A DNA stretch of 64,000 bases from Cytobacillus dafuensis. Lineage in GTDB: Bacteria > Bacillota > Bacilli > Bacillales > Cytobacillaceae. This document shows positions 1-64,000 of this stretch, in pieces. The notes under the pieces were generated by a model. That model had not been told where the DNA came from. It saw only the letters and a list, made by a program, of their open reading frames with translations, and did not search any database. The position numbers and the translations under genes were made by a program. Position 1 is the first letter of the stretch. Each line of letters opens with the position of its first letter. Location: contig NZ_CP042593.1 in the NCBI RefSeq assembly GCF_007995155.1, positions 3,762,001-3,826,000 of the forward strand, read 5' to 3'.

Positions 1-524
1 AAGTACAGCTGGTTGTTTTCAGTGAGAAGCCAGTTGTTATGATTAACATCACAATGGCATACGGTTTTTTCATCACAGCGTATATTCAATATTTCTTTTC
101 TGAGAAATTCAATTGAATGAATCACTGTCTGATCCTGCTTTAGATCCCCATCAAGTTGCTCTTCAATGATGCGAAGCAGCATTTCAGGGGCAAGCGGAGA
201 CTTCCCCAATCTCTTAAGCATGCCTAGCAATGGCTTTGAACTATGGATTTTCTTGAGCAACTTTGCCACACGTTCATTATTCATTTCCGCATGATTCAGT
301 TCTCTTCCATTAAGCCATTGCTGGGCGGTTATGACGTCACCGTTTTCTAGTCTTTTTGTCCAAACAAGCTTAGGAACAATTCCCTCTGCGGATAACACTG
401 CAAGAAAAGGAGACGAATTCCTTTTTAGGAACAGTCTTTGCTCTTCGTGCTTAGCAAAAAAAGCCTCTCCCGTCGCACCACCAGCAGGAACGATTTCCCA
501 TTCTTGTCCTAATAAATGTTTCAA
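1..524 (-). CDS. ytmP: YtmP-like aminoglycoside phosphotransferase-fold kinase (3' truncated by window)
   Basis: About 174 N-terminal residues are visible; the C-terminus lies outside the window. The kinase catalytic loop HCDVNHNNW appears near residues 157-165, matching the H-x-D-x(4)-N signature of the APH/choline kinase fold, and a glycine-rich start (VPAGGATGEAF) fits the nucleotide-binding strand. The gene starts with TTG at 524, chosen because CAGGTG (532-537) precedes it at 7-nt spacing and the protein reads MKHLLGQEW, typical of YtmP. Family members are predicted small-molecule kinases; the substrate is not known to me. Its position next to pullulanase and the ytl genes matches B. subtilis order. 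Confidence 0.8.
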   Translation of the reverse strand, partial: MKHLLGQEWEIVPAGGATGEAFFAKHEEQRLFLKRNSSPFLAVLSAEGIVPKLVWTKRLENGDVITAQQWLNGRELNHAEMNNERVAKLLKKIHSSKPLLGMLKRLGKSPLAPEMLLRIIEEQLDGDLKQDQTVIHSIEFLRKEILNIRCDEKTVCHCDVNHNNWLLTENNQLY

Positions 525-817
525 AATTGTTCACCTGCAATTTAGTAAGCCATTTATGCTAACAGCTATTATAAAAGCGTACAATCCCCTCTTGATGATA
601 AACATAAAGGCTACCAACTGCATTCATAGTAAGCAGAGATTTTTTCCTGCTCAAACTACCAGATGATGATAGTTACCTTGCCTATAATTACAGTTTATGA
701 AATATGGTAGCGTGAGTACGCCAAATGGAAACAGAAGGCGGACTCAATGAAAAGCCCACCAAAAAAAATGTATTGTTAGAAAAGCGCAATCTGTAAAAGA
801 ATATCAAGGTTAATAAA
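525..817. other. Intergenic region, possible ytmP promoter only
   Basis: No credible gene is seen here. On the minus strand a TATAAT hexamer (568-573) lies 43 nt upstream of the ytmP TTG and could be its -10 element, but no clear -35 is present at normal spacing. The rest is AT-rich and featureless by eye. Confidence 0.35.
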
Positions 818-855
818 AGAAAAAAAGCTATTGATGCAAGTTCCTCACAATAGCT
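818..855 (-). terminator. Intrinsic terminator downstream of pulA
   Basis: An 8-bp stem (AGCTATTG / CAATAGCT, 826-833 with 848-855) is followed on the minus strand by a run of T. It lies about 85 nt past the pulA stop and closes the ytlP-ytlQ-ytlR-pulA group. Confidence 0.75.
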
Positions 856-938
856 ATCATTATAAATTTTATCTCTTACTAGCTTTTTTCGTCAAGCTTA
901 TTTATTTTGGTTATTTAAACAGACTCGTAAAATCTCTT

Positions 939-3092
939 TTATTTACATACTAAAACATAAGAGGAAATTGGCGTGAGTAAAAGGGAATATTCATAAACAA
1001 ATCGAATTGGAGTGGTTCCAGCTTTCTGATCATCTGCAAGCACCTCCCATTTCCCCTTAGGTATCATGACAGTTTGTTCTTTTTGAGCAGGATTGAATAG
1101 GACCATAATCCGATTCCAGGGACCAAGATTTCTTACATCTTCAATAATAAAGCCAATAACGGGCTTTTCAGTGGAGAGGAACGTTAAATGCTTCCTTATT
1201 TCTTCAGAAGTGGAAAACCGAAAAGCTTTATGGTCCATTCTTATCCTAATTATCCCTTTAATATAATTTACATTTTCAGAATATCGAGCTTTTCGATCCC
1301 AATCTAAACGGTTTATTTCATCAGATGCCCGATAGCTGTTGCCTATTCCTTCTTTTGTCCGGAAAAACTCTTGGCCGCTATGCAAAAAGGGAATTCCTTG
1401 TGCTAGCAGTACCATCACTGTTGCAAGACGATGCTGACGCTTTTTTATTTTCTCTTCCAACGTAGATGAACAAACAATTAATTTATCCCATAATGTATGG
1501 TTATCATGTGACTCCACATAATTAACGGATTGGACCGGTGATAGAAAGAGTCCTCTTTCTTTCTTTTCTAATCCGATGCTGCCCGCAAGAACCTGCTTAG
1601 CTGCCTCATAATAATGTTCATTCCCTAGAGCATACCCCTTATCATATAAATTAAATGTACTTCCCTTTATCGTATCCCTAAACCAATCATTAAAATGTCC
1701 GATTCTCGGCAGATGCTCATGATTGCTGATATTCGCCTTTTGATTTCCCGGAATGGGTGTATTCAAATCCCATCCTTCGCCAATAATAATGGCTGTTCGA
1801 TCTACTGAATCAACCGCTTCACGAACTTTATTCATCGTCTCGATGTCCAGGATACCCATTAAATCGAAGCGAAATCCATCTATTTGATACTCCTTAAGCC
1901 AAAACTTAACCGAATCAATAATAAATTTTCTTGCCATTAATCGTTCTGAAGCAAAATCATTTCCAACACCTGTTCCATTTGAAGGCATTCCAAACTCATC
2001 ATGGCGAAAATAATAGCCAGGTACAATTTTTTCAAATGAAGAATTTTCTCGTATATAGACATGGTTATAAACAACATCCATGATGACTCTTAATCCTTGT
2101 GAATGAACAGCATAAATCATTGCTTTCAATTCCCGAATTCTGGCATATGGATCAACGGGGGCGGTAGAATAGCTCCCTTCTGGAGTATTAAAGTGCAATG
2201 GATTATAACCCCAGTTATATTCCTGAATTAGTCCCCTTTCATCAATACCTTCAAAATCCTGAAGTGGAAGAAACTCAATATGGGTCACACCAAGGTTCTT
2301 TACATATGATAATCCGGTTGGAGCTCCCTCTTTATCTGTCGTATTCAATTCTCCTGCACCAAGATATGTCCCTTTTTTTGTCACACCGCTGTTTGGATGA
2401 ATAGTAAAATCTCTGACATGGGTTTCGTAGATAATTGCATCTGTTGGGTTTTCAAGAGGAGGAAGAGGAGGTTTTGCCATTTTCGTTTTTAGTAAATCAA
2501 CGATGATGCCATATTCGCCATTGACACTAACAGAAAAGGCATATGGATCCACTGCCTCCCGCCATTCCAGGTTAATACAAACAAGAAATGAATAGCGGTA
2601 TTTCTCCAAGTCTCGATTGACGTATATGCACCAAACGCCATTTTCTTTTCTTTCCATCTCAACGGTTTCATGAGTAGTTTCTCTTTCAGGCATCAATTTA
2701 AGCTTTACACTTGTTGCAGTGGGTGCCCAAACCGTAAAGCTTGTTCCTTCATTTGTGTAAGAACAACCAAGAGCTCCTTCATAATAAAATGCTTCATCGA
2801 AAGCGGGTGTTCGAATAACTGCACCTATTTGTAAATCGGTTTTTCCGCCAAACTCATCTAACACCCAATACTGCCCGCCAATAATAGGAGCCCTTTCGAT
2901 TTTGCAAACATATTTCATCGAATCTTCTATAGCTGTTCGATTAAGTATTTTAACATCAGAAATAACTTGATCATGTTCATTTATTAAGGAAAAAAAAGCA
3001 GAATTTCCACCATTATAGTCATAAGGAAGTAAAACAGTCATGATGTTCATCTCATCTAAATATGCAAAGAAATTGCGTTTAATAGAAATCAT
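939..3092 (-). CDS. pulA: Type I pullulanase (GH13, AmyX/PulA)
   Basis: Debranching enzyme hydrolysing alpha-1,6 linkages in pullulan and limit dextrins. The 717-aa length matches B. subtilis AmyX. The type I pullulanase hallmark YNWGYNP is at residues 292-298; GH13 regions are seen as VIMDVVYNH (337-345), GFRFD with nucleophile D410, GEGWD with acid/base E439, and VESHDNH with D530. The N-terminal 100-190 region looks like a CBM48-type beta domain. No signal peptide is visible, so it is intracellular, presumably acting on glycogen or imported maltodextrin. The ATG at 3092 lies 14 bases inside the end of the upstream lipid kinase gene with a strong GAGGAGGT 8 nt before it, so translation is probably coupled. 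Confidence 0.95.
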   Translation of the reverse strand: MISIKRNFFAYLDEMNIMTVLLPYDYNGGNSAFFSLINEHDQVISDVKILNRTAIEDSMKYVCKIERAPIIGGQYWVLDEFGGKTDLQIGAVIRTPAFDEAFYYEGALGCSYTNEGTSFTVWAPTATSVKLKLMPERETTHETVEMERKENGVWCIYVNRDLEKYRYSFLVCINLEWREAVDPYAFSVSVNGEYGIIVDLLKTKMAKPPLPPLENPTDAIIYETHVRDFTIHPNSGVTKKGTYLGAGELNTTDKEGAPTGLSYVKNLGVTHIEFLPLQDFEGIDERGLIQEYNWGYNPLHFNTPEGSYSTAPVDPYARIRELKAMIYAVHSQGLRVIMDVVYNHVYIRENSSFEKIVPGYYFRHDEFGMPSNGTGVGNDFASERLMARKFIIDSVKFWLKEYQIDGFRFDLMGILDIETMNKVREAVDSVDRTAIIIGEGWDLNTPIPGNQKANISNHEHLPRIGHFNDWFRDTIKGSTFNLYDKGYALGNEHYYEAAKQVLAGSIGLEKKERGLFLSPVQSVNYVESHDNHTLWDKLIVCSSTLEEKIKKRQHRLATVMVLLAQGIPFLHSGQEFFRTKEGIGNSYRASDEINRLDWDRKARYSENVNYIKGIIRIRMDHKAFRFSTSEEIRKHLTFLSTEKPVIGFIIEDVRNLGPWNRIMVLFNPAQKEQTVMIPKGKWEVLADDQKAGTTPIRFVYEYSLLLTPISSYVLVCK

Positions 3093-4056
3093 TCATGTTT
3101 ACCTCCTCTTCTTTCAAGATGCCACATAATATTACAGGGAGAGCTTTATGACACGCCGATACCTTTAATGGAGTATAGCCGATGTCTTCCCCATCCGCGT
3201 GAGCAAATAGCGCACTGGAAGAATGTATTTTAATGCTTCTGCCAGTTAATGCTGTTACTTCCTTAAACTTAGTATGTCCACCCCAAAACACAGTGATAAA
3301 AACAAATAATAGCTTGATTCTTGATAAATTGTGGACAACAGTAATGTTTAATACGCCATCAAAAGGAGATGCATCTGGAGAGATTTTCATTCCTCCGCCA
3401 TAGTAAGGCTGATTGGACACAGTTACAAACCATGCAGAATGAAAGGAATATTTTCTACCATCAATCTTTATATCCATCGAAACTGGTTTATACGTAAACA
3501 TATTTTTTAATAAAAAATATACATAAACAAATTTCCCGAGAGAAAAGCGGTTTAATAATCGTTTAATTCTTGAACGATTCACTTCTCTAGAAATAAGCGC
3601 ATCAAATCCAGCACCCATATTATTAATAAAATATATATCTTTATTGTCTTCTGTTAGTATCTTTCCTGTATCAACAAATATCGGATTATGTTGCGCTAGT
3701 TCCTTTAATAATGAAAGGAGTGCTTCAGATGGTTTTTTGGGAATTCCAAAGCCTCTTGAAAAGTCATTGCCTGATCCGCATGGAATAAATGCTACTTGAA
3801 CATTGCTAAATAATGCAGCACCATTCAAGACCTCATGCATTGTACCATCACCACCAACTGCAATGATCGTAGTCCTATTTCCTTCTGCTTTAGCAGCAAT
3901 GGTTTGCGAAATTTCCTCTGCGTGTCCACTGTATTCTGTGAAAAAAGCCATATAAGAAGTTTTTTGTTCTATTAATATTTTTTCTAATCGGTTCCATACC
4001 TTTTGACAATAGCCATTTTTGGCTTGTGGGTTAATGATAAAATAAATATTTTTCAT
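3079..4056 (-). CDS. ytlR: Diacylglycerol kinase-family lipid kinase YtlR
   Basis: ATP-dependent lipid kinase of the DAGK catalytic family. The nucleotide-binding motif GGDGTMHEV starts at residue 68 and the second signature PCGSGNDFS is at 92-100. Length (325 aa) is normal for YegS/BmrU-type proteins. The substrate (diacylglycerol, a sphingoid-like lipid or other) cannot be told from sequence. It sits between the NERD-like ytlQ gene (20 nt upstream) and pulA, which it overlaps by 14 nt, as in the B. subtilis ytl cluster. No membrane segment is evident. Confidence 0.88.
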   Translation of the reverse strand: MKNIYFIINPQAKNGYCQKVWNRLEKILIEQKTSYMAFFTEYSGHAEEISQTIAAKAEGNRTTIIAVGGDGTMHEVLNGAALFSNVQVAFIPCGSGNDFSRGFGIPKKPSEALLSLLKELAQHNPIFVDTGKILTEDNKDIYFINNMGAGFDALISREVNRSRIKRLLNRFSLGKFVYVYFLLKNMFTYKPVSMDIKIDGRKYSFHSAWFVTVSNQPYYGGGMKISPDASPFDGVLNITVVHNLSRIKLLFVFITVFWGGHTKFKEVTALTGRSIKIHSSSALFAHADGEDIGYTPLKVSACHKALPVILCGILKEEEVNMNDFY

Positions 4057-4076
4057 AAGATCAGCCTTTTAAAATA

Positions 4077-5072
4077 TTAATCTTCATTTGGAAGCTCCCA
4101 TTCAAGCCTTCTAATTGATGTTGTTTGGCAAAATTGAAGTAAAGCTTGAGCTCCTTTGATTTGGTTGTGTTTTAATGGTGAACTAAGATTTCTCATACTA
4201 TTAAACCATTCTTCATAGTTTCTTTTTTCTATAAGCTGAACATCAAATGGTAATGCCGGATAATCAATATATCCGTTTCTAGATAAGACTACTTTGTGAA
4301 TAGGCAGATCTATTTCATTCATTTGAAAAATTTGCTGAACAATTTTCCCCGTTCGATTTAAGGCGGGTAATGGATTCAAGACTTTTTTCTCCTCACCTTT
4401 TCCGCGCTTCACCCAGAACCTCTCTTTAGAGCCAATAAAAACGGCAAGATCCTCACTCTCAAGAAAACTGATGCACCAAACACCTGTAGGACCTAAGATA
4501 ATTGTTTCTACTTCTACAGGAGCTTTTTTTAATAAAAAAAGTGGAAAATATAGAACAAGATAAGTGTCTGGAAATCTTTGAAGAAAATATTTGAGCCTTT
4601 CATCATAATAGAATTTTCTTTCGACGAATGATTTTTCTGTTAATGTAGAGCTGGCCCATTTCATTTGAAAGCTGAAGAGCTGATCAAGAAATTGATGCTT
4701 TAATTCTTCAATCGAATCCGGCCGATAAGTAAAGTTTGTTTTGAAATCAAAATTTACTTCCTCTTCCTCATCTTCATCTTCCGTTTTTTCCGGTTCTTCT
4801 AAAATCATTTCTTCTTCATCTATTTCATTTTTTCCTAGCTTTAGAAAACCCTTTAATTTGTTCATAAAGGGCTGTTTTTCTTCTATAAACCAGTCAGTTG
4901 TATCTTGATTTGCCTGATATTGATCCATAAAAAAACTGGGATCGTTATTTTCCCACGCAGATTTCAATTTACCCCATTGCTGTTTTTTCAATCTGACATA
5001 ACGCGAAGGGTATAAATAGATATTCTGTTCATAACGTGAAACATAATCCTGTATTTTAATTAATTGTCCCAT
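4077..5072 (-). CDS. ytlQ: NERD-like domain protein YtlQ
   Basis: A 331-aa protein with no signal peptide. A strongly acidic segment (about residues 90-108) separates an N-terminal basic part from a region resembling the nuclease-related NERD fold (ETIILGPTGVWCISF at about 187-201). Catalytic activity is uncertain: the usual PD-(D/E)xK residues are not obvious. It lies between thpR and ytlR, the same order as ytlP-ytlQ-ytlR in B. subtilis, which supports orthology more than the sequence does. ATG is preceded by a weak purine-rich site. Function unknown. Confidence 0.7.
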   Translation of the reverse strand: MGQLIKIQDYVSRYEQNIYLYPSRYVRLKKQQWGKLKSAWENNDPSFFMDQYQANQDTTDWFIEEKQPFMNKLKGFLKLGKNEIDEEEMILEEPEKTEDEDEEEEVNFDFKTNFTYRPDSIEELKHQFLDQLFSFQMKWASSTLTEKSFVERKFYYDERLKYFLQRFPDTYLVLYFPLFLLKKAPVEVETIILGPTGVWCISFLESEDLAVFIGSKERFWVKRGKGEEKKVLNPLPALNRTGKIVQQIFQMNEIDLPIHKVVLSRNGYIDYPALPFDVQLIEKRNYEEWFNSMRNLSSPLKHNQIKGAQALLQFCQTTSIRRLEWELPNED

Positions 5073-5176
5073 TTCTATTTGCCTGCCTTGTTTGCTCAGT
5101 GTTTACCCTAAATTCCCTAATAATAATTAAAAAATATAGAATATTTACTGAACTGTAAGATTATTGTATGATAAGT

Positions 5177-5749
5177 TTATTCGTCCAGCAACGGAAAGAT
5201 TGCTGTTCTTTCATATTTAGGAATTTGATCTAAATGAGTCTGATATAAGACTACCTCACTTGCCTTAAAAGTTAGAGGTGAAGGATGAAAAGGATTGTTT
5301 TCCCCTAATAGACTTGTGTGAAAAGAAGAGCTGCCTGTCCATTTTCTCGCTAATGTGATATGAGGTTTGAATGGTCTAGTTTCTAGTTCAAAGCCTGCTT
5401 TGACACACGCCTGATATACAATATTATGTATTTCTGTTAATCTTTCTTCTTTAAGAGTATCAGCCCAAAATATTCTAGGCGCATCTCCTCTACCGAACAC
5501 TCCAAGCTGATTGATATGTAATGAAAAAGGCTTCTGTTCTTTTAATCCTTCCTTAATAAGGATTTGTGCATGACGCAGCATATCCTCCTCAGCCGCTCCA
5601 AGAAATGCCAAAGTAATATGAAAATCTTCAAAATGAACCCAACGTTGAAACGGAAGATTCTCTTTTATTATCGAACATACTTCCTTTAACTTTAGCTTTG
5701 TTTCAATTGGTAAACTGATCGCAAAGAAAAAATGAGTCTTTTTCTCCAT
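5177..5749 (-). CDS. thpR: RNA 2',3'-cyclic phosphodiesterase ThpR (YtlP)
   Basis: Member of the 2H phosphoesterase / LigT family. The two catalytic motifs are visible as FHITLAFLG (residues 43-51) and KPHITLARKW (128-137). These enzymes hydrolyse 2',3'-cyclic phosphates in RNA; reverse ligation of tRNA halves has been seen in vitro. The 190-aa length is normal. The gene heads the ytlP-Q-R-pulA run and is probably cotranscribed with it despite a 104-nt gap to ytlQ. Confidence 0.9.
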   Translation of the reverse strand: MEKKTHFFFAISLPIETKLKLKEVCSIIKENLPFQRWVHFEDFHITLAFLGAAEEDMLRHAQILIKEGLKEQKPFSLHINQLGVFGRGDAPRIFWADTLKEERLTEIHNIVYQACVKAGFELETRPFKPHITLARKWTGSSSFHTSLLGENNPFHPSPLTFKASEVVLYQTHLDQIPKYERTAIFPLLDE

Positions 5750-5800
5750 TTTAGCCCTCCATTAAGTGAGTGAGTGACATATTAACCTATTTTAGCAAAT

Positions 5801-5856
5801 AAAAAAGCCATGTTCTACCTTAGTTGAGGTTCGGTAACAAGAACATGGCCACAATT
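5801..5856 (-). terminator. Terminator of the two-component/lipoprotein operon
   Basis: A stem GCCATGTTC / GAACATGGC (5807-5815 with 5841-5849) is followed on the minus strand by TTTTTTATTT. It lies about 50 nt after the lipoprotein stop at 5898. Confidence 0.8.
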
Positions 5857-5897
5857 TAAATTTATTTATTAAAACTATAATTTATCCAATCACATCA

Positions 5898-6968
5898 TTA
5901 TTTGCTTGAACTTAGCTTCATTTTTTCGGTCATTTTCATAACATCCTCTAAAGACAAATCAGGATTGTTTATAAGAATTGAATAGCGCAGGCCGTCTTCG
6001 TCCCAGCTAAGGGCGTCTATCTCCTCCATATATTCCGCATTATTCCCACGAACCTTCAAACCATTATACGCAATTTCCATTCCCTGACCTTCTGGTGCTG
6101 GAAAAATAGATAAATTGAGCTGAGGATTCCCTTCTTTTAAATAGTTCATTGAAACTTCCGTTCTATTAATTTCACCTTTTGTTTCCAAAATTTCTACACC
6201 GCTAAATGTTAAGTCTTCTTCATCGAAAACTAAAAATGGTTTTCCTAATCCCTTTTCCGCATCTTGAATTGTACCAATTCTTTGACCTAAATCTTCATCA
6301 ATATTCTTAATCTCAACATCTTTCGGTAAATTTATTTTAAACGTGTCTTCAGCAAACTTAGTTGAAGTATCTAACTTCGTATAAACAATTTCGGAACGGT
6401 TTTCACCAACGGTACTTATGGACTTTACAAGGAACCATGTTTTTTGATCTACCCAGAATTCCATTTCACCAAGCAAAGATTTTTTCTCTTTCGGAATTAA
6501 TTTGACATGATGTGTCAAAAATCCATTCACTTTTTCTTCACCTATAATCTCATAATTATGAGTGTCCTTTAATGCTTCCATCATTGCGATCAGCTGCTCC
6601 CGCTGAGTTTTTTCAGGTAAATCCAGTGAAGAAACATCTATTTTAAATGCTTTATTTTCCTTTTTATCATAAGTAATTAATTCTTTGCCATCATTTACAG
6701 ATACTGTTTCATTTTTGGTGTTTTTATCTATTATCATTACTTTCTTTTTACCATTCTCGTTAACATATTCCTTCATCAAATGGGCTTCCTTTAAAGTATC
6801 CCCTTCAAAAAACTTCATTTCACCTTCAGCATAGTAAGACTTAAGCTCCTTATCCGCCTCAAGAACATTTGTAATAATCTCTTCCGCCGACACATTCAAA
6901 TCTCCTGAGCACCCTGCTAAAACTCCTAACGCTAAGCATGAACTAACTAATAAGCCTTTTATTTTCAT
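5898..6968 (-). CDS. LolA-like lipoprotein linked to a two-component system
   Basis: A 356-aa secreted lipoprotein: signal peptide with lipobox LAGC at residues 17-20, then a beta-rich domain (ADKELKSYYAEGEMKF...) with the half-barrel pattern of LolA-like outer-membrane-carrier relatives common as lipoproteins in Bacillus (compare YdcC). The C-terminal 100 residues (from about 245) form a second domain of unknown type. It starts 6 nt after the histidine kinase gene, so it is likely part of the same transcript and could be an extracytoplasmic sensor partner or a target of the pair. No enzyme motif is seen. Function unknown. Confidence 0.8.
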   Translation of the reverse strand: MKIKGLLVSSCLALGVLAGCSGDLNVSAEEIITNVLEADKELKSYYAEGEMKFFEGDTLKEAHLMKEYVNENGKKKVMIIDKNTKNETVSVNDGKELITYDKKENKAFKIDVSSLDLPEKTQREQLIAMMEALKDTHNYEIIGEEKVNGFLTHHVKLIPKEKKSLLGEMEFWVDQKTWFLVKSISTVGENRSEIVYTKLDTSTKFAEDTFKINLPKDVEIKNIDEDLGQRIGTIQDAEKGLGKPFLVFDEEDLTFSGVEILETKGEINRTEVSMNYLKEGNPQLNLSIFPAPEGQGMEIAYNGLKVRGNNAEYMEEIDALSWDEDGLRYSILINNPDLSLEDVMKMTEKMKLSSSK

Positions 6969-6974
6969 TTGAAC

Positions 6975-8432
6975 CTATCCTTCCTTAAGCCAGCAAGCTA
7001 CTAAAGTGCCGTATCCTTTCGCTGACCATAGTTTTATTTTTCCGCCATGCTGTTCAATGGCCATTTTGGCGATACTAAGCCCGAGTCCAGAGCTTCCGCC
7101 TTGTCCTCTTGCTTCCTCTATTTGCACAAATGGCTGAAATACCTTTTCTAAATTTTCCTCTGGTATCGCAAGCCCTTCATTTTGAATCAATATAATTGTT
7201 CCGTTTTCTCTCCACATTTCTACCTCTTTAACAAAGGGGGCGAATATCCACTTTGGCAATGGTGAGCTTGTTGATAGAGCAGATAGCCATATATTATGTC
7301 CATCTTTAGTATAGCGAAGTGCATTTTCCATTAAATTATCCACAATTCTCATCATTTGCTTCGTGTTTAATTGATAATTGGCTGTGATCATTTGATTAAC
7401 CGTCAATCGGATCCCTTTCGTCATACACGGCTCATGATAGCCTCCAAGAAGCATTTCAAAAAACTCTTCGCCCTCGACATTCACTAACTCCACTTTATCC
7501 TTCGCTGACTGCAGGGCAGTATATAGCGCTAAATCATCAAGCATGCTCTTCATATAATCTAATTTTTCGAATAAAATAGTCTTGTACTCTATCTTTTCCT
7601 CGTTGGTAAGCACTTGATTTCCATGAAGTGCCTCTGAATACGCCCGAATAACTGTTAATGGAGTTTTTAAGTCATGTGATAGAGAAGCAACCATATACTC
7701 CTTCTCAGCTTGTTGTCGCTTCACTTCAGCGTTCGTTTTTTCAATTTGTGACTTCATTTTTTCGAAATGATGGATCAATTCTCCAAGCTCATCATTTGCA
7801 TGGACGAGTTGTTCTCTACTTTTTTCTCCATGAGCAAAGGCCGTCATTTCTTCTCTTAATAATTTAAGAGGGCGGTTTAACTTACGGTTTAATAGAATGA
7901 AAACAGCTATGTAGATGATAATAAAAGAGAGAGCAAATAATGAGCCTAGCAGTAAAGTTCGATTATTTACACCTTGAAGCCAATCATTCCTAGTCATCTT
8001 AATTTCATAAATGCCAATTAATTTATTAGAATCGAAAACGGCTTTCTTGTATGTAAATGTACGATGATTTTTTTTCAAAACATTTAAGTCCTGAAATAAT
8101 TCATCTCTGAATTGTGGTAAATACATTTCAAATCCGATATTGTCTAATGTCGAATATAGCTTAAACCCATCATAACGATAAAGGGTAATATTCATTGACT
8201 CATCCGTCTCTTTTTTTATCGGCTCATACTTTTCAATCGGCTGAATTTTATATAAAGAGGGATTCTCGAGCTTCGACTCGAAAGCATCAATCGTTTTTTT
8301 CATTTCCATAAATTCTAAGAAATTATGTTTTTCATCATAATGGCTTATGGTTATATAGAAAAAATATAGAGTTGCGACAGGAAGAATCATAACGATAAAA
8401 TAACTTAGCATTAACCATGTTTTTATTTTCAT
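6975..8432 (-). CDS. Membrane sensor histidine kinase
   Basis: A 485-aa kinase with two membrane segments (about 8-28 and 160-181) flanking an extracellular sensor of about 130 residues, then HAMP, HisKA (SLSHDLKTPLT, phospho-acceptor H253) and HATPase_c (N box MRIVDNLMENALRY; G box GGSSGLGLSIAKM). It overlaps the response regulator gene by 4 nt (ATGA), so the two form a cognate pair. The signal sensed is not evident; the downstream LolA-like lipoprotein suggests an envelope cue. No confident B. subtilis ortholog. Confidence 0.92.
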   Translation of the reverse strand: MKIKTWLMLSYFIVMILPVATLYFFYITISHYDEKHNFLEFMEMKKTIDAFESKLENPSLYKIQPIEKYEPIKKETDESMNITLYRYDGFKLYSTLDNIGFEMYLPQFRDELFQDLNVLKKNHRTFTYKKAVFDSNKLIGIYEIKMTRNDWLQGVNNRTLLLGSLFALSFIIIYIAVFILLNRKLNRPLKLLREEMTAFAHGEKSREQLVHANDELGELIHHFEKMKSQIEKTNAEVKRQQAEKEYMVASLSHDLKTPLTVIRAYSEALHGNQVLTNEEKIEYKTILFEKLDYMKSMLDDLALYTALQSAKDKVELVNVEGEEFFEMLLGGYHEPCMTKGIRLTVNQMITANYQLNTKQMMRIVDNLMENALRYTKDGHNIWLSALSTSSPLPKWIFAPFVKEVEMWRENGTIILIQNEGLAIPEENLEKVFQPFVQIEEARGQGGSSGLGLSIAKMAIEQHGGKIKLWSAKGYGTLVACWLKEG

Positions 8433-9136
8433 GAAATAACTTCTCCGATAAAACGATAGCCGATTCCCCAGACCGTTTGAATGTATTTTGCTGTTTTTGC
8501 TTCATCCTTTAACTTTGTACGTAAGCCTTTAATATGGACTGTGACGGTATTATTTCCATTTAAATCCTCTTGCTGCCAAATATGCTCATACAGCTCTGAT
8601 TTAGAAAAGGTTTTGAAGGGGTTTTTTGCTAATAAAAATAACAGCTCAAGTTCCTTCATTGTTAATTGCAATGTTTCCTCATTTAAGTGTAAAACCTCTT
8701 TTTGAAAATCAATTTTAAGCCCTCCAAAGTAGTGAATACTTTGAGATTCATCCGTGTTCAAGTAGCGGCGATACCGCCTTAAATGCGAGCTTATCCTTGC
8801 ACTTAATTCCTCTAGGCTAAACGGCTTCGTAATATAGTCATCTGCCCCTAAGTCAAGACCATTAATTTTGCTATCGCTTTCTGTTTTCGCACTAACGATT
8901 AGAATAGGAACATCACTTTCTAGCCTAATGGTTTTACAAAGTGTAAATCCATCCATTTCAGGAAGCATCAAATCTACTAAAATAAGATCATATTGATCTG
9001 CTTTAAAATCCTCCCAGCCTTCTTTACCAGTAGATGCCCAAGTAACAAAATAGCCCTCCTTTCGCAAATGGTCGCAAAGAATGCGCGCAATAGATCCATC
9101 ATCTTCAATAATTAATATCTTTTCTTTGTTCGCCAT
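8429..9136 (-). CDS. OmpR/PhoB-family response regulator
   Basis: A 235-aa regulator. The receiver domain has the acidic pair ED at 11-12, phospho-acceptor D55 (LILVDLMLPE) and a KPF motif near 104; the C-terminal winged-helix domain ends with TVHIKGLRTKL and TVWGIGYRF, typical of the OmpR family. First gene of an operon with the kinase and the LolA-like lipoprotein. Regulon unknown; autoregulation is plausible but no repeat operator was found in the upstream 9137-9300 stretch. Confidence 0.93.
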   Translation of the reverse strand: MANKEKILIIEDDGSIARILCDHLRKEGYFVTWASTGKEGWEDFKADQYDLILVDLMLPEMDGFTLCKTIRLESDVPILIVSAKTESDSKINGLDLGADDYITKPFSLEELSARISSHLRRYRRYLNTDESQSIHYFGGLKIDFQKEVLHLNEETLQLTMKELELLFLLAKNPFKTFSKSELYEHIWQQEDLNGNNTVTVHIKGLRTKLKDEAKTAKYIQTVWGIGYRFIGEVIS

Positions 9137-9317
9137 TCGTTGTTCCCTCTTTCATTTTTGATTATACGCAACGAAAACTCACTAGCCTTTTATCTTTATA
9201 ATTGCTTAATAAATAGAATTATGTAATTTCGACATTTGAGCAAAAATAATTCCACTCAATGAATCATTTTTTTTGACTACTGCACCCACCAAGCCATTTT
9301 AGCAATATTCATGAATT

Positions 9318-9366
9318 GAAAAAAGCAAGCCTAAGCATCAAAAATGATGTTAGCTTGCTTTTTTAC
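9318..9366 (-). terminator. Terminator of pepV-dat operon
   Basis: The stem AAAAAGCAAGC / GCTTGCTTTTT (9320-9330 with 9353-9364), with an extra internal pairing GCATC/GATG, gives a hairpin with a T run on the minus strand. It could also work weakly on the plus strand. Confidence 0.8.
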
Positions 9367-9392
9367 TAAATCATTATATTATTTATTTTCAT

Positions 9393-10259
9393 TTAAGCTT
9401 CTACGCTTAAATTGCCGCATTCTTTCTCAATTTCCTTCTCAAAAAGCTCCTGAAGCTTTTTAGTAATAGGCCCTGGTGTACCATCGCCTACTTTATTTCC
9501 TTCTATTTCAATAACAGGCGTTACTTCTGTAGTCGTACCAGAGATAAACACTTCATCTGCTGCATTTAGGTCATCTAGAGTGAAGGTCGTTTCTTCATAA
9601 GACATACCATTATTTCGGCAAATTTCTAATACTTTCTGTCTTGTAATTCCATTAAGGACTAGATTATCAGCTGGATGAGTGATAACCTTGCCGTCTTTCA
9701 CAATCAGTACATTCGATAAACTTCCTTCTGTTACTGTTCCATTACGATGCTGAATCGCCTCGAAACAGCCTGCTTCAACAGCTTTTTGCTTCGCCATTAA
9801 ATTTCCTAGCAGGTTCAAGCTCTTAATATCACAAAGAAGCCAACGAATGTCTTCGTTTAAAATTGTTTTTACACCTGATTTCATGTTTTCTATCGGTCTT
9901 GCTGCTTCCTTCGTATTTGCTACAAAGGTTGGAAGAACATGATCTCCTGGGAATACATGATTTCGAGGTGCTGTTCCTCGAGTAATTTGCATGTAAATGG
10001 TACCAAGATCGAGATTATTTTTTTGGATTAGCTTGTTTAACATTTCTTTCATTTCTTCAACAGTATATGAAATATCCATTTTGATTTTCTTGCCGCTTTC
10101 AATTAGACGATTAAGATGCTCATTTGCAGTAAACATTTTTCCGTTATAAACTCGGATAACTTCATAAACTCCGTCTCCAAATTGATAGCCGCGATCTTCC
10201 ATATCAATCTTTACTTCTGACCGTTCGATAAATTCCCCATTTACGATCACAAATTCCAT
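9393..10259 (-). CDS. dat: D-amino acid (D-alanine) aminotransferase
   Basis: Fold-type IV PLP enzyme that transaminates D-alanine and other D-amino acids with 2-oxoglutarate, supplying D-glutamate for peptidoglycan. The PLP lysine is K146 (CDIKSLNLL), E178 in TVTEGSLSNV contacts the pyridine nitrogen, and RGYQFGDGVYEV near 23-34 is the family signature. 288 aa is normal. It follows pepV by 80 nt with its own ribosome site (GAGATGCGTGGGAAATGG). The pairing with a dipeptidase suggests amino acid or cell-wall peptide metabolism. Branched-chain transaminase is less likely given the DAAT-like motifs. Confidence 0.9.
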   Translation of the reverse strand: MEFVIVNGEFIERSEVKIDMEDRGYQFGDGVYEVIRVYNGKMFTANEHLNRLIESGKKIKMDISYTVEEMKEMLNKLIQKNNLDLGTIYMQITRGTAPRNHVFPGDHVLPTFVANTKEAARPIENMKSGVKTILNEDIRWLLCDIKSLNLLGNLMAKQKAVEAGCFEAIQHRNGTVTEGSLSNVLIVKDGKVITHPADNLVLNGITRQKVLEICRNNGMSYEETTFTLDDLNAADEVFISGTTTEVTPVIEIEGNKVGDGTPGPITKKLQELFEKEIEKECGNLSVEA

Positions 10260-10339
10260 TTCCCACGCATCTCCTCATTGTTATGCCTCTATTTTTTTGG
10301 CAAATAATAACTTCGGAGCAATCTTAACAAATTTTCCTA

Positions 10340-11758
10340 TTATTTTGCAAGTTCAAAAATTGCTTGAGCATAAATTGCTGCGGCTCTCAGCATATCTTCA
10401 ATATGCATATATTCATCCTTTTGATGAGCGATGTCCTCTCTGCCTGGAAATAACGGTCCAAAGGCTACTCCTGATTGCAATGAACGAGCGTAAGTTCCTC
10501 CGCCAATTGAAATCAGTTCAGCTTTTTCACCTGTTTGTTCTTCATATACTTTCTTTAAGGTCTGAATTAAAAAGTCATTCTCATCCACATGATGTGGCTT
10601 CGAGTCAGAGAAATTTTCAATGATAAAACTTTCCTTTTTCAGTAAAGATTCTAGCTTTTCTTTTGTCTCTTCCATTTTGCTTGTAACAGGATAACGAAGA
10701 TTCAGACCAAGTCTGCCACCTTCTTGCTTTGTGTAGGATAACTTCCCGACATTGATCGTTAAATCCCCCGTAATATCATCAGAATAAGCAATCCCAAGCT
10801 TCTGCCCTCTTGAATCTTCTCTGAAATAATCGGCAGTAAATTGAAAATAATGCTGTGCTTTTGCGTCAACATTCAATGCTGATAAAAATTCTGCCATATA
10901 CAAACCCGCATTTTTCCCATTATTAGGTTCCATTCCATGTGCGGATATCCCCTCAGCCTCAAGAATTAATTCACCATTTTCGATGTAATACTTCCCTTTT
11001 AATTCATGCAATTTTAGGAAATCAGCATATTTTTGAATGATCTCTGTGGGTTCATATTGTACATCTAATACGCCCTTAGCAAAGTCTGGAACCATATTAT
11101 ATCTACGTCCTGACTGGAATGAAATAACTTTTACTTGAGATTCTTCATCTTCATTTAAGCTGTCTGCCTTTTGAACAATATCAAAATCAGAAATTCCTTT
11201 TTCAGCATAAATAATCGGAAAATCAGCATCAGGGGCAAATCCCATCGCTGGCATTTCTTCGTGCTTGAAATAATGATCTACACAGCGCCAATCGCTTTCT
11301 TCATCCGTTCCAATAATCATACGGACGCGTTTATTAAGGGGCAGACCAAGCTCCTTGATAATTTTCATCGCATAATAAGCTGTCATGGTTGGGCCCTTGT
11401 CATCAATCGCCCCTCTTGCATAAATTTTACCGTCACGTATTTCAGCACCAAAGGGATCACTGGACCATCCGTCTCCTTCAGGGACAACATCGACATGGCA
11501 AAGAATACCTACAATTTCTTCTCCTTGTCCAAACTCCAAATGCCCCGCAAGATTTCCTACATTTTTTGCTATAAATCCGTCTTTTTCTCCTAGCTGCAGC
11601 ATGAAGTCTAGAGCTTCCTTAACACCTTTTCCAAGTGGAGCATCCTCGGTAGCATTTTCTTCATCTAACACACTTTTTATTTGTAGAAGCTTTTTCGTAT
11701 CCTCGATTAATGCATCTTGTCTATTTTCAACTTCCTGTGTCCAATTAATTGTACTCAC
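10340..11758 (-). CDS. pepV: Dipeptidase PepV (M20 family)
   Basis: Zn-dependent peptidase cleaving dipeptides with a free N-terminus. Metal ligands are visible: H88 in LCHVDVVPEG, D119/D120 in RGAIDDKGPT, the EE pair at 153-154 in GTDEESDW, and a C-terminal H in EDIAHQKDEYMH. 472 aa agrees with the PepV/YtjP family. The start codon is GTG at 11758 with AGGAGG 7 nt upstream. Cytoplasmic, no signal peptide. Followed by dat in the same direction. Confidence 0.93.
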   Translation of the reverse strand: MSTINWTQEVENRQDALIEDTKKLLQIKSVLDEENATEDAPLGKGVKEALDFMLQLGEKDGFIAKNVGNLAGHLEFGQGEEIVGILCHVDVVPEGDGWSSDPFGAEIRDGKIYARGAIDDKGPTMTAYYAMKIIKELGLPLNKRVRMIIGTDEESDWRCVDHYFKHEEMPAMGFAPDADFPIIYAEKGISDFDIVQKADSLNEDEESQVKVISFQSGRRYNMVPDFAKGVLDVQYEPTEIIQKYADFLKLHELKGKYYIENGELILEAEGISAHGMEPNNGKNAGLYMAEFLSALNVDAKAQHYFQFTADYFREDSRGQKLGIAYSDDITGDLTINVGKLSYTKQEGGRLGLNLRYPVTSKMEETKEKLESLLKKESFIIENFSDSKPHHVDENDFLIQTLKKVYEEQTGEKAELISIGGGTYARSLQSGVAFGPLFPGREDIAHQKDEYMHIEDMLRAAAIYAQAIFELAK

Positions 11759-11871
11759 TGCTTTTCCTCCTGATACGTTGTTGGAATTTTAAATATGTAT
11801 TACTAGGAAAAATTATATCAATTTGTATTTAAATATGAAAACTTATTGGAAATGATTAATCATTTGGAACA

Positions 11872-13080
11872 TTAACGCCCTAGCATACCAATACTGACTC
11901 CAAAATGAGATAGAACCAAAAACCAGCCTGTGATAAATAGGCTAAGGATAAGAATTGCTGCAATAAATAAGGTTGTAACAGCCCTTTTTCTTGCAGAAAA
12001 ATAGGAAGGCATTTCACTATACTTCTTGCTTATCGGATTTGATGCCGTAATCTTATTCCAAATTAATGAAAGCCAGAAATGCATCATAATTAGAAATCCT
12101 ATGAAAATAATCGCCTTAATCCACAGTGGCGGAATAATGATCATTGCAGCTGTCGTTACAGAGATAATTTGGAAGAATCCGAAAATATATGAGTAACTTC
12201 TGATAAAAATCTTAATAAATAATTCTGTATGCCCATTCACCTTTGTTCGTTTCTTAAAAATACGTTTCGAGCGGCGAAATAGCAACGGCTTCGTTCTTTT
12301 AGAAACAATAGGCTTTTCTATATCATAAGAAAGGCTGAAAATTAAATTAATGTTCTTCATTTTGTCTTCAAGACCCATTGCAATTTCATGATCAATAGAA
12401 GACATTTTTTTTAATGCCCTCAAGCTTTGATGAATGGATACAGCCATTAGAACAGCACCACATGTATAAATGAATATGAATAAATCTTTTTCCCATAGTA
12501 AATAAATTAGTTGGCTAAACCAGCTAAATACAATAAATAATAGAATTCCGGCTGCGATTTTAATAAATTTTATATCTATTCTTCTTAAATAGAATTTCAC
12601 AAGCAAAATGGTTGTATTAAGTGAGAAAAAATAAAAAAATAATGGTAATATTTGCTGCCAATCTAAAAGATAGTGGATTCTCATAAAAGGAAGCAAGATT
12701 AGTATAGAGACACCTATACGAAAAAACTGAACGAACAGCGAATAAGCATATCCCCACTTCTTCATACCAATAAAGATTAGCTCTTTTTTTATAAGGAAAA
12801 CTTTATCAGCTTCCTGAACATATGTACGAATACGACCGCTCCATGAAAATAAATAGATAGTGAAGAATATTAAAGAAAAGGGAAGATATTCAATCCAAGC
12901 AGGCGTTTCCTGCCACCACGTTCGGTACATCATAATAAAGATGGCAGCAGAAGGAATGATTAAGTATAGAATGATTGTCCAATCAGCTATTGATCGAATA
13001 ACTCCATATTGATATTTCCACGCTCTTATCAAACGATTCATAAATATCATTCTACTATTCATTTGTTTTACCTTCCGCAA
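11872..13080 (-). CDS. ythQ: EcsB-like ABC transporter permease YthQ
   Basis: A 402-aa polytopic membrane protein with eight or nine hydrophobic segments, the general shape of the EcsB/YthQ family of ABC-2-like permeases. It overlaps the ATPase gene upstream by 26 nt, so they are coupled and form one exporter. The substrate is unknown; in B. subtilis EcsAB affects secretion and intramembrane proteolysis, but whether YthPQ does the same is inference. Confidence 0.85.
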   Translation of the reverse strand: MRKVKQMNSRMIFMNRLIRAWKYQYGVIRSIADWTIILYLIIPSAAIFIMMYRTWWQETPAWIEYLPFSLIFFTIYLFSWSGRIRTYVQEADKVFLIKKELIFIGMKKWGYAYSLFVQFFRIGVSILILLPFMRIHYLLDWQQILPLFFYFFSLNTTILLVKFYLRRIDIKFIKIAAGILLFIVFSWFSQLIYLLWEKDLFIFIYTCGAVLMAVSIHQSLRALKKMSSIDHEIAMGLEDKMKNINLIFSLSYDIEKPIVSKRTKPLLFRRSKRIFKKRTKVNGHTELFIKIFIRSYSYIFGFFQIISVTTAAMIIIPPLWIKAIIFIGFLIMMHFWLSLIWNKITASNPISKKYSEMPSYFSARKRAVTTLFIAAILILSLFITGWFLVLSHFGVSIGMLGR

Positions 13081-13768
13081 TCAAATGGAAGCAATCATAA
13101 AGTGATCCAGTAGGCAGATTGCACTGAGCTCTAATTTCATCCAATTTTCCAGCTGCTTGGAGCTTTCCTTGATGAATAATTAAGAAGCGATCACATACCT
13201 TTTCTGCTGTATCCAATACATGTGTAGACATAAGGATGCCAGCACCTCTTTTACGCTCATTCTGAATAGACTCTAGGAAAAGCTTCATCGCATTAGGATC
13301 CAGCCCTATGAATGGTTCATCAATGATATAAACATCAGGATTTGTAATCATCGACATAATAAGCATCGCTTTCTGCTGCATTCCTTTTGAATATTTGCCT
13401 GGATATTCATGTGCATAATCTGCTAGATTATAATTCCCTAGTAATTCTTTTGCATGTTGAAGGTATTCTTTATCAGGAATCCCCTCAACTGCCGCAATAA
13501 AGTCAAGATGCTCCCATAAAGTCAACTCATCATAAAAAATTGGTCTTTCCGGAATATATGAATATTTGGCTTCTTGCTGAAATATTACATCCCCTTTCAT
13601 ATTTTCCAACAATCCAAGTATCGTTTTAATTGTCGTGCTTTTTCCTGCTCCGTTTGGTCCAATAAGCCCGATAAGCTCACCCTCCTGGACATTGAACTGA
13701 ATATTATGTATGACTGATTTATCTTTTTCATAGCCCGCTTCTTTAATATTTACATTTAATAGTTGCAT
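13055..13768 (-). CDS. ythP: ABC transporter ATP-binding protein YthP (EcsA-like)
   Basis: A 237-aa nucleotide-binding subunit: Walker A GPNGAGKST (37-45), signature YSKGMQQKAML, Walker B YIIDEPFIGLD and the H-loop STHVLD. Good ribosome site (GGAGGAGAAG) before ATG at 13768. It pairs with the overlapping permease gene to form an EcsAB-type exporter. Next to the M48-ankyrin gene, which has its own terminator between. Confidence 0.92.
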   Translation of the reverse strand: MQLLNVNIKEAGYEKDKSVIHNIQFNVQEGELIGLIGPNGAGKSTTIKTILGLLENMKGDVIFQQEAKYSYIPERPIFYDELTLWEHLDFIAAVEGIPDKEYLQHAKELLGNYNLADYAHEYPGKYSKGMQQKAMLIMSMITNPDVYIIDEPFIGLDPNAMKLFLESIQNERKRGAGILMSTHVLDTAEKVCDRFLIIHQGKLQAAGKLDEIRAQCNLPTGSLYDCFHLIAEGKTNE

Positions 13769-13837
13769 GACTTCTCCTCCTTGCTAATATTACGGATAAA
13801 AAATGGAAAAGGTTTCTTTAAAAATCTTAAATGATAT

Positions 13838-13878
13838 AAAAAAATGAACTGCTCTATAGCCAGAGCAGTTCATTTTTT
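13838..13878 (-). terminator. Terminator overlapping the M48-ankyrin stop codon
   Basis: A 17-bp stem (13839-13855 with 13862-13878; core GAACTGCTCT / AGAGCAGTTC) ends in T7 on the minus strand. Its upstream arm includes the stop codon of the protease gene. The A-rich flank makes it symmetric. Confidence 0.85.
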
Positions 13879-15151
13879 AAGGTTTAAGTATTTCCATTAA
13901 ATCTACATTTCCATATTCTTCTGCATATTTGTATGCAGTATAGCCTTCAGAATCCACATATGCTGGATCTGCACCATTTTGTAAAAGCAGTTCAGCCATT
14001 TCAATATCATCATTAAAAACAGAGCTTATAAGAGGTGTAGATTCATATATATCTACAATATTAGGATCGGCTCCATTTTCAAGTAAGATACTTGCCGCAT
14101 CCGTATTTCCATTGTAAACAGCCCAATGAAGTGCTGTCGAACCCTCTTCATCGAATTCATTCACATCGGCACCGTTTGCAAGTAATTTCTGAATTGTTTC
14201 TACATCATTTTCACTTGCAGCACTCATTAACGGAGTAGCTCCTTCTACGCCTAATGCCATTTCCGTCCAGAAATCCATTTTTTTAAGAGCTTTATATCCA
14301 CCCCATATTCCTGCAGACAGAATAACAACTGAAAGCATGGCTCCAAAAAGACCAATCCATACCTTACTTTTTGGTTCATGAAGTTCAACCGTGGAATCCT
14401 CCGAGAAAAATCTTGACAGTGCATATATTCGCTTTGGCAGATGAGGGTGAGTTGATAACTTTTCATTCAACCAGACAAAAAATCCATGTTCCGTTTGTAG
14501 CTGTTCCATATATGCCTGCTTATTGACCTTAGGGTATAATTCTTTTCCGATTGCAAGCATTGTTAAAGCATCTTTTGCAGCATCGAATGATTGAATATAA
14601 TAAGCAGCATATCGATCACATGTATATTCACAGGCTCTTAAATAGGAATTCCCAAGAAAAGGGATCCACATAGCTGGTAATAGCAATATACTAATAATAA
14701 TGTGCTTTCTTTTTAAATGGGCAAATTCATGAGCAAGGACGAACAAAACTTCTTTTTCTGCTTCCCTCTCGATTAACTCAAAAATACCTGAATACAAAAC
14801 AACCATATTCTTTCGGAAAAATCTTGTGGCAAATGCATTTAACATGCCTTCTGATTCGATAACATAAATATCTGGCATAACTGTTAGACCCATATCCTTT
14901 GCAGTTACAACAGCCTTTTTATACAGATCTGGAAACTGCTTTTCACTTATCCTTACTCCATTTCGTCTAATGCCGCCCACCATAATTCCATGCAGCACAA
15001 TCGAAAGAAATAATATTGTTAAAATAATGATGATACCTACTATCGAAATGGCTAAATAAATGTAAGTTAATATACTTAATAAAACAACAAATGCAAAGTA
15101 TATATTTTCTTTCGGAAATACTAATTGATTTCTTAATGATTCCTCCCGCAT
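13877..15151 (-). CDS. M48 metalloprotease with C-terminal ankyrin repeats
   Basis: A 424-aa membrane protein. It has N-terminal membrane segments (about 20-56), an M48 domain with the zinc motif HEFAH (141-145) and third ligand E175 in ACEYTCDR, a further membrane segment at about 267-288, and four ankyrin units from about 295 to the end (TPLMSAASENDVETIQKLL and similar). M48 supplies membrane quality-control proteolysis; ankyrins usually bind proteins, so they may recruit substrates. ATG 15151 is preferred: the open frame continues to 15544, but the extra 131 residues look non-coding (low complexity, Phe/Ser/Thr rich, overlapping divergent ytzE), and AGGGG precedes this ATG. Confidence 0.85.
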   Translation of the reverse strand: MREESLRNQLVFPKENIYFAFVVLLSILTYIYLAISIVGIIIILTILFLSIVLHGIMVGGIRRNGVRISEKQFPDLYKKAVVTAKDMGLTVMPDIYVIESEGMLNAFATRFFRKNMVVLYSGIFELIEREAEKEVLFVLAHEFAHLKRKHIIISILLLPAMWIPFLGNSYLRACEYTCDRYAAYYIQSFDAAKDALTMLAIGKELYPKVNKQAYMEQLQTEHGFFVWLNEKLSTHPHLPKRIYALSRFFSEDSTVELHEPKSKVWIGLFGAMLSVVILSAGIWGGYKALKKMDFWTEMALGVEGATPLMSAASENDVETIQKLLANGADVNEFDEEGSTALHWAVYNGNTDAASILLENGADPNIVDIYESTPLISSVFNDDIEMAELLLQNGADPAYVDSEGYTAYKYAEEYGNVDLMEILKP

Positions 15152-15531
15152 AAACCCCTGTTCCTCTCTATGTATAATAAAACCTTCATTGATTATAGAA
15201 GAGAAGGTAATTATTGAATACAGGTAATTTCCCCCTTGTAGTTCGAAGACAAACATAATACAAGAATTAGTTACCATAGTATTTAGAAAATAGGTAAGGA
15301 AAGCGGGAAACTTATAAAGATTTTGTAAATTTCCCAATAAAGTAGAAATTATTAAATAATAAGGGTACAATGTAGGTAGAGGATGATATTTGGAAATAAT
15401 CACCTGAAGTTTGAAAAGGAGATGGCTGCGGAAAAGAAAAACTACATGTGCTTGAAGGACTTGTTTCTTCAACGAAGCTGTCAGTTGCAGGAATTTGCCA
15501 TTGGTTTGAAAAAAGGATAGGGAGTGGTTCT

Positions 15532-15753
15532 TTGAAACATTCAACTAACCGGATGTTAAACCGTATCAAATCCGTCTACATGTTTATAAATAAGCGCGGA
15601 ACTGTAACAACTGGTGAACTTGTAGAGGAATTTGGTATTACTCCTCGCACCATTCAACGAGATTTAAATGTTCTTGTTTATAACGACCTAGTGAAAAGCC
15701 CTAGTCGAGGAAGATGGACAACAACCAAAAAGAAAGTGAAAATGTCATCCTAA
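15532..15753 (+). CDS. ytzE: DeoR-type helix-turn-helix protein YtzE
   Basis: A 73-aa protein that is little more than an HTH: residues 8-58 (RIKSVYMFINKRGTVTTGEL... TPRTIQRDLNVL) match the DeoR N-terminal helix-turn-helix, with no sugar-sensing domain. The start is TTG at 15532 with AGGGAG 8 nt before; the longer frame from 15448 adds a non-conserved leader. It lies divergent from the M48 gene and convergent with ytzG, as in the B. subtilis ytzE-ytzG region. Regulatory target unknown. Confidence 0.85.
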   Translation: MKHSTNRMLNRIKSVYMFINKRGTVTTGELVEEFGITPRTIQRDLNVLVYNDLVKSPSRGRWTTTKKKVKMSS

Positions 15754-15767
15754 TGAATATATATAAA

Positions 15768-15793
15768 AAAAATCGCCTTTTTAGGCGATTTTT
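15768..15793. terminator. Bidirectional terminator between ytzE and ytzG
   Basis: AAATCGCC (15770-15777) pairs with GGCGATTT (15784-15791), with A/T runs on both sides. It serves convergent ytzE (+) and ytzG (-), and its right end touches the ytzG stop codon. Confidence 0.85.
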
Positions 15794-16511
15794 ACTTTGC
15801 TTCATATTCAATTAATTTATTTATTTCCTCTTCCGTTAATTCTCTATATTCTCCAAGCTCCAAAGATTCGTCGAGCTGAAGAGGACCCATAGAAATCCTT
15901 TGTAGATAAATAACCCGCTTCCCAACTGCTTCAAACATTCTTTTAACTTGATGAAATTTTCCTTCCGAAATCGTCAGCTCAATATCTGATGTCAAACCTG
16001 ATTTCATAATCTTTAATTCTCCAGGCTTCGTTTTATAGCCATCATCCAATATGACACCCTCATTAAAAGCTTTAACATCTTCTTCTGTTACTTCACTGTT
16101 TATAACAGCAAAATACGTCTTCGGCACATGCTTTTTAGGAGAAAGGAGACGATGAGCAAGCTGACCATCATTCGTTAACAGGAGCAGTCCTTCCGTATCC
16201 TTATCAAGACGCCCTACCGGAAATGGAGAGAATACAAGGTCTCCTGCTTCCAATAAATCCAGAACAGTTTCATGCTCGATATCTTCTGTAGCGGAAATAA
16301 CCCCTTGTGGTTTATTCATCATTAAATAAATAAATTCCTTGTATTCTACTTTTTCACCATGAATCGTAACCAAATCTATTTCTGGATTGACATGGTGTTT
16401 AGCGTCCTTCACTTTTTGCTCATTAACATGAACGGCTCCATCCTTTAAAAGCTTCTTAACATCCTTCCTGCTTCCATATCCTAAATTGGCAAGCATTTTA
16501 TCAATCCGCAT
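15792..16511 (-). CDS. ytzG: RsuA/RluB-family pseudouridine synthase
   Basis: A 239-aa enzyme with an N-terminal S4 RNA-binding domain (MRIDKMLANLGYGSRKDVKKLL) and a catalytic domain carrying GRLDKDTEGLLLLTNDG, where the Asp is the catalytic residue (about 105). By length and B. subtilis synteny this is the 16S-type RsuA-like enzyme rather than a large-subunit RluB, but site specificity cannot be read from sequence. The ribosome site is GGAGGTAAC. A copy of interspersed repeat family 1 lies about 40 nt upstream, between it and murJ. Confidence 0.9.
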   Translation of the reverse strand: MRIDKMLANLGYGSRKDVKKLLKDGAVHVNEQKVKDAKHHVNPEIDLVTIHGEKVEYKEFIYLMMNKPQGVISATEDIEHETVLDLLEAGDLVFSPFPVGRLDKDTEGLLLLTNDGQLAHRLLSPKKHVPKTYFAVINSEVTEEDVKAFNEGVILDDGYKTKPGELKIMKSGLTSDIELTISEGKFHQVKRMFEAVGKRVIYLQRISMGPLQLDESLELGEYRELTEEEINKLIEYEAK

Positions 16512-16549
16512 ACAATTGTTACCTCCTTATAGAAAGCACGGTTCCCTCA

Positions 16550-16827
16550 AATAAAGTGAAACTTCCATCAGTGGGGGTTTTTCGACGCACAGGACGTGCT
16601 AGTGCCGACGTTGCCACAGGACGTGGCGTTCTTAGTCGGCTTTCATCCCCCACTGATGGTTAGTTGAACCAATCACGCTCAAAACGCCACGTCCTGTGGC
16701 TTTCGCCTGACTAGGACATCGTGTCCGTCGTCGGGCCTTTACGGGCAGTTGATCCCCCACTTATGTTTCTTTGATTCTCTCGTAACCTTGAAGTGGGGGT
16801 CTTACTGCCCGTTAATCTGCGACTAAA
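16550..16827 (+). repeat. Interspersed repeat family 1, copy A (long form)
   Basis: Begins ATAAAGTGAAACTTCCATCA and ends TACTGCCCGTTAATCTGCGA. Outer hairpin 1 is CCATCAGTGGGGG / CCCCCACTGATGG; hairpin 2 is CGGGCAGT...CCCCCACTT / AAGTGGGGG...ACTGCCCG. This copy carries extra small palindromes (GCCACAGGACGTGGC, GCACAGGACGTGC, GGACATCGTGTCC) both in the loop of hairpin 1 and between the hairpins. It fills the space between murJ and ytzG. Confidence 0.9.
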
Positions 16828-16833
16828 TAATGA

Positions 16834-18450
16834 TTAGGATCTCAATTTCAATTTTTTCAATGCCCGGTCAACTTTTTCTCCAAATAAGAAGTAAATAAGT
16901 CTCGTTTTGAAACTGCAATAGAAATAGATTCCAGCACCGACTCCTGCACAAATAATCACAATGAGTAATGCTTGGAAATCAGATGCCGGAGATAAGAACA
17001 ACGTAAGAATTTTATATACTGTCCCTGTTCCAATAAACATTAAGAAAGTAAATAGTACAATTAATAAGCTTCTTCTAAATACAAGCCTAAAAGGATATTT
17101 AGCAAAGGTTTTAATAACAAATAAATTAATTAAGATTGATGCAGTATACCCAATAGCCGTTGCTACAATTGATCCCTCTGTTTCCATGAGCTTTATTAAC
17201 GGGATATTTAGACTTAGCTTTAACAATAAACCAACAAGTAAGCTCAATACGGTAAATCTCTGTTCATTAATCCCTTGTAAAATCGCAGCTGTTACTAAGA
17301 AAAAGGCAAATAATATAGCAACAGGCGCATACGTTCTTAATACTTCTGTCCCCAATTCGCTATGGTCATAAAACAAAGTAAATATCGGCTCTGCCAACAT
17401 CGAAAGCCCAACTACAGCAGGTAGAGTCAGAAATAATACTACTTGGAATGTCTGATTTAATTGACGATTCAAGCTTGAACGGTCTAGATCTACAAATGCT
17501 TTTGTAATTGAAGGAACTAATGTTAATGAAAATGCAGTTGCCAAGGAAACTGGAATAATAACAAGCTTATGCGTTTGCATCGTTATCACAGCATAAGCAG
17601 ATTCGGCTTTATCATACTCAAAACCAATGGACTGCATCGCTTTAATAAAGGTAAACTGGTCGACTAATTGAAAAAGCGGATTCGCAATCCCTACAAACAC
17701 AAAAGGTGCAGCATAGATGATGATCTCTTTGTACATGTCCTTAAGAGAGATATCCATTGTTCCTTTATCATATAAGAGCAAATCGTCAAAATAGAACTTA
17801 CGCTTATACCAATACCATAATAAACTTGCTAAACCACCAATAGCACCAATAAACGCTGCAAATGTAGCCACACTTACTGCTTGTGTGATCGTTCCGTTCA
17901 TGAAATTCAAAACAACAAATGCACCAGCTAACACGAAAGTAATTCGAACAATCTGTTCGATAACTTGAGAAACAGCTGACGGCCCCATTGACTGATGCCC
18001 TTGGAAAAACCCTCTAATTAGGCTCATGAAAGGGACAACAATTAGGGCGAAGCTGACGGCCCTTATGACAGTCGTTACATCTTTAACGTTCGTGCCTGCT
18101 TCAGATGAAGTACTCATTTCAGCTATTACTGGAGCAAAAAAATACAGTGCAAGAAATGACAGGACTCCAGTACACGTCATAATGATCAGTCCTGATTTAA
18201 AAAGCTTTCTCCCAACTGCATACTCCTCTAAAGCATTATATTTTGAAATAAACTTAGAAACCGCCAACGGAATCCCTGCGGTTGCAATACTAATAAAAAT
18301 CGTATATGGAACATAGGCGAAAGAATAAAGAGCGTTCCCTTTATCTCCGACAATATGGTAAAAAGGAATTACATAGAGTAGTCCCAATATTTTTGAAATT
18401 ATTGTGCCTAAAGTTAATATAAATGTACCCCTTAAAAGCTTAGATGACAT
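16834..18450 (-). CDS. murJ: Lipid II flippase MurJ (YtgP), MATE/MOP superfamily
   Basis: A 538-aa polytopic membrane protein with about 14 segments, in the polysaccharide-export/MviN superfamily. The N-terminus (LLRGTFILTLGTIISKILGLLYVIPFYHIVG) is the typical YtgP start, and B. subtilis YtgP (544 aa) is one of its two lipid II flippases. It would move undecaprenyl-linked peptidoglycan precursor across the membrane. Gene order with ytzG and ytzE matches B. subtilis. Assignment to MurJ instead of a spore-specific SpoVB paralog rests on synteny. Confidence 0.88.
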   Translation of the reverse strand: MSSKLLRGTFILTLGTIISKILGLLYVIPFYHIVGDKGNALYSFAYVPYTIFISIATAGIPLAVSKFISKYNALEEYAVGRKLFKSGLIIMTCTGVLSFLALYFFAPVIAEMSTSSEAGTNVKDVTTVIRAVSFALIVVPFMSLIRGFFQGHQSMGPSAVSQVIEQIVRITFVLAGAFVVLNFMNGTITQAVSVATFAAFIGAIGGLASLLWYWYKRKFYFDDLLLYDKGTMDISLKDMYKEIIIYAAPFVFVGIANPLFQLVDQFTFIKAMQSIGFEYDKAESAYAVITMQTHKLVIIPVSLATAFSLTLVPSITKAFVDLDRSSLNRQLNQTFQVVLFLTLPAVVGLSMLAEPIFTLFYDHSELGTEVLRTYAPVAILFAFFLVTAAILQGINEQRFTVLSLLVGLLLKLSLNIPLIKLMETEGSIVATAIGYTASILINLFVIKTFAKYPFRLVFRRSLLIVLFTFLMFIGTGTVYKILTLFLSPASDFQALLIVIICAGVGAGIYFYCSFKTRLIYFLFGEKVDRALKKLKLRS

Positions 18451-18776
18451 AAAATCCCGCCTTGCTCAGCCATAAAATAAAAACAAATACATAAGAAATT
18501 ATTTTAAACTAATTTGGTCTACAAACGCTACTATTTATTTGAAGAACTAATATAATTTTGAACTCATTTCAAACACAATTTAAAAATATGCACACTATTA
18601 GTAGTTTACTCTTCTTTTTTTAAGAATGCTACTACGGTGAAAATAAAATATTAAGGTTTCATTTTTGGGAACAAATGAAAAAAAAGCCAGCAATTTTTTA
18701 CTAGCTTTTTTACAAGACTATGTATTTTGTTTTCACCCTAGTAGTTTCGATAGAAAGTCCTGCATTTTGTACATAC
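18451..18776. other. Intergenic region between metE-like gene and murJ
   Basis: AT-rich stretch holding the murJ promoter region and the terminator of the metE-like operon (listed separately). No small gene or RNA is recognisable. Confidence 0.5.
18678..18713 (-). terminator. Terminator of the sulfur operon
   Basis: On the minus strand AAAAAGCTAG pairs with CTGGCTTTTT around an AT loop and is followed by T8. It lies about 65 nt past the metE-like stop. Confidence 0.7.
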
Positions 18777-19961
18777 CTAGTCACTTTTTCGAACAGATTT
18801 AAATTGCTCTCTAAGCAGATTAGCTGCCTTGCTCATCACTTTTAATTTATTAACAGCGATCTCTTCACTGTTCATCGGTCTTTGCGCAAATGTTCCAAAG
18901 CCGCAATCGGGGTTTAAATATATTTTATCTGCTGGCACTATCTTTAATAATTGATTTACCTTCTCTACGATCTCATCTGTTGTTTCAACAGTGTCCGTTC
19001 TTGGATTCACAACTCCAAACCCGATCTCAACATTAGCAAAATCTTTAATCGCTTCAATTTCCCCAGCTCTTGGTGTTGCAAATTCAAGCACTAATTGATC
19101 AATATCAACTCTTGAAAGATATGGTATTAAAGAAAAATAAGGGCCTTTGAGAAGAATACTATCATCCCTGCTCCAATTTCCACGACAAACGTGAACGCCA
19201 AATTTCGTTCCTCTGCCTCGCATTCCTTCCATAACACTATTCATTAATCCAAGAGCAAACTCTATTTCTTCCTCAGCATCTGCTTTTGCAGTTAGAGCAC
19301 CACACATAAATGTACGATTGGTGTTCTTTTGTGTAAAAACAAGCTCAGTCAGCACAGGTTCATCGAATTGAACGAAATCAACACCTTCCGCAATCAATTC
19401 CTCCAGTTCTTCTCGTAGAACGCTGACAATATCTATAGCCAAGTCTTCTTTCGTTGGGTAAGCTTTAATTGATAAGCCTTCAACCCACATCGATCTTGTT
19501 AATAAATAGGGGCCAGGAAGAGTAACCTTTATCTTTCTATCTGTATGTTTTTTTAGAAAACAATAATCATTTAATGCAAGCGGTTTTTTTCGACTAATTT
19601 TCCCCGTAGCAGCAGGATTCGATAATGAAAAAGCTGGGACATCTAATGTGCCAAGAATTTCTTCAAAGCTCGCCTTGTCCTCGATGTATTCAAGTAATTC
19701 TGAAACCGTTAACATTTTTACATTATGTAAATGCTCCGCTACGAATGAAATATAATTATCTCTTCTCTGTTCCCCATCCGTTACAATATCCATTCCAGCT
19801 TCTTCTTGTAGACGAAGGCATTGAATAACCGCATCATCAGCCACTGCTTGAAACTCTGCATCTGTCATTCTTCCTGCCCGCTTCTCTCTCATTGCTTTTT
19901 GAACCTCAACTGTTCGCGGCCAGCTACCTATTACAGTTGCAGGAAAGAGTGTTGATCCCAT
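18777..19961 (-). CDS. Core-MetE (cobalamin-independent methionine synthase C-terminal domain) protein
   Basis: A 394-aa protein containing only the catalytic barrel of MetE. Predicted zinc ligands are present: H257 and C259 (GVHVCRGNW), E293 (VLEFATPRAG) and C353 (NPDCGFGT). It lacks the N-terminal MetE half, as do YxjG/YxjH and archaeal core-MetE proteins, so the methyl donor may not be polyglutamyl methyltetrahydrofolate. It is the last gene of a four-gene operon with TusA-like, DsrE and TusA-OsmC proteins, 27 nt downstream of the latter. That context suggests methyl transfer on a sulfur compound rather than bulk methionine synthesis. No S-box leader precedes the operon. Confidence 0.82.
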   Translation of the reverse strand: MGSTLFPATVIGSWPRTVEVQKAMREKRAGRMTDAEFQAVADDAVIQCLRLQEEAGMDIVTDGEQRRDNYISFVAEHLHNVKMLTVSELLEYIEDKASFEEILGTLDVPAFSLSNPAATGKISRKKPLALNDYCFLKKHTDRKIKVTLPGPYLLTRSMWVEGLSIKAYPTKEDLAIDIVSVLREELEELIAEGVDFVQFDEPVLTELVFTQKNTNRTFMCGALTAKADAEEEIEFALGLMNSVMEGMRGRGTKFGVHVCRGNWSRDDSILLKGPYFSLIPYLSRVDIDQLVLEFATPRAGEIEAIKDFANVEIGFGVVNPRTDTVETTDEIVEKVNQLLKIVPADKIYLNPDCGFGTFAQRPMNSEEIAVNKLKVMSKAANLLREQFKSVRKSD

Positions 19962-19988
19962 ATTACATCCTCCTCTTATCTGCTATTT

Positions 19989-20702
19989 TTAATAAACAAG
20001 CGAGAAAACTAGATTGATCTCAACTGCCTTTTTCAAAGTTTGATAAATTGGCGACCTGTCTAAAGTGATCTGCCAGATTTCTTCTAGCAATTTCTCATCA
20101 GCAGAGGATGACACATAACAAGTACCAGAAATTTGTTTCAAACTAGGATTACCCGATTCTTCAATTTCCATATGATAAAGAATATTTTCAATTTCACCCT
20201 TAAGTGATAATTCAATTTGGTCTACAGTCACATTTCTTCTTGAGGCATGAGCTTTGTAGCCAACAGCTAAGCAGGAGGCAAGCGATGTAATCAAATAGTC
20301 TACTGCACTCGGAGCATCCACATTTGGACTGAATTCAGCTGGCTGCCCAGAATAAAAACGATGATTTCGAGCATAAACTTTCGCCCTTAAACCTTTTTCA
20401 CCTTGTACACGAACATTCCATTTGTAGCCTTTAGCTGCCTCAAGGTCTTTTTCGATATTAGATTCCGTTTGCCCCTTACGGACAAAATAGCGGACTGTGT
20501 CGTCACCCGGTTCAGATCCTAAAAATTCATGTTTGACCATTCGACACCATGCTGGCAAATCATCTGCTACTGTGCTTTCCCTGCTTCTAATTTCCAAAAC
20601 TTGTCCTTCTATAAGTGGTGACATATTTTTATTAATAATTAATAGGAGACCTGAACCACAGTCAAGATCCCCTCCATCACAAACTGCATGAGGATCAAGC
20701 AT
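19989..20702 (-). CDS. TusA-like / OsmC fusion protein
   Basis: A 237-aa two-domain protein. Residues 1-77 resemble TusA/SirA, with C15 (LDCGSGLLL) in place of the usual CPxP motif and DLPAWCR (C53) shared with the small TusA-like protein encoded two genes upstream. Residues about 85-237 are an OsmC domain with the first cysteine C144 (SLASCLAVG). The second OsmC cysteine is replaced by S207 (DRSPIYQTL), so classic peroxiredoxin-type peroxidase activity is unlikely. The fusion links sulfur relay to an OsmC-type thiol function. Strong ribosome site AAGGAGG. Specific substrate unknown. Confidence 0.82.
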   Translation of the reverse strand: MLDPHAVCDGGDLDCGSGLLLIINKNMSPLIEGQVLEIRSRESTVADDLPAWCRMVKHEFLGSEPGDDTVRYFVRKGQTESNIEKDLEAAKGYKWNVRVQGEKGLRAKVYARNHRFYSGQPAEFSPNVDAPSAVDYLITSLASCLAVGYKAHASRRNVTVDQIELSLKGEIENILYHMEIEESGNPSLKQISGTCYVSSSADEKLLEEIWQITLDRSPIYQTLKKAVEINLVFSLVY

Positions 20703-20727
20703 AAAATTTCCTCCTTAAGGGTAAGAA

Positions 20728-21090
20728 TTAATAAGTGATTGAGGCCGCTCCTTGTGAAAGGAATTCTATTAATCTTGCACCGCCAACAATGGTTGCTCCT
20801 TCTATTAAATTATCTTCAGAAAGGCCTCTCTTTTTATAACACGGACTACACACCCAAATAATTCCACCTGCTTCTGTAAATTGATCCATCAACTGCTTTA
20901 ACGGTGCGAAGCCCTCTTCATGAATTTCATCTGCATAGCCTTTTTCAGCTAAAAAGGAGCCCTCAACATTCAAAAACACAACTGTTTCTTGTCCTGATGC
21001 AACAGCTGCATTCGCAACCACAAAACCGACTGTCGCTTTATCCGGATCATTTTTCGCACTTGTTATACTTACTGTGAATTTTCCTGACAT
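20728..21090 (-). CDS. DsrE-family sulfur relay protein
   Basis: A 120-aa protein of the DsrE/YchN fold (alpha/beta, FTVSITSAKNDPDKATVGFVVANAAVASG...). A CSPC motif at 81-84 provides likely sulfur-carrying cysteines at the place where DsrE-type proteins have them. It lies between the TusA-like gene (25 nt) and the TusA-OsmC gene (25 nt), so it probably exchanges persulfide with them. Multimer state and partner are not evident. Confidence 0.85.
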   Translation of the reverse strand: MSGKFTVSITSAKNDPDKATVGFVVANAAVASGQETVVFLNVEGSFLAEKGYADEIHEEGFAPLKQLMDQFTEAGGIIWVCSPCYKKRGLSEDNLIEGATIVGGARLIEFLSQGAASITY

Positions 21091-21115
21091 TGTCTATTCC
21101 CCCATTAAATTATTT

Positions 21116-21358
21116 CTAATTTCCTTTTTTGATAAAATAATGACTAATCTTTCCTTCGTCAAAACGTTTTAATAACGTATGGTGCTGCAATCGGCACCAT
21201 GCTGGTAAATCTTCACGTGCACCAGGATCATAGGAAATCACTTCAATGATGTCTCCCTCTTGCATTTTTCGCATTGTTAGAAATACGTTCATTATCAGTT
21301 CTCCACACCCGGTCGGGCCAGCATCATAGACTACATTTGCCTGCATATGCTTATCCAT
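21116..21358 (-). CDS. TusA-like sulfur carrier with non-canonical active site
   Basis: An 80-aa TusA/SirA-fold protein. The usual catalytic CPxP is replaced by GPTGCGELI (C18), and a second cysteine lies in DLPAWCR (C55), matching the N-terminus of the TusA-OsmC fusion in the same operon. ATG at 21358 is chosen over the longer frame (21394) because AAAGGAGGTG ends 5 nt before it. First gene of the operon; the promoter region lies within 21359-21551, shared with divergent ytfP. Confidence 0.82.
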   Translation of the reverse strand: MDKHMQANVVYDAGPTGCGELIMNVFLTMRKMQEGDIIEVISYDPGAREDLPAWCRLQHHTLLKRFDEGKISHYFIKKGN

Positions 21359-21551
21359 TCGACACCTCCTTTTAGAGGTTAAGCCTAAACTCATTATAAT
21401 GAATTAGTTTCCTATAAATAAATTCAACCTATCAATAGTAACTATGACTATTCATCGCTTTTTTCAATAGATATGAGTTGCGTGTTAGGCATCTTCTCTT
21501 GAATCGTTTATAATTGATTGCATCTAGTACAAAAGTTAAGTTGGTGACTAT

Positions 21552-22805
21552 ATGAAATATGATGTAATAGTGATTGGCGGAGGTCCGTCTGGTTTAATGG
21601 CTGCAATTGGAGCAGCTGAACAAAAAGCAAAGGTGCTACTAATTGATAAAGGGGACAAACTCGGCAGAAAACTAGCCATCTCTGGTGGAGGCAGATGCAA
21701 TGTGACAAATAAGCTTCCGATTGATGAGATCATTAAGCATATTCCAGGGAATGGCCGTTTTTTATACAGTGCATTCTCTTTATTTAGCAATGAGGATATT
21801 ATTACGTTTTTCGAGAAATTAGGCGTTCGATTAAAAGAGGAAGACCATGGAAGAATGTTTCCTGTGACTGATAAAGCTCAATCTGTTGTCGATGCACTAC
21901 TTCAAAGACTAAAGCATTTGAAGGTTGATATAAAAACAAACAGTCCCGTACAAACTGTGCATTATGAGGATGGAAGAGTGAAATCCGTCGAAATGAAAAA
22001 TGGAGAAACTTACGAAACAAATTCAGTGGTTGTTGCTGTAGGAGGAAAATCAGTTCCACATACAGGTTCAACGGGTGATGGCTATGCATGGGCAAAAAAA
22101 GCTGGGCACACAATTACAGAGTTGTTCCCAACAGAGGTGCCAGTTACTTCTGCTGCTCCATTTATTAAAGAAAAAACATTACAAGGTTTATCGTTAAGAA
22201 ACGTTGCTCTTAGTGTATTGAATCCAAAAGGAAAAGCAATAATCACCCATAAAATGGACATGATTTTCACCCATTTTGGTGTGAGTGGTCCGGCCGTTTT
22301 AAGATGTAGCCAATTTGTAGTAAAAGCGCTGAAGAAATGGAATCTTAAAGAGATTACGATGAGTATTGATGCCATTCCTGATAAAAAAGAAGAAACTTTA
22401 TTTCAGGAAATCAATAAGCAATTGAAAGAAGAACCGAAGAAAAGTATTAAGAATCTTTTAAAAGGGATTTTACCAGAGAGATACTTATTATTCTTACTTG
22501 AGCAAAGTGACATTGATCCTGGCGCACAGGGGGCTACAATATCAAATGAAAAAATAAAAAGCTTCACTAAAAACTGCAAGCAGTTTCAGTTTAATGTAAA
22601 TGGAACACTATCCTTAGATAAAGCATTTGTAACTGGCGGCGGGGTTTCTGTAAAAGAAATCGAGCCAAAGACGATGGCATCAAAATTGATGGAAGGCTTA
22701 TACTTTTGCGGAGAAATCCTCGACATTCATGGCTATACAGGGGGATATAATATTACGTCCGCACTTGTGACCGGAAGACTTGCTGGTATTAATGCTGCTT
22801 TATAA
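21552..22805 (+). CDS. ytfP: HI0933-family FAD-dependent oxidoreductase YtfP
   Basis: A 417-aa flavoprotein. The N-terminal Rossmann motif [14 protein letters not shown] and the family signature [16 protein letters not shown] are clear; the C-terminus [19 protein letters not shown] closes the FAD site. Family members (HI0933/YhiN/YtfP) have no firmly assigned reaction. It is divergent from the TusA-like operon with 193 nt between starts and convergent with cse60; B. subtilis has ytfP near yteV (cse60) as well. Confidence 0.9.
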
Positions 22806-22807
22806 AA

Positions 22808-22838
22808 ATTCGAGCCTGATCAACTTTCAGGCTCTGTA
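22808..22838 (-). terminator. Terminator of cse60
   Basis: GAGCCTGA pairs with TTCAGGCTC, followed on the minus strand by GAATTTTTAT. The hairpin includes the cse60 stop codon and reaches almost to the end of ytfP. Confidence 0.65.
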
Positions 22839-23018
22839 AACAATCATCGCTGAAAAACAATAAATCTGCTCGTCCTCCTCTTCATGGATAGCTGCGATAT
22901 TATATTTAATATCAAGCAACTTCTTCTCTTCAATCTTTTCTAAAAAGCGATTCATAGCTGCCTCAAGATCTTTTTCATGTTCATGATCAAATAATTTCAC
23001 CTTAATCAAAAGCCTCAT
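22827..23018 (-). CDS. cse60: Sporulation protein Cse60
   Basis: A 63-aa acidic protein (KVKLFDHEHEKDLEAAMNRF ... LDIKYNIAAIHE ... YCFSAMIVY) that I recognise as the Cse60/YteV family, a sigma-E-controlled mother-cell protein of B. subtilis with unknown biochemical role. Convergent with ytfP as expected for the region. I could not find an unambiguous sigma-E promoter upstream (23019-23100). Its presence supports an endospore former. Confidence 0.8.
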   Translation of the reverse strand: MRLLIKVKLFDHEHEKDLEAAMNRFLEKIEEKKLLDIKYNIAAIHEEEDEQIYCFSAMIVYRA

Positions 23019-23251
23019 CCTTTATAATGCTTTTTTACACATTATTTACAGAATAATCAAATTTTATTACTTTTTATACCAAATTATGAAATGTAGATGA
23101 CATTCTCGCCAATAATTGTCCATGAGCGGATCAGTCCCTTTAAACACTCTTTCTAATTTTATGAAGAAATGGTATTCTTATATAATTACATTGTATCGTA
23201 ATTATATTTGTATATTAATCGATTTTATCGATAGATTATGAGGAGCATATT

Positions 23252-24148
23252 ATGGATTTACATCAATTATTTATTTTTACAAAAGTGGTTGAACATAAAA
23301 GTTTCTCAAAGGCAGCTGATGATATTTTTTTAAGTCAATCAACTGTAAGTTCACATATTCAAGCTTTAGAAAAAAGCCTAAACCTTAAACTCTTTGATCG
23401 CGATGGAAGAGAAACGATTCTTACACCTCACGGAGAACGCTTACATGCTTGGGCACAACAAATCTTACTGTTAAGAGATAAGGCCATTCTCGATCTAAAA
23501 ACAGGAATGATGGATTTTCGTGGAATTGTACGAATAGCTGCAAGTTCCGTCCCTAGCTCATTTATTATTCCTAATTTAATCAGTATCTTTACTAATTCTT
23601 TTCCAAATATTACTTTTCATGTAACAGAGGCTTCTTCAAAAACTGTTGCTCATAACGTCCTGAATAGATCAGTCGATATTGGAGTACTCGGAGAAAAATA
23701 TGAAAATGACAAGCTTTGTTATCTACCTTTTCAAAAGGAAAAGCTTGTTCTAATTACTTCCAATCAAGTGAAGTTAGAAAAAGATGCCGTTTGTTTCGAT
23801 GATATCATTAAATATCCACTCATAATGAGGAATTCTGATTCTGGTACTCAGGCACAACTTAATAAGTACTTCAAGAAAAATGGAGTATCAAAGGAGCAGT
23901 TGCAAATTGCTGCCTATACTGAATCTGGAAATAGTTTAATTCAATTCGTTAAACAAGGCATCGGTATTTCTATTATTTCAGAAGTTGCAGCAAAAGAGTA
24001 TGCAGCCTATAAAATGATTCGTATGCATGAGATTAAGGACTTTCTAGATGAAAGGTATATCTATCTTGTCTACCATAAAAATAAAACGTTATCATTAGCT
24101 GCTAAATTATTTATTGAGAATGCTAAGAGTTTAGTCAAGTCAACGTAA
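23252..24148 (+). CDS. LysR-family transcriptional regulator of the YeeE/TusA locus
   Basis: A 298-aa regulator with an N-terminal HTH (KVVEHKSFSKAADDIFLSQSTVSSHIQALEKSL) and a periplasmic-binding-like effector domain. It resembles CysL/CysB-like sulfur regulators in general form. It is followed 117 nt later on the same strand by the YeeE/YedE transporter and TusA genes, the likely targets. The effector is unknown. Confidence 0.88.
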   Translation: MDLHQLFIFTKVVEHKSFSKAADDIFLSQSTVSSHIQALEKSLNLKLFDRDGRETILTPHGERLHAWAQQILLLRDKAILDLKTGMMDFRGIVRIAASSVPSSFIIPNLISIFTNSFPNITFHVTEASSKTVAHNVLNRSVDIGVLGEKYENDKLCYLPFQKEKLVLITSNQVKLEKDAVCFDDIIKYPLIMRNSDSGTQAQLNKYFKKNGVSKEQLQIAAYTESGNSLIQFVKQGIGISIISEVAAKEYAAYKMIRMHEIKDFLDERYIYLVYHKNKTLSLAAKLFIENAKSLVKST

Positions 24149-24265
24149 TTCCATTAGAATATATGCCAATTTCAGTAATTGGTTGTTGATATTTATTATT
24201 GTCATAGTTTTTATAATCATATAAACTTGCAAATGCAACAGAACTAGGATAAAGGGGTCTTTATA

Positions 24266-25477
24266 TTGAATCGTATTACTTCAAAAGTATTTGGCCAATA
24301 TTGGAATCCATATTGGGCCATAGGGATTGCAGGTGTATTAAGTGCCCTCTACTTTGGGCTAACAAATACTGTATGGGCTGTTACAGGTGAATTTACTCGA
24401 TTAGGAGGGCAGATCCTTATGCTCTTCGGTATTGATATTTCAGATTGGGAGTATTTCAAACTTATAACAATAAAGGGATCTACCTTCGAAAGAACGGATG
24501 GATGGATTGTTTGGGGGATGTTTATCGGGGCATTCATTACGATTCTTCTAAGTAATAATTTTAAAATAAGAGTCCCTAAACAAAAGCGCAGATTAGTACA
24601 AGGATTAATTGGCGGGATAATTGCTGGATTTGGAGCACGATTAGCATTAGGCTGTAACTTGGCTGCCTTTTTTACTGGTGTGCCGCAATTTTCCTTCCAT
24701 TCTTGGATCTTTATGGTTGCCACAGCAATCGGCACTTATATAGGATTTAAGATCGTCAGCACGAAATGGTGGAAGGGCAAACCAGTTCTCAACAAAGGGA
24801 ATACTGCAACCAAGGCTGAAAATAAGAAAATTATTCAGCCTTATATCGGAATTCTCATTGCGATTGTGTATGCGTTACTAATTATTTATTTTTTTGTTAC
24901 TGGTAAACCTTATCTTGGGATTGCTGCTATTTTCGGAGCAGCATTTGGTATATTAATAGAAAGAGGGCAGATCTGCTTCACTTCTGCTTTTAGAGATCTA
25001 TGGGTAAGCGGACGAGCAACTATGACAAAAGCAATCGCCGTTGGGATCGCCATCAGTACATTATTTACTTTCGTCGTCATTGTTGTTTACGGATTAGAGC
25101 CGATTACGAAAATTGCTGCCCCAAGCACATTTATCGGTGGAGTATTATTTGGTCTAGGAATTGTACTAGCTGGCGGCTGTGAAACAGGTATGATGTACCG
25201 AGTAATGGAAGGTCAGGTTTTATATTTATTTGTTTTTGCAGGAAATATTATTGGTGCCACCTTCCTAGCATACGGCTGGGATCATTTAGGTATTTTTAAC
25301 ACACTTGTTAAAAGTGGTTCTAAAATTAATTTAATTGAAAAATTTGGACCAATAACAGCCCTCGTTCTAACACTCATTATGCTCGCTGTCTGGTTTGCAG
25401 TAGCTGTATTTTGGGAGAAACATTATCGATTCGGAACTGGTTTTAAAAAAGGAGGAATGAAGCAGCATGGTTATTGA
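24266..25477 (+). CDS. YeeE/YedE-family sulfur compound (thiosulfate-type) transporter
   Basis: A 403-aa membrane protein with about 12 segments formed from two homologous halves. The three conserved cysteine sites typical of TsuA/YeeE are seen: LALGCNLAAF, RGQICFTSAF and AGGCETGMMYR, which in the family relay thiosulfate through the membrane. The start is TTG at 24266 with AAAGGGG 8 nt upstream. It overlaps the tusA gene by 11 nt, the yeeE-yeeD arrangement. A selenium-related role (YedE) is possible, but no selenium gene is nearby. Confidence 0.85.
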   Translation: MNRITSKVFGQYWNPYWAIGIAGVLSALYFGLTNTVWAVTGEFTRLGGQILMLFGIDISDWEYFKLITIKGSTFERTDGWIVWGMFIGAFITILLSNNFKIRVPKQKRRLVQGLIGGIIAGFGARLALGCNLAAFFTGVPQFSFHSWIFMVATAIGTYIGFKIVSTKWWKGKPVLNKGNTATKAENKKIIQPYIGILIAIVYALLIIYFFVTGKPYLGIAAIFGAAFGILIERGQICFTSAFRDLWVSGRATMTKAIAVGIAISTLFTFVVIVVYGLEPITKIAAPSTFIGGVLFGLGIVLAGGCETGMMYRVMEGQVLYLFVFAGNIIGATFLAYGWDHLGIFNTLVKSGSKINLIEKFGPITALVLTLIMLAVWFAVAVFWEKHYRFGTGFKKGGMKQHGY

Positions 25478-25694
25478 TTATACTTTAGACTTAAGAGGAG
25501 AGCCTTGTCCCTTCCCTGTTATTTACTCATTAGAAACCTTAAAAGATATGAAAAAAGGTGAAGTACTGCAAGTTATTGCAGACTGTCCAGCTTCTTTCAA
25601 AAACGTCCCTGAAGAAGTCGTTAAGCATGGCTATACTTTAGCAAAAGAACCATATAAAGATGGGCAAGATTTATACTTTTTTATTCAAGTGTAA
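25467..25694 (+). CDS. TusA/YeeD-family sulfurtransferase
   Basis: A 75-aa TusA-fold protein with the canonical motif CPFP (C14 in LRGEPCPFPVIYSLE). It would accept sulfur delivered by the overlapping transporter, as YeeD does for YeeE. Translation is coupled to the transporter (11-nt overlap; ribosome site GGAGGAATGAAG). It differs from the two TusA-like modules of the operon 4 kb away, which lack CPxP. Confidence 0.9.
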   Translation: MVIDYTLDLRGEPCPFPVIYSLETLKDMKKGEVLQVIADCPASFKNVPEEVVKHGYTLAKEPYKDGQDLYFFIQV

Positions 25695-25705
25695 TGAAGA
25701 TTAGC

Positions 25706-25757
25706 AAAAAGACCGAATCAATCAATCACTCCTGCTTGATTGATTCGGTCTTTTTCT
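25706..25757. terminator. Bidirectional terminator
   Basis: A perfect 15-bp stem (25711-25725 with 25736-25750; core GACCGAATCAATCA) with A5 before and T5 after. It separates convergent tusA (+) and the rhodanese gene (-). Confidence 0.92.
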
Positions 25758-25766
25758 TTAATAAAA

Positions 25767-26069
25767 TTATATTGTTTCGCCTTTCCATTGCATCATGCCG
25801 CCTGCCAAATTGCGAACCTTATATCCTTGATCCTGCATATAGTAGCAAACATTTTCACTTCGGGCACCTGAACGGCAAATAAAAATATATTCTTTATCTT
25901 TATCAAAGTAATCCAAGTTTTCAGGAATTGTCATCATGCGGATATGCTTTGCTCCTGGAATCATGCCATATGCAACCTCTTCATCTTCCCTTACATCGAC
26001 AAGCTCTAATTTTTCACCAGCAGCTACCTTTTTTTCTAAATCATCAGTTGTCATAATTTCTATATCCAT
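25767..26069 (-). CDS. Single-domain rhodanese
   Basis: A 100-aa rhodanese-like protein with active-site loop CRSGAR (C65), the pattern of sulfurtransferases of the PspE/GlpE size. It can carry persulfide between sulfur donors and acceptors, fitting the adjacent TusA/YeeE locus. ATG 26069 is preferred over TTG 26072 because AGGAAG is better spaced. It is on the opposite strand to tusA, so not in that operon. Confidence 0.9.
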   Translation of the reverse strand: MDIEIMTTDDLEKKVAAGEKLELVDVREDEEVAYGMIPGAKHIRMMTIPENLDYFDKDKEYIFICRSGARSENVCYYMQDQGYKVRNLAGGMMQWKGETI

Positions 26070-26117
26070 CAAATACTTCCTTTCTAAACCAAATATTAGT
26101 TTTCCCTATACCCATAT

Positions 26118-26156
26118 TAAAAAACATCCTCCGAAAACGCAATCGGAGGATGTTAT
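26118..26156 (-). terminator. Terminator of leuS
   Basis: ACATCCTCCG pairs with CGGAGGATGT and is followed by TTTTTTAAT on the minus strand, about 90 nt after the leuS stop. Confidence 0.88.
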
Positions 26157-26245
26157 TATTTATTTGTCTAGACATAGTTACTAGAGGAGATTTGACCTTC
26201 TCTTTTTATTTATCTGCACACTTGGCAATATATCCGCCACTTTTA

Positions 26246-28663
26246 TCAGTTCGCTACAATATTGACCAGCTTTCCTGGGACAGCAATGACTTTGCGAATG
26301 GTTTTTCCATCAATTTGCTCTTTAACTCTTTCATCTTCAATTGCGATTTTTTCTAGAGCATCCTTTTGAGCATCTGCTGGAACAAGCAGCTTCGTTTTTA
26401 CTTTACCATTTACTTGAATAACAATTTCAACTTCATCATCTACAAGCTTTGCCTCATCAAATGCTGGCCATGCTTCATAGGCAATGGTTTCGCTATGGCC
26501 AAGCTTTTCCCAAAGCTCTTCCGCAACGTGAGGTGTAATTGGTGAAAGCAATTTAACGAAGCCTTCCATAAAGTGCTTAGGAAGAACTGTCGTTTTATAT
26601 GCTTCATTAATAAAGACCATCATTTGTGAGATCGCTGTATTGTATCGTAATCCCTCATAATCCTCTGTTACTTTTTTCACTGTTTGATGGTAAACCTTTT
26701 CAAGGTTGCTTACTTCTTCTGACTCTTGGATTTTTGGATTTAGTTCTCCGTTTTCCTCAATAAATAAGCGCCATACACGGTCTAGGAATCTTCTTGAGCC
26801 ATCTAAACCATTAGTTGACCATGCAATCGAAGCATCTAGTGGTCCCATGAACATTTCATATAAGCGAAGAGTATCTGCGCCATGGCTCGCAATAATATCA
26901 TCAGGATTTACGACATTCCCTTTTGATTTACTCATTTTTTCATTGCCTTCACCAAGAATCATTCCTTGGTTAAATAGCTTTTGGAAAGGTTCCTTCGTAT
27001 GAACAACCCCAATATCATAAAGGACCTTATGCCAGAATCGTGCATATAAAAGGTGAAGAACGGCATGCTCTGCTCCTCCGATATAAATATCAACTGGAAG
27101 CCATTCTTTTAGCTTTTCTGGATCTGCAAGTGCTTCACTATTGTGTGGATCAATATAGCGTAAATAATACCAGCAGCTTCCCGCCCATTGAGGCATTGTG
27201 TTCGTTTCTCTACGCCCTTTTTTCCCTGTTTCAGGGTCTACAACATTAACCCAATCTTCAATATTAGCAAGCGGAGATTCCCCTGTACCAGAAGGTTTAA
27301 TTTCTGTCGTTTTCGGAAGAATTAATGGCAGCTGATCCACTGGGACTGCTGACATCGTGCCATCCTCCCAATGAATAATTGGAATTGGTTCACCCCAATA
27401 GCGCTGGCGGCTGAATAACCAGTCACGTAGACGGAATGTCACTTTCTTCGTTCCAAGACCTTTCGCCTCAAGCCAAGAAATCATTTCCGCAATAGCCACA
27501 TCTTTATTCTTTCCATTCAAGAAATCTGAGTTCACATGTTCTCCGTCGCCTGTGTAAGCTTCCTTTTCCACATCACCACCAGCAACAACCTCAATGATCG
27601 GAAGTCCGAATTGCTTTGCGAATTCATGGTCGCGCTCATCATGAGCAGGTACTGCCATGATTGCACCAGTTCCATAGCTAGCCAATACATAGTCCGCTAT
27701 CCAGATTGGCATTTTTTCGCCATTAGCTGGGTTAATAGCAAAGGCACCTGTAAATACGCCTGTTTTTTCTTTTGCTAAATCTGTTCTTTCAAGGTCAGAC
27801 TTTGTTTTAACTTTTTCAAGATATTCATTGACAGCACTTTGTCGCTCTGCCGTTGTAATTTTTTCTACTAAAGCATGTTCAGGAGCTAGGACTGCATAAG
27901 TAGCGCCAAAAAGAGTATCAGGACGTGTTGTAAATACTTTAAATGTTCCTTCATGCCCTTCAATTTGGAAAGTAACCTCAGCACCCTCTGAACGTCCAAT
28001 CCAATTGCGCTGCATTTCTTTAAGACTATCTGGCCAATCTAATAGATCTAGATCTTCAAGTAAACGATCAGCATACTCAGTTATTTTTAATACCCATTGT
28101 TTCATTGGTCTTCTTTCAACTGGGTGGCCGCCACGCTCACTCTTCCCATCGATGACTTCCTCGTTAGCTAGAACTGTTCCTAAAGCTGGACACCAGTTAA
28201 CGGCTACTTCATCGATATAAGCTAGGCCTTTTTCAAAAAGCTTAGTGAAAATCCATTGAGTCCATTTGTAATAATTAGGATCTGTCGTATTCACTTCACG
28301 ATCCCAGTCATATGAAAAACCGAGTTCTTTAATTTGGCGACGGAATGTATTGATATTCTGCTCAGTAAATTCAGCTGGGTCATTTCCTGTATCTAAAGCG
28401 TATTGCTCAGCTGGTAAACCGAATGCATCCCATCCCATTGGATGAAGAACATTATATCCTTGCATCCGCTTCATTCGTGAAAGAATATCAGTTGCCGTAT
28501 ATCCTTCAGGATGGCCTACATGAAGTCCTGCACCAGATGGATATGGGAACATATCAAGCGCATAAAATTTACGCTTTCCTTTGTCTTCACTCGTTTTAAA
28601 TGTTTTATTTCCTTCCCAAAATGCTTGCCACTTCTTTTCAATCTGTTGATGATTGAAACTCAT
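26246..28663 (-). CDS. leuS: Leucyl-tRNA synthetase
   Basis: An 805-aa class I synthetase, normal bacterial length. HIGH-type motif HVGH (48-51, in [15 protein letters not shown]), a CP1 editing domain ([18 protein letters not shown]), and KMSKS in [12 protein letters not shown]. It charges tRNA-Leu. The start ATG has AGGAGGAAATTGAG before it. Transcription is controlled by the T-box leader directly upstream. Confidence 0.98.
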
Positions 28664-28685
28664 CTCAATTTCCTCCTAAAAAATA

Positions 28686-28935
28686 AAATAAAAAAACCTC
28701 TCATCCCATAATAGGGACGAGAGGATTATGTATATCTCCCGCGGTACCACCCACATTAGTGACAAAGTCACTCGCTTCATTCAACCTTAACGCGGTATAC
28801 GGCAAGCATTACTGTTCATTCACACTTGCTGCTCAAAGGCGAGTTCATGGGATACCTGACTGACTTGCACCACCCGTCAGCTCTCTAAATCAGAATAAAA
28901 CACCATTACTGCTCCTTATCTTAGCAGATAACTAT
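28686..28935 (-). promoter_or_regulatory. T-box riboswitch of leuS
   Basis: Read on the minus strand, the leader carries the conserved T-box TGGGTGGTACCGCGG (complement of 28739-28753), then a terminator hairpin CCTCTCGTCCC / GGGATGAGAGG with T7 (about 28690-28724). Stem I features AGAGAGCTGACGGGTGG and GTGCAAGTCAG are present, and GAACTCGCC suggests a CUC leucine specifier at 28841-28843. Uncharged tRNA-Leu would stabilise the antiterminator and allow leuS expression. Confidence 0.93.
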
Positions 28936-29059
28936 TTAATTAAATGTAATTGTATATAATTTCCCGCCAAGATGCAAGGGGGCTCATCCTGACGAGAAAT
29001 TTAATACTTAGCATATGAAGTAAATGTTCATGTGTGAAAACATTTTTACTATTTTCCCC

Positions 29060-29095
29060 AAAAAAATAAAGGGCAATCAATACTGATTGCCCCTT
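29060..29095 (-). terminator. Terminator beyond the 3-hydroxybutyrate operon
   Basis: GGGCAATCA pairs with TGATTGCCC around a 4-nt loop and is followed by TTTATTTTTTT on the minus strand. Repeat copy B lies between it and the dehydrogenase stop. Confidence 0.82.
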
Positions 29096-29103
29096 GAAAT
29101 GTT

Positions 29104-29214
29104 TTATCCCGCATTAACCGGCAGTAAGACCCCCACATCAAAACTTTTAGGGAACTAAAAAAGGATAAGTGGGGGATGAAAAAAAACCCCACTTATTGAA
29201 GTTTCACTTTATTG
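29104..29214 (-). repeat. Interspersed repeat family 1, copy B (short, divergent)
   Basis: Opposite orientation to the other copies: on the minus strand it begins AATAAAGTGAAACTTC, has a CCCCACTT/AAGTGGGG-type hairpin with a T8 loop, and ends GGTTAATGCGGGATAAA. The stop codon of the 3-hydroxybutyrate dehydrogenase (TAA) is formed by the first bases of the repeat. Confidence 0.8.
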
Positions 29215-29985
29215 AACCGTATACCCGCCATCTATCACAATCGCCTGCCCAGTCATCCCCATTGCAGAATCACTAGCTAAGAAAATAGCACATTCAGCTA
29301 TCTCATCAACAGTTAATAACCTTTTTTGAGGAACTAATGGAAAAATTACTTCATTTAATACATCTTCAAGCGGCACATTTCTCGTTTTGGCTAAATCATT
29401 GAGCTGATTCCGAACTAAGGCTGTATCCACATAGCCAGGACAGATGGCATTAACGGTAATTCCATCTGTGGCCGTTTCTAATGCCGCTACTTTCGTTAAC
29501 CCAATTACTCCATGCTTTGCACTATTGTAAGCAGCTTTTCCTGCAAAGCCGACTAAGCCATTGATGGAAGCCATATTAATGATTCTGCCAAATTGCTGTT
29601 TTTTCATAATTGGCAAAACATGCTTAATGGAAATAAATGGTGCCGTCAACATGACTTTTATTAGAAATTCAAACTTATCGGTTGGGAAGTCTTCGATATA
29701 TGAAACATGCTGCAAGCCAGCATTATTTATAAGTACCTCTAAACTTCCATAATGGCTTACTGCTTCTTGCAAGCAGGATTGAATATCAATTTCTGATGTC
29801 ACATCACATTTTAATCCGATAGCGTCATAGCCTTCATCCTGCAAATTTTTTGCAGCCCTTTTGACTGCATCTTCTTGAATATCGGTTAAAACAATTTTTG
29901 CTCCAGCTGCTGCAAATTTTTTCCCTATTTCAAAACCAATTCCTTGAGCAGCACCTGTAATAAAAATAACTTTTTCCTGAACCAT
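29209..29985 (-). CDS. 3-hydroxybutyrate dehydrogenase (SDR family)
   Basis: A 258-aa short-chain dehydrogenase converting 3-hydroxybutyrate to acetoacetate with NAD. Cofactor motif TGAAQGIG (10-17), NNAG (89-92), catalytic S140 region (NMASINGL) with YNSAKHG (Y153, K157), and ICPGYVDT. It resembles B. subtilis YxjF. It lies 47 nt downstream of a GntP-type permease and close to a sigma-54 activator, forming a catabolic module. Acetoacetate activation genes (scoAB) are not in the window. Confidence 0.87.
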   Translation of the reverse strand: MVQEKVIFITGAAQGIGFEIGKKFAAAGAKIVLTDIQEDAVKRAAKNLQDEGYDAIGLKCDVTSEIDIQSCLQEAVSHYGSLEVLINNAGLQHVSYIEDFPTDKFEFLIKVMLTAPFISIKHVLPIMKKQQFGRIINMASINGLVGFAGKAAYNSAKHGVIGLTKVAALETATDGITVNAICPGYVDTALVRNQLNDLAKTRNVPLEDVLNEVIFPLVPQKRLLTVDEIAECAIFLASDSAMGMTGQAIVIDGGYTVQ

Positions 29986-30032
29986 GTTGTGACTCCTTTC
30001 AAATACCTAACATACCAAGATCTCTTTGAAAT

Positions 30033-31358
30033 CTAAATCCCTAAGCCTAATGAGAATAAAATGATCGCAATTGCAACACCTATGGCAGGAACAATAACCG
30101 TTAGTGCGCCAACTGCACCATAAGCATCCTGATGAGCTTCACCACAAATAGATCGTACTGTTGTCACAACATAACCATTATGAGGCAGAGAGTCCAAGGC
30201 ACCCGACGATATGGCAACAACCCTATGCAATGCTTCAGGATTTACTCCCATATCCATATAATGTGGTGCAATTAAAGGCAAGGCTATCGCCTGACCTCCA
30301 GAAGCTGAGCCCGTCATTCCAGCTATTACACTTACAGCAATAGCCCCTCCAATAAGCGGACTTCCAGGAATACTAGTCATAAATTCAACAGCAGTTGTAA
30401 AAGCCGGAACAGCTTTTGCCACTCCTCCAAATCCGACAACAGCCGCTGTATTACCGATAGCAATTAATGCCCCTAGAGTTCCCTCTGAAACGGCATTCCA
30501 GAAATTTCTGAAGTATTTTCTATTCAATAAATAAGTAGCAATAACTCCGCCTAATAAAGCAATAATAAGTGCAGATTGTTTAAGAGAATCGTGAAAAACA
30601 TAAGAAATTAATAATACGACAACTAAAGGAAGAATTCCCATAAATGGGTTTGGTAAAGCTTTGTTTTCTGTTACTGGATCACTATCCCTTGAGACAAATG
30701 TTTCTCCTTTTTTAACAGCTTTTGTTATCATCCTTTTCAGCCACCAGTAACCAAAGATCATCATAAATACGGCTACAATCAAACTAACCTCCCAGCCTGC
30801 ATACGGAGTTGTGTTTAAAAATTCAATTGGAATCCAGTTTTGAATCTCTGGTGACCCTGCAGAAGTCATCGTAAATGTTACGGACCCGAATGCAAGTGCT
30901 GCTGGGATAAATCTCCTCGGCAGATTTGCCTGTTTGAACAAGCTTAAAGCCATAGGATAAACAGAGAATGCTACGACAAATAAACTTACACCACCATAGG
31001 TTAAAATCGCACAAGATGCTACGATTGCTAAAACGGCATATTTCATTCCTAGCTTATCCACAACCATTTTCGAAACACTATCTGCTGCCCCGCTATCCTC
31101 CATGACCTTTCCAAAAATTGCTCCTAATAGGAACATTAAATACCATGACGTCACGAAACCTGAGAATCCGGACATATAATTACCAACTAAATTTGCTTCG
31201 CCTTCCGCAGCAAGCTGTGGAAATAGAGGCATACCGCTAAAAACGGCAACAAATATCGCTGACAATGGTCCAACGACAAGCAGATTCATCCCTCGCATCG
31301 TTAAATAAATTAATAATGCAAGGCCACCAATTAATCCAATCATGCTTAACAATTTCAT
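30033..31358 (-). CDS. GntP-family permease, probable 3-hydroxybutyrate transporter
   Basis: A 441-aa polytopic membrane protein (about 12 segments) of the GntP family, most like YxjC, which is encoded with the 3-hydroxybutyrate dehydrogenase YxjF in B. subtilis. Typical family stretch GGAIAVSVIAGMTGSASGG is present. The substrate is inferred from its partner gene. It is preceded by a sigma-54 promoter about 150 nt upstream. Confidence 0.85.
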   Translation of the reverse strand: MKLLSMIGLIGGLALLIYLTMRGMNLLVVGPLSAIFVAVFSGMPLFPQLAAEGEANLVGNYMSGFSGFVTSWYLMFLLGAIFGKVMEDSGAADSVSKMVVDKLGMKYAVLAIVASCAILTYGGVSLFVVAFSVYPMALSLFKQANLPRRFIPAALAFGSVTFTMTSAGSPEIQNWIPIEFLNTTPYAGWEVSLIVAVFMMIFGYWWLKRMITKAVKKGETFVSRDSDPVTENKALPNPFMGILPLVVVLLISYVFHDSLKQSALIIALLGGVIATYLLNRKYFRNFWNAVSEGTLGALIAIGNTAAVVGFGGVAKAVPAFTTAVEFMTSIPGSPLIGGAIAVSVIAGMTGSASGGQAIALPLIAPHYMDMGVNPEALHRVVAISSGALDSLPHNGYVVTTVRSICGEAHQDAYGAVGALTVIVPAIGVAIAIILFSLGLGI

Positions 31359-31510
31359 TTCCCCCTTTAATGTTTTTTACAATCATTTTCTAAGCTCTTT
31401 CCCTCTTTTTACATCCCTCCCATTCTTGATAACGCTTTCAAATGATGAGCTACTACATTTTTACAAAGGATTATAACAGAAGATTCAAAAAATTCTTCCT
31501 ACCCACTTAC

Positions 31511-31527
31511 TTGCAAGCTTTGTGCCA
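31511..31527 (-). promoter_or_regulatory. Sigma-54 (-24/-12) promoter
   Basis: On the minus strand TGGCACAAAGCTTGCAA matches TGGCAC-N5-TTGCA exactly, 150 nt before the permease ATG. An enhancer-binding activator is encoded just upstream, which makes a true SigL promoter very likely. Confidence 0.9.
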
Positions 31528-31690
31528 AAAATAAAAGCTTATGGGAAGGGATTTTTTGAATTTTTTATGAACATTTTTTCCGAAAAGCTGGAATGCAAAA
31601 TTGATAGTTTCTCATACTTAATAGAGTAGTTTCAATAATAGATGTGAAAACCATTGGCTTTTTTGCTGCAGAAATTAATAGATAAAAGGA

Positions 31691-31728
31691 AGTCCAGAAA
31701 ACTGGACTGTATTCCAATTTTCTGGACT
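31691..31728. promoter_or_regulatory. Paired palindromes, probable activator binding sites
   Basis: AGTCCAGAAAACTGGACT (31691-31708) is a perfect palindrome. A second, weaker one (31711-31728, ending CTGGACT) has its centre 20 bp away, two helical turns. They lie about 180-200 bp upstream of the -24/-12 promoter, where sigma-54 activators bind. The block also touches the stop codon of the activator gene and could fold as its terminator. Confidence 0.6.
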
Positions 31729-33097
31729 AGAGATGAAAAATTCCGTATTTTTTTAATTTCTCATACATGGAAGACTTGCTAATACCCAATGCTTTTGCTG
31801 CTTCAATCTTGTCATCATTAAATTTATTTATACTTTGAATCAATACTCTTTTTTCTGTTTCCTCCAAAATTTCCTTTAGCTTTTTACTCCCAACGGGGAA
31901 AACCGATGATTCTTTTAAATAATCAGGCAAAGAATCTAATGATATGACCTCGTTGTTTGTAAGATGAACGGATGCTTCAATGACATTCTCAAGCTCTCTA
32001 ATATTTCCTGGCCAGCTATATTGAGTAAATCGCTCGAGTACTTCATCTTCAACAAAGCTTATTCGCTTCCCCGATTTTTTCGTAATTTTTTTGATAAAAT
32101 AATCGAGCAAAACCGGGATATCGTCCATTCTTTCACGTAATGGAGGAATCGTGAATGGAACGACATTAATCCGATAAAACAAGTCTTCACGAAATCTTTT
32201 TTCTTCCATCATTTTTTCCAGAGGGCGATTTGTGGCAGCAATAATTCGAACGTCTACGGATATAGACTCTGTGGACCCTATACTTTCAATTTCACCCTCT
32301 TGAATGACTCTTAACAGCTTTACTTGCATATTCAAGGGCATATCGCCAATTTCATCTAAAAATAAAGTTCCCCCATCAGCCAATTGGAATTTCCCTTTTT
32401 TTCCGCCTTTTTTTGCTCCAGTAAAGGCGCCTTCTTCATAGCCAAATAATTCAGACTCAAGAAGATTTTCAGGTATGGCCCCGCAGTTAATTTTCACAAA
32501 TGGCTGATGGCTTCGATTGCTTAATTGGTGGATGCTGTGTGCGAATAACTCTTTGCCAGTTCCACTCTCACCACGGATAAGAACTGAGATATCGCTTGCT
32601 GCAATCATCTTTACTTTTTCCTTAAGACTTTCAATTTCTTTTGATTTCCCTAGCAGATCATCCAGGCTATATTTCACACTGCGATCAATATCTTGAATAT
32701 AGCTTTGAATCTTTGTTAGCATGCTTTTTACATGGCTATTCATTTTCATCCATTCCCTTGTGTCACGAAAGAACACAGTACCAAAAGCTCCAACCACCTG
32801 CCCATTAGATAAGATCGGAATACGGTTTGCAATCATATAATTCCCTTTTATGTATTGAAGGTCAGCGACCTCTTCTTTTCCTGTAGCAGCAACAATATGC
32901 ATGCGGGAATTTTCAATGACATTTGAGACATGTACACCAAGAACCTTCTCTCGTTCAACCTCTAAAAACTCACAATAGTTTTTGTTTATGTAAATGATTT
33001 TTCCTTTATTATCAACAACTACTAGCCAACCAAAAGCATTTTCCACAATTGTTTCAACAATATCAATAGGTATATCTAAAAGTGCGCTTCTCATCAT
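31727..33097 (-). CDS. PAS-domain sigma-54-dependent transcriptional activator
   Basis: A 456-aa enhancer-binding protein: PAS sensor (about 10-115, WLVVVDNKGKIIYINKNYCEFL), central AAA+ domain with Walker A GESGTGKE, the sigma-54 contact motif GAFTGA and Walker B TLFLDEIGD, and a Fis-type HTH at the end (AAKALGISKSSMYEKLKK). Family includes RocR and BkdR. The neighbouring permease and dehydrogenase with a sigma-54 promoter are its likely targets; the PAS ligand may be 3-hydroxybutyrate or a derivative, which is inference. Confidence 0.92.
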   Translation of the reverse strand: MMRSALLDIPIDIVETIVENAFGWLVVVDNKGKIIYINKNYCEFLEVEREKVLGVHVSNVIENSRMHIVAATGKEEVADLQYIKGNYMIANRIPILSNGQVVGAFGTVFFRDTREWMKMNSHVKSMLTKIQSYIQDIDRSVKYSLDDLLGKSKEIESLKEKVKMIAASDISVLIRGESGTGKELFAHSIHQLSNRSHQPFVKINCGAIPENLLESELFGYEEGAFTGAKKGGKKGKFQLADGGTLFLDEIGDMPLNMQVKLLRVIQEGEIESIGSTESISVDVRIIAATNRPLEKMMEEKRFREDLFYRINVVPFTIPPLRERMDDIPVLLDYFIKKITKKSGKRISFVEDEVLERFTQYSWPGNIRELENVIEASVHLTNNEVISLDSLPDYLKESSVFPVGSKKLKEILEETEKRVLIQSINKFNDDKIEAAKALGISKSSMYEKLKKYGIFHL

Positions 33098-33228
33098 AGT
33101 CCCCTTATTTGGATATTATGGAAATCTCTTTCTGTATTTTATCATACTTATCAGATAATTTAGATGAACATGTATCTTTTATACCCTTTTGGTCTAAAAA
33201 AATAGTAAAACGAATGGGAGTGTTTTTC

Positions 33229-33579
33229 TTGAAAGGTGTTTTATTATTGAATGAAAATGAACCGAAGAAATTGTTTGATAAACAAGTGAGAATTGCTTAT
33301 CAGCAAATGGCAGCAGTCTCTTATATGAAGGCGAACAAAATCCAAGTTGAGAAGCTCAATCCTTACCAAATAAATGATTATTATACCATCCCCCACGCTC
33401 TATTATTTGACTTGAAACAAACGAATGCTCATTTAGACTGCCTTGTGATCCCTTCTCAAAGAACGATCGAAGAATTTATTCAAATTTATCCTGCAAGATG
33501 GCTGTTATTAAAAAGCTATTTTAAGGAAATCTTATTTGTGAATAAGAGTGAAATAAACGATTTATATGGAACAAGCTGA
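33229..33579 (+). CDS. Unrecognised 116-aa protein
   Basis: I do not recognise this family. The product is about 116 aa, begins MKGVLLLNENEPKKLF, is soluble-looking, and contains an aromatic-rich centre (QINDYYTIPHALLFDL). TTG 33229 is preferred over the first ATG of the frame at 33109 because GGGAG lies 8 nt before it and the upstream 40 residues look non-coding. It is divergent from the sigma-54 activator and followed immediately by repeat family 2. Codon use resembles its neighbours, so it is probably real. Confidence 0.6.
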   Translation: MKGVLLLNENEPKKLFDKQVRIAYQQMAAVSYMKANKIQVEKLNPYQINDYYTIPHALLFDLKQTNAHLDCLVIPSQRTIEEFIQIYPARWLLLKSYFKEILFVNKSEINDLYGTS

Positions 33580-33600
33580 TATTTTATAATAAACTTCTCA

Positions 33601-33825
33601 GTTGATTTCCGCTGCAGGCACTTAGCGATCGCGGGCGGTCCGGAAGCCTCCTCGTCGCTATCGCTCCTGCGGGGTCTTCCTTCGACTCGCTTTCCCGCAG
33701 GACGTTGAAAAAGCTTCCTAGAATAATCACCGCACGAAGGAAATGCGTTAGCATTTTCGAGGAGCTCGCGCCTTCCGCTTCAATCAACAACAAAATAGTT
33801 TTATAAACACTGAGCTTTAACACAG
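33601..33825. repeat. Interspersed repeat family 2, copy 1
   Basis: A GC-rich block beginning GTTGATTTCCGCTGCAGG and ending CTTCCGCTTCAATCAAC plus a conserved tail to GCTTTAACACAG. It shares long near-identical tracts with 52751-52994 (for example AATCACCGCACGAAGGAAAT and GCGTTAGCATTTTCGAGGAG). The ends are imperfect inverted repeats, as in a MITE. No coding sequence. Confidence 0.88.
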
Positions 33826-33832
33826 CAATATT

Positions 33833-33867
33833 AATAAAAAAACCTGCAATAATTCTGCAGGTTTTAA
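33833..33867 (-). terminator. Terminator of the MFS gene
   Basis: AACCTGCA / TGCAGGTT hairpin followed by T7 on the minus strand; it begins directly at the MFS stop codon. Confidence 0.85.
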
Positions 33868-35045
33868 GAAGCATGAGCAAGTTTCTTCGAATTCTTTATT
33901 TTTTTATCATAAATAAGCGTAGTAAAGATAGAAATAAAGAGCAAGCCAATAACAATAGTAAATAGCATTGACATACCGTACATATCAACAAGGATACCGC
34001 CTAGCAAGGGGCCAATCATTCTGCCCGCTGTTGCCATGCTATTCACAATGCCTTGATAAAAGCCCTCTTTTCCTTTTGGCGCGAGATCATTAGCAATGGT
34101 TGGGACAGCTGGCCAAACAAACATTTCACCAATTGTTAATATAATCATCCCTGCAAGAAAAGCAGAAAACTCCTCTGCGCCAGATGCAATTAAAAAGGCA
34201 AATATTAAAATAACGATCCCCACATTTATTTGTGTCTTTAGAGATTTTATTCGTTTTACTACTATGTTCACGAAGGGCTGACCAAGAACAATCAATGCGC
34301 CATTAATCGTCCATAGCAAACTATATTGCTTTAACGAAATATTAAGCTCCTGTGTAAAGGAAGCAATTGTCGTCTGCCACTGAACATATCCAACCCAGCA
34401 TAAGCTATAGCCAATACACAATATTAATAAAGCATAAAGCCGAGAATGATTTTTATGAACTGGCTTTTCTTTTAGAACTGAAGTCTGAGTACCTGTTTCG
34501 GTATGAATACCTCTATATCCAAAAACGGCAATTAGAAGAAAGAGCGCATACATGAGTGTATTTGCAATAAATATTAACTGGAAGGAAAAAGATGCAACAA
34601 ACCCTCCAAGTGCAGCCCCAAGTGCAACACCTAAATTTTGTGCTACGTAAAGAGCGTTAAAGGATTTTCTTCCGCCTTCCTTCCAAACTGAACCTGCCAT
34701 TGCATACATAGAGGGAAAGATAATCCCTGACCCAAAACCAACAATGGTTAAAAAGAGCACATATGTAGGCCAGCCATTCCAGAAGGACAAGCCGATTAAT
34801 GATAATAACGCAGTTACTACTCCAAGCAAGATCGATTTATAGCCCCCAATTTTATCAAAAAGGATGCCTCCACATAAATTTCCGACCACACTTGCAGCAG
34901 AGTTTAGCATTAGGACAAAACCTGCTACCGATAAAGATTTCCCTAAATGATCATGAATATAAATCGTGTTTAATGGCCATAAAAAAGAAGAGCCTGTTAC
35001 ATTCACGACCATCCCAATAATTAATAACCATAAGGCGCGTGGCAT
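33864..35045 (-). CDS. MFS transporter
   Basis: A 393-aa major facilitator protein with 12 predicted membrane segments and the loop 2-3 motif GGILFDKIGGYKSIL (variant of GxxxDRxGRR). The second half carries DLAPKGKEGFYQGIVNS, as in YttB/multidrug-type MFS exporters. Substrate unknown. Monocistronic: own ribosome site (AAAAGGAGGGTG) and terminator. Confidence 0.85.
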   Translation of the reverse strand: MPRALWLLIIGMVVNVTGSSFLWPLNTIYIHDHLGKSLSVAGFVLMLNSAASVVGNLCGGILFDKIGGYKSILLGVVTALLSLIGLSFWNGWPTYVLFLTIVGFGSGIIFPSMYAMAGSVWKEGGRKSFNALYVAQNLGVALGAALGGFVASFSFQLIFIANTLMYALFLLIAVFGYRGIHTETGTQTSVLKEKPVHKNHSRLYALLILCIGYSLCWVGYVQWQTTIASFTQELNISLKQYSLLWTINGALIVLGQPFVNIVVKRIKSLKTQINVGIVILIFAFLIASGAEEFSAFLAGMIILTIGEMFVWPAVPTIANDLAPKGKEGFYQGIVNSMATAGRMIGPLLGGILVDMYGMSMLFTIVIGLLFISIFTTLIYDKKIKNSKKLAHAS

Positions 35046-35272
35046 GAAACACCCTCCTTTTAAAATAATCGCCTATCATCGTTTTTCAAAAAAACGAAAA
35101 AATTCCATTCTATTTCGGTTACCAAAATAATTTTATTTCTTTTTTATTGTCCTTGCAATAGATATTAAAGCCATTAAATAAATACAGAAAATACGAAATA
35201 ATCCCATAAAAACATTATGATATTTCAGGCAGTTTAATTGACAGTAGTTCATAATTTTGACAAAATAATAAA

Positions 35273-35309
35273 GAAAACACCGTACAAGTCTCATTTGTAC
35301 AGTGTTTTC
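35273..35309 (-). terminator. Terminator of the ccm-nrf operon
   Basis: GAAAACACCGTACAA (35273-35287) pairs with TTGTACAGTGTTTTC (35295-35309) with one mismatch, ending in a T-rich run on the minus strand, 18 nt after nrfA. Confidence 0.85.
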
Positions 35310-35327
35310 ATAGTTTACTTTTCGCTT

Positions 35328-36761
35328 TTATTTTTTCGGAGCAGGCTGTTGAGGTGGGAAATATCCATTAATTACATGCTCTTTCTTTTTCGGATTTTCC
35401 TTCTCTTCTAAAACAGCCTTCTTCGCTTTTTCTATCTCTTTATTTAATTCTTCTAGATTTACGCCTTTCTTTGCAAGCTCCTCAGTAGCAATTTGAATCG
35501 CTTTATTCGACTCATCACTAGAGATTTTCAATGAATCCATTGCTCCTTGCGGATTATGGAAGCCTGCAGCACTTTCAGCGGCAACAATATCCCAGTACCA
35601 TTGTCCTTTACGTACATGTTCTTGTGCTTCTTTTATTTTCTCTTCACTTACTCCAGAAGTGATCATTTTATTTACATAATAGTGTGAAGAAATAGAAATA
35701 TCCTCAGCTGAATGTAATGCCTTCATATGTGTATCCTGGATGCTTACAACACGGTCTTTGAGATCATCAAGGTCGCGGTTGCTATGACAGGTTGCACAAG
35801 ATTTCTCCATAGTTTTAAGTGGTGATTGCCACCAGTGAGAACTAATTTTCTTTTTACCGTCAGCACGCTCATATGGCATATGACAATCAGCACAGCTTAC
35901 ACCGGCTTTTCCATGAGGACCTTCCATATGTGTTTCAAAATCCGGATGCTGTGCCTTTAACATCGGAGTACCTGAAACATTATGAACCCAATCTTTTTCA
36001 AATCCTCTGTCTTTAGCCACAGTATCATAGTATTCATACATATTTTCTGGCTTAAAGCCATTTGCCCATGGGAATGTAACCTCCCCATTTTCTGGTGCAA
36101 AATAATACTCTACGTGACATTGACCACATACATAGCTTCTCATTTCATTTTTCGTCGGGTTTGACATGTCAACACCTTTAGATTCCATTGCTTTAATAAA
36201 GCTTGGACGAGTGATGCGAAGGTCCATTGTTTCAGGATCATGGCAGTCAGAGCAACCGATTGGAGAGTGTCCCATCGACTCCGCCTTTGGCCAAACGACA
36301 TCATTGAAGCTTCCACCCCAATATTCATCGCCCATTTCTTCAATCATTTGCGGAACTGCTGTTGATTTACATGTTAAGCAAGATCCAATTGATTTATCTG
36401 TAATTCGCATGGTTGATCGAATGTCTTCATTTGCATAAACATGTCCTCGATCCTCGTTGTAATCAGTAGCAAATCCATATCCGTTAAAAAGAATCGGTAA
36501 GTACGGTTCTTTATCTTCATCGAATTTACTTCTTTTTACAGAACCACTGTATTTCGTATCTTCCTCTTTTGCATTTTTCTGATAGCTGTCATATTGAAGC
36601 GGAAATAAATCCTTAAACGCTTCATTACTAATCTCATCCTTTGACAGACCAGTTTTATCAGAACTTGCTTCAGTACTCGCATTGTCTGAACTTGAACAGC
36701 CTGAGATAATGAGCATGACAGCAGCCAGGAATAAAAATGTCCATCGATAAGTCCTAGCCAT
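35328..36761 (-). CDS. nrfA: Ammonia-forming cytochrome c552 nitrite reductase NrfA
   Basis: A 477-aa pentahaem enzyme reducing nitrite to ammonium with six electrons. Signal peptide with lipobox ISGC (19-22), so it is membrane-anchored outside the cell. Haem motifs in the NrfA order: catalytic CLTCK (128-132), then CSDCH (170), CGQCH (212), CADCH (290), CATCH (322). Conserved distal residues fit: Y in CHVEYY and H in FETHMEGPHG. It overlaps nrfH by 8 nt and ends the ccm-nrf unit. The lysine-ligated haem needs special maturation, which the adjoining Ccm genes may provide. Confidence 0.96.
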   Translation of the reverse strand: MARTYRWTFLFLAAVMLIISGCSSSDNASTEASSDKTGLSKDEISNEAFKDLFPLQYDSYQKNAKEEDTKYSGSVKRSKFDEDKEPYLPILFNGYGFATDYNEDRGHVYANEDIRSTMRITDKSIGSCLTCKSTAVPQMIEEMGDEYWGGSFNDVVWPKAESMGHSPIGCSDCHDPETMDLRITRPSFIKAMESKGVDMSNPTKNEMRSYVCGQCHVEYYFAPENGEVTFPWANGFKPENMYEYYDTVAKDRGFEKDWVHNVSGTPMLKAQHPDFETHMEGPHGKAGVSCADCHMPYERADGKKKISSHWWQSPLKTMEKSCATCHSNRDLDDLKDRVVSIQDTHMKALHSAEDISISSHYYVNKMITSGVSEEKIKEAQEHVRKGQWYWDIVAAESAAGFHNPQGAMDSLKISSDESNKAIQIATEELAKKGVNLEELNKEIEKAKKAVLEEKENPKKKEHVINGYFPPQQPAPKK

Positions 36762-37287
36762 TATTCATCGTACCTCCTTTAGTATCTAACAATTCTCCTG
36801 ATTTAGGTGGTTTATAGAAATCTTCTGTTTTAAAGCCTTTGCCATGCGGGATTGCCTGGTGGCAGCTTGAACAGCTATCCTTTGCATCATGAGAAACATT
36901 ATCTAATGTGCTCTCATGGCAATTAATGCAGTTTTGATTGACGGCTTTTTTTGAATCTTCGGTCGTTAGCAGTACCTCAGGTATTTTTTCAGAACCGAGC
37001 GTATTGTAATACACATGTCCAATACCTGATTTTGCTTTAAACACTAACTTCCCTGCTAATGTTTCGTGAGGCAAGTGACAATCACTGCAAGCTAGCTTTG
37101 CATGCGTTGAATCTCCATGAGATTCATATACATTCGTCATAATGTGACAGCTTTGACAGAAATCTGCAGAATCTGTATAGGCAAATGTTTTAACTGTAAC
37201 GACAGAGACAATAATTCCCACAAATACTCCAATCATAATTAAGAGCTTTTTATCGATGGCTAATAGCTTTTTTAGCATTTTCTTCAC
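36754..37287 (-). CDS. nrfH: NrfH tetrahaem quinol dehydrogenase
   Basis: A 177-aa NapC/NirT-family protein with one N-terminal membrane anchor (about 14-36) and four haem sites: CQSCH (44), CSDCH (67), CINCH (120), CSSCH (139). It passes electrons from menaquinol to NrfA. It overlaps nrfA by 8 nt. Its ribosome site (AAAGGGAGGTGAAG) is strong. It follows the ResA-like gene by 45 nt. Confidence 0.95.
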   Translation of the reverse strand: MKKMLKKLLAIDKKLLIMIGVFVGIIVSVVTVKTFAYTDSADFCQSCHIMTNVYESHGDSTHAKLACSDCHLPHETLAGKLVFKAKSGIGHVYYNTLGSEKIPEVLLTTEDSKKAVNQNCINCHESTLDNVSHDAKDSCSSCHQAIPHGKGFKTEDFYKPPKSGELLDTKGGTMNNG

Positions 37288-37332
37288 CTCCCTTTTTTTA
37301 TCTATATATATTAAAACGCTGATAACAGCATT

Positions 37333-37845
37333 TTAATCCTGGGAATTGTGAATGTTTTCGATAAGTTCAATTAAATGTTCCTTAGTCGTAGGGCCAGAAA
37401 ATCTCTCAACAATTATTCCATTTTCATCAATAATGATCGTTTCAGGCTGGCCAATAACATTATATTTCTTAGATACATCCTCAGTTGTATCTAGTAAATA
37501 GCTCAATTTGGAATTTGATTCCTCAATGTATTTGTTCATTCTCTTTGTTGTTTCGCCTTTTGCGATTATGAAAAGCTCTGCATTTTTATATTCCGCTCCA
37601 AATGCTTCTAGCTCTGGAGCTTCATCAATACAAGGCTGGCACCATGTAGCAAAAAAGTTTAATACAACAATCTTTCCTTTAGAGTCAGATAATTTATGTT
37701 CTTTTCCATACATATCCTTAAGGGTATAATCAAAGGCTGTATCGCCTGGATTTGCTGATACCTTTTCGCTTAATCCGCTTATTAGAACACCGATGATCCC
37801 AATAGTAATTATGATGATGATAGTTGGAACGAGTCTTTTCCTCAT
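37333..37845 (-). CDS. ResA/CcmG-like thiol-disulfide oxidoreductase
   Basis: A 170-aa membrane-anchored thioredoxin-fold protein (anchor 8-26) with the active site WCQPC in FFATWCQPCIDEAPEL. Such proteins reduce the cysteines of apocytochrome c before haem ligation (ResA in System II, CcmG/DsbE in System I). In this operon it stands between ccmD and nrfH and is the likely CcmG equivalent. ResA has CEPC; the Q is a small difference. Confidence 0.9.
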   Translation of the reverse strand: MRKRLVPTIIIIITIGIIGVLISGLSEKVSANPGDTAFDYTLKDMYGKEHKLSDSKGKIVVLNFFATWCQPCIDEAPELEAFGAEYKNAELFIIAKGETTKRMNKYIEESNSKLSYLLDTTEDVSKKYNVIGQPETIIIDENGIIVERFSGPTTKEHLIELIENIHNSQD

Positions 37846-37861
37846 TCATTTCACCCGCTTT

Positions 37862-37993
37862 TTAATGTTCTGACTTCCAATCCTCAAGGAGCTGAAGCTC
37901 TTTTTTCAAGTCTTTTTGACGCTTTCCTAGAATAAAAATATATCCTGCAAGTAATCCCCAAATAACTGAATATGCTATAAATAAATATTGCAT
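37862..37993 (-). CDS. ccmD: CcmD-like small membrane protein
   Basis: A 43-aa protein: one membrane helix (YLFIAYSVIWGLLAGYIFIL) followed by a basic tail (GKRQKDLKKELQLL), the CcmD pattern. ATG at 37993 has AGGAGGCGG 7 nt upstream; the gene sits between ccmC (16 nt) and the ResA-like gene (17 nt). CcmD assists release of holo-CcmE from CcmC-haem-CcmE. Confidence 0.88.
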   Translation of the reverse strand: MQYLFIAYSVIWGLLAGYIFILGKRQKDLKKELQLLEDWKSEH

Positions 37994-38008
37994 TGTTTCC
38001 GCCTCCTA

Positions 38009-38719
38009 TTAACTTGCTAATTTTTCAATTACTTTTGCTTTTGTTTTTTTTACAGTCAAACGCATTTTTTCAATTTCTGTTCCTTTACGCATTAAAAAAA
38101 TATAGAAAAGGGTAATTGTACCGATGCAGAAAAGAAGAGTTATAAGCATCTCTGGCTCGATTCCTCCACCCTTTTGGTTTTTCCCCTCTCCAAAAACAAT
38201 TGGATGCAGCTTTGTGTTCCACCAGCGAATGGCCATGAAGACAATTGGAACATTAATACATCCAATAATCCCAAACACGGCTGAAAGCTTTGCGATTTTT
38301 TCCCATGCCCCTTCCATTCTTCTTACGAACAAATAGGCTACATAAATAAACCACAGTATTAATGTTGTGACGAGTCGAGGCTCCCATGTCCACCATGTGT
38401 TCCAAGCTGATTTCCCCCAAATCATTCCGGTAACCAATGCGATTGTAGTAAAGAGAACACCGGTTTCGGCCGAAACTCCTGCATGAATAAATCTAGATTC
38501 TGTTGGTCTTCTTAATGTTAAAACACTATAAAAACCGACTACAAAGAATGCTAAGAAAGCGACCCAAGCAGAGCCTACATGAAAATAGAAGATTTTCTGG
38601 GTAACGCCCATTTGTTTTTCAATTGGTGACCAAATAAACACCAGATACAATGCAATAAAGAAGGCGGGGACGAGACAAAGAAATAATATACGATCAATCA
38701 ATGAAGACTGTTGTTTCAT
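38009..38719 (-). CDS. ccmC: CcmC haem handling protein
   Basis: A 236-aa membrane protein with six helices and the tryptophan-rich motif WGKSAWNTWWTWEPRLV (periplasmic haem-binding WWD-type loop, with E in place of D). Histidines in SAWVAF-proximal FHVGSA and RFIHAGVS are probable haem ligands. It loads haem on CcmE. ATG overlaps the end of ccmB by one base (38719). Confidence 0.92.
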   Translation of the reverse strand: MKQQSSLIDRILFLCLVPAFFIALYLVFIWSPIEKQMGVTQKIFYFHVGSAWVAFLAFFVVGFYSVLTLRRPTESRFIHAGVSAETGVLFTTIALVTGMIWGKSAWNTWWTWEPRLVTTLILWFIYVAYLFVRRMEGAWEKIAKLSAVFGIIGCINVPIVFMAIRWWNTKLHPIVFGEGKNQKGGGIEPEMLITLLFCIGTITLFYIFLMRKGTEIEKMRLTVKKTKAKVIEKLAS

Positions 38720-39402
38720 TAAGATCCCTCCATTAAAAACTCAAATAAGAAAAAACATGCGGCAAAGAAGAGCAAATCATATCCAACCATTAGCTGAAGC
38801 CAAGATAATGCATCTTCTATTCCATCTTGTCCAAGAACAATTCTCGTTGCTTGAACAGCAGCAATCATCAAAGGACTGAGCAAAGGAAGCAGCAATACAG
38901 GGAGCAGCATCTCACTATTCTTTGCATTTGCTGCTAATGCTGCCAAGAAGGTGCCAACAGTAATAAATCCAAATGTAGCTATAAACACAATCAAAAGGAA
39001 CCAAACCCATTCGCCTGTAAAACGATAATCAAATAGTATAAATAAAACAGGAATACTAATGATCTGCGTAATGATGACAAATAGAAAATTTGCAATGACT
39101 TTGCCAAGATAAATACTCGATAAATCGATTGGGGCTACCTTTAACCCTGTTAAGCTTGCATTCTCATTCTCTAATAAAAATGAACGATTCAACCCTAGTA
39201 GCCCTGAAAAAATAGTAATGACCCAAATAAGACCTGGAATAATCGCTTTTACAGTGTTATTTGTAGGATCAAATGCAAAACTAAAAATGAGTATGACAAG
39301 GCTAGAAAAGATGACCATCATGCCGATTGTCTGCTTTGATTTCAATTCATTTCGTATATCCTTACTAGCAATTGCTAAAGCGTCAGAGAGAATCGTCATC
39401 AT
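38719..39402 (-). CDS. ccmB: CcmB haem exporter permease
   Basis: A 227-aa protein with six membrane segments, CcmB family (SDALAIASKDIRNELKSKQTI at the N-terminus, MLLPVLLLPLLSPLMIA near 170). With CcmA it forms the ABC module that releases holo-CcmE. Overlaps ccmA by 20 nt. Confidence 0.92.
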   Translation of the reverse strand: MMTILSDALAIASKDIRNELKSKQTIGMMVIFSSLVILIFSFAFDPTNNTVKAIIPGLIWVITIFSGLLGLNRSFLLENENASLTGLKVAPIDLSSIYLGKVIANFLFVIITQIISIPVLFILFDYRFTGEWVWFLLIVFIATFGFITVGTFLAALAANAKNSEMLLPVLLLPLLSPLMIAAVQATRIVLGQDGIEDALSWLQLMVGYDLLFFAACFFLFEFLMEGS

Positions 39403-40111
39403 ATCCGCTCACCGCCTTGTCATACCATTTTTTCAAACCAGCTAAACCTGCCTGCCTATCAATGCTCCGAGACTCAGCAGCTTTTCCTTTATTAAGGATA
39501 ATCGCTCTTTCACAAACTTTAATGACTTGTTCAAAATCATGAGAGATTAATAGTATAGCAATGCCTTTCCTCTGCTTCTCTAGTATAAGATTATTAAGCA
39601 AACTGATTGCTTCTTGATCTAATCCCGTATGTGGCTCATCAAGTAAAAGCACTTCTGGATCAGCTAGCAAAACACGAGCAATTGCTAGCCGCTGTACCAT
39701 CCCTCTTGAAAATGAACGAATAGGAATATCTTTAAAATAATGGAGTCCCACTGCTTTTAATAGCTCCATAGCTTTTTCTTCTCTATTTTTTACTTTGTAT
39801 AATTTTGCATAAAAGAGTAAATTCTCAAGTGGTGTTAAAGCCGTATATAGAAAGGATTCATGCCCTAAATATCCAATTTTTTGCTTCAATAATTGTGATT
39901 TTTTCTTTATTAGCTCTCCATTTAAATATATGTCTCCACTCGTGGGCTGCATCAGCCCTGCTGCAAGCTTAAAGAATGTACTTTTCCCAGCTCCATTCGG
40001 ACCAAGTATGGCTACACTTTCTCCCGGCTCGATAGCTAGTGAAAGATTTCTAATGATGATCCTATCTCCAATAATTTTTGTCATATTCTTTAATTCAAGC
40101 ATTTTATCCAA
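39383..40111 (-). CDS. ccmA: CcmA ABC transporter ATP-binding protein
   Basis: A 242-aa ATPase: Walker A GPNGAGKST (36-44), signature FSRGMVQRLAIARVL, Walker B EVLLLDEPHTGLD, H-loop ISHDFEQ. It overlaps ccmB by 20 nt and the small upstream gene by 8 nt, so translation of this block is coupled. Confidence 0.93.
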   Translation of the reverse strand: MDKMLELKNMTKIIGDRIIIRNLSLAIEPGESVAILGPNGAGKSTFFKLAAGLMQPTSGDIYLNGELIKKKSQLLKQKIGYLGHESFLYTALTPLENLLFYAKLYKVKNREEKAMELLKAVGLHYFKDIPIRSFSRGMVQRLAIARVLLADPEVLLLDEPHTGLDQEAISLLNNLILEKQRKGIAILLISHDFEQVIKVCERAIILNKGKAAESRSIDRQAGLAGLKKWYDKAVSGYDDDSL

Positions 40112-40457
40112 CTCTTTCTTGAGTGAATCGAAGCAGTTCTTTTTTCACTGTATCAAGGTGCTGCTTGTATTCCTCAATGATTTTGGAATATTGTAAATCC
40201 GTTACTTCTCCTAGCTTCTTATTCCTTTCAAGCTCTGTCATTTGTTCTTCAATGACTGCCTTCTTTTTTAAAAGAAGCTGAAATTGCATCTCTTCATAAT
40301 CATGTTCATGTGTGTTCTTTCTTCTTTTTATAAGCTTGAAAATCAAGACAGCAATTAATACAATCAATACGAAGTGAGGATTAATTGTATTTAAAATTGG
40401 CGTACCCAGCCAAAAGGATACTAGCCATTCTGGGTGGAAAGGCGGTATTTCACTCAT
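40104..40457 (-). CDS. Small membrane/coiled-coil protein of the ccm operon
   Basis: A 117-aa protein with one membrane helix (about 28-43, FVLIVLIAVLIFKL) and a charged coiled coil (LLKKKAVIEEQMTELERNKKLGEVTDLQYSKIIEEYKQ split over 57-100). The segment LGEVTDLQYSKIIEEY recalls the short CcmI N-terminal motif. Not recognised as a named family. Overlaps both neighbours by a few bases. Confidence 0.78.
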   Translation of the reverse strand: MSEIPPFHPEWLVSFWLGTPILNTINPHFVLIVLIAVLIFKLIKRRKNTHEHDYEEMQFQLLLKKKAVIEEQMTELERNKKLGEVTDLQYSKIIEEYKQHLDTVKKELLRFTQERVG

Positions 40458-40819
40458 CCTTCCATCTGTCCTTTCTGCTTGCGAAGTTTATTTAGTTCCT
40501 TTAAAATTTCCCGTTCAATTACGTCATTTGTTTTATTTCCCTTTGAATGACTAGATCTTTCGTTACTTTCTATTTTCATATAGCTTGCAGCAAGTGATTG
40601 ATATCGGTTCTTCATCGACTCAAAATCCTCTTTGGTAATTTTCTTCATCAAATAATCCATTTCAAGCTCATTAACTGCTGCATAAATCATTTCCAATGGC
40701 ATTTCTTCTTCGTTTCCCTCAGCTAATACCATTTTTTCATTGTTAAAAAAGGGGGAAATAATAAAATAAATACAACTTATAACAATCGCCGAACCGACAA
40801 TAAGAAACACATAGTCCAT
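40454..40819 (-). CDS. CcmI-like N-terminal-domain protein
   Basis: A 121-aa protein with an N-terminal membrane helix (4-23) and a stretch ELEMDYLMKKITKEDFESMK resembling the cytoplasmic loop of CcmI. The periplasmic TPR part of CcmI that binds apocytochrome is missing. It overlaps the next gene by 4 nt. The role as a CcmI remnant is inference. Confidence 0.75.
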   Translation of the reverse strand: MDYVFLIVGSAIVISCIYFIISPFFNNEKMVLAEGNEEEMPLEMIYAAVNELEMDYLMKKITKEDFESMKNRYQSLAASYMKIESNERSSHSKGNKTNDVIEREILKELNKLRKQKGQMEG

Positions 40820-40834
40820 ATAAATCCCTCCCTT

Positions 40835-41347
40835 TTAAAAATGCCTTCGCCTTTCCTCTTCAAATGTTTGTTCAATAATTTTCATTTCAGTTTCCGGTAG
40901 TTCATTTGTTAATAACGTCTCTGTACTTGCATTTTTATTTGTTAGTTTCTTAATTCCGTATCCAACACCAATGCCACCTAATATGAAACCAATTACTGGC
41001 ATGATCCAGGCAATCATGCCACTTCCTTCAGTTCCAGGGGCTCTTAATGCAGCTTGACCGTACTCGTCAACATATGACTGCAAAATTTCTTTTTCTGAGG
41101 TCCCTTCATTCAGTGCCTCTAACACTTCATCATAGTAGACCTTTTTGATTGTGCATGTTGAAATATCATGGTCTGCATGTCCTTGCATATCAAGCTTGTT
41201 TATAACAGAGTGAAACTCTTTAGAATTATAGGTGTAGGTTGATTTTGCACTTATTGTATTTACATTTATTCCTAGTTGGAGGAATACAAACGAGACAAGC
41301 AGCACAGATGAATATTTTATTAGCTTTCTTCTCGAGATTGTTCTCAT
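40835..41347 (-). CDS. ccmH: CcmH-like protein with a single cysteine
   Basis: A 170-aa protein: signal/anchor at 11-33, a CcmH-like helical domain (KVYYDEVLEALNEGTSEKEI, YVDEYGQAALRAPG) and a second membrane helix (111-130). The usual CcmH LRCxxCQ motif is absent; only C65 (DISTCTIKK) remains, so it cannot form the intramolecular disulfide used for apocytochrome reduction. ATG 41347 overlaps the ccmF stop (ATGA) and has GGGGGG before it; the longer frame to 41452 lies inside ccmF and is rejected. Confidence 0.82.
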   Translation of the reverse strand: MRTISRRKLIKYSSVLLVSFVFLQLGINVNTISAKSTYTYNSKEFHSVINKLDMQGHADHDISTCTIKKVYYDEVLEALNEGTSEKEILQSYVDEYGQAALRAPGTEGSGMIAWIMPVIGFILGGIGVGYGIKKLTNKNASTETLLTNELPETEMKIIEQTFEEERRRHF

Positions 41348-43323
41348 TTTTGCCCCCCAGCCTGCTGACTTTTTACTCTTAAGGAGGAGGTTGTTTTGCC
41401 TCCAAGTAATGCAATAGCAGTTCCTATTAGCATTATGATTCCTCCTGCCCAAATCCAGCTAACGAATGGGTTTATTTTTACGACGAATGTGACCTTATCC
41501 TTACTTTCCCAAGAACTGAGAACAACGTATAAATCCTCTTTCCAGTTGGATTTAATGGCTACTTCTGTTGAAGGCTCTGGCCATGTAGCATAAAATATCT
41601 TTTCTGGTTTAATGCTGCCATCGTCTTTTCCTTTATAGGTAATATCAAGATTTGCATAAACGATTCCATTCCCATTTTTATTTGTTTCCGCAAGATTCTT
41701 GAAAGTAAGGTCATAATGACCAACCTTAAAGGTCTCACCTTTATTTACTGTTTTCATTACCTCTTGAGAATAAGCCTGGGAAGAAATGACGCCAACCGCA
41801 ATAATGGCAATGCCGATGTGAACGATGTAGCCTCCATATCTGCGCTGATTTTTTCGAGTCAATTGTATGGCTGCTTTCAAAAAGCCTTCTTTCGTCGCTT
41901 TCCTGCGTGCACAAATTCCACGCCAAAATTCTGTTAAGTGAACAGCAAACATAAATACCGTAACGGTTAAGCCGATAATGGCGTATAAGCCCTTTACTCC
42001 GATTGCGACAAGGATGATAGCAAAAGCAATTGCTGTTAATAAAGGAGCCAGCATGTTTTTAATGAATCGATCAAATACTGCCTTTTGCCATGCTATTAAA
42101 GGACAAATGGCCATCAAAAGGATTAGTGCCAGCATAATCGGTGCCATTACTTTATTAAAATATGGTGCACCAACATTTACTTTTGTGCCTGTAATCGTTT
42201 CTGAAATTAATGGATACATCGTACCCCAAAACACTGCAAAAGCAGCTGCAACAAGGATAAAGTTATTCAAAAGAAAGCTGCTTTCCTTAGAAAAATAGGC
42301 TTCGATTGGTTTACTCTCTTTTTTAATAAGCTGATAGCGAGTTGCTACAACATAAATCGCAAAGAGCATCATAAATGCCATAAATACTAAGAAGTAAGTG
42401 CCAAGGTTACTGTCTCCAAAAGCATGAACACTTGTTAAAATTCCGCTTCGCACTAAAAATGTCCCAAACAAGGAAAGGATATAAGATAAAATAATCAAGC
42501 TTAAATTCCATGTTCTAAGCATTCCTTTTCGCTCTTGTATCATAACGGAGTGCAGAAAAGCTGAAACAGTTAGCCAAGGCAAGAAGGAAGCATTTTCCAC
42601 TGGGTCCCACGCCCAATAGCCGCCCCAGCCTAATTCAAGATAGGCCCACCAGCCGCCTATGATATTGCCAAGTGTTAAGAATAGCCATGCAGTTAAAGTC
42701 CAACGTCTCGTTAATTTAATCCACTGTGCGTCCATCTTTTTCATGAGTAAAGCTGCGATGGCATATGCGAATGGAACAGCTAATCCAACATAACCCATAT
42801 AGAGCGTAAGTGGATGGATAACCATACCAGGATTTTGGAGCATTGGATTTAATCCCTTACCATCAGCAGGTATTGTATCTGTCATTTCAAATGGATTTGC
42901 ATTGAAAACCATCACAATATAGAAAAATAGCATATTTAGCAATAAAATAATGGATACATAGGGAATCATACTGTTTTGTTTTTTCTTATTAAAAACGATA
43001 ATCGCTGCATAGATGCTTAACAAAAAGGTCCAAAGCAATAATGACCCTGCATTTCCAGCCCAAAATGCGGCTAACTTATAGATTAAAGGCAGCTGACTAT
43101 TTGTATATGCAGCTACATACTGATATTGAAACTGACTTGTACCTAGAATATAGAATAATAGAAAGGCTGCAATACTCGTTACAAAAGCAAGGGACATGAT
43201 CCCTCCTCTTGCACTTTCAAGCCACCTTCTATCTTTTCTTTTCAGTCCGACTATGTTAGCAGCTAATGAGTATAAAGATATGACGATTCCTAAGATGAGA
43301 GCAATATTACCAATTAAATACAT
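41344..43323 (-). CDS. ccmF: CcmF haem lyase subunit
   Basis: A 659-aa membrane protein with about 15 segments. The WWD haem-binding domain is clear: ELGWGGYWAWDPVENASFLPW (about 230-250, where the family has WGGxWxWDPVEN). Conserved periplasmic histidines are seen in MVIHPLTLYMGY and SVHAFGDS. It performs thioether bond formation between haem from CcmE and the apocytochrome. Starts 20 nt after ccmE and overlaps ccmH by 4 nt. Confidence 0.95.
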   Translation of the reverse strand: MYLIGNIALILGIVISLYSLAANIVGLKRKDRRWLESARGGIMSLAFVTSIAAFLLFYILGTSQFQYQYVAAYTNSQLPLIYKLAAFWAGNAGSLLLWTFLLSIYAAIIVFNKKKQNSMIPYVSIILLLNMLFFYIVMVFNANPFEMTDTIPADGKGLNPMLQNPGMVIHPLTLYMGYVGLAVPFAYAIAALLMKKMDAQWIKLTRRWTLTAWLFLTLGNIIGGWWAYLELGWGGYWAWDPVENASFLPWLTVSAFLHSVMIQERKGMLRTWNLSLIILSYILSLFGTFLVRSGILTSVHAFGDSNLGTYFLVFMAFMMLFAIYVVATRYQLIKKESKPIEAYFSKESSFLLNNFILVAAAFAVFWGTMYPLISETITGTKVNVGAPYFNKVMAPIMLALILLMAICPLIAWQKAVFDRFIKNMLAPLLTAIAFAIILVAIGVKGLYAIIGLTVTVFMFAVHLTEFWRGICARRKATKEGFLKAAIQLTRKNQRRYGGYIVHIGIAIIAVGVISSQAYSQEVMKTVNKGETFKVGHYDLTFKNLAETNKNGNGIVYANLDITYKGKDDGSIKPEKIFYATWPEPSTEVAIKSNWKEDLYVVLSSWESKDKVTFVVKINPFVSWIWAGGIIMLIGTAIALLGGKTTSSLRVKSQQAGGQK

Positions 43324-43343
43324 GTTGTCACCAGCCTGTCTAA

Positions 43344-43793
43344 TTAGTCCTGCTTATTTTCATTCATTTTTTTATGCATTCCTGCATCATAATTATTTGG
43401 ATCTTCGCCTTCATATTTGGAAGGGCATTTTGTCTGGACCTTTTCCGCTTCAAATACTCCATCTTCCCTTAAAAAGCCCTCTACAATAACAATCACATCA
43501 TCAGAAAAATTATCAGGCTTGACTCCTTCGTATCTTATAGGGAGATATTTTGTTTTTCCTTCTTCAAAAATTTCAAATTTCAGCTCAATTTTGTCTGCAT
43601 TCCATTTAATTGAATCCTCTTTTAATAATCCTTGAGTTAATACATATTCATCTTGGTAAATGTCTTTTTTTGTCATTAATTCCTCGATTGAAACTTCTTT
43701 ACTACCAGCACTTGGCATTGTTGAAAAAAACATGATCATAATGGCTACTGCTGCAAGTGATAAACCAAACATAATTTTTTTATTTTTAGACAT
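43344..43793 (-). CDS. ccmE: CcmE haem chaperone, CxxxY type
   Basis: A 149-aa protein with an N-terminal anchor (7-27) and an OB-fold. The covalent haem site, HxxxY in most bacteria, is C123-P-S-K-Y127 here (TKCPSKYEG). CxxxY forms are known from archaea and a few bacteria such as Desulfovibrio (System I*). It follows the upstream membrane protein by 3 nt and precedes ccmF by 20 nt. Confidence 0.92.
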   Translation of the reverse strand: MSKNKKIMFGLSLAAVAIMIMFFSTMPSAGSKEVSIEELMTKKDIYQDEYVLTQGLLKEDSIKWNADKIELKFEIFEEGKTKYLPIRYEGVKPDNFSDDVIVIVEGFLREDGVFEAEKVQTKCPSKYEGEDPNNYDAGMHKKMNENKQD

Positions 43794-43796
43794 TTT

Positions 43797-44765
43797 TTAT
43801 CCTCCTATTTTCTTTAATAATTCTTTGTATTCTTCCTCTGTAATGCTTCCTTCGAGGAGCATCGTTCTTAATCTTGACTTCTTAAGCTCAAATTCATTTA
43901 CTTTATTCGTTTCATTTTTCTTTACATTTGGTTTCTTCTTCCTTTTTTTAAAAAAAATAACGAGAAGGATCGCTGAAAGTATGCTTATGCCCCCAACAAC
44001 AGAAATGGTTACTCCTATGGGAAGAGTTTCATTTTTTTTAACTGCTCCTTCTCCATGAGGAGAATTTCCAGCCATTTCTTCCATTAATTCTATTGTTGTC
44101 TTCGCTTCTGAACGATTATATTCGAGCTTAAACTCCTTTTCCTCATTAAGCTTCATCCCCTGATATTGATACAAAAACATATTCATCCCGTATCCATTTT
44201 CTTGATGCGAATCTGCCGCAGGAGTCAATGTAAAGTTTTCGGTTTTTAATGGTTCTAGAAAAATCACACTTACTAGCCCGATATCAGTGAAGCTTTTAAA
44301 ATGATAAGACAGTGATTTTTTATCTTCATCTGTTTTAATCTGGTCTGAATAATATTCAATTACAAATTTATAAGCTTCCTGTGGTTGAATATCCTCACTC
44401 GTTTCCCAAGAAATGATGCCTGCTTTCTTATCGATTTTATAATCAATTTCATTCATTTCAGATAAGTCACGATTGTAGTCAGCTACAAAGCCAATACGAA
44501 AATTCTTTTCATTCACTGGCAGCGGAATTTCAATCTGTCCCTTCTGCGGGTTTTCTGTCGTATTTTTTAAAGTTCCATGATAGCCAATTAACAAGGAAGG
44601 AGTTGATTTTTCTTTATCCTTAGGGTGCAAAGCATATTCTGGCATTACTTGTATGTTTAATTCCTCCAGTTTTAAGATTGGGTTTTGTGTTTCAGCAAAG
44701 AAATTTCTCGGAAAGCTTAGTACGAGGAAAGCTATCCATATCCAAGACAGAATAATTTTTTTCAT
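43797..44765 (-). CDS. Secreted/membrane protein heading the ccm-nrf operon
   Basis: A 322-aa protein with signal peptide (1-24), extracellular beta-rich part (about 30-230), one membrane helix (about 248-271, ISVVGGISILSAILLVIFF) and a cytoplasmic basic tail ending in a SHOCT-like motif (RLRTMLLEGSITEEEYKELLKKI). I do not recognise a named family. First gene of the unit and 3 nt from ccmE, so probably a cytochrome maturation accessory, perhaps a haem or apocytochrome holdase. No cysteine or CxxCH is present. Confidence 0.75.
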   Translation of the reverse strand: MKKIILSWIWIAFLVLSFPRNFFAETQNPILKLEELNIQVMPEYALHPKDKEKSTPSLLIGYHGTLKNTTENPQKGQIEIPLPVNEKNFRIGFVADYNRDLSEMNEIDYKIDKKAGIISWETSEDIQPQEAYKFVIEYYSDQIKTDEDKKSLSYHFKSFTDIGLVSVIFLEPLKTENFTLTPAADSHQENGYGMNMFLYQYQGMKLNEEKEFKLEYNRSEAKTTIELMEEMAGNSPHGEGAVKKNETLPIGVTISVVGGISILSAILLVIFFKKRKKKPNVKKNETNKVNEFELKKSRLRTMLLEGSITEEEYKELLKKIGG

Positions 44766-44844
44766 TTTTTACACCCTTTCTATTTCACTAAGCCTTTGTT
44801 TAAATAACGCATTTAGGGCGTTTCATTTGAAAACTTGACTATTT

Positions 44845-44860
44845 TGTGAACATTTTCACA
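44845..44860. promoter_or_regulatory. FNR-type palindrome, proximal
   Basis: TGTGAACATTTTCACA fits TGTGA-N6-TCACA exactly. Its centre is about 87 nt upstream of the operon ATG and 115 bp from the distal box. No clear -10 lies at the class II distance, so it may modulate rather than activate. Confidence 0.65.
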
Positions 44861-44924
44861 TTTATTTTTGTAAGAATATTCCAATTTTGATTCGATAGGA
44901 CCCTATTTGGAAAAAATATTTACC

Positions 44925-44975
44925 CTACCCTATTTAAACCATTTCAACGAATGTCTATCTGTGATTCAAATCACA
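44925..44975 (-). promoter_or_regulatory. Probable FNR-activated promoter of the ccm-nrf operon
   Basis: TGTGATTCAAATCACA (44960-44975) is a perfect TGTGA-N6-TCACA site. A TTTAAATA element on the minus strand (44931-44938) stands about 33 bp downstream of its centre, giving the -41.5 geometry of class II FNR promoters. Confidence 0.72.
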
Positions 44976-45097
44976 CTTTTTTCGTTTGTTATTTACCAAC
45001 TTGTGAACATGAACTAAAATGCAATGTAACAGGAAAACGATCGAAATAATGCGAAACTTTAATCAGTGGAGATCAAATAGTCCTTAAAAATAAATAT

Positions 45098-45128
45098 GGC
45101 CCCAATGCACAAAGCATTGGGGCCTTTA
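45098..45128 (-). terminator. Terminator of the ytzC unit
   Basis: GGCCCCAATGC pairs perfectly with GCATTGGGGCC around ACAAA; the minus strand continues ATATTTATTTTT. It lies 10 nt after the small gene ending at 45136. Confidence 0.85.
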
Positions 45129-45135
45129 AGATTGA

Positions 45136-45300
45136 TTATTCAGGATGAAATTTTGATTTAACTGACTGTCCCTTCATTTCATATTTCTTTTTTGCTTGTT
45201 TGACGATATCATAGTCATTTCCAAGCTCTGTATCTTGATTATTGATCCCATTACGGTTTTTCTGTTCTGGGTTTCTCTGCTTCGATCGTTTTTTAGCCAA
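45136..45300 (-). CDS. Small charged protein, 54 aa
   Basis: Starts TTG at 45300 behind AAGGAGTGAG and reads MAKKRSKQRNPEQKNRNG, then NDYDIVKQAKKKYEMK and ends SKFHPE. Very hydrophilic, Lys/Asn/Gln rich, no hydrophobic core; it resembles small spore-associated proteins in composition only. It follows ytzC by 12 nt and has a terminator, so it is likely a real gene. Not recognised. Confidence 0.65.
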   Translation of the reverse strand: MAKKRSKQRNPEQKNRNGINNQDTELGNDYDIVKQAKKKYEMKGQSVKSKFHPE

Positions 45301-45312
45301 TACCCTCACTCC

Positions 45313-45576
45313 TTAATGGGGAATATTAATCATTTGGTTTTGGAGCTGCTGCAGTTGCAGCCTCATTCGATGAAGTTGCTCACGCTGTTGGGCATTCGAA
45401 CTAAGAGCAAGCTTTGATAAGTCATTGTAAGCAGCCTCAAGAGATTGGAGAGCATCTGTATAGCCAAGATCATCATAATGCTGTTGCATCCTTCCTTCTT
45501 GCAGCTGATCATTGGCAAATCGTATTGCATCCTCACATTGCTGGATCAAGTTATCCATTGATTCACGGGTTGCCAT
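45313..45576 (-). CDS. ytzC: YtzC family protein
   Basis: An 87-aa helical protein (MATRESMDNLIQQCEDAIRF ... SSNAQQREQLHRMRLQLQQL) recognised as YtzC. Predicted coiled coil, function unknown. ATG 45576 with AGGAGG 7 nt upstream is chosen over the TTG one codon earlier. The 5' leader is directly abutted by repeat family 1 copy C, which ends 2 nt before the ribosome binding site. Confidence 0.85.
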   Translation of the reverse strand: MATRESMDNLIQQCEDAIRFANDQLQEGRMQQHYDDLGYTDALQSLEAAYNDLSKLALSSNAQQREQLHRMRLQLQQLQNQMINIPH

Positions 45577-45589
45577 CAAATCCCCTCCT

Positions 45590-45811
45590 GATAAAGTGAA
45601 ACTTCCATCATTGGGGGTTTACTTTCATCCCCCACTGATGGTTAGTTGCGGCCCACACGAAGTGGGTCACGCAGACGTTGCCACACGATGTGGCGCTTTT
45701 AGTCTGTGTTCATTTTATAGGGCTTTACGGGCAGTTGATCCCCCACTTAGGTTTCTTTGATTTTCTCGCAACCTTGTAGTGGGGTCTTACTGCCCGTTAA
45801 TCTGCGATAAA
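45590..45811 (+). repeat. Interspersed repeat family 1, copy C
   Basis: Begins GATAAAGTGAAACTTCCATC, hairpin 1 (CCATCATTGGGGG / CCCCCACTGATGG), a middle module with GCCACACGATGTGGC and GCCCACACGAAGTGGGTC palindromes, hairpin 2, and ends TCTGCGATAAA. Lies upstream of ytzC, head to head. Confidence 0.92.
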
Positions 45812-45927
45812 GAATGGGTCTTTTCAGAAGCAAATTGCTTCATCATTAGTTTGTTCATATTTCTTTTTCCTATCTAGACAATTTACTGGCAAATTTAGCT
45901 TTGGATTACATTCATACTTCATGATAA

Positions 45928-46145
45928 GATAAAGTGAAACTTCCATCAGTGGGGGTTTTTTTCATCCCCCACTGATGGTTAGTTGCGGCCCACAGGAAGT
46001 GGGTCACGCAGACGTTGCCACACGTTGTGGCGCTTTTAGTCTGTGTTCATTTTACGGGCTTTTACGGGCAGTTGTCCCCCACCTATCTTCCTCGCATCTC
46101 TCTCAATCTTGAGGTGGGGGTCTTACTGCCCGTTAATGCGGGATA
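45928..46145 (+). repeat. Interspersed repeat family 1, copy D
   Basis: Same module order as copy C, in the same orientation, about 117 bp further on; hairpin 1 is the perfect form CCATCAGTGGGGG / CCCCCACTGATGG. Its 3' end is truncated to TTAATGCGGGATAAA and joined to a remnant. Confidence 0.92.
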
Positions 46146-46200
46146 AAGTGAATCTTCAATCATTGGGGTAGGGATCTTACTGCCCGTTAATCTGCGATAA
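46140..46200 (+). repeat. Repeat family 1, remnant D2
   Basis: GGATAAAGTGAATCTTCAAT joined directly to TCTTACTGCCCGTTAATCTG; only the two ends of the element remain, with the interior deleted. In tandem with copy D and sharing GATAAA with it. Confidence 0.85.
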
Positions 46201-46243
46201 GTTTTATGCGATATTTTGAAAATAAAAATTGGAGGTATTTGAT

Positions 46244-47212
46244 TTGACTCCAGCAAATCCATTTCCATTTGCGTCTGATGATAAACGCTATCATACATGG
46301 AATTATCATTTAAGAAATGAATTCGGTCATAAGGTTTTTAAAGTGGCACTTGATGGCGGATTTGATTGTCCAAACCGTGATGGCACGGTTGCACATGGGG
46401 GCTGTACATTTTGCAGTGCAGCCGGCTCGGGAGACTTTGCAGGAAACCGTGCAGATGATCTCGAAACTCAATTTAAAGAGATAAAAGAAAAAATGCATCT
46501 AAAATGGAAAGACGGCAAGTATATGGCTTATTTCCAAGCCTTTACGAATACACATGCTCCTGTAGATGTACTAAGAGATATGTATGAAAAAGTTTTAATG
46601 CAAGAAGGAGTAGTTGGACTCTCTATTGCCACTAGGCCCGACTGTCTTCCAGATGATGTTGTCGAATATTTAGCTGAACTGAATGAAAAAACGTACTTAT
46701 GGGTCGAGCTTGGTTTGCAAACCGTCCATGAAAGAACAGCACTGCTTATCAATCGGGCTCATGATTACAAATGCTATGTCGAAGGAATAAATAAGCTTCG
46801 GAAGCATGGTATTCGGGTTTGTTCACATATCATAAATGGACTCCCCCTTGAAACACCTGATATGATGATGGAAACGGCAAAAGAGGTTGCTAAGTTAGAT
46901 GTACAAGGAATTAAGATACATTTACTTCACCTTTTAAAAGGAACACCTATGGTAAAGCAATATGAAAAAGGTTTACTTGAGTTTTTGCCATTTGATCAAT
47001 ATGTAAGCTTAGTTTGTGATCAATTAGAAATTTTACCACCGGAAATAATTATTCATCGGATTACCGGGGATGGTCCAATTGAATTGATGATTGGCCCAAT
47101 GTGGAGTGTAAATAAATGGGAAGTTCTAAATGGAATAGATGCAGAACTGAAACGTCGAAACAGCTGGCAAGGTAAGTTCTACAAGCAAAGTCAATTGGAG
47201 GCAACAACATGA
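46244..47212 (+). CDS. mnmL: Radical SAM protein MnmL (YtqA)
   Basis: A 322-aa radical SAM enzyme of the YtqA/YhcC family. Cluster cysteines lie in DCPNRDGTVAHGGCTFCSAA (C, then C-x2-C). YtqA has been linked with MnmM to the Gram-positive route to mnm5s2U in the tRNA wobble position. The start is TTG 46244, not 46229: the GGAGG (46231-46235) lies inside the longer frame and is 8 nt before 46244. Overlaps mnmM by 4 nt. Confidence 0.88.
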   Translation: MTPANPFPFASDDKRYHTWNYHLRNEFGHKVFKVALDGGFDCPNRDGTVAHGGCTFCSAAGSGDFAGNRADDLETQFKEIKEKMHLKWKDGKYMAYFQAFTNTHAPVDVLRDMYEKVLMQEGVVGLSIATRPDCLPDDVVEYLAELNEKTYLWVELGLQTVHERTALLINRAHDYKCYVEGINKLRKHGIRVCSHIINGLPLETPDMMMETAKEVAKLDVQGIKIHLLHLLKGTPMVKQYEKGLLEFLPFDQYVSLVCDQLEILPPEIIIHRITGDGPIELMIGPMWSVNKWEVLNGIDAELKRRNSWQGKFYKQSQLEATT

Positions 47213-47781
47213 AGCTCGACGGTATCCTGCCTTTTGCACGAAAATTAATTGAAAAAGCCGTAGCGCCTGGTGATATCGTTGTCGATGCTACTTTAGGAAA
47301 TGGACATGATACATTGTTTCTTGCAAAATTGGTCGGCCATTCAGGTAAAGTGTTCGGATTTGATATTCAGAATGAAGCAGTTGTTAAGACAACAAAACGT
47401 CTTGAAGAGCACTTACTTTCTGACCACGTTAATTTATTCCATAGCGGGCATGAACATATTTTAACCAAAATCCCCCCTGAAAATCATGGAAAAATTAAAG
47501 CAGCGATATTTAATTTAGGCTATTTGCCAGGCGGCGACAAAACGATTGTAACGATTCCAACAACGACAATTTCAGCTATTGAGCAGCTATTAGAAATAAT
47601 GGCGCCTGAGGGAATCATTGTGCTTGTCATTTACCATGGTCATGATGAGGGTAAAGTCGAGCGTGATACCCTCCTTCAATATGTAAAACAATTAGACCAG
47701 AATAAGTCCCATGTGCTTCAATATCAATTTATTAATCAGCAGAACGACCCGCCCTTTATTATTGCTATTGAAAAGCGTTAA
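47209..47781 (+). CDS. mnmM: tRNA methyltransferase MnmM (YtqB)
   Basis: A 190-aa class I SAM-dependent methyltransferase: motif I VVDATLGNGHDTLFLA (about 24-39), motif II GFDIQNEAV, catalytic-region NLGYLPGGDK. YtqB is the enzyme methylating 5-aminomethyl-2-thiouridine in B. subtilis tRNA. Overlaps mnmL by 4 nt (ATGA), so the two are coupled. Repeat copy E begins 3 nt after its stop and may act as a terminator. Confidence 0.9.
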   Translation: MKLDGILPFARKLIEKAVAPGDIVVDATLGNGHDTLFLAKLVGHSGKVFGFDIQNEAVVKTTKRLEEHLLSDHVNLFHSGHEHILTKIPPENHGKIKAAIFNLGYLPGGDKTIVTIPTTTISAIEQLLEIMAPEGIIVLVIYHGHDEGKVERDTLLQYVKQLDQNKSHVLQYQFINQQNDPPFIIAIEKR

Positions 47782-47784
47782 AAG

Positions 47785-47944
47785 GATAAAGTGAAACTTC
47801 CATCAGTGGGGTTTTTCTTTCATCCCCCACCGATGGTTAGTTGAACCAATCGGGCCTTTACGGGCAGTTGATCCCCCACTTAGGTTTCTTTGATTCTCTC
47901 GTAACCTTGAAGTGGGAGTCTTACTGCCCGTTAATCTGCGACAA
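47785..47944 (+). repeat. Interspersed repeat family 1, copy E (compact)
   Basis: Contains hairpin 1 (CCATCAGTGGGG / CCCCCACCGATGG) and hairpin 2 but lacks the middle palindromic module. Begins GATAAAGTGAAACTTCCATC 3 nt after the mnmM stop; ends TCTGCGACAAA. Confidence 0.92.
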
Positions 47945-47985
47945 ATCGTCCCTTTTGGTTGTGCGATGTTAGTGAAAAATGCCCA

Positions 47986-49089
47986 TTATCGGTTCCATGA
48001 ACCGATAGTGGACATTATACTTTTGGGCATCCATTTTTGCATTGTCCTGTATGCTCTGCCATTCCAATAAAAGAAATAGCTTACCATTCCTCCCGTTTTT
48101 ATCATCCCTCTTGCTAGTTTCTTAACATTTTTTTGCTTTCTGACTTTTTCATCTGATAAATAGATGCCTAATAAACCTCGGTTTATCAATTGATGAAAGC
48201 GTTTATGAGGGAGGCGGTCGGTATGCTTGTCCGCTTCTACAACAAAATGTCTCAGCCTATCGAATAGCTTTTCTTCATTTTCATAATAAAAGCAAAAATT
48301 CAAATCTCCTCCAACACGGTCCTCCTCCTGATCAATAAAATAATCAAGTAAGATATGCAGTCCTTGTATGTAAGGAAAATAACCATTACGAATATTAATA
48401 GCATCATCTTGTTGAAAATCGTTTCTCATTGCATACGACACCAAACAGAAAATCCCTAATGTTGATCCAGAACAAGCCGAAAATTCATACCATTCCATGT
48501 CAGGAATCTGTTCCTTATTTTCATCGAACCAATCTTGAAGCCGCGGAACACGCTCCTCTACTTTTACGTGCTTATGAATTTGCAAGTCACAATAATAACT
48601 GCATAATTCCATTAATTGATCCTTAATTTCTTCGTAATTTCCGAGTTCAGATAGAACTCCCCTGCAGGTCGCAGCAAGATCAGCTAAATAATTTCCATCA
48701 TCCTGTTCACTTCTTAATCGATAATAATTTTTTGATGTGGCATCTATTGATAATGCATCTGTCATTGACTCATGTAGAGCAGCAAAATCCTCTGGATCTA
48801 ATGAGGTGCTGCGATCACATAGATTATCTAAGTAATCACTGATGGTTTGGTAGGCAACAATAAATTTTATTGCCTTCCGATAATTATCTTTTGCCATTAA
48901 TGCCATTATGCTTCCGCCTTCACAATGAAAGGTTTTATGCTTGATGCTTGCCAAAGCTTGTTTTTTAAGCTCTGGATCTGGAATCGCCTCTGCCCTTTTC
49001 CTCCAGAAATCTAATTCCTTATGTACGAGAGGCAATACTTTTCTATAAACTTTAGACATTAAACTGATTGGCATGGTAGGAACACCCAT
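47986..49089 (-). CDS. ytpB: Tetraprenyl-beta-curcumene synthase YtpB
   Basis: A 367-aa YtpB/DUF2600-family terpene synthase making a C35 sesquarterpene precursor. Asp-rich helices are seen at ISDYLDNLCDRS and YFIDQEEDRVGGDLNF. ATG 49089 (MGVPTMPIS) is chosen over GTG 49101 by spacing to the AGGAGTGAG that overlaps the ytpA stop. It is directly downstream of ytpA, as in B. subtilis. Confidence 0.9.
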   Translation of the reverse strand: MGVPTMPISLMSKVYRKVLPLVHKELDFWRKRAEAIPDPELKKQALASIKHKTFHCEGGSIMALMAKDNYRKAIKFIVAYQTISDYLDNLCDRSTSLDPEDFAALHESMTDALSIDATSKNYYRLRSEQDDGNYLADLAATCRGVLSELGNYEEIKDQLMELCSYYCDLQIHKHVKVEERVPRLQDWFDENKEQIPDMEWYEFSACSGSTLGIFCLVSYAMRNDFQQDDAINIRNGYFPYIQGLHILLDYFIDQEEDRVGGDLNFCFYYENEEKLFDRLRHFVVEADKHTDRLPHKRFHQLINRGLLGIYLSDEKVRKQKNVKKLARGMIKTGGMVSYFFYWNGRAYRTMQKWMPKSIMSTIGSWNR

Positions 49090-49103
49090 GAAACAACTCA
49101 CTC

Positions 49104-49910
49104 CTAAACAATATAACCAATTGCCTTTAACTGGCTATTTACGAAATCCTTTGCATATTCAAATACTTCTTCCCTTTCAGGCTCATTAAATATTTCATGA
49201 TAGCATTTTGGCCATTCTTTAAACCGTTTTTCTGAAAAAGGTGCAAAATTGAACCAGTCATTTACTGTTTTCTTATTAACAATTAAATCCTCTCCTCCTT
49301 GCATAACAAGCAGTGGGACATTCTGTATTTTTTCAAGTTCTTCAAAACCGAGCTTAATCGCAGCTATTAGCTCACGGTACCATCTAATCGACACTTTCGT
49401 CACATATAAAGTGTCATTCAAGTCAGCATCCCTAACATCTTGATTTCTAGTTGCCATATCAACCGTAAGCCCAGAATTCATTCTTAAGCTTGGGACAATC
49501 ATGTTTAAGCCAAGAGAAAGCATATCAAGTATTTTGGAATGTCTCTTTATTAAACCAAGACAAGGTGAGGACAGAATAACTCCAGCTAATTTCAATCTTT
49601 CCTCTTGCAAAAGACGAATCGAAATCAAGCCTCCCATACTATGCCCTAACAGAAATACAGGAAGTTCAAATTTATAAGCTGCTTGTATCCAATCCTTCAC
49701 TTCAAAAATATACTCATCAAATGAATCAATATGACCACGCCGTGATCTTGTTGTCATCCCTTGGCCCGGAAGATCGCCCATTATGACATGAAAGCCAGAT
49801 AAACGCCATTTTTCAATTAGCCAACCATAGCGGCGATGGTGCTCCATTGCACCATGGACCATGACAATGACTGCTTTAGCTTCTCCTTCAGCTTCCCATT
49901 TCCACATCAT
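49104..49910 (-). CDS. ytpA: Monoacylglycerol lipase / phospholipase YtpA
   Basis: A 268-aa alpha/beta hydrolase: oxyanion region VMVHGAMEHHRRYGW, nucleophile elbow GHSMGGL (about 92-98), acid D in GGEDLIVN, and H in CYHEIFNE. YtpA of B. subtilis is tied to bacilysocin (a lysophospholipid) formation. Upstream of and probably cotranscribed with ytpB. Confidence 0.9.
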   Translation of the reverse strand: MMWKWEAEGEAKAVIVMVHGAMEHHRRYGWLIEKWRLSGFHVIMGDLPGQGMTTRSRRGHIDSFDEYIFEVKDWIQAAYKFELPVFLLGHSMGGLISIRLLQEERLKLAGVILSSPCLGLIKRHSKILDMLSLGLNMIVPSLRMNSGLTVDMATRNQDVRDADLNDTLYVTKVSIRWYRELIAAIKLGFEELEKIQNVPLLVMQGGEDLIVNKKTVNDWFNFAPFSEKRFKEWPKCYHEIFNEPEREEVFEYAKDFVNSQLKAIGYIV

Positions 49911-50118
49911 CTATCCTCCTAACCATTTTGTTCAGCGCATTATTATTTTTAGCTCAATAAATTAAATTATAGCGTAGTTATATTATTACTTCACAGGATA
50001 TACTCTTATTATTTTCTATTTAATTTAAATACTAATCATGAATTAGATAATAACTTGTTGAAATCTTCTATGTTAAAATCGAGTTAAACACTACCAACAT
50101 TTAAAGGAGAAGAAAAAA

Positions 50119-50640
50119 ATGATTTATCCATATAAAGAAAAGAATCCTCAAATATCCGAGTCAGCATTTATTGCCGATTATGCCACAGTTACAGGTGACG
50201 TTGTCATCGGAGATGAATCAAGTGTTTGGTTCAATACTGTGATTAGAGGGGATGTAGCCCCTACGATTATCGGCAATAAGGTTAATATCCAGGATAATTC
50301 AGTTCTTCATCAAAGTCCAAATAATCCACTCATACTCGAAGATGAGGTTACAGTCGGTCATCAAGTCATTTTACATAGCTGTGTCATTCGCCGTAAAGCA
50401 TTAATTGGTATGGGTTCAATCATTCTTGACAATGCTGAAATCGGTGAAGGTGCTTTTATTGGAGCAGGCAGCCTTGTTCCACAAGGTAAAAAAATTCCGC
50501 CAAATACGCTCGCGTTTGGCAGACCTGCTAAAGTCATCCGAGAATTAACCTCAGAAGATATTATAGACATGGAAAGAATAAGCAGGGAATACGCTGAAAA
50601 AGGACAGTACTACAAATCATTGCAAAAAGAAAAGCAATAG
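50119..50640 (+). CDS. ytoA: Gamma-carbonic anhydrase-like hexapeptide protein YtoA
   Basis: A 173-aa left-handed beta-helix protein with hexapeptide repeats (VTGDVVIGDESSVWFNTVIRGD; IGNKVNIQDNSVLHQ). Putative metal histidines are in SVLHQSP, VGHQVILHSC. Such proteins form trimers; enzymatic activity for YtoA is not established. ATG has AAAGGAGAAG upstream. Divergent from ytpA. Confidence 0.92.
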   Translation: MIYPYKEKNPQISESAFIADYATVTGDVVIGDESSVWFNTVIRGDVAPTIIGNKVNIQDNSVLHQSPNNPLILEDEVTVGHQVILHSCVIRRKALIGMGSIILDNAEIGEGAFIGAGSLVPQGKKIPPNTLAFGRPAKVIRELTSEDIIDMERISREYAEKGQYYKSLQKEKQ

Positions 50641-50654
50641 AGCTATCTAACTAT

Positions 50655-50690
50655 TGAGGAACGCTTGTAAAGGAAGCGTTCCTTTATCTT
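50655..50690 (+). terminator. Terminator of ytoA
   Basis: AGGAACGCTT pairs with AAGCGTTCCT followed by TTATCTTT, just after the ytoA stop. Confidence 0.8.
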
Positions 50691-50829
50691 TGATGATCTC
50701 TTATGAAGACTGGTTTCGCTAATTATTCCCGATTTTAGGCTTCTTTACTTTCCAAAATTATTTTGATGTATTTTACCTAATAAAATGTTATCCCATTTCC
50801 ATCATGGAAAAACTTTAAAAAGAATATTC

Positions 50830-52719
50830 TTAATGATTAGCTTCATTTAATAATATGGTTTCCAATTCTCTTGAATAATCTTTTTCAATAAAAACTGTGT
50901 ACCACACCATAAACATTAACACCGTCCAAATTTTCCTGCTATTATCTACCTTGTCACAGCAGTGGTCATCAAGCAGCTTATATAAATGATCTTTTATAAA
51001 CAAATGATCTGTGTTACTTTCGCGAATTGTTTGTTTTGCCCAATCATACATTTCATCTTTTAGCCAATATCGAATTGGGACAGGGAATCCAAGTTTTTTT
51101 CGATGTAAGACGTGATCTGGAACAATCCCTGCCATCGCTTTTCGTAAAATATATTTAGTTGTACCTTTCGCAACTTTAAGACTGCTTGGTATTTGAGAGG
51201 CAAGGTCAAATACTGCTTTATCTAAAAAAGGCACCCTAAGCTCAAGGGAATGAGCCATTGTCATTTTATCTGCTTTTAATAAAATATCTCCCCGCATCCA
51301 CGTATGGATATCAATATACTGCATTCGGTTAATTGCATCATATTTAAGGCTTTCTTTATAATAAGGGGACGTAATGCTGGTGAAATGTATGCTTTTCTTA
51401 TACCGCTTGTAGAACTTGCATTTCTCTAATTCTGAAAATATTTTTGCGTTTCCAATATATCTATCCTCTATAGGTGTAACCCCACGCTCAATAAAACTTT
51501 TTCCTTTCATTCCATCAGGCAGCATTTTTGTGATGGCACTCAAGAATTTTTTTATTAAGATAGGAAAATAATTAAAAATCTTTAGAGAGTGCACTTCATG
51601 ATATATATTATAGCCGCCGAATAATTCGTCAGCTCCTTCGCCAGATAAAACTACCTTTACATGCTTCTTTGCTTCCTTCGCAACAAAATAAAGCGGGACA
51701 CAAGCCGGATCTGCAAGGGGATCATCCATATGCCACATAATGTTTGGCAGCTCATTCATAAACTCTTCAGGTGTAATATTAATGCTGATATTATCAATTC
51801 CAAGCCAATCTGCAGTTCCCTTAGCGACATCCACCTCACTGAACCCATTTCGCTCAAATCCAACAGAAAAAGTTTTTATATTTGGATGATATTCTTTTGC
51901 GATCGAAGCAATAATAGTGGAATCGATGCCACCTGAAAGAAAGGATCCGATCGGGACATCACCTCGCATGTGCAATTTTACCGAGTCAAATAAAACAGCT
52001 CTTATTTCATGTATAAAAGCCGATTCTTGTTTCTGTACAGGCTGAAAAACAGCTTTCCAATAACGATTCAGTTCCATTGGAGAGCCGATTCTCTTCGTAA
52101 AATAATAACCTGGTTCAAGCTTTTTTATCCCATTCGTCATAGTATCCGGCTCTGGAACGAATTGATAGGTTAAGTAGTGCTGCAAGGAGCACTCATTCAA
52201 CACATCATTACGAAGCTCAGCTAAAATGCTTTTCTTTTCAGAAGCAAAGAAGGTAACCTTCTCGCTTTCGTGATAGAAAAATGGTTTTATTCCGAATGGA
52301 TCTCTCGCCCCAAACAGAATTTTCTCTTGCTTATCCCAGATAACAAATGCAAACATTCCTCTCAGCTTTTCCACTGTTTTTTCTTTTATTAAGCTATATA
52401 AAGCGATAATGACCTCTGTGTCAGAACTAGTTATAAATGTTAGCCCATTTTCTGTTAACTCTTTTCGCAATTCTACATAATTATAAATTTCCCCATTATA
52501 AATAATCCAATAGCGTTCGTTCTCATATGAAAGAGGCTGTTGCCCATGTTCAATATCAATAATACTTAATCGCCTAAACCCGAATTGAACATATTCATCG
52601 AAATAATAGCCTGCCTCATCAGGTCCGCGATGAATCATGAGATTATTCATTTGAAAAAGCAGCTGTTTATCCGTATCGCCTTGACCCTGATCCTGTACAT
52701 ATCCAATAAAGCCACACAT
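50830..52719 (-). CDS. asnB: Asparagine synthetase (glutamine-hydrolysing)
   Basis: A 629-aa enzyme: N-terminal class II glutaminase with nucleophile C2 (MCGFIGYVQ) and RGPDE, and C-terminal synthetase with the PP-loop SGGIDSTIIAS. The start must be ATG 52719, since Cys must follow Met; a longer frame to 52734 adds five residues and is rejected. GGGTGA precedes. It transfers ammonia from glutamine to aspartate; B. subtilis AsnB amidates meso-diaminopimelate in the cell wall, so that role is possible. Confidence 0.93.
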   Translation of the reverse strand: MCGFIGYVQDQGQGDTDKQLLFQMNNLMIHRGPDEAGYYFDEYVQFGFRRLSIIDIEHGQQPLSYENERYWIIYNGEIYNYVELRKELTENGLTFITSSDTEVIIALYSLIKEKTVEKLRGMFAFVIWDKQEKILFGARDPFGIKPFFYHESEKVTFFASEKKSILAELRNDVLNECSLQHYLTYQFVPEPDTMTNGIKKLEPGYYFTKRIGSPMELNRYWKAVFQPVQKQESAFIHEIRAVLFDSVKLHMRGDVPIGSFLSGGIDSTIIASIAKEYHPNIKTFSVGFERNGFSEVDVAKGTADWLGIDNISINITPEEFMNELPNIMWHMDDPLADPACVPLYFVAKEAKKHVKVVLSGEGADELFGGYNIYHEVHSLKIFNYFPILIKKFLSAITKMLPDGMKGKSFIERGVTPIEDRYIGNAKIFSELEKCKFYKRYKKSIHFTSITSPYYKESLKYDAINRMQYIDIHTWMRGDILLKADKMTMAHSLELRVPFLDKAVFDLASQIPSSLKVAKGTTKYILRKAMAGIVPDHVLHRKKLGFPVPIRYWLKDEMYDWAKQTIRESNTDHLFIKDHLYKLLDDHCCDKVDNSRKIWTVLMFMVWYTVFIEKDYSRELETILLNEANH

Positions 52720-52750
52720 TCTTTTTTCACCCATTCTAATTCTTTTTTTA

Positions 52751-52994
52751 GTCTATGTTAAACTTCCTTGTTGATTTCCGCTGCAGGCGTTCGCTTTCCG
52801 CGGGCGGTCGGGGAGCCTCCTCGTCGCTAACGCTCCTGCGGGGTCACCCCTGGACACGCATTTCCCACAGGACATTGAATAAGCTTTGAATAATCACCGC
52901 ACGAAGGAAATGCGTTAGCATTTTCGAGGAGCTCACGCCTTCCGCTACAATCAACAACAAAATAGCATTTTCAATACTCAGCTTTAACACAGAC
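52751..52994. repeat. Interspersed repeat family 2, copy 2
   Basis: Inverted ends GTCTATGTTAAACTT (52751-52765) and AGCTTTAACACAGAC (52980-52994) flank a GC-rich interior closely matching 33601-33825. A second inner inverted pair is GTTGATTTCCGCT and AGCGG-type CTTCCGCTACAATCAAC. It lies between asnB and metK. Confidence 0.88.
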
Positions 52995-53151
52995 TTTTTT
53001 TATGTATTTTTATAATAGATTTTTGAAGATGAATGGTGTCATGGTTGGATTCTTTGGTTAATTAAAGGTGAATGTAATAGCGGGAACTTTGTGAGGAATT
53101 GAGCAGTGTTTTTTCCTAATCATCTATTCAAATGCTTTCAATCATAAGACG

Positions 53152-53202
53152 AATAAAAAAAAGCGGAAGTTACATTTTGTATGTAACTCCCGCTTTTTTC
53201 TT
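53152..53202 (-). terminator. Terminator of metK
   Basis: AGCGGAAGTTACAT pairs with ATGTAACTCCCGCT (one mismatch), ending in T-rich sequence on the minus strand; it starts at the metK stop. Confidence 0.88.
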
Positions 53203-53203
53203 A

Positions 53204-54403
53204 TTATTTCAAAGCTTCTGCACGTAATGCATCTGCTTTATCTGTACGTTCCCAAGGAAGATCAATATCTGTGCGTCCGAAATGACCGTAAGCAGCAGTT
53301 TGCTTATAAATCGGACGGCGTAAGTTAAGCATATTAATGATACCAGCTGGGCGAAGATCGAAGTTTTTGCGAACTAGGTCAACAAGTACATCCTCTTCTA
53401 CTTTGCCTGTTCCGAAAGTATCGACAGAAATAGATACCGGCTGTGCAACACCAATAGCGTAGGCAAGCTGAACTTCAACTTTATCAGCTAGACCAGCTGC
53501 TACGATATTTTTCGCAACGTAGCGGGCAGCATAAGCAGCAGAACGGTCAACCTTTGTAGGATCCTTACCAGAGAATGCGCCACCGCCATGACGAGCGTAA
53601 CCGCCGTAAGTGTCAACGATGATTTTGCGGCCAGTTAAGCCAGCATCCCCTTGAGGTCCGCCAATAACGAAACGGCCTGTTGGGTTAATGAAGTATTTTG
53701 TATTCTCATCAATTAGTTCTTGTGGAACAACTGGGTTAATGACATGCTCTTTAAGATTTCGCTGAATTTGCTCTAAGCTAATTTCAGGGTGGTGCTGAGT
53801 AGAAATAACGATTGTATCAATACGAACAGGCTTGTTATTTTCATCATATTCAACCGTTACTTGAGTTTTTCCGTCAGGACGAAGATAAGGAAGAATCTCC
53901 TCTTTACGTACTTCTGTCAAGCGACGTGATAATTTATGTGCTAGAGAAATAGGAAGTGGCATAAGCTCTTTTGTTTCATTACAAGCATATCCGAACATTA
54001 AACCTTGGTCTCCAGCGCCAATTGCTTCGATTTCTTCATCACTCATTTTACCTTCACGAGCTTCTAAAGCTTGGTCCACTCCCATTGCAATATCTGCTGA
54101 TTGCTCATCAATAGAAGTTAAAACCGCACAAGTTTCTGAATCAAAGCCGTATTTTGCACGAGTATAACCGATTTCTTTTACTGTTTCACGTACAATTTTT
54201 GGAATATCTACATATGTAGATGTAGTAATTTCACCTGCAACTAATACAAGTCCAGTTGTCACAGACGTTTCTGCAGCAACACGAGCATTCGCATCCTTCG
54301 CTAAAATTGCATCTAAAATTGCATCAGAAATTTGGTCACAAATTTTATCCGGATGACCTTCAGTAACTGATTCAGAAGTGAACAAACGACGTTTTGTTGA
54401 CAT
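53204..54403 (-). CDS. metK: S-adenosylmethionine synthetase
   Basis: A 399-aa enzyme making SAM from methionine and ATP. Signatures: [18 protein letters not shown] (9-26), [12 protein letters not shown], and the P-loop-like [17 protein letters not shown] has AAGGAGGAAT before it. Its SAM-I riboswitch lies about 300 bp upstream with a GC-rich element between. Confidence 0.97.
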
Positions 54404-54459
54404 TCTGATATTCCTCCTTATATATAAAATAATCGAGATTGCTTTTTGAGGATATTCAA

Positions 54460-54600
54460 AAAAGTCCGGGAAAAATAGCTGTCGAATTTCTTCGTCGCTC
54501 TGTCTCTCCGGTCCTCATGTATTAATTTCATACACTCCGGTCCTCGCGACTATCGCTCCTCGAACTTCTCGGCTCTTTTTGTTCTCCTTTTTGAACTTTT
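54460..54600. repeat. GC-rich imperfect palindrome between riboswitch and metK
   Basis: Contains CTCCGGTCCTC twice (54506-54516 and 54535-54545, 29 bp apart) and imperfect inverted symmetry between TGTCGAATTTCTTCGTCGCT and GAGCGATAGTCGCGAGGACC (reverse complement of the right half). Base composition is unlike the flanks. It may be another degenerate mobile repeat. Confidence 0.5.
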
Positions 54601-54707
54601 ATTATCATCATAAGCAAACTCAGTTTGATACGGAACTCATTCCCTAAATAGTATGAAATAAATTTGGAGTTTTTATTAAGCGCTTTTTAAGTGCCTTCCA
54701 TCAAAAT

Positions 54708-54900
54708 GCAAAATAAAAAACCTTTCCATCCATGTGAAAAGGTTGAAGCAAATCGATTCGCGCCTTTCACTCTTATCGTTCAAGGAATCAATCCTTGCGT
54801 CAGGTTAGCACCTTTGCTATTAAAGAACATTAGCAGGTTGCTGGGCTTCATTGGGCCTGTCCCTCCGCCAGCTCGGGATAAGAGAGTATCCGTTCAAGGT
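54708..54900 (-). promoter_or_regulatory. SAM-I (S-box) riboswitch of metK
   Basis: On the minus strand: CTCTTATCCCGAGCTGGCGG, AGGCCCAATGAAGCCCAGCA, GGTGCTAACCTGACGCAAGG and AACGATAAGAG, the S-box core in order, closed by a terminator AACCTTTTCACATGGATGG / AAAGGTT with T6 (about 54711-54744). SAM binding favours termination. Confidence 0.95.
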
Positions 54901-54976
54901 TAAATCATAAGGAAATAATGAAAAAATGTCAATAAAATTCTTACGTTCATTTGGTGTTTTTTCAAATAGATGCGCA

Positions 54977-55351
54977 TTATAATGAACAACTGCCATTATC
55001 ACAATTTTTCCTAAGAATTTTATGTCTATTCTTTGCTATCCATTTATAGATAAAAGTTCCTAAAATCGACATTCCTGGGATATACAGAATAGCTCCAATA
55101 ACCACCGTAGCAGGAAAAATCGTGAGCAAATACCTTACAGCATAAAAACCAGTAAGAACTTTTCTACCAGAAGTAATTATATGAAGTTCTGTACGTAAAC
55201 TGTTATAATCAAACGGGATGGCCTGATCTCTTTTTTCGTATTCCTGCAACGAAACCCAGTCAACCTTATGAAGCCAATCAAATTTTTTAAAAATTCGTTT
55301 CGTTTCCTTGCATAAGGAGCATGTTTTATCGTACAATGCTATCGTTTTCAT
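54977..55351 (-). CDS. DCC (DUF393) thiol-disulfide oxidoreductase-like protein
   Basis: A 124-aa protein of the YuxK/DCC family: N-terminal thioredoxin-like CSLCKE (C11, C14) in LYDKTCSLCKETKRIF, a central hydrophobic segment (about 79-106), and a Cys-containing tail (NCDNGSCSL). The redox partner is unknown. It lies between the metK riboswitch and pckA, outside the B. subtilis order. Confidence 0.82.
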   Translation of the reverse strand: MKTIALYDKTCSLCKETKRIFKKFDWLHKVDWVSLQEYEKRDQAIPFDYNSLRTELHIITSGRKVLTGFYAVRYLLTIFPATVVIGAILYIPGMSILGTFIYKWIAKNRHKILRKNCDNGSCSL

Positions 55352-55464
55352 GTAATCATTCCTAATTTCAACATTAATACTTTAAAGTTTAACACATTTA
55401 TCCTAATTTAATGTTTTCTTCAAAAAAGATATTAATACTGTGCAAGAGAAAAAAATTCATGAAT

Positions 55465-55496
55465 AGTATAGACTAATCATCTTAATGTGTTATACT
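55465..55496 (+). promoter_or_regulatory. pckA promoter with CcpN-like operators
   Basis: TGTGTTATACT (55486-55496) fits the CcpN consensus TRTGHYATAYW and contains the TATACT -10. An inverted 9/11 match lies at 55465-55475 over the TAGACT -35. This is the layout of the gluconeogenic promoters repressed by CcpN in B. subtilis. Confidence 0.65.
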
Positions 55497-55552
55497 ATTT
55501 ATAATTGAAATCACTATCAAAATAATACTGTATAAAGGAAGGTATTTATCAG

Positions 55553-57139
55553 ATGAATTCTGTTAGCATTCCGAATAAGTTAAACGCTTTATTAAAAGGA
55601 AATAATGTTCAGGTACAACTATCCGTTCCTCAGCTTGCGGAAAAGGTATTAAATCGTAAAGAAGGCTCACTTACATCAACCGGTGCTGTTTGTGCAACTA
55701 CCGGAAAATATACAGGTCGTTCCCCTAAAGATAAATACATTGTAGAAGAAGCGTCTACGAAAGATAAAGTGGATTGGGGCAGTGTAAATCAACCCATTTC
55801 AGAAGAAGTTTTTTCTAACCTTTATGAGAAGGTATTAAACTACTTACAAGATAAAGATGAAGTGTTTGTCTTCAAAGGATTTGCAGGTGCTGATAAAAAA
55901 CATCGCCTTCCAATTCAAGTTATTAATGAGTATGCATGGCATAACCTATTTGCACACCAAATGTTCATTCGTCCAACAGATGAAGAATTATTAGATCATC
56001 ACGCAGAGTTTACTGTTATTTCTGCTCCAAACTTTAAAGCAGATCCAGCAGTTGATGGTACTGCTTCTGAAACATTTATTATTGTATCATTCGAACGCCG
56101 TACAGTACTAATTGGCGGAACAGAATATGCTGGAGAAATTAAGAAATCCATCTTCTCCGTTATGAACTATTTACTTCCGCAAAATGGTATTTTACCAATG
56201 CACTGTTCATCCAATGTAGGACTTGAAGGTGATGTTGCTTTATTCTTCGGTCTTTCTGGAACTGGTAAAACAACTTTATCAGCTGATCCAAATCGCCGCT
56301 TAATTGGTGATGATGAGCATGGCTGGTCACCAAATGGTGTATTTAATATCGAAGGCGGCTGCTATGCGAAGTGCATTAACTTAACTCGTGAGAAAGAACC
56401 ACAAATTTTTGATGCCATCCGTTTTGGTTCAGTACTAGAAAATGTGGTTATTAATTCTGAGTCTCGTGTAGCCGATTATGATGATAACACACTTACAGAA
56501 AATACGCGTGCGGCATATCCGCTTCAAGCGATTGATAATATTGTTGACCCTAGCATCGCCGGTCATCCTAATACAATTGTATTCTTAACAGCTGATGCAT
56601 TCGGAGTATTGCCTCCAATTGCAAAATTATCGAAAGAGCAAGCAATGTACCATTTCTTAAGCGGCTATACATCTAAGCTAGCTGGTACAGAGCGTGGAAT
56701 TACTTCACCACAAGCAACATTCTCAACTTGCTTTGGTTCACCATTCCTACCGCTTCCTGCAACTGAGTATGCAGAAATGCTTGGTAAGAAAATCGACGAG
56801 CATAACGCAAAAGTATTCTTAGTGAATACAGGCTGGACTGGCGGCGAATACGGTGTTGGTAACCGCATGAAGCTTCCTTACACTCGTGCTATGATACAAT
56901 CTGCTTTAGAAGGCGAACTAAATAATGTAGAGACAGTTAAAGATGAAATCTTTGGATTAAACATTCCTCTACATGTACCTGGTGTACCTGATGAAGTGCT
57001 TCAACCAAACAAAACATGGGCAGATCAATCTGCTTATGAAGCAAAGGCAAAAGAATTAGCTTCTAAGTTCCGTGAAAACTTTAAGAAATTCGCAAACGTC
57101 CCTGCTGAAATTGAAGAAAAGGGCGGACCGGTTGCTTAA
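55553..57139 (+). CDS. pckA: Phosphoenolpyruvate carboxykinase (ATP)
   Basis: A 528-aa enzyme converting oxaloacetate to PEP in gluconeogenesis. P-loop [16 protein letters not shown] (about 233-248), substrate-binding TGRSPKDKY near the N-terminus, and metal site [11 protein letters not shown] follows AAGGAAGG. Probably repressed by CcpN during glycolytic growth. Confidence 0.97.
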
Positions 57140-57152
57140 TATTTTATGATTG

Positions 57153-57190
57153 AAAAAGGGTGTCCGATTGGGCACCCTTTTCGTTTTTTT
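57153..57190 (+). terminator. Terminator of pckA
   Basis: AAAAGGGTGTCC / GGGCACCCTTTT hairpin followed by CGTTTTTTTT. Confidence 0.9.
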
Positions 57191-57194
57191 TACA

Positions 57195-58148
57195 TTATGG
57201 TTCCGCTTTTTTAACCTCAACAATGGCTGAATGATCTAATATCTTCAACCGATATTTTCCGCTTTTCCTTAAGGTTAATTCACCTGTATACATTGATCCA
57301 TTTTGCATTGTATCTGCTCTAATAAAATCCATTTTATCTTTGAAAATAAAAACCTCTTTCTTTTTATCCTCAAGATTAAATGACTCCACTTCAATTTGTT
57401 CAGGCAGATTAGAGCCAGTAATATCTAGAGAGACATCTTTGTAATGTCCAATTTGCAAATCTTCTTGTGATATTAAGAGCGTCGAATCTCCAACTTGTAC
57501 ATAGGGCTCTTTTACATAAATCGAAAACGTTGCATATTCCTTTCCTTCAAGCATGAATTTTAAATTCCAGTTGCCTGAATGAGGAAAAACCTTAAAACTT
57601 GTTACAGCATGTGCCGTGGCATCATATGGACTTGAACTCAATATAAGATTATTTGTCATTTCAAGCTCAAGGCCTGTATCAGTATGAATGCCTATGATTT
57701 GTAATTTTTTATTTAAAAGATTTTCCTTTTCCCCCCATAAAAAGATCAATAATTTGCCTACACCCCTATAATCCTCTGCAACCCATTCGGGAGGGCTTAA
57801 GATACTGACTTTATTAGGTATGCCAAAGTTATATTCTGCACGAGTTGGATTTCCGCTTTCATCTATTAAAGGAAAATGAACAGCACTGACTGCCATAGGA
57901 ATTAAATTCCCGGGTTGATTGGCTTTTTCCCCTTTTAGATTTTCTAAAAGCAATATTGGTGCAATAATCAAAATAGCAAGTATGGCACAGATAGCCCCAG
58001 CTTTTCTCCAATAAAAGTTTACTTTTTTATTATTTTCCTTATTCGCTCTAATTGCCATCATCACTTTATCCCGCTGATCACCCGTTAATTCATAATCAGG
58101 GAAGTTTCGCATTTTCTCTAGCAGCTGTTTATCTGAAAGATGGGTCAC
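57195..58148 (-). CDS. Anti-sigma-like membrane protein paired with ECF sigma factor
   Basis: A 317-aa protein: short N-terminal cytoplasmic domain (about 1-45, SDKQLLEKMRNFPDYELTGD), one membrane helix (49-69) and a large extracellular beta-rich domain. The layout and its 20-nt overlap with the sigma gene are those of a membrane anti-sigma factor. No zinc HxxxCxxC motif is seen. The signal is unknown. Confidence 0.78.
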   Translation of the reverse strand: MTHLSDKQLLEKMRNFPDYELTGDQRDKVMMAIRANKENNKKVNFYWRKAGAICAILAILIIAPILLLENLKGEKANQPGNLIPMAVSAVHFPLIDESGNPTRAEYNFGIPNKVSILSPPEWVAEDYRGVGKLLIFLWGEKENLLNKKLQIIGIHTDTGLELEMTNNLILSSSPYDATAHAVTSFKVFPHSGNWNLKFMLEGKEYATFSIYVKEPYVQVGDSTLLISQEDLQIGHYKDVSLDITGSNLPEQIEVESFNLEDKKKEVFIFKDKMDFIRADTMQNGSMYTGELTLRKSGKYRLKILDHSAIVEVKKAEP

Positions 58149-58650
58149 CTTGCACAGCCTCCTTCATAAGAAAATTTAGCTTTTTTGTCGCGCGATAAAA
58201 GTTCACGTTTACTTTGTTTGTTGTCCATCCAAGCACCTCTGCTGTCTCCGCTGCTGAAAGCTCCGCAATCCCCCGAAGAAGCACGACATCCCGGTAATTT
58301 GCTTTTAATTGATTAATAGCTTTATATAATTGAACCAATTCCGATTTTTGGACGATGCTTTCATCTATTTGAATAGAATCTATGGTACTTTGCTTTAATA
58401 ATTTTTCTTTTAGGTTTTTCCATGCTGTTCTTTTTCGATAGTAATCAATTGCTGAATTTCGAGCGATTGAAATAAGCCATGTTTTCGGATTAGAATCATA
58501 TCTAAATCGTTCATAGGATAGATACGCTCTTAAAAAGGTGTCTTGCACAAGATCTTCGACATCTTTAGATCCCGTATAGTAAACGAGGTATCTTGTTATC
58601 TCTTTTTCGTAATGATAAAACCATTGTTCAATTTGCCGGCCAGCTTCCAT
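58129..58650 (-). CDS. ECF-type RNA polymerase sigma factor
   Basis: A 173-aa sigma-70-family protein with region 2 (DVEDLVQDTFLRAYLSYERF, TWLISIARNSAIDYYRKR) and region 4 (LLRGIAELSAAETAEVLGWT). Upstream cotranscribed partner of the anti-sigma-like gene. B. subtilis lacks this pair between pckA and ytmA, so it is an insertion in the backbone. Confidence 0.92.
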   Translation of the reverse strand: MEAGRQIEQWFYHYEKEITRYLVYYTGSKDVEDLVQDTFLRAYLSYERFRYDSNPKTWLISIARNSAIDYYRKRTAWKNLKEKLLKQSTIDSIQIDESIVQKSELVQLYKAINQLKANYRDVVLLRGIAELSAAETAEVLGWTTNKVNVNFYRATKKLNFLMKEAVQGDPSFR

Positions 58651-58678
58651 TTTCTTTCCTCCTTTCTGTTATACATAA

Positions 58679-58704
58679 GACGGAATAGAAAAGTTTTAAT
58701 TACA
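58679..58704 (-). promoter_or_regulatory. Possible ECF autoregulatory promoter
   Basis: On the minus strand TGTAAT (58699-58704) and CGTC (58679-58682) are separated by 16 bp, like ECF -35/-10 elements, about 30 nt upstream of the sigma gene. Confidence 0.35.
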
Positions 58705-58872
58705 ATATTTGAAAAATTTGATTCGAGGTATGTAAGAGGTGTTTATTTTCGAAAATTACGACTATTATTTCAGTTATAATTAAATGCACCTAAACAGATA
58801 TTTAGGCGCATTATTATCATATTTTCTATCTGATATGTAATCATTGTCTGATTATTATCCATTACTACTTTT

Positions 58873-59640
58873 TTAATCACTTTGCGATTTCATCCAAGCA
58901 GTTAAATCTTTAACCACCCTTCGATTTATAGCGGGTGGAAAATAGTGTGTGAAGTTTTCAAAGTACCAGCTTTCTACTTTTTTATCAAGCGTTTTCAACC
59001 TTTTCTCAAGTCGGTATGCATGTTCTATTGAGACATTTTCATCCTTTTCACCGTGAATAATTAACGTCGGTGCCTGTATGTTTTCTAAGTAAAAAAGAGG
59101 AGTGCGATATTCATATCGCTCAGGAAATTTAGTTGGAGTGCCTCCAATAACCCGCTTCATCATCTTACGTAAATCGTGTCGTTCTACATAGGTAAGAAAC
59201 ATATCACTTACTCCGCCCCATGTGACAAGCGATTTCGCATCAGGAAATTGAATGGCTGTTAATAAAGACATAACCCCTCCTCTTGAAAAACCAAAAATAT
59301 GTACACCCTTTATACGCGGATGTGATCGCAAAAGCATGTAGGCAGAAAAGGCGTCCTCTCTATCTTCTCCTGCAAAGTCCTCATTGCCCTCTCCCCCTTG
59401 ATTCCCTCGATAAAATGGGGCAAACACAATAAATCCTTCAGAAGCAAATTGAATGATACGGCCAGGTCTTACCTGCCCTACGTTTTTGATCCCTCCGCGC
59501 AAATATAAAAATCCATCATAAATTCGATCATCTTTTGGTTCAGCAAGAAGTCCCTTTACTTTTAATCCATTTACTTCATAAGTTACAATGGATAATTCAA
59601 TATTTGGATGGGGGGATGGAAATCTCTGTTTACTTAACAA
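58873..59640 (-). CDS. ytmA: Alpha/beta hydrolase YtmA (S9-like)
   Basis: A 255-aa serine hydrolase of the prolyl-oligopeptidase-like group: nucleophile GFSRGG (about 119-124), acid HGEKDEN, His in ENFTHYF. TTG 59640 is the start, with AAGGAG 9 nt before. Position between pckA and ytlA matches B. subtilis ytmA. Substrate unknown. Confidence 0.86.
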   Translation of the reverse strand: MLSKQRFPSPHPNIELSIVTYEVNGLKVKGLLAEPKDDRIYDGFLYLRGGIKNVGQVRPGRIIQFASEGFIVFAPFYRGNQGGEGNEDFAGEDREDAFSAYMLLRSHPRIKGVHIFGFSRGGVMSLLTAIQFPDAKSLVTWGGVSDMFLTYVERHDLRKMMKRVIGGTPTKFPERYEYRTPLFYLENIQAPTLIIHGEKDENVSIEHAYRLEKRLKTLDKKVESWYFENFTHYFPPAINRRVVKDLTAWMKSQSD

Positions 59641-59660
59641 TCAGTATCATCTCCTTTTTA

Positions 59661-59876
59661 GAAACTGGCGGATATTTTGCCGAATGTGGCGGATATCTTA
59701 CTGAAACTGGCGGATATTTTAGCGAAAGTAGCGGATATCCTACTAAAAGTGGCGGATATTCGAAAATTTTTAACTGAGCTCTTTTGGAGAACAAGCTGAT
59801 TTATTGAAAATCTGACCGATATTTCGTTAATCTGACCGATATCCCCTAAAACTAGCCGATATCTCAAAATCTAACA
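59661..59876. repeat. Tandem repeat array, 21-bp then 20-bp period
   Basis: GGCGGATAT recurs at 59667, 59688, 59709, 59730 (AGCGGATAT) and 59751, exactly 21 bp apart. After a 56-bp gap a diverged array with CCGATAT at 59816, 59836 and 59856 has 20-bp period. It occupies the divergent ytmA-ytlA intergenic region. Confidence 0.88.
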
Positions 59877-60002
59877 CCATTTTTTTCTAGCTCAATTCTC
59901 TCAAATAAAAATTTTATATAGGCATTCACACATTTTTGGCACACTCATACGATAATGTAGGCTTTAAAGCTTATTATTTGTTTTTTTAAGGAGGGCTTTT
60001 GA

Positions 60003-61001
60003 ATGAAAAAATGGCTAAAGATTAGTTTTTCTCTCCTGCTCATTTCAATACTTATTATACCATTGGCAGCCTGTGGCAAAGATGAGGTTAAAAATGTACG
60101 GATTGGTGAAGTAACTCGATCTATCTTTTACGCTCCGCAATATGTCGCAATTGAGAAAGGCTTTTTTAAAGAGGAAGGGCTTAATGTGACGCTAACAACA
60201 ACAGCTGGTGGAGATAAAACAATGACTGCACTTCTATCCGATAGCATCGATGTAGCCCTTGTAGGCTCGGAAACATCAATATATGTCTCTGCACAAGGCT
60301 CCAATGATCCAGTCATCAATTTCGCCCAGTTAACGCAAACAGACGGAACCTTCCTTGTTTCACGTACCAAAATTGATAATTTCTCATGGGATCAGCTAAA
60401 GGGAAAAACCTTCCTTGGTCAGCGCAAAGGCGGAATGCCGCAAATGGCCGGTGAATTTGTACTGAAAAAACACGGAATTGACCCTCATAAAGATTTAAAT
60501 CTGATTCAAAATGTTGATTTTGCCAATATCGCACCTGCATTTGCTTCAGGTACAGGTGAATTTGTTCAGCTTTTCGAACCAACTGCAAGCGTTTTTGAGA
60601 AAGAAGGCAAAGGATATATCGTCGCTTCCTTTGGTACGGAATCTGGGCATATTCCATATACTACCTTTATGACTAAGGAGAGCTTTATAAAAGAAAATAA
60701 TGATACTGTGGAAAAATTCACGAAAGCAATTTATAAAGCGCAGCAATGGGTCGATTCCCACAGCGCAAAAGAAACGGCAGAGGTTATAAAAGGATTCTTC
60801 GAAAACACAGACCTCGATCTTATTGAAACGGTTGTGGATCGCTATAAAAGCCAAGGATCCTTTGCAACAGATCCAATCCTAGATAATGAAGAATGGGATA
60901 ATCTGCAAAACATTATGGATAAAGCCGGGGAACTTCCTAAGCGTGTTGAGTATAAAACCCTTGTCAACACAGATATTGCTAAAAGTGTCATGAAAAAATA
61001 A
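60003..61001 (+). CDS. ytlA: ABC transporter substrate-binding lipoprotein YtlA
   Basis: A 332-aa NMT1/SsuA-like binding protein with lipobox LAAC (21-24). The fold signature IGEVTRSIFYAPQYVAIEKGFFKEEGL is typical of nitrate/sulfonate/thiamine-precursor receptors. Ligand unknown. ATG with AAGGAGGG. First gene of ytlACD. Confidence 0.9.
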   Translation: MKKWLKISFSLLLISILIIPLAACGKDEVKNVRIGEVTRSIFYAPQYVAIEKGFFKEEGLNVTLTTTAGGDKTMTALLSDSIDVALVGSETSIYVSAQGSNDPVINFAQLTQTDGTFLVSRTKIDNFSWDQLKGKTFLGQRKGGMPQMAGEFVLKKHGIDPHKDLNLIQNVDFANIAPAFASGTGEFVQLFEPTASVFEKEGKGYIVASFGTESGHIPYTTFMTKESFIKENNDTVEKFTKAIYKAQQWVDSHSAKETAEVIKGFFENTDLDLIETVVDRYKSQGSFATDPILDNEEWDNLQNIMDKAGELPKRVEYKTLVNTDIAKSVMKK

Positions 61002-61044
61002 ATTGGATAGTGTCATGAATAAACCTTTTAAGAGGAGGGCTTCT

Positions 61045-61824
61045 ATGGATTTCTTAAACGTTCAAGGAATTCATCATACCTATTTTACTAAAAACTCTGC
61101 TACAACTGCCCTCACCGATGTCTCGATTGCGGTCGAGGAAGGAGAATTTGTTTCCTTCCTTGGCCCAAGCGGATGCGGAAAAACAACCCTGCTTTCCATT
61201 ATTGCCGGCCTTCTTCAGCCAACAGAGGGTACCGTAATCCTAGAAGGAAAAAAAGTAGAAAAAACAGGACAGAGCATTGGCTATATGCTCCAACAGGATT
61301 ACCTTTTTCCATGGAAGACAATTGAGGAAAATATTTTACTTGGTCTTAAAATTAGCAATCAGCTTGATTCCACTAAAAAAGCGTACGCACTAACTTTACT
61401 TGAACAAATGGGGCTTAAAGGAGTAGAGTCACAGTTTCCAAAACAGCTTTCTGGTGGGATGAGACAGAGGGTTGCCCTCGTAAGAACCTTAACAACTGAA
61501 CCGAAGCTGTTAATGCTTGATGAACCGTTTTCCGCCTTAGATTATCAAACAAAATTAAAGCTCGAGGATCTCGTATCTAATACGTTAAAATCCTTTAAAA
61601 AAACGGCTATTCTCGTTACACATGATATTGGTGAAGCCATTGCCATGAGCGATCGCGTTTTCCTGTTCTCTGCAAGCCCAGGAAAGCTTCATAAAACATT
61701 TATTATACCGAAAGAATTGCGGGAAGAAACACCATTCAAGGCAAGAAGCCATGAAGCCTATTCCCGAATATTTCAAACTGTTTGGAAGGAGCTGGAGTCC
61801 CTTGAGCCCGCAAACAAACATTGA
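61045..61824 (+). CDS. ytlC: ABC transporter ATP-binding protein YtlC
   Basis: A 259-aa SsuB/TauB-type ATPase: Walker [10 protein letters not shown], signature [15 protein letters not shown], Walker [16 protein letters not shown] 61045 with GAGGAGGG close before is preferred to 61003. Pairs with YtlD. Confidence 0.92.
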
Positions 61825-62611
61825 TCTTCTTCATCAAAGATATCTCCATTCATTGAAACGTGAAAAAAGATGGGTTCGCTTCTACCAACTTATTATCTTT
61901 CTTTTCTTCGTATCTGGCTGGGAGCTTGCAAGCCAGAAGCAATGGATCGATCCTCTTATCTTTAGTTCTCCTTCAAAGGTTTGGACATTGCTTTTAACAA
62001 AAATTCAGGATGGTACATTGTTTATCGATTTAAGCTTTACATTATCAGAAACAGTATTTGGCTTTATTCTCGGTACCATTTTAGGAACATTTCTTGCTGC
62101 AATCCTATGGTGGTCACCTTTTGTTTCAAAAATATTAGATCCGTATTTAGTCGTTCTTAACTCCATGCCAAAGGTTGCACTTGGACCAATATTAATCGTA
62201 GCGTTAGGTCCTAGCTTCACATCAATTGTCGCAATGGGTGCCATCATTTCCATCATCATTACAACCATTGTCGTGTACACTGCCTTCAAAGAAGTTGATC
62301 CAAATTATATTAAAGTGTTACAAACCTTTGGAGCGAAACGGCTGCAAATTTTTAAAGAAGCAATCTTACCAGCTTCCTTTCCAGTCATTATTTCTACACT
62401 AAAAGTCAATGTCGGGCTATCTTGGGTTGGAGTCATTGTCGGCGAATTTCTCGTTTCATCAAAAGGACTTGGATATATGATCATTTACGGCTTCCAAGTA
62501 TTTAATTTCACCCTAGTGATGCTGTCACTTCTTGTCATCGCCATCTTTGCGACCGTTATGTATCAGCTTGTTGAACTGCTTGAGAAAAAATTAATAAAAA
62601 ACGGATCTTAA
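61802..62611 (+). CDS. ytlD: ABC transporter permease YtlD
   Basis: A 269-aa SsuC/TauC-type permease with six membrane segments and the EAA loop ([22 protein letters not shown]). TTG 61802 is favoured by GGAAGGAG upstream and by family length (about 270); the ATG at 61751 would overlap ytlC by 74 nt. Start moderately certain. Confidence 0.88.
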
Positions 62612-62640
62612 AAAAAACGGCATAAAAAAATGCCGTTTTC
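62612..62640. terminator. Bidirectional terminator ytlD/ytkD
   Basis: AAAACGGCAT / ATGCCGTTTT around an A-rich loop, between convergent genes. Confidence 0.88.
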
Positions 62641-63107
62641 TAATTTGCTGCCATTATTTTGCTAACACTTTTTTCAATGACCTTATCCTTCATAATAAAA
62701 CTGTACTGTGAGTCCCATCTTAATTTTAATATATCTCCTTCAACGAGAACGGGCCCTGAAGTCTCGAAATAATGTTCCTTCCTTACCATTTCATCAATGA
62801 TTCCATAGAAAATTGCTTTCACAAATGTCGTACCATCTTGGGTAACTTCATATTCACCAATGAATTGTAATTTTGAAATAGTGGCACCGGCTTCTTCCAT
62901 TACTTCTCTTCTAGCCGCTTCCTCCAAAGATTCACCTATCTCAACCTTCCCCCCTGGGAATTCCAATCCCCTTTTTGAATGGTTTGTTAGCAGCCATTTA
63001 TCTCCTAATTTACAAATGACCAGAACATGTTCAGGAAGTTTATCGAAAGAACCAGGTTTATATGAGAGTCGGACCGAACCACCAATTGCATCTTTAAAAG
63101 ATTCCAT
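62640..63107 (-). CDS. ytkD: Nudix nucleoside triphosphatase YtkD
   Basis: A 155-aa Nudix hydrolase. Nudix box GGKVEIGESLEEAARREVMEEAG (shown split: GGKVEIGESLEEAA, REVMEEAG) is complete. B. subtilis YtkD hydrolyses oxidised nucleotides. ATG 63107 with AGAGGGA is preferred to the 63143 frame. Convergent with ytlD as in B. subtilis. Confidence 0.9.
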   Translation of the reverse strand: MESFKDAIGGSVRLSYKPGSFDKLPEHVLVICKLGDKWLLTNHSKRGLEFPGGKVEIGESLEEAARREVMEEAGATISKLQFIGEYEVTQDGTTFVKAIFYGIIDEMVRKEHYFETSGPVLVEGDILKLRWDSQYSFIMKDKVIEKSVSKIMAAN

Positions 63108-63153
63108 ATTATCCCTCTTTTCAACTATGGAAATATATTTCAATTATAACTTG

Positions 63154-63208
63154 TATAAAGTGATTCTTCCATCAGCCGGGTCTTACTGCCCGTTAATCTA
63201 CGATAAAT
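63154..63208 (+). repeat. Repeat family 1, remnant F
   Basis: TATAAAGTGATTCTTCCATC fused to GGGTCTTACTGCCCGTTAAT and CTACGATAAAT: only the ends of the element remain. Upstream of ytkD. Confidence 0.82.
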
Positions 63209-63336
63209 CTCCTATTGCTAATGTCCTATTTTATTTGGATTTTTTTGTGAATAAAGTATGAAGTTTCATATTTTTGAAACCAGCACCTAATTTTTCCGTA
63301 TATAATAGGTGAATAAACATAAAGGAGTGTCAAATT

Positions 63337-64000
63337 TTGAAAAAAACATTATCGATTTTAACAGGCTTTTTTCTTATTTTTATGTTAGCGGCATGTAATC
63401 AAACAGCCGAGCCTGTTAATGAACCTTCAAAAAATAACGGAAAAAGTGAAAAGCAATCAGAATTAACATTGGAAGAAGTATTTAAGAAATCTACAGAAGC
63501 TTCTAGCAATCTGAAAAGTTTTGCTGTGAAAATGGATATGGAGATGGATATGAGCTCTGATGTAGAAGAATTAAATATGAAAACACAATCAGAGATTGAT
63601 ATGAAAGTCGTTACTGAGCCAATGGCATTTCATCAAAAAATGGCTATGACAGTGGCAGAAGAATTATTCGAAACAGAGAGTTATTTTTCAGAAGACGGTA
63701 TGTTCTTCTATGAACCTACTGGACAGCAATGGATGAAGTTTCCGCAAGATATGACAGAAGCATTCTTACAAATATCTGGCCAGCAACAAGCAAATCCTGG
63801 TGAAGAACTCCAAAAATTACAAGGGTTTGTAGATGATTTTACTTTTGAACAAGATTCAAAAAATTATATACTTAAATTAAATGCATCAGGTGAAAAATTT
63901 AGCGAGTTTATTAAAGAAGTGGCCACTAAAACACTTCCTCCAGAAATGGCAGGAGATGAAGAAGCGCTAAATGAAGTGTTAAAAAATATGAAAATTAATA
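63337..64000 (+). CDS. DUF6612-like lipoprotein (3' truncated by window)
   Basis: Starts TTG at 63337 behind AAAGGAG. Signal peptide with lipobox MLAAC (16-20), then a charged linker and a domain reading ASSNLKSFAVKMDMEMDM, GMFFYEPTGQQWMKFP. This resembles the DUF6612/LppX_LolA-like lipoproteins of Bacilli and, in shape, the lipoprotein at 5898-6968. About 221 residues are visible. Function unknown. Confidence 0.78.
   Translation, partial: MKKTLSILTGFFLIFMLAACNQTAEPVNEPSKNNGKSEKQSELTLEEVFKKSTEASSNLKSFAVKMDMEMDMSSDVEELNMKTQSEIDMKVVTEPMAFHQKMAMTVAEELFETESYFSEDGMFFYEPTGQQWMKFPQDMTEAFLQISGQQQANPGEELQKLQGFVDDFTFEQDSKNYILKLNASGEKFSEFIKEVATKTLPPEMAGDEEALNEVLKNMKIN

Follow-up and report, generated by a model that had tools for sequence, protein, structure and literature searches.

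In E. coli, the nrf-linked NrfEFG proteins, a CcmF/CcmH/CcmI-like set, stand beside the general CcmABCDEFGH apparatus, and NrfBCD serves as electron donor. In Wolinella, the CXXCK haem of the NrfHA enzyme is attached with the aid of a dedicated protein, NrfI (PMC12285233), a ResBC/CcsBA-type synthase of System II. System I* of archaea, Desulfovibrio and others, as described in PMC3601427 and PMC9084895, combines CcmA, CcmB, CcmC and CcmF with a CcmE carrying the CPSKY/CXXXY motif; CcmH is reported for about one third of System I* bacteria (PMC3601427), and the system can lack it altogether. For a Bacillus, Schinkia (Bacillus) azotoformans, a nrf-ccm link with the order nrfHA-ccmEFHABC was printed in 2012 (PMC3475470); in its passages on these genes, that account treats neither ResBC nor the change in CcmH nor a shared exporter.

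The window analysed here is a 64,000-nucleotide stretch of DNA whose source is a soil relative of Bacillus with a Cytobacillus-like genome. It holds a single minus-strand unit, running from 44765 to 35328 in the order Orf322-CcmE-F-H-Ia-Ib-A-B-C-D-ResA-NrfH-NrfA (Table 1). The original prediction had placed ccm genes, a ResA/CcmG-like gene, nrfH and nrfA on one strand, and Pfam and NCBIfam profiles recovered all of these named genes. The tight spacing it described was confirmed by the ORF coordinates, gaps and overlaps amounting to at most 45 nt (the largest between ResA and NrfH) when the CcmH start is taken as the ATG at 41347. Its gene list was right in what it named, CcmH included, but left the 322-residue first gene unnamed, though the positions it gave take this gene in, and overlooked that CcmH lacks its cysteine pair. 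For comparison with relatives, we call loci with the whole Ccm linked to nrf N, those with only the lyase end linked N', and those with no linked ccm gene N''; S denotes a Ccm locus not linked to nrfHA. Each of the 15 N loci examined over their whole length, that of the window among them, has all 13 genes, which rules out chance or mis-annotation. Among the best 80 named NrfA loci, ccmE, ccmF and ccmA lay within the 10-kb flanks of nrfA in 33, and in five of those 33 nrfHA stood ahead of the ccm genes.

Table 1. Features of the nrf-linked ccm unit and its flanks, in window positions.
Feature	Position	Strand	Remarks
FNR/CRP-type palindrome	44960..44975	.	perfect, TGTGA-N6-TCACA
Second FNR/CRP-type palindrome	44845..44860	.	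perfect
Orf322	43797..44765	-	opens the unit; by eye, an ectodomain, a single TM helix and a short C-terminal hairpin of CcmI/SHOCT type
CcmE haem chaperone	43344..43793	-	CPSKY, Cys variant, System I*
CcmF haem lyase, N clade	41344..43323	-	WWD motif; closest solved chain 6zmq (CcmF), E 2.7e-110
CcmH	40835..41347	-	single cysteine, ISTCTIKK; S type has five
CcmIa	40454..40819	-	small TM protein; CcmI-like hairpin by eye
CcmIb	40104..40457	-	weak CcmI match TIGR03142, 20 bits (cut-off 29.3)
CcmA, haem exporter ATPase	39383..40111	-	TIGR01189, 149 bits (cut-off 131.6)
CcmB, haem exporter membrane subunit	38719..39402	-	120 bits
CcmC, haem delivery to CcmE	38009..38719	-	Cytochrom_C_asm, 95 bits; TWWTWEPR by eye
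CcmD-family small protein	37862..37993	-	TIGR04391, 50 bits (cut-off 24)
ResA/CcmG-like thioredoxin, candidate thiol reductant	37333..37845	-	AhpC-TSA, 87 bits; WCQPC
NrfH tetrahaem quinol dehydrogenase	36754..37287	-	PF03264, 55 bits; 4 CXXCH
NrfA pentahaem nitrite reductase	35328..36761	-	PF02335, 425 bits; CLTCK + 4 CXXCH; lipoprotein-type signal by eye
Terminator-like hairpin	35273..35309	-	15 pairs, T-rich tail; directly after nrfA

The System I core set of CcmA, CcmB, CcmC, CcmE and CcmF is complete (CcmE, 81 bits; CcmF, 230 bits for CcmF_C and 135 bits for Cytochrom_C_asm), and in CcmE the cysteine of CXXXY replaces the histidine, as in System I*. Aligned to CcmF and NrfE of E. coli, the CcmF of the unit shows the WWD motif and the conserved periplasmic histidines. 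CcmH matched its profile with 41 bits; its redox cysteine pair (LRCXXC) is absent and the mature part holds one cysteine. CcmIa gave no convincing family match in the profile search, neither small CcmI-like protein matched a TPR domain, and CcmIb is devoid of the ectodomain of about 200 residues seen in S-type copies. Compared to described System I* sets, the unit differs in its CcmH-family, CcmD-family and thioredoxin proteins, in its ResBC-bearing genome and in its tie to nrfHA. As CcmH is reported for some System I* bacteria and is dispensable to the system in others, neither its presence here nor its missing cysteine pair speaks against System I*. NrfA, with CXXCK and four CXXCH motifs, adjoins a NapC-family NrfH as in NrfHA complexes; the NrfH model TIGR03153 scored 115 bits, below its cut-off of 134.2. 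CXXCK was the first haem site in 77 of 77 NrfA proteins and in 81 of 81 of the named set, and the idea that NrfA drops CXXCK where Ccm is unlinked is thereby rejected. Orf322 had no family match above cut-off in the profiles and no sequence match of weight in further searches. A paralogue also opens the S-type loci, and 7 of 44 N'' loci have no intact Orf322 next to nrfHA, which weakens the case for Orf322 as an indispensable NrfA factor.

Like E. coli, relatives with N' loci keep only a lyase end beside nrfHA. In contrast to E. coli, N loci carry the whole Ccm, exporter included, CcmE has a cysteine, CcmH has one cysteine, TPR domains are missing and the electron donor is NrfH. The S. azotoformans locus (L323) shares the nrfHA-linked Ccm, the single-cysteine CcmH and the short CcmIb, whereas its nrfHA precedes the ccm genes and, in a quick tree, its CcmF falls in the S clade. 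Unlike the NrfI case, the unit has no ResB protein: a genome-wide search with the ResB profile found no ResB/CcsBA-type synthase above cut-off in the nrf unit, the match of CcmF to this profile being below it.

The original prediction hinged on resB and resC being present elsewhere in the genome, and both were found there, in a resA-resB-resC locus (L084) that contains the genome's sole ResB match (G000:C1:3190049-3191413). Ccm is therefore not the genome's sole cytochrome c system but an addition to System II. ResB was found in 184 of 193 family genomes, the nine without it all belonging to one genus (g20) in which CcmE was not found. In the family sample, CcmE accompanied NrfA in 93 of 94 genomes, all 93 with ResB too; the exception is a fragmented assembly (G153), one genome with an NrfA match below cut-off (G067) is left out of the 94, and these genomes share ancestry, so that they are not independent events and client assignment is confounded. 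In the class sample, CcmE was present in 10 of 10 NrfA genomes, three of them shared with the family sample. Ccm solely for NrfA is rejected for the family by 19 genomes having CcmE and an S-type Ccm without NrfA. S-type Ccm tracks a cluster of 10-/12-haem cytochromes (10- and 12-haem ORFs are present at L360), and all S genomes (82 of 82; 78 loci fetched, four assigned via position or genus) had at least two PF03264 (NapC/NirT-family) matches beyond NrfH. The S-genome cluster also encodes a hexahaem protein; it had no convincing sequence match among solved structures, and its assignment to a nanowire type of known structure is rejected. Of the 30 N-only genomes, 29 had no PF03264 match other than NrfH. 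The lone exception is the window's own genome, where a cluster at G000:C1:989.6-990.7 kb encodes two further tetrahaem cytochromes; NrfHA is accordingly not the only candidate client there, which counts against a dedicated role.

Copy numbers in relatives point to a division within the apparatus. Of 20 two-CcmF genomes tested, 18 keep a single CcmB above cut-off, namely all 13 N' genomes, with the exporter at the S locus, and five with the exporter at N (G088, G091, G095, G096 and G191); G080 and G099 are the exceptions. The shared exporter is read from CcmB rather than CcmA counts, since CcmA and ResA matches below 110 bits were excluded to keep out other ATPases and thioredoxins; for the same reason, eight N' loci without ResA above this filter are not to be read as lacking it. 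CcmH has a single cysteine in 29 of 30 nrf-linked loci from a first set and in all 42 from the named set, but in none of 75 unlinked loci; some genomes belong to both sets, one named-set case was counted by eye, and two named-set loci also carry a five-cysteine CcmH. In one nrf-linked locus (L186), CcmH has two cysteines and CcmIb is long. The nrf-linked forms of CcmH and CcmIb are consistently distinct from the unlinked ones, even where the CcmF is of the S clade. Linked ccm genes have been lost stepwise across N' and N'' loci, and a congener (G029) retains a remnant of the unit in a genome in which no NrfA was found. These patterns suggest a client-fitted lyase end and a shared haem-export end. 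Separately, one N'' genome (G118) has an extra CcmH-like match at C97:86593 with 34% identity.

Both FNR-type palindromes of the window lie upstream of the unit. Across loci, 63 of 71 of the N class have a perfect palindrome in the 400 bp ahead of them (11/15 for N, 13/13 for N' and 39/43 for N'') versus 0 of 77 S/S' loci, leaving four of the 15 N loci without one; with one mismatch allowed, the counts were 69 of 71 and 7 of 77. The ccm set and nrfHA are probably co-expressed under anaerobic FNR control.

Taken together, the genes, their order and motifs, the co-occurrences, copy numbers and palindromes make it likely, in our estimate, that the unit is a nrf-linked System I* Ccm with a client-fitted lyase end and a shareable exporter, standing beside ResABC. 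We infer biochemistry, clients and regulation alike: CcmABC(D) would take haem across the membrane and place it on the cysteine of CcmE, and the lyase end, made up of CcmF, a CcmH without its redox pair, Orf322 and the two CcmI-like proteins that lack TPR domains, would be matched to NrfH and NrfA, the CXXCK site included. The ResA-like protein would be the thiol reductant, and the single-cysteine CcmH may play the part of NrfF. Where relatives have an additional Ccm, which apparently serves 10-/12-haem cytochromes, they mostly combine one exporter with two lyases. The predicted dedication to NrfA survives in part. It agrees with the ResBC elsewhere, the pairing of CcmE with NrfA, the FNR-type boxes, NrfH as sole PF03264 protein in nearly all N-only genomes and the remnant in G029. 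Against it stand 44 CXXCK nrfHA loci without adjoining ccm genes; those fetched or searched have only S-type Ccm elsewhere, apart from one with an N' copy elsewhere and G153, where none was found. A role confined to CXXCK is narrower than the data, as the full Ccm may load all nine NrfHA haems. A bolder proposal is that Bacilli independently evolved an NrfEFG counterpart, a lyase end consisting of N-clade CcmF, single-cysteine CcmH, short CcmI halves and Orf322; it would be fitted to NrfHA and perhaps to CXXCK, would do without redox activity of CcmH and would set client-fitted lyases apart from a shared exporter. This we advance tentatively, being close to evenly divided on it. Evidence against client fitting is that CXXCK NrfA persists in Neobacillus-type genomes with only S-type Ccm. 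Many Neobacillus genomes have this NrfHA plus S arrangement, among them N. vireti (G160; one CcmF, one CcmB), which has been called DNRA-catalysing (PMC10653820).

A different explanation would make the Ccm of Bacilli, in either of its forms, an all-purpose apparatus for multihaem proteins and leave the mono- and dihaem cytochromes to ResBC; the nrf link would then reflect NrfHA as the commonest multihaem client, and CXXCK would play no special part. PF03264 matches in 112 of 113 CcmE genomes (the remaining one is G029), as opposed to 3 of 80 CcmE-less genomes (G123; G153; and G124, whose 12-haem gene is broken), fit this explanation, as do the NrfA-less S genomes, whose multihaem cluster has CXXCH motifs only in the loci read. 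However, it does not lead one to expect two lyases staying separate while the exporter is common to both, nor a distinct nrf-linked CcmH and CcmIb beside an S-clade CcmF, and G123 has a five-haem NapC/NirT protein where CcmE was not found; we consider this explanation unlikely.

That the Ccm is instead a largely redundant cassette, inherited or acquired, with ResBC able to mature NrfHA and a merely historical linkage, strikes us as very improbable: the stepwise loss of linked ccm genes shows that linkage is not needed, but this loss accompanies an S-type Ccm elsewhere, and in the family sample NrfA occurs with ResBC alone only in the fragmented G153. Least credible, and close to negligible, is that CcmF is a true NrfE descendant imported with proteobacterial nrf genes. 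The NrfE model TIGR03145 is indeed the top NCBIfam match of CcmF, at 501 bits far under its cut-off of 927, whereas a quick tree unites the two E. coli proteins, NrfE and CcmF (SH-aLRT 100), and places the N clade with the other Bacilli, although the E. coli branches in it are long and differ in composition. NrfE descent is already disfavoured. With CcmF outside the NrfE branch, and the NrfF-type cysteine pair and NrfG-type TPR protein absent, the suggested stand-in for NrfEFG holds as an analogy only, and the likeness looks parallel rather than inherited.

A 2025 review has NrfHA complexes use System II and describes recognition of the CXXCK haem as unclear (PMC12285233). Among the Bacilli sampled, by contrast, NrfA is accompanied by System I*, and ResBC is present in these genomes as well. 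While a nrf-ccm link in a Bacillus was already known, the single-cysteine CcmH, the short CcmI proteins and the combination of one exporter with two lyases appear, to our knowledge, to be new. The comparison further indicates a multihaem cluster in Gram-positive genomes that is accompanied by a separate Ccm. Present-day relatives preserve the N, N' and N'' classes, in effect a dissection of the apparatus by nature, with the exporter at whichever locus retains one, so that the parts that choose the client become testable, and the single-cysteine CcmH offers a test of whether NrfHA needs CcmH thiol reduction.

The original prediction of a joint ccm–nrfHA unit was borne out, and it extends to relatives. 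On the minus strand of the window (44765 to 35328), the genes follow the order Orf322, CcmE, CcmF, CcmH, CcmIa, CcmIb, CcmA, CcmB, CcmC, CcmD, a ResA/CcmG-like thioredoxin, NrfH and NrfA, with intergenic gaps or overlaps of at most 45 nt; CcmIa and CcmIb are labels given here to the two small proteins. All 13 genes recur in 15 of 15 loci with a whole nrf-linked Ccm (class N), and two further fragments lie at contig ends. One class N locus (L257), of Bacillus type with an 81% identical NrfA, is filed as Chryseobacterium sp. ISL-80, an assembly that is probably mislabelled. Class N', comprising 13 loci from two genera, retains Orf322-F-H-Ia-NrfHA but lacks E, A, B, C and D; CcmIb was called in four of these loci and ResA, counted at 110 bits or more, in five. 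In class N'' (44 loci), nrfHA has no linked ccm genes, and Orf322 adjoins it in 37 cases, survives as a broken piece in one and has left no trace in six. A separate Orf322-E-F-H-Ia-Ib-A-B-C-D-ResA locus without nrf (class S) was found 74 times; A to D were seen in 14/14 S loci fetched at 20 kb, most others being covered only as far as CcmIb. Four loci (class S') correspond to S without A-D. Gene-by-gene reading of nine 20-kb S/S' loci placed, by eye, an efp-like gene on one side and a spoIIIA-like run on the other, and most of the nine are preceded by a dihaem cytochrome c and a PCYCGC lipoprotein, families tested for one locus (L048). In Bacillus sp. DNRA2, nrfHA is present twice (L178/L281 and L066/L297), with CcmF-H-I linked to one copy and the other copy bare.

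Coordinates of features in the window and in fetched loci (L) of individual genomes (G)
Feature	Location	Remarks
Terminator-like hairpin, 15 pairs	window 35309-35273	just past nrfA
Second terminator-like hairpin	window 45124-45098	upstream of unit, behind preceding gene
TGTGA-N6-TCACA, perfect palindromes	window 44845-44860 and 44960-44975	upstream of unit
PAS-sigma54 activator (Sigma54_activat 251 bits)	window 31727-33097	two genes downstream of unit, same strand, MFS transporter between
Non-coding stretch of ~190 bp in two similar copies (by eye)	window 45600-46180	upstream of DUF2524 gene
Multihaem cluster, genes in a row	L346 5934-13774; also L347, L349, others	G128, G160, G068
PCYCGC lipoprotein (PF13798) adjoining S locus, and S-type CcmH	L048 3466-3819 and 8308-8904	CcmH has similar-looking CTCGCG motif
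Two tetrahaem cytochromes flanked by two FAD_binding_2 proteins	L082 7041-11235 (G000:C1:988-992 kb)	window's own genome

The check for resB and resC elsewhere in the genome (4.9 Mb, one contig, with the window at 3762001-3826000) found both, so Ccm is not its sole cytochrome c system: the single ResB match lies inside a resA-resB-resC-resD run (L084), whose ResA, ResC and ResD were named by gene order and by eye. ResB is present in 184 of 193 family genomes; all nine without it belong to one genus (g20), and none is among the 113 genomes with CcmE. NrfA occurs in 94 family genomes, a count that excludes a 22.6-bit match below the cut-off in G067, and 93 of them also hold CcmE, the only exception being G153 (91% complete, 490 contigs). 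CcmE without NrfA was seen in 20. One of these, a congener (G029) in which NrfA was not found, retains an N-locus remnant consisting of a palindrome, a 30-aa Orf322 piece, CcmE and a CcmF fragment (L042). Across a class sample of 398 genomes, CcmE was detected in 34, including 10/10 with NrfA (three of these ten also belong to the family sample). Within the 94 NrfA genomes, CcmE lies within 12 kb of NrfA in 36, distant on the same contig in 28 and on a different contig in 29.

The nrf loci are further marked by TGTGA-N6-TCACA, which we take to be an FNR/CRP-type box. The whole window holds five matches with at most one mismatch, against a chance mean of 1.7 (five was reached in 1/100 shuffles), and the pair upstream of the unit are its only perfect copies. 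The 400 bp before the first gene of the locus contain a perfect palindrome in 63/71 loci of classes N, N' and N'' versus 0/77 S/S' loci, or 69/71 versus 7/77 when one mismatch is allowed; for loci of other families, the counts were 0/7 and 2/7, and neither N contig-end fragment has an upstream palindrome.

The linked and unlinked systems also differ in their proteins. Mature CcmH has one cysteine when nrf-linked (29/30 loci of a first set and 42/42 of a set of named loci, two sets that share genomes; L273 was judged by eye), whereas the unlinked S type carries C-X-C-G-C...C...C. This five-cysteine motif was present in 73/75 unlinked loci (in L045 across two frames), L189 having two cysteines and L188 being partly masked; none of the 75 had the single-cysteine form, and CcmH was not called in 5/78 S/S' loci. 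Both forms occur side by side in Evansella (L332) and Salipaludibacillus (L334). Likewise, CcmIb measures 107–117 aa in N and N' and 308–359 aa in S and S', and every nrf-linked locus of the named set with a CcmIb call (34 loci) falls at 107–134 aa. L186 is the exception on both traits, being nrf-linked yet having a two-cysteine CcmH and a long CcmIb. In quick CcmF trees, N, N' and G471 from another family form one clade (SH-aLRT 99) and S with S' a second (98). N' falls in two places, consistent with an origin by two or more losses. The two E. coli proteins, NrfE and CcmF, pair with each other (SH-aLRT 100), on long branches with a composition warning. Schinkia azotoformans, Calidifontibacillus and Chengkuizengella have an S-clade CcmF with nrfHA first, and still a single-cysteine CcmH and short CcmIb. 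A full-text literature search, mostly outside subscription journals, yielded no description that we recognised of a single-cysteine CcmH in Bacilli, nor of the division between shared exporter and separate lyases described next.

Whole-genome counts revealed two copies of the lyase CcmF in 20 of 25 chosen genomes, 18 of which have a single CcmB, our marker for the exporter, over the cut-off. In 13/13 N' genomes, the sole CcmB is some 5 kb away from the S-type CcmE; in G088, G091, G095, G096 and G191, it is part of the N locus. Two CcmF and two CcmB were counted in G080 and G099, a second CcmB match below the cut-off in G018 and G023, and one of each in the window's genome, G057, G128, G160 and G118. 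In G015, the only CcmB carries an in-frame stop and the S-type CcmF is split across two frames, which may reflect sequence error or decay.

As a measure of candidate clients, we counted PF03264 (NapC/NirT family) matches, not proteins, per genome. Beyond NrfH, there were none in 29 of 30 N-only genomes; the exception is the window's own, where the extra match lies in a cluster (L082) that looks like a quinol-fed flavin reductase. Two or more extra matches turned up in each of the 82 S genomes, whose S locus was fetched in 78 cases. Of 19 such places read, 16 have a 10-haem ORF and 18 a 12-haem ORF, all haem motifs of the multihaem ORFs being CXXCH, usually near a TPR protein, an NHL-propeller protein (both families tested for L346 only), and 6-haem and 7- or 8-haem proteins. 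The cluster of these Gram-positive Bacillaceae resembles a set for extracellular electron transfer, and because S genomes combine extra PF03264 matches with such ORFs, the S-type Ccm probably serves it. Ccm may not be an absolute requirement for all multihaem proteins, since G123 (5-haem ORF), G153 and G124 (12-haem gene interrupted by two stops) have PF03264 without CcmE. The broken 12-haem gene of G124 (L339), where CcmE was not found, and the frame-split S-type CcmH and 10-haem gene of G162 (L045, L356) could represent joint decay or sequence error.

Published accounts, as far as the accessible parts of these sources go, link nrfAH to ccmEFHABC in B. azotoformans (PMC3475470) and count firmicutes among System I* holders (PMC3601427). 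The accessible portion of the latter gives CcmH in about a third of System I* bacteria and E. coli NrfF as not essential, which fits the degenerate CcmH seen here. In excerpts of other work, NrfHA is assigned to System II (PMC12285233), the CXXXY cysteine is required in Methanosarcina (PMC9084895), and NrfAH of Desulfitobacterium is listed, those excerpts leaving Ccm unmentioned (PMC3306737). The Shewanella ccmF2-nrfF operon, according to the available text, has no role in maturation (PMC3769277), which calls for caution in reading function from paralogy. The proposal that Ccm is dedicated to nitrite reductase stands in part. Dedication of the N unit to NrfHA is well supported by linkage, by the palindromes and by the absence of other NapC/NirT proteins from most N-only genomes, and a putative fit to the CXXCK haem is plausible. 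Because N'' genomes hold nrfHA without linked ccm genes, however, another Ccm can probably do the NrfHA work.
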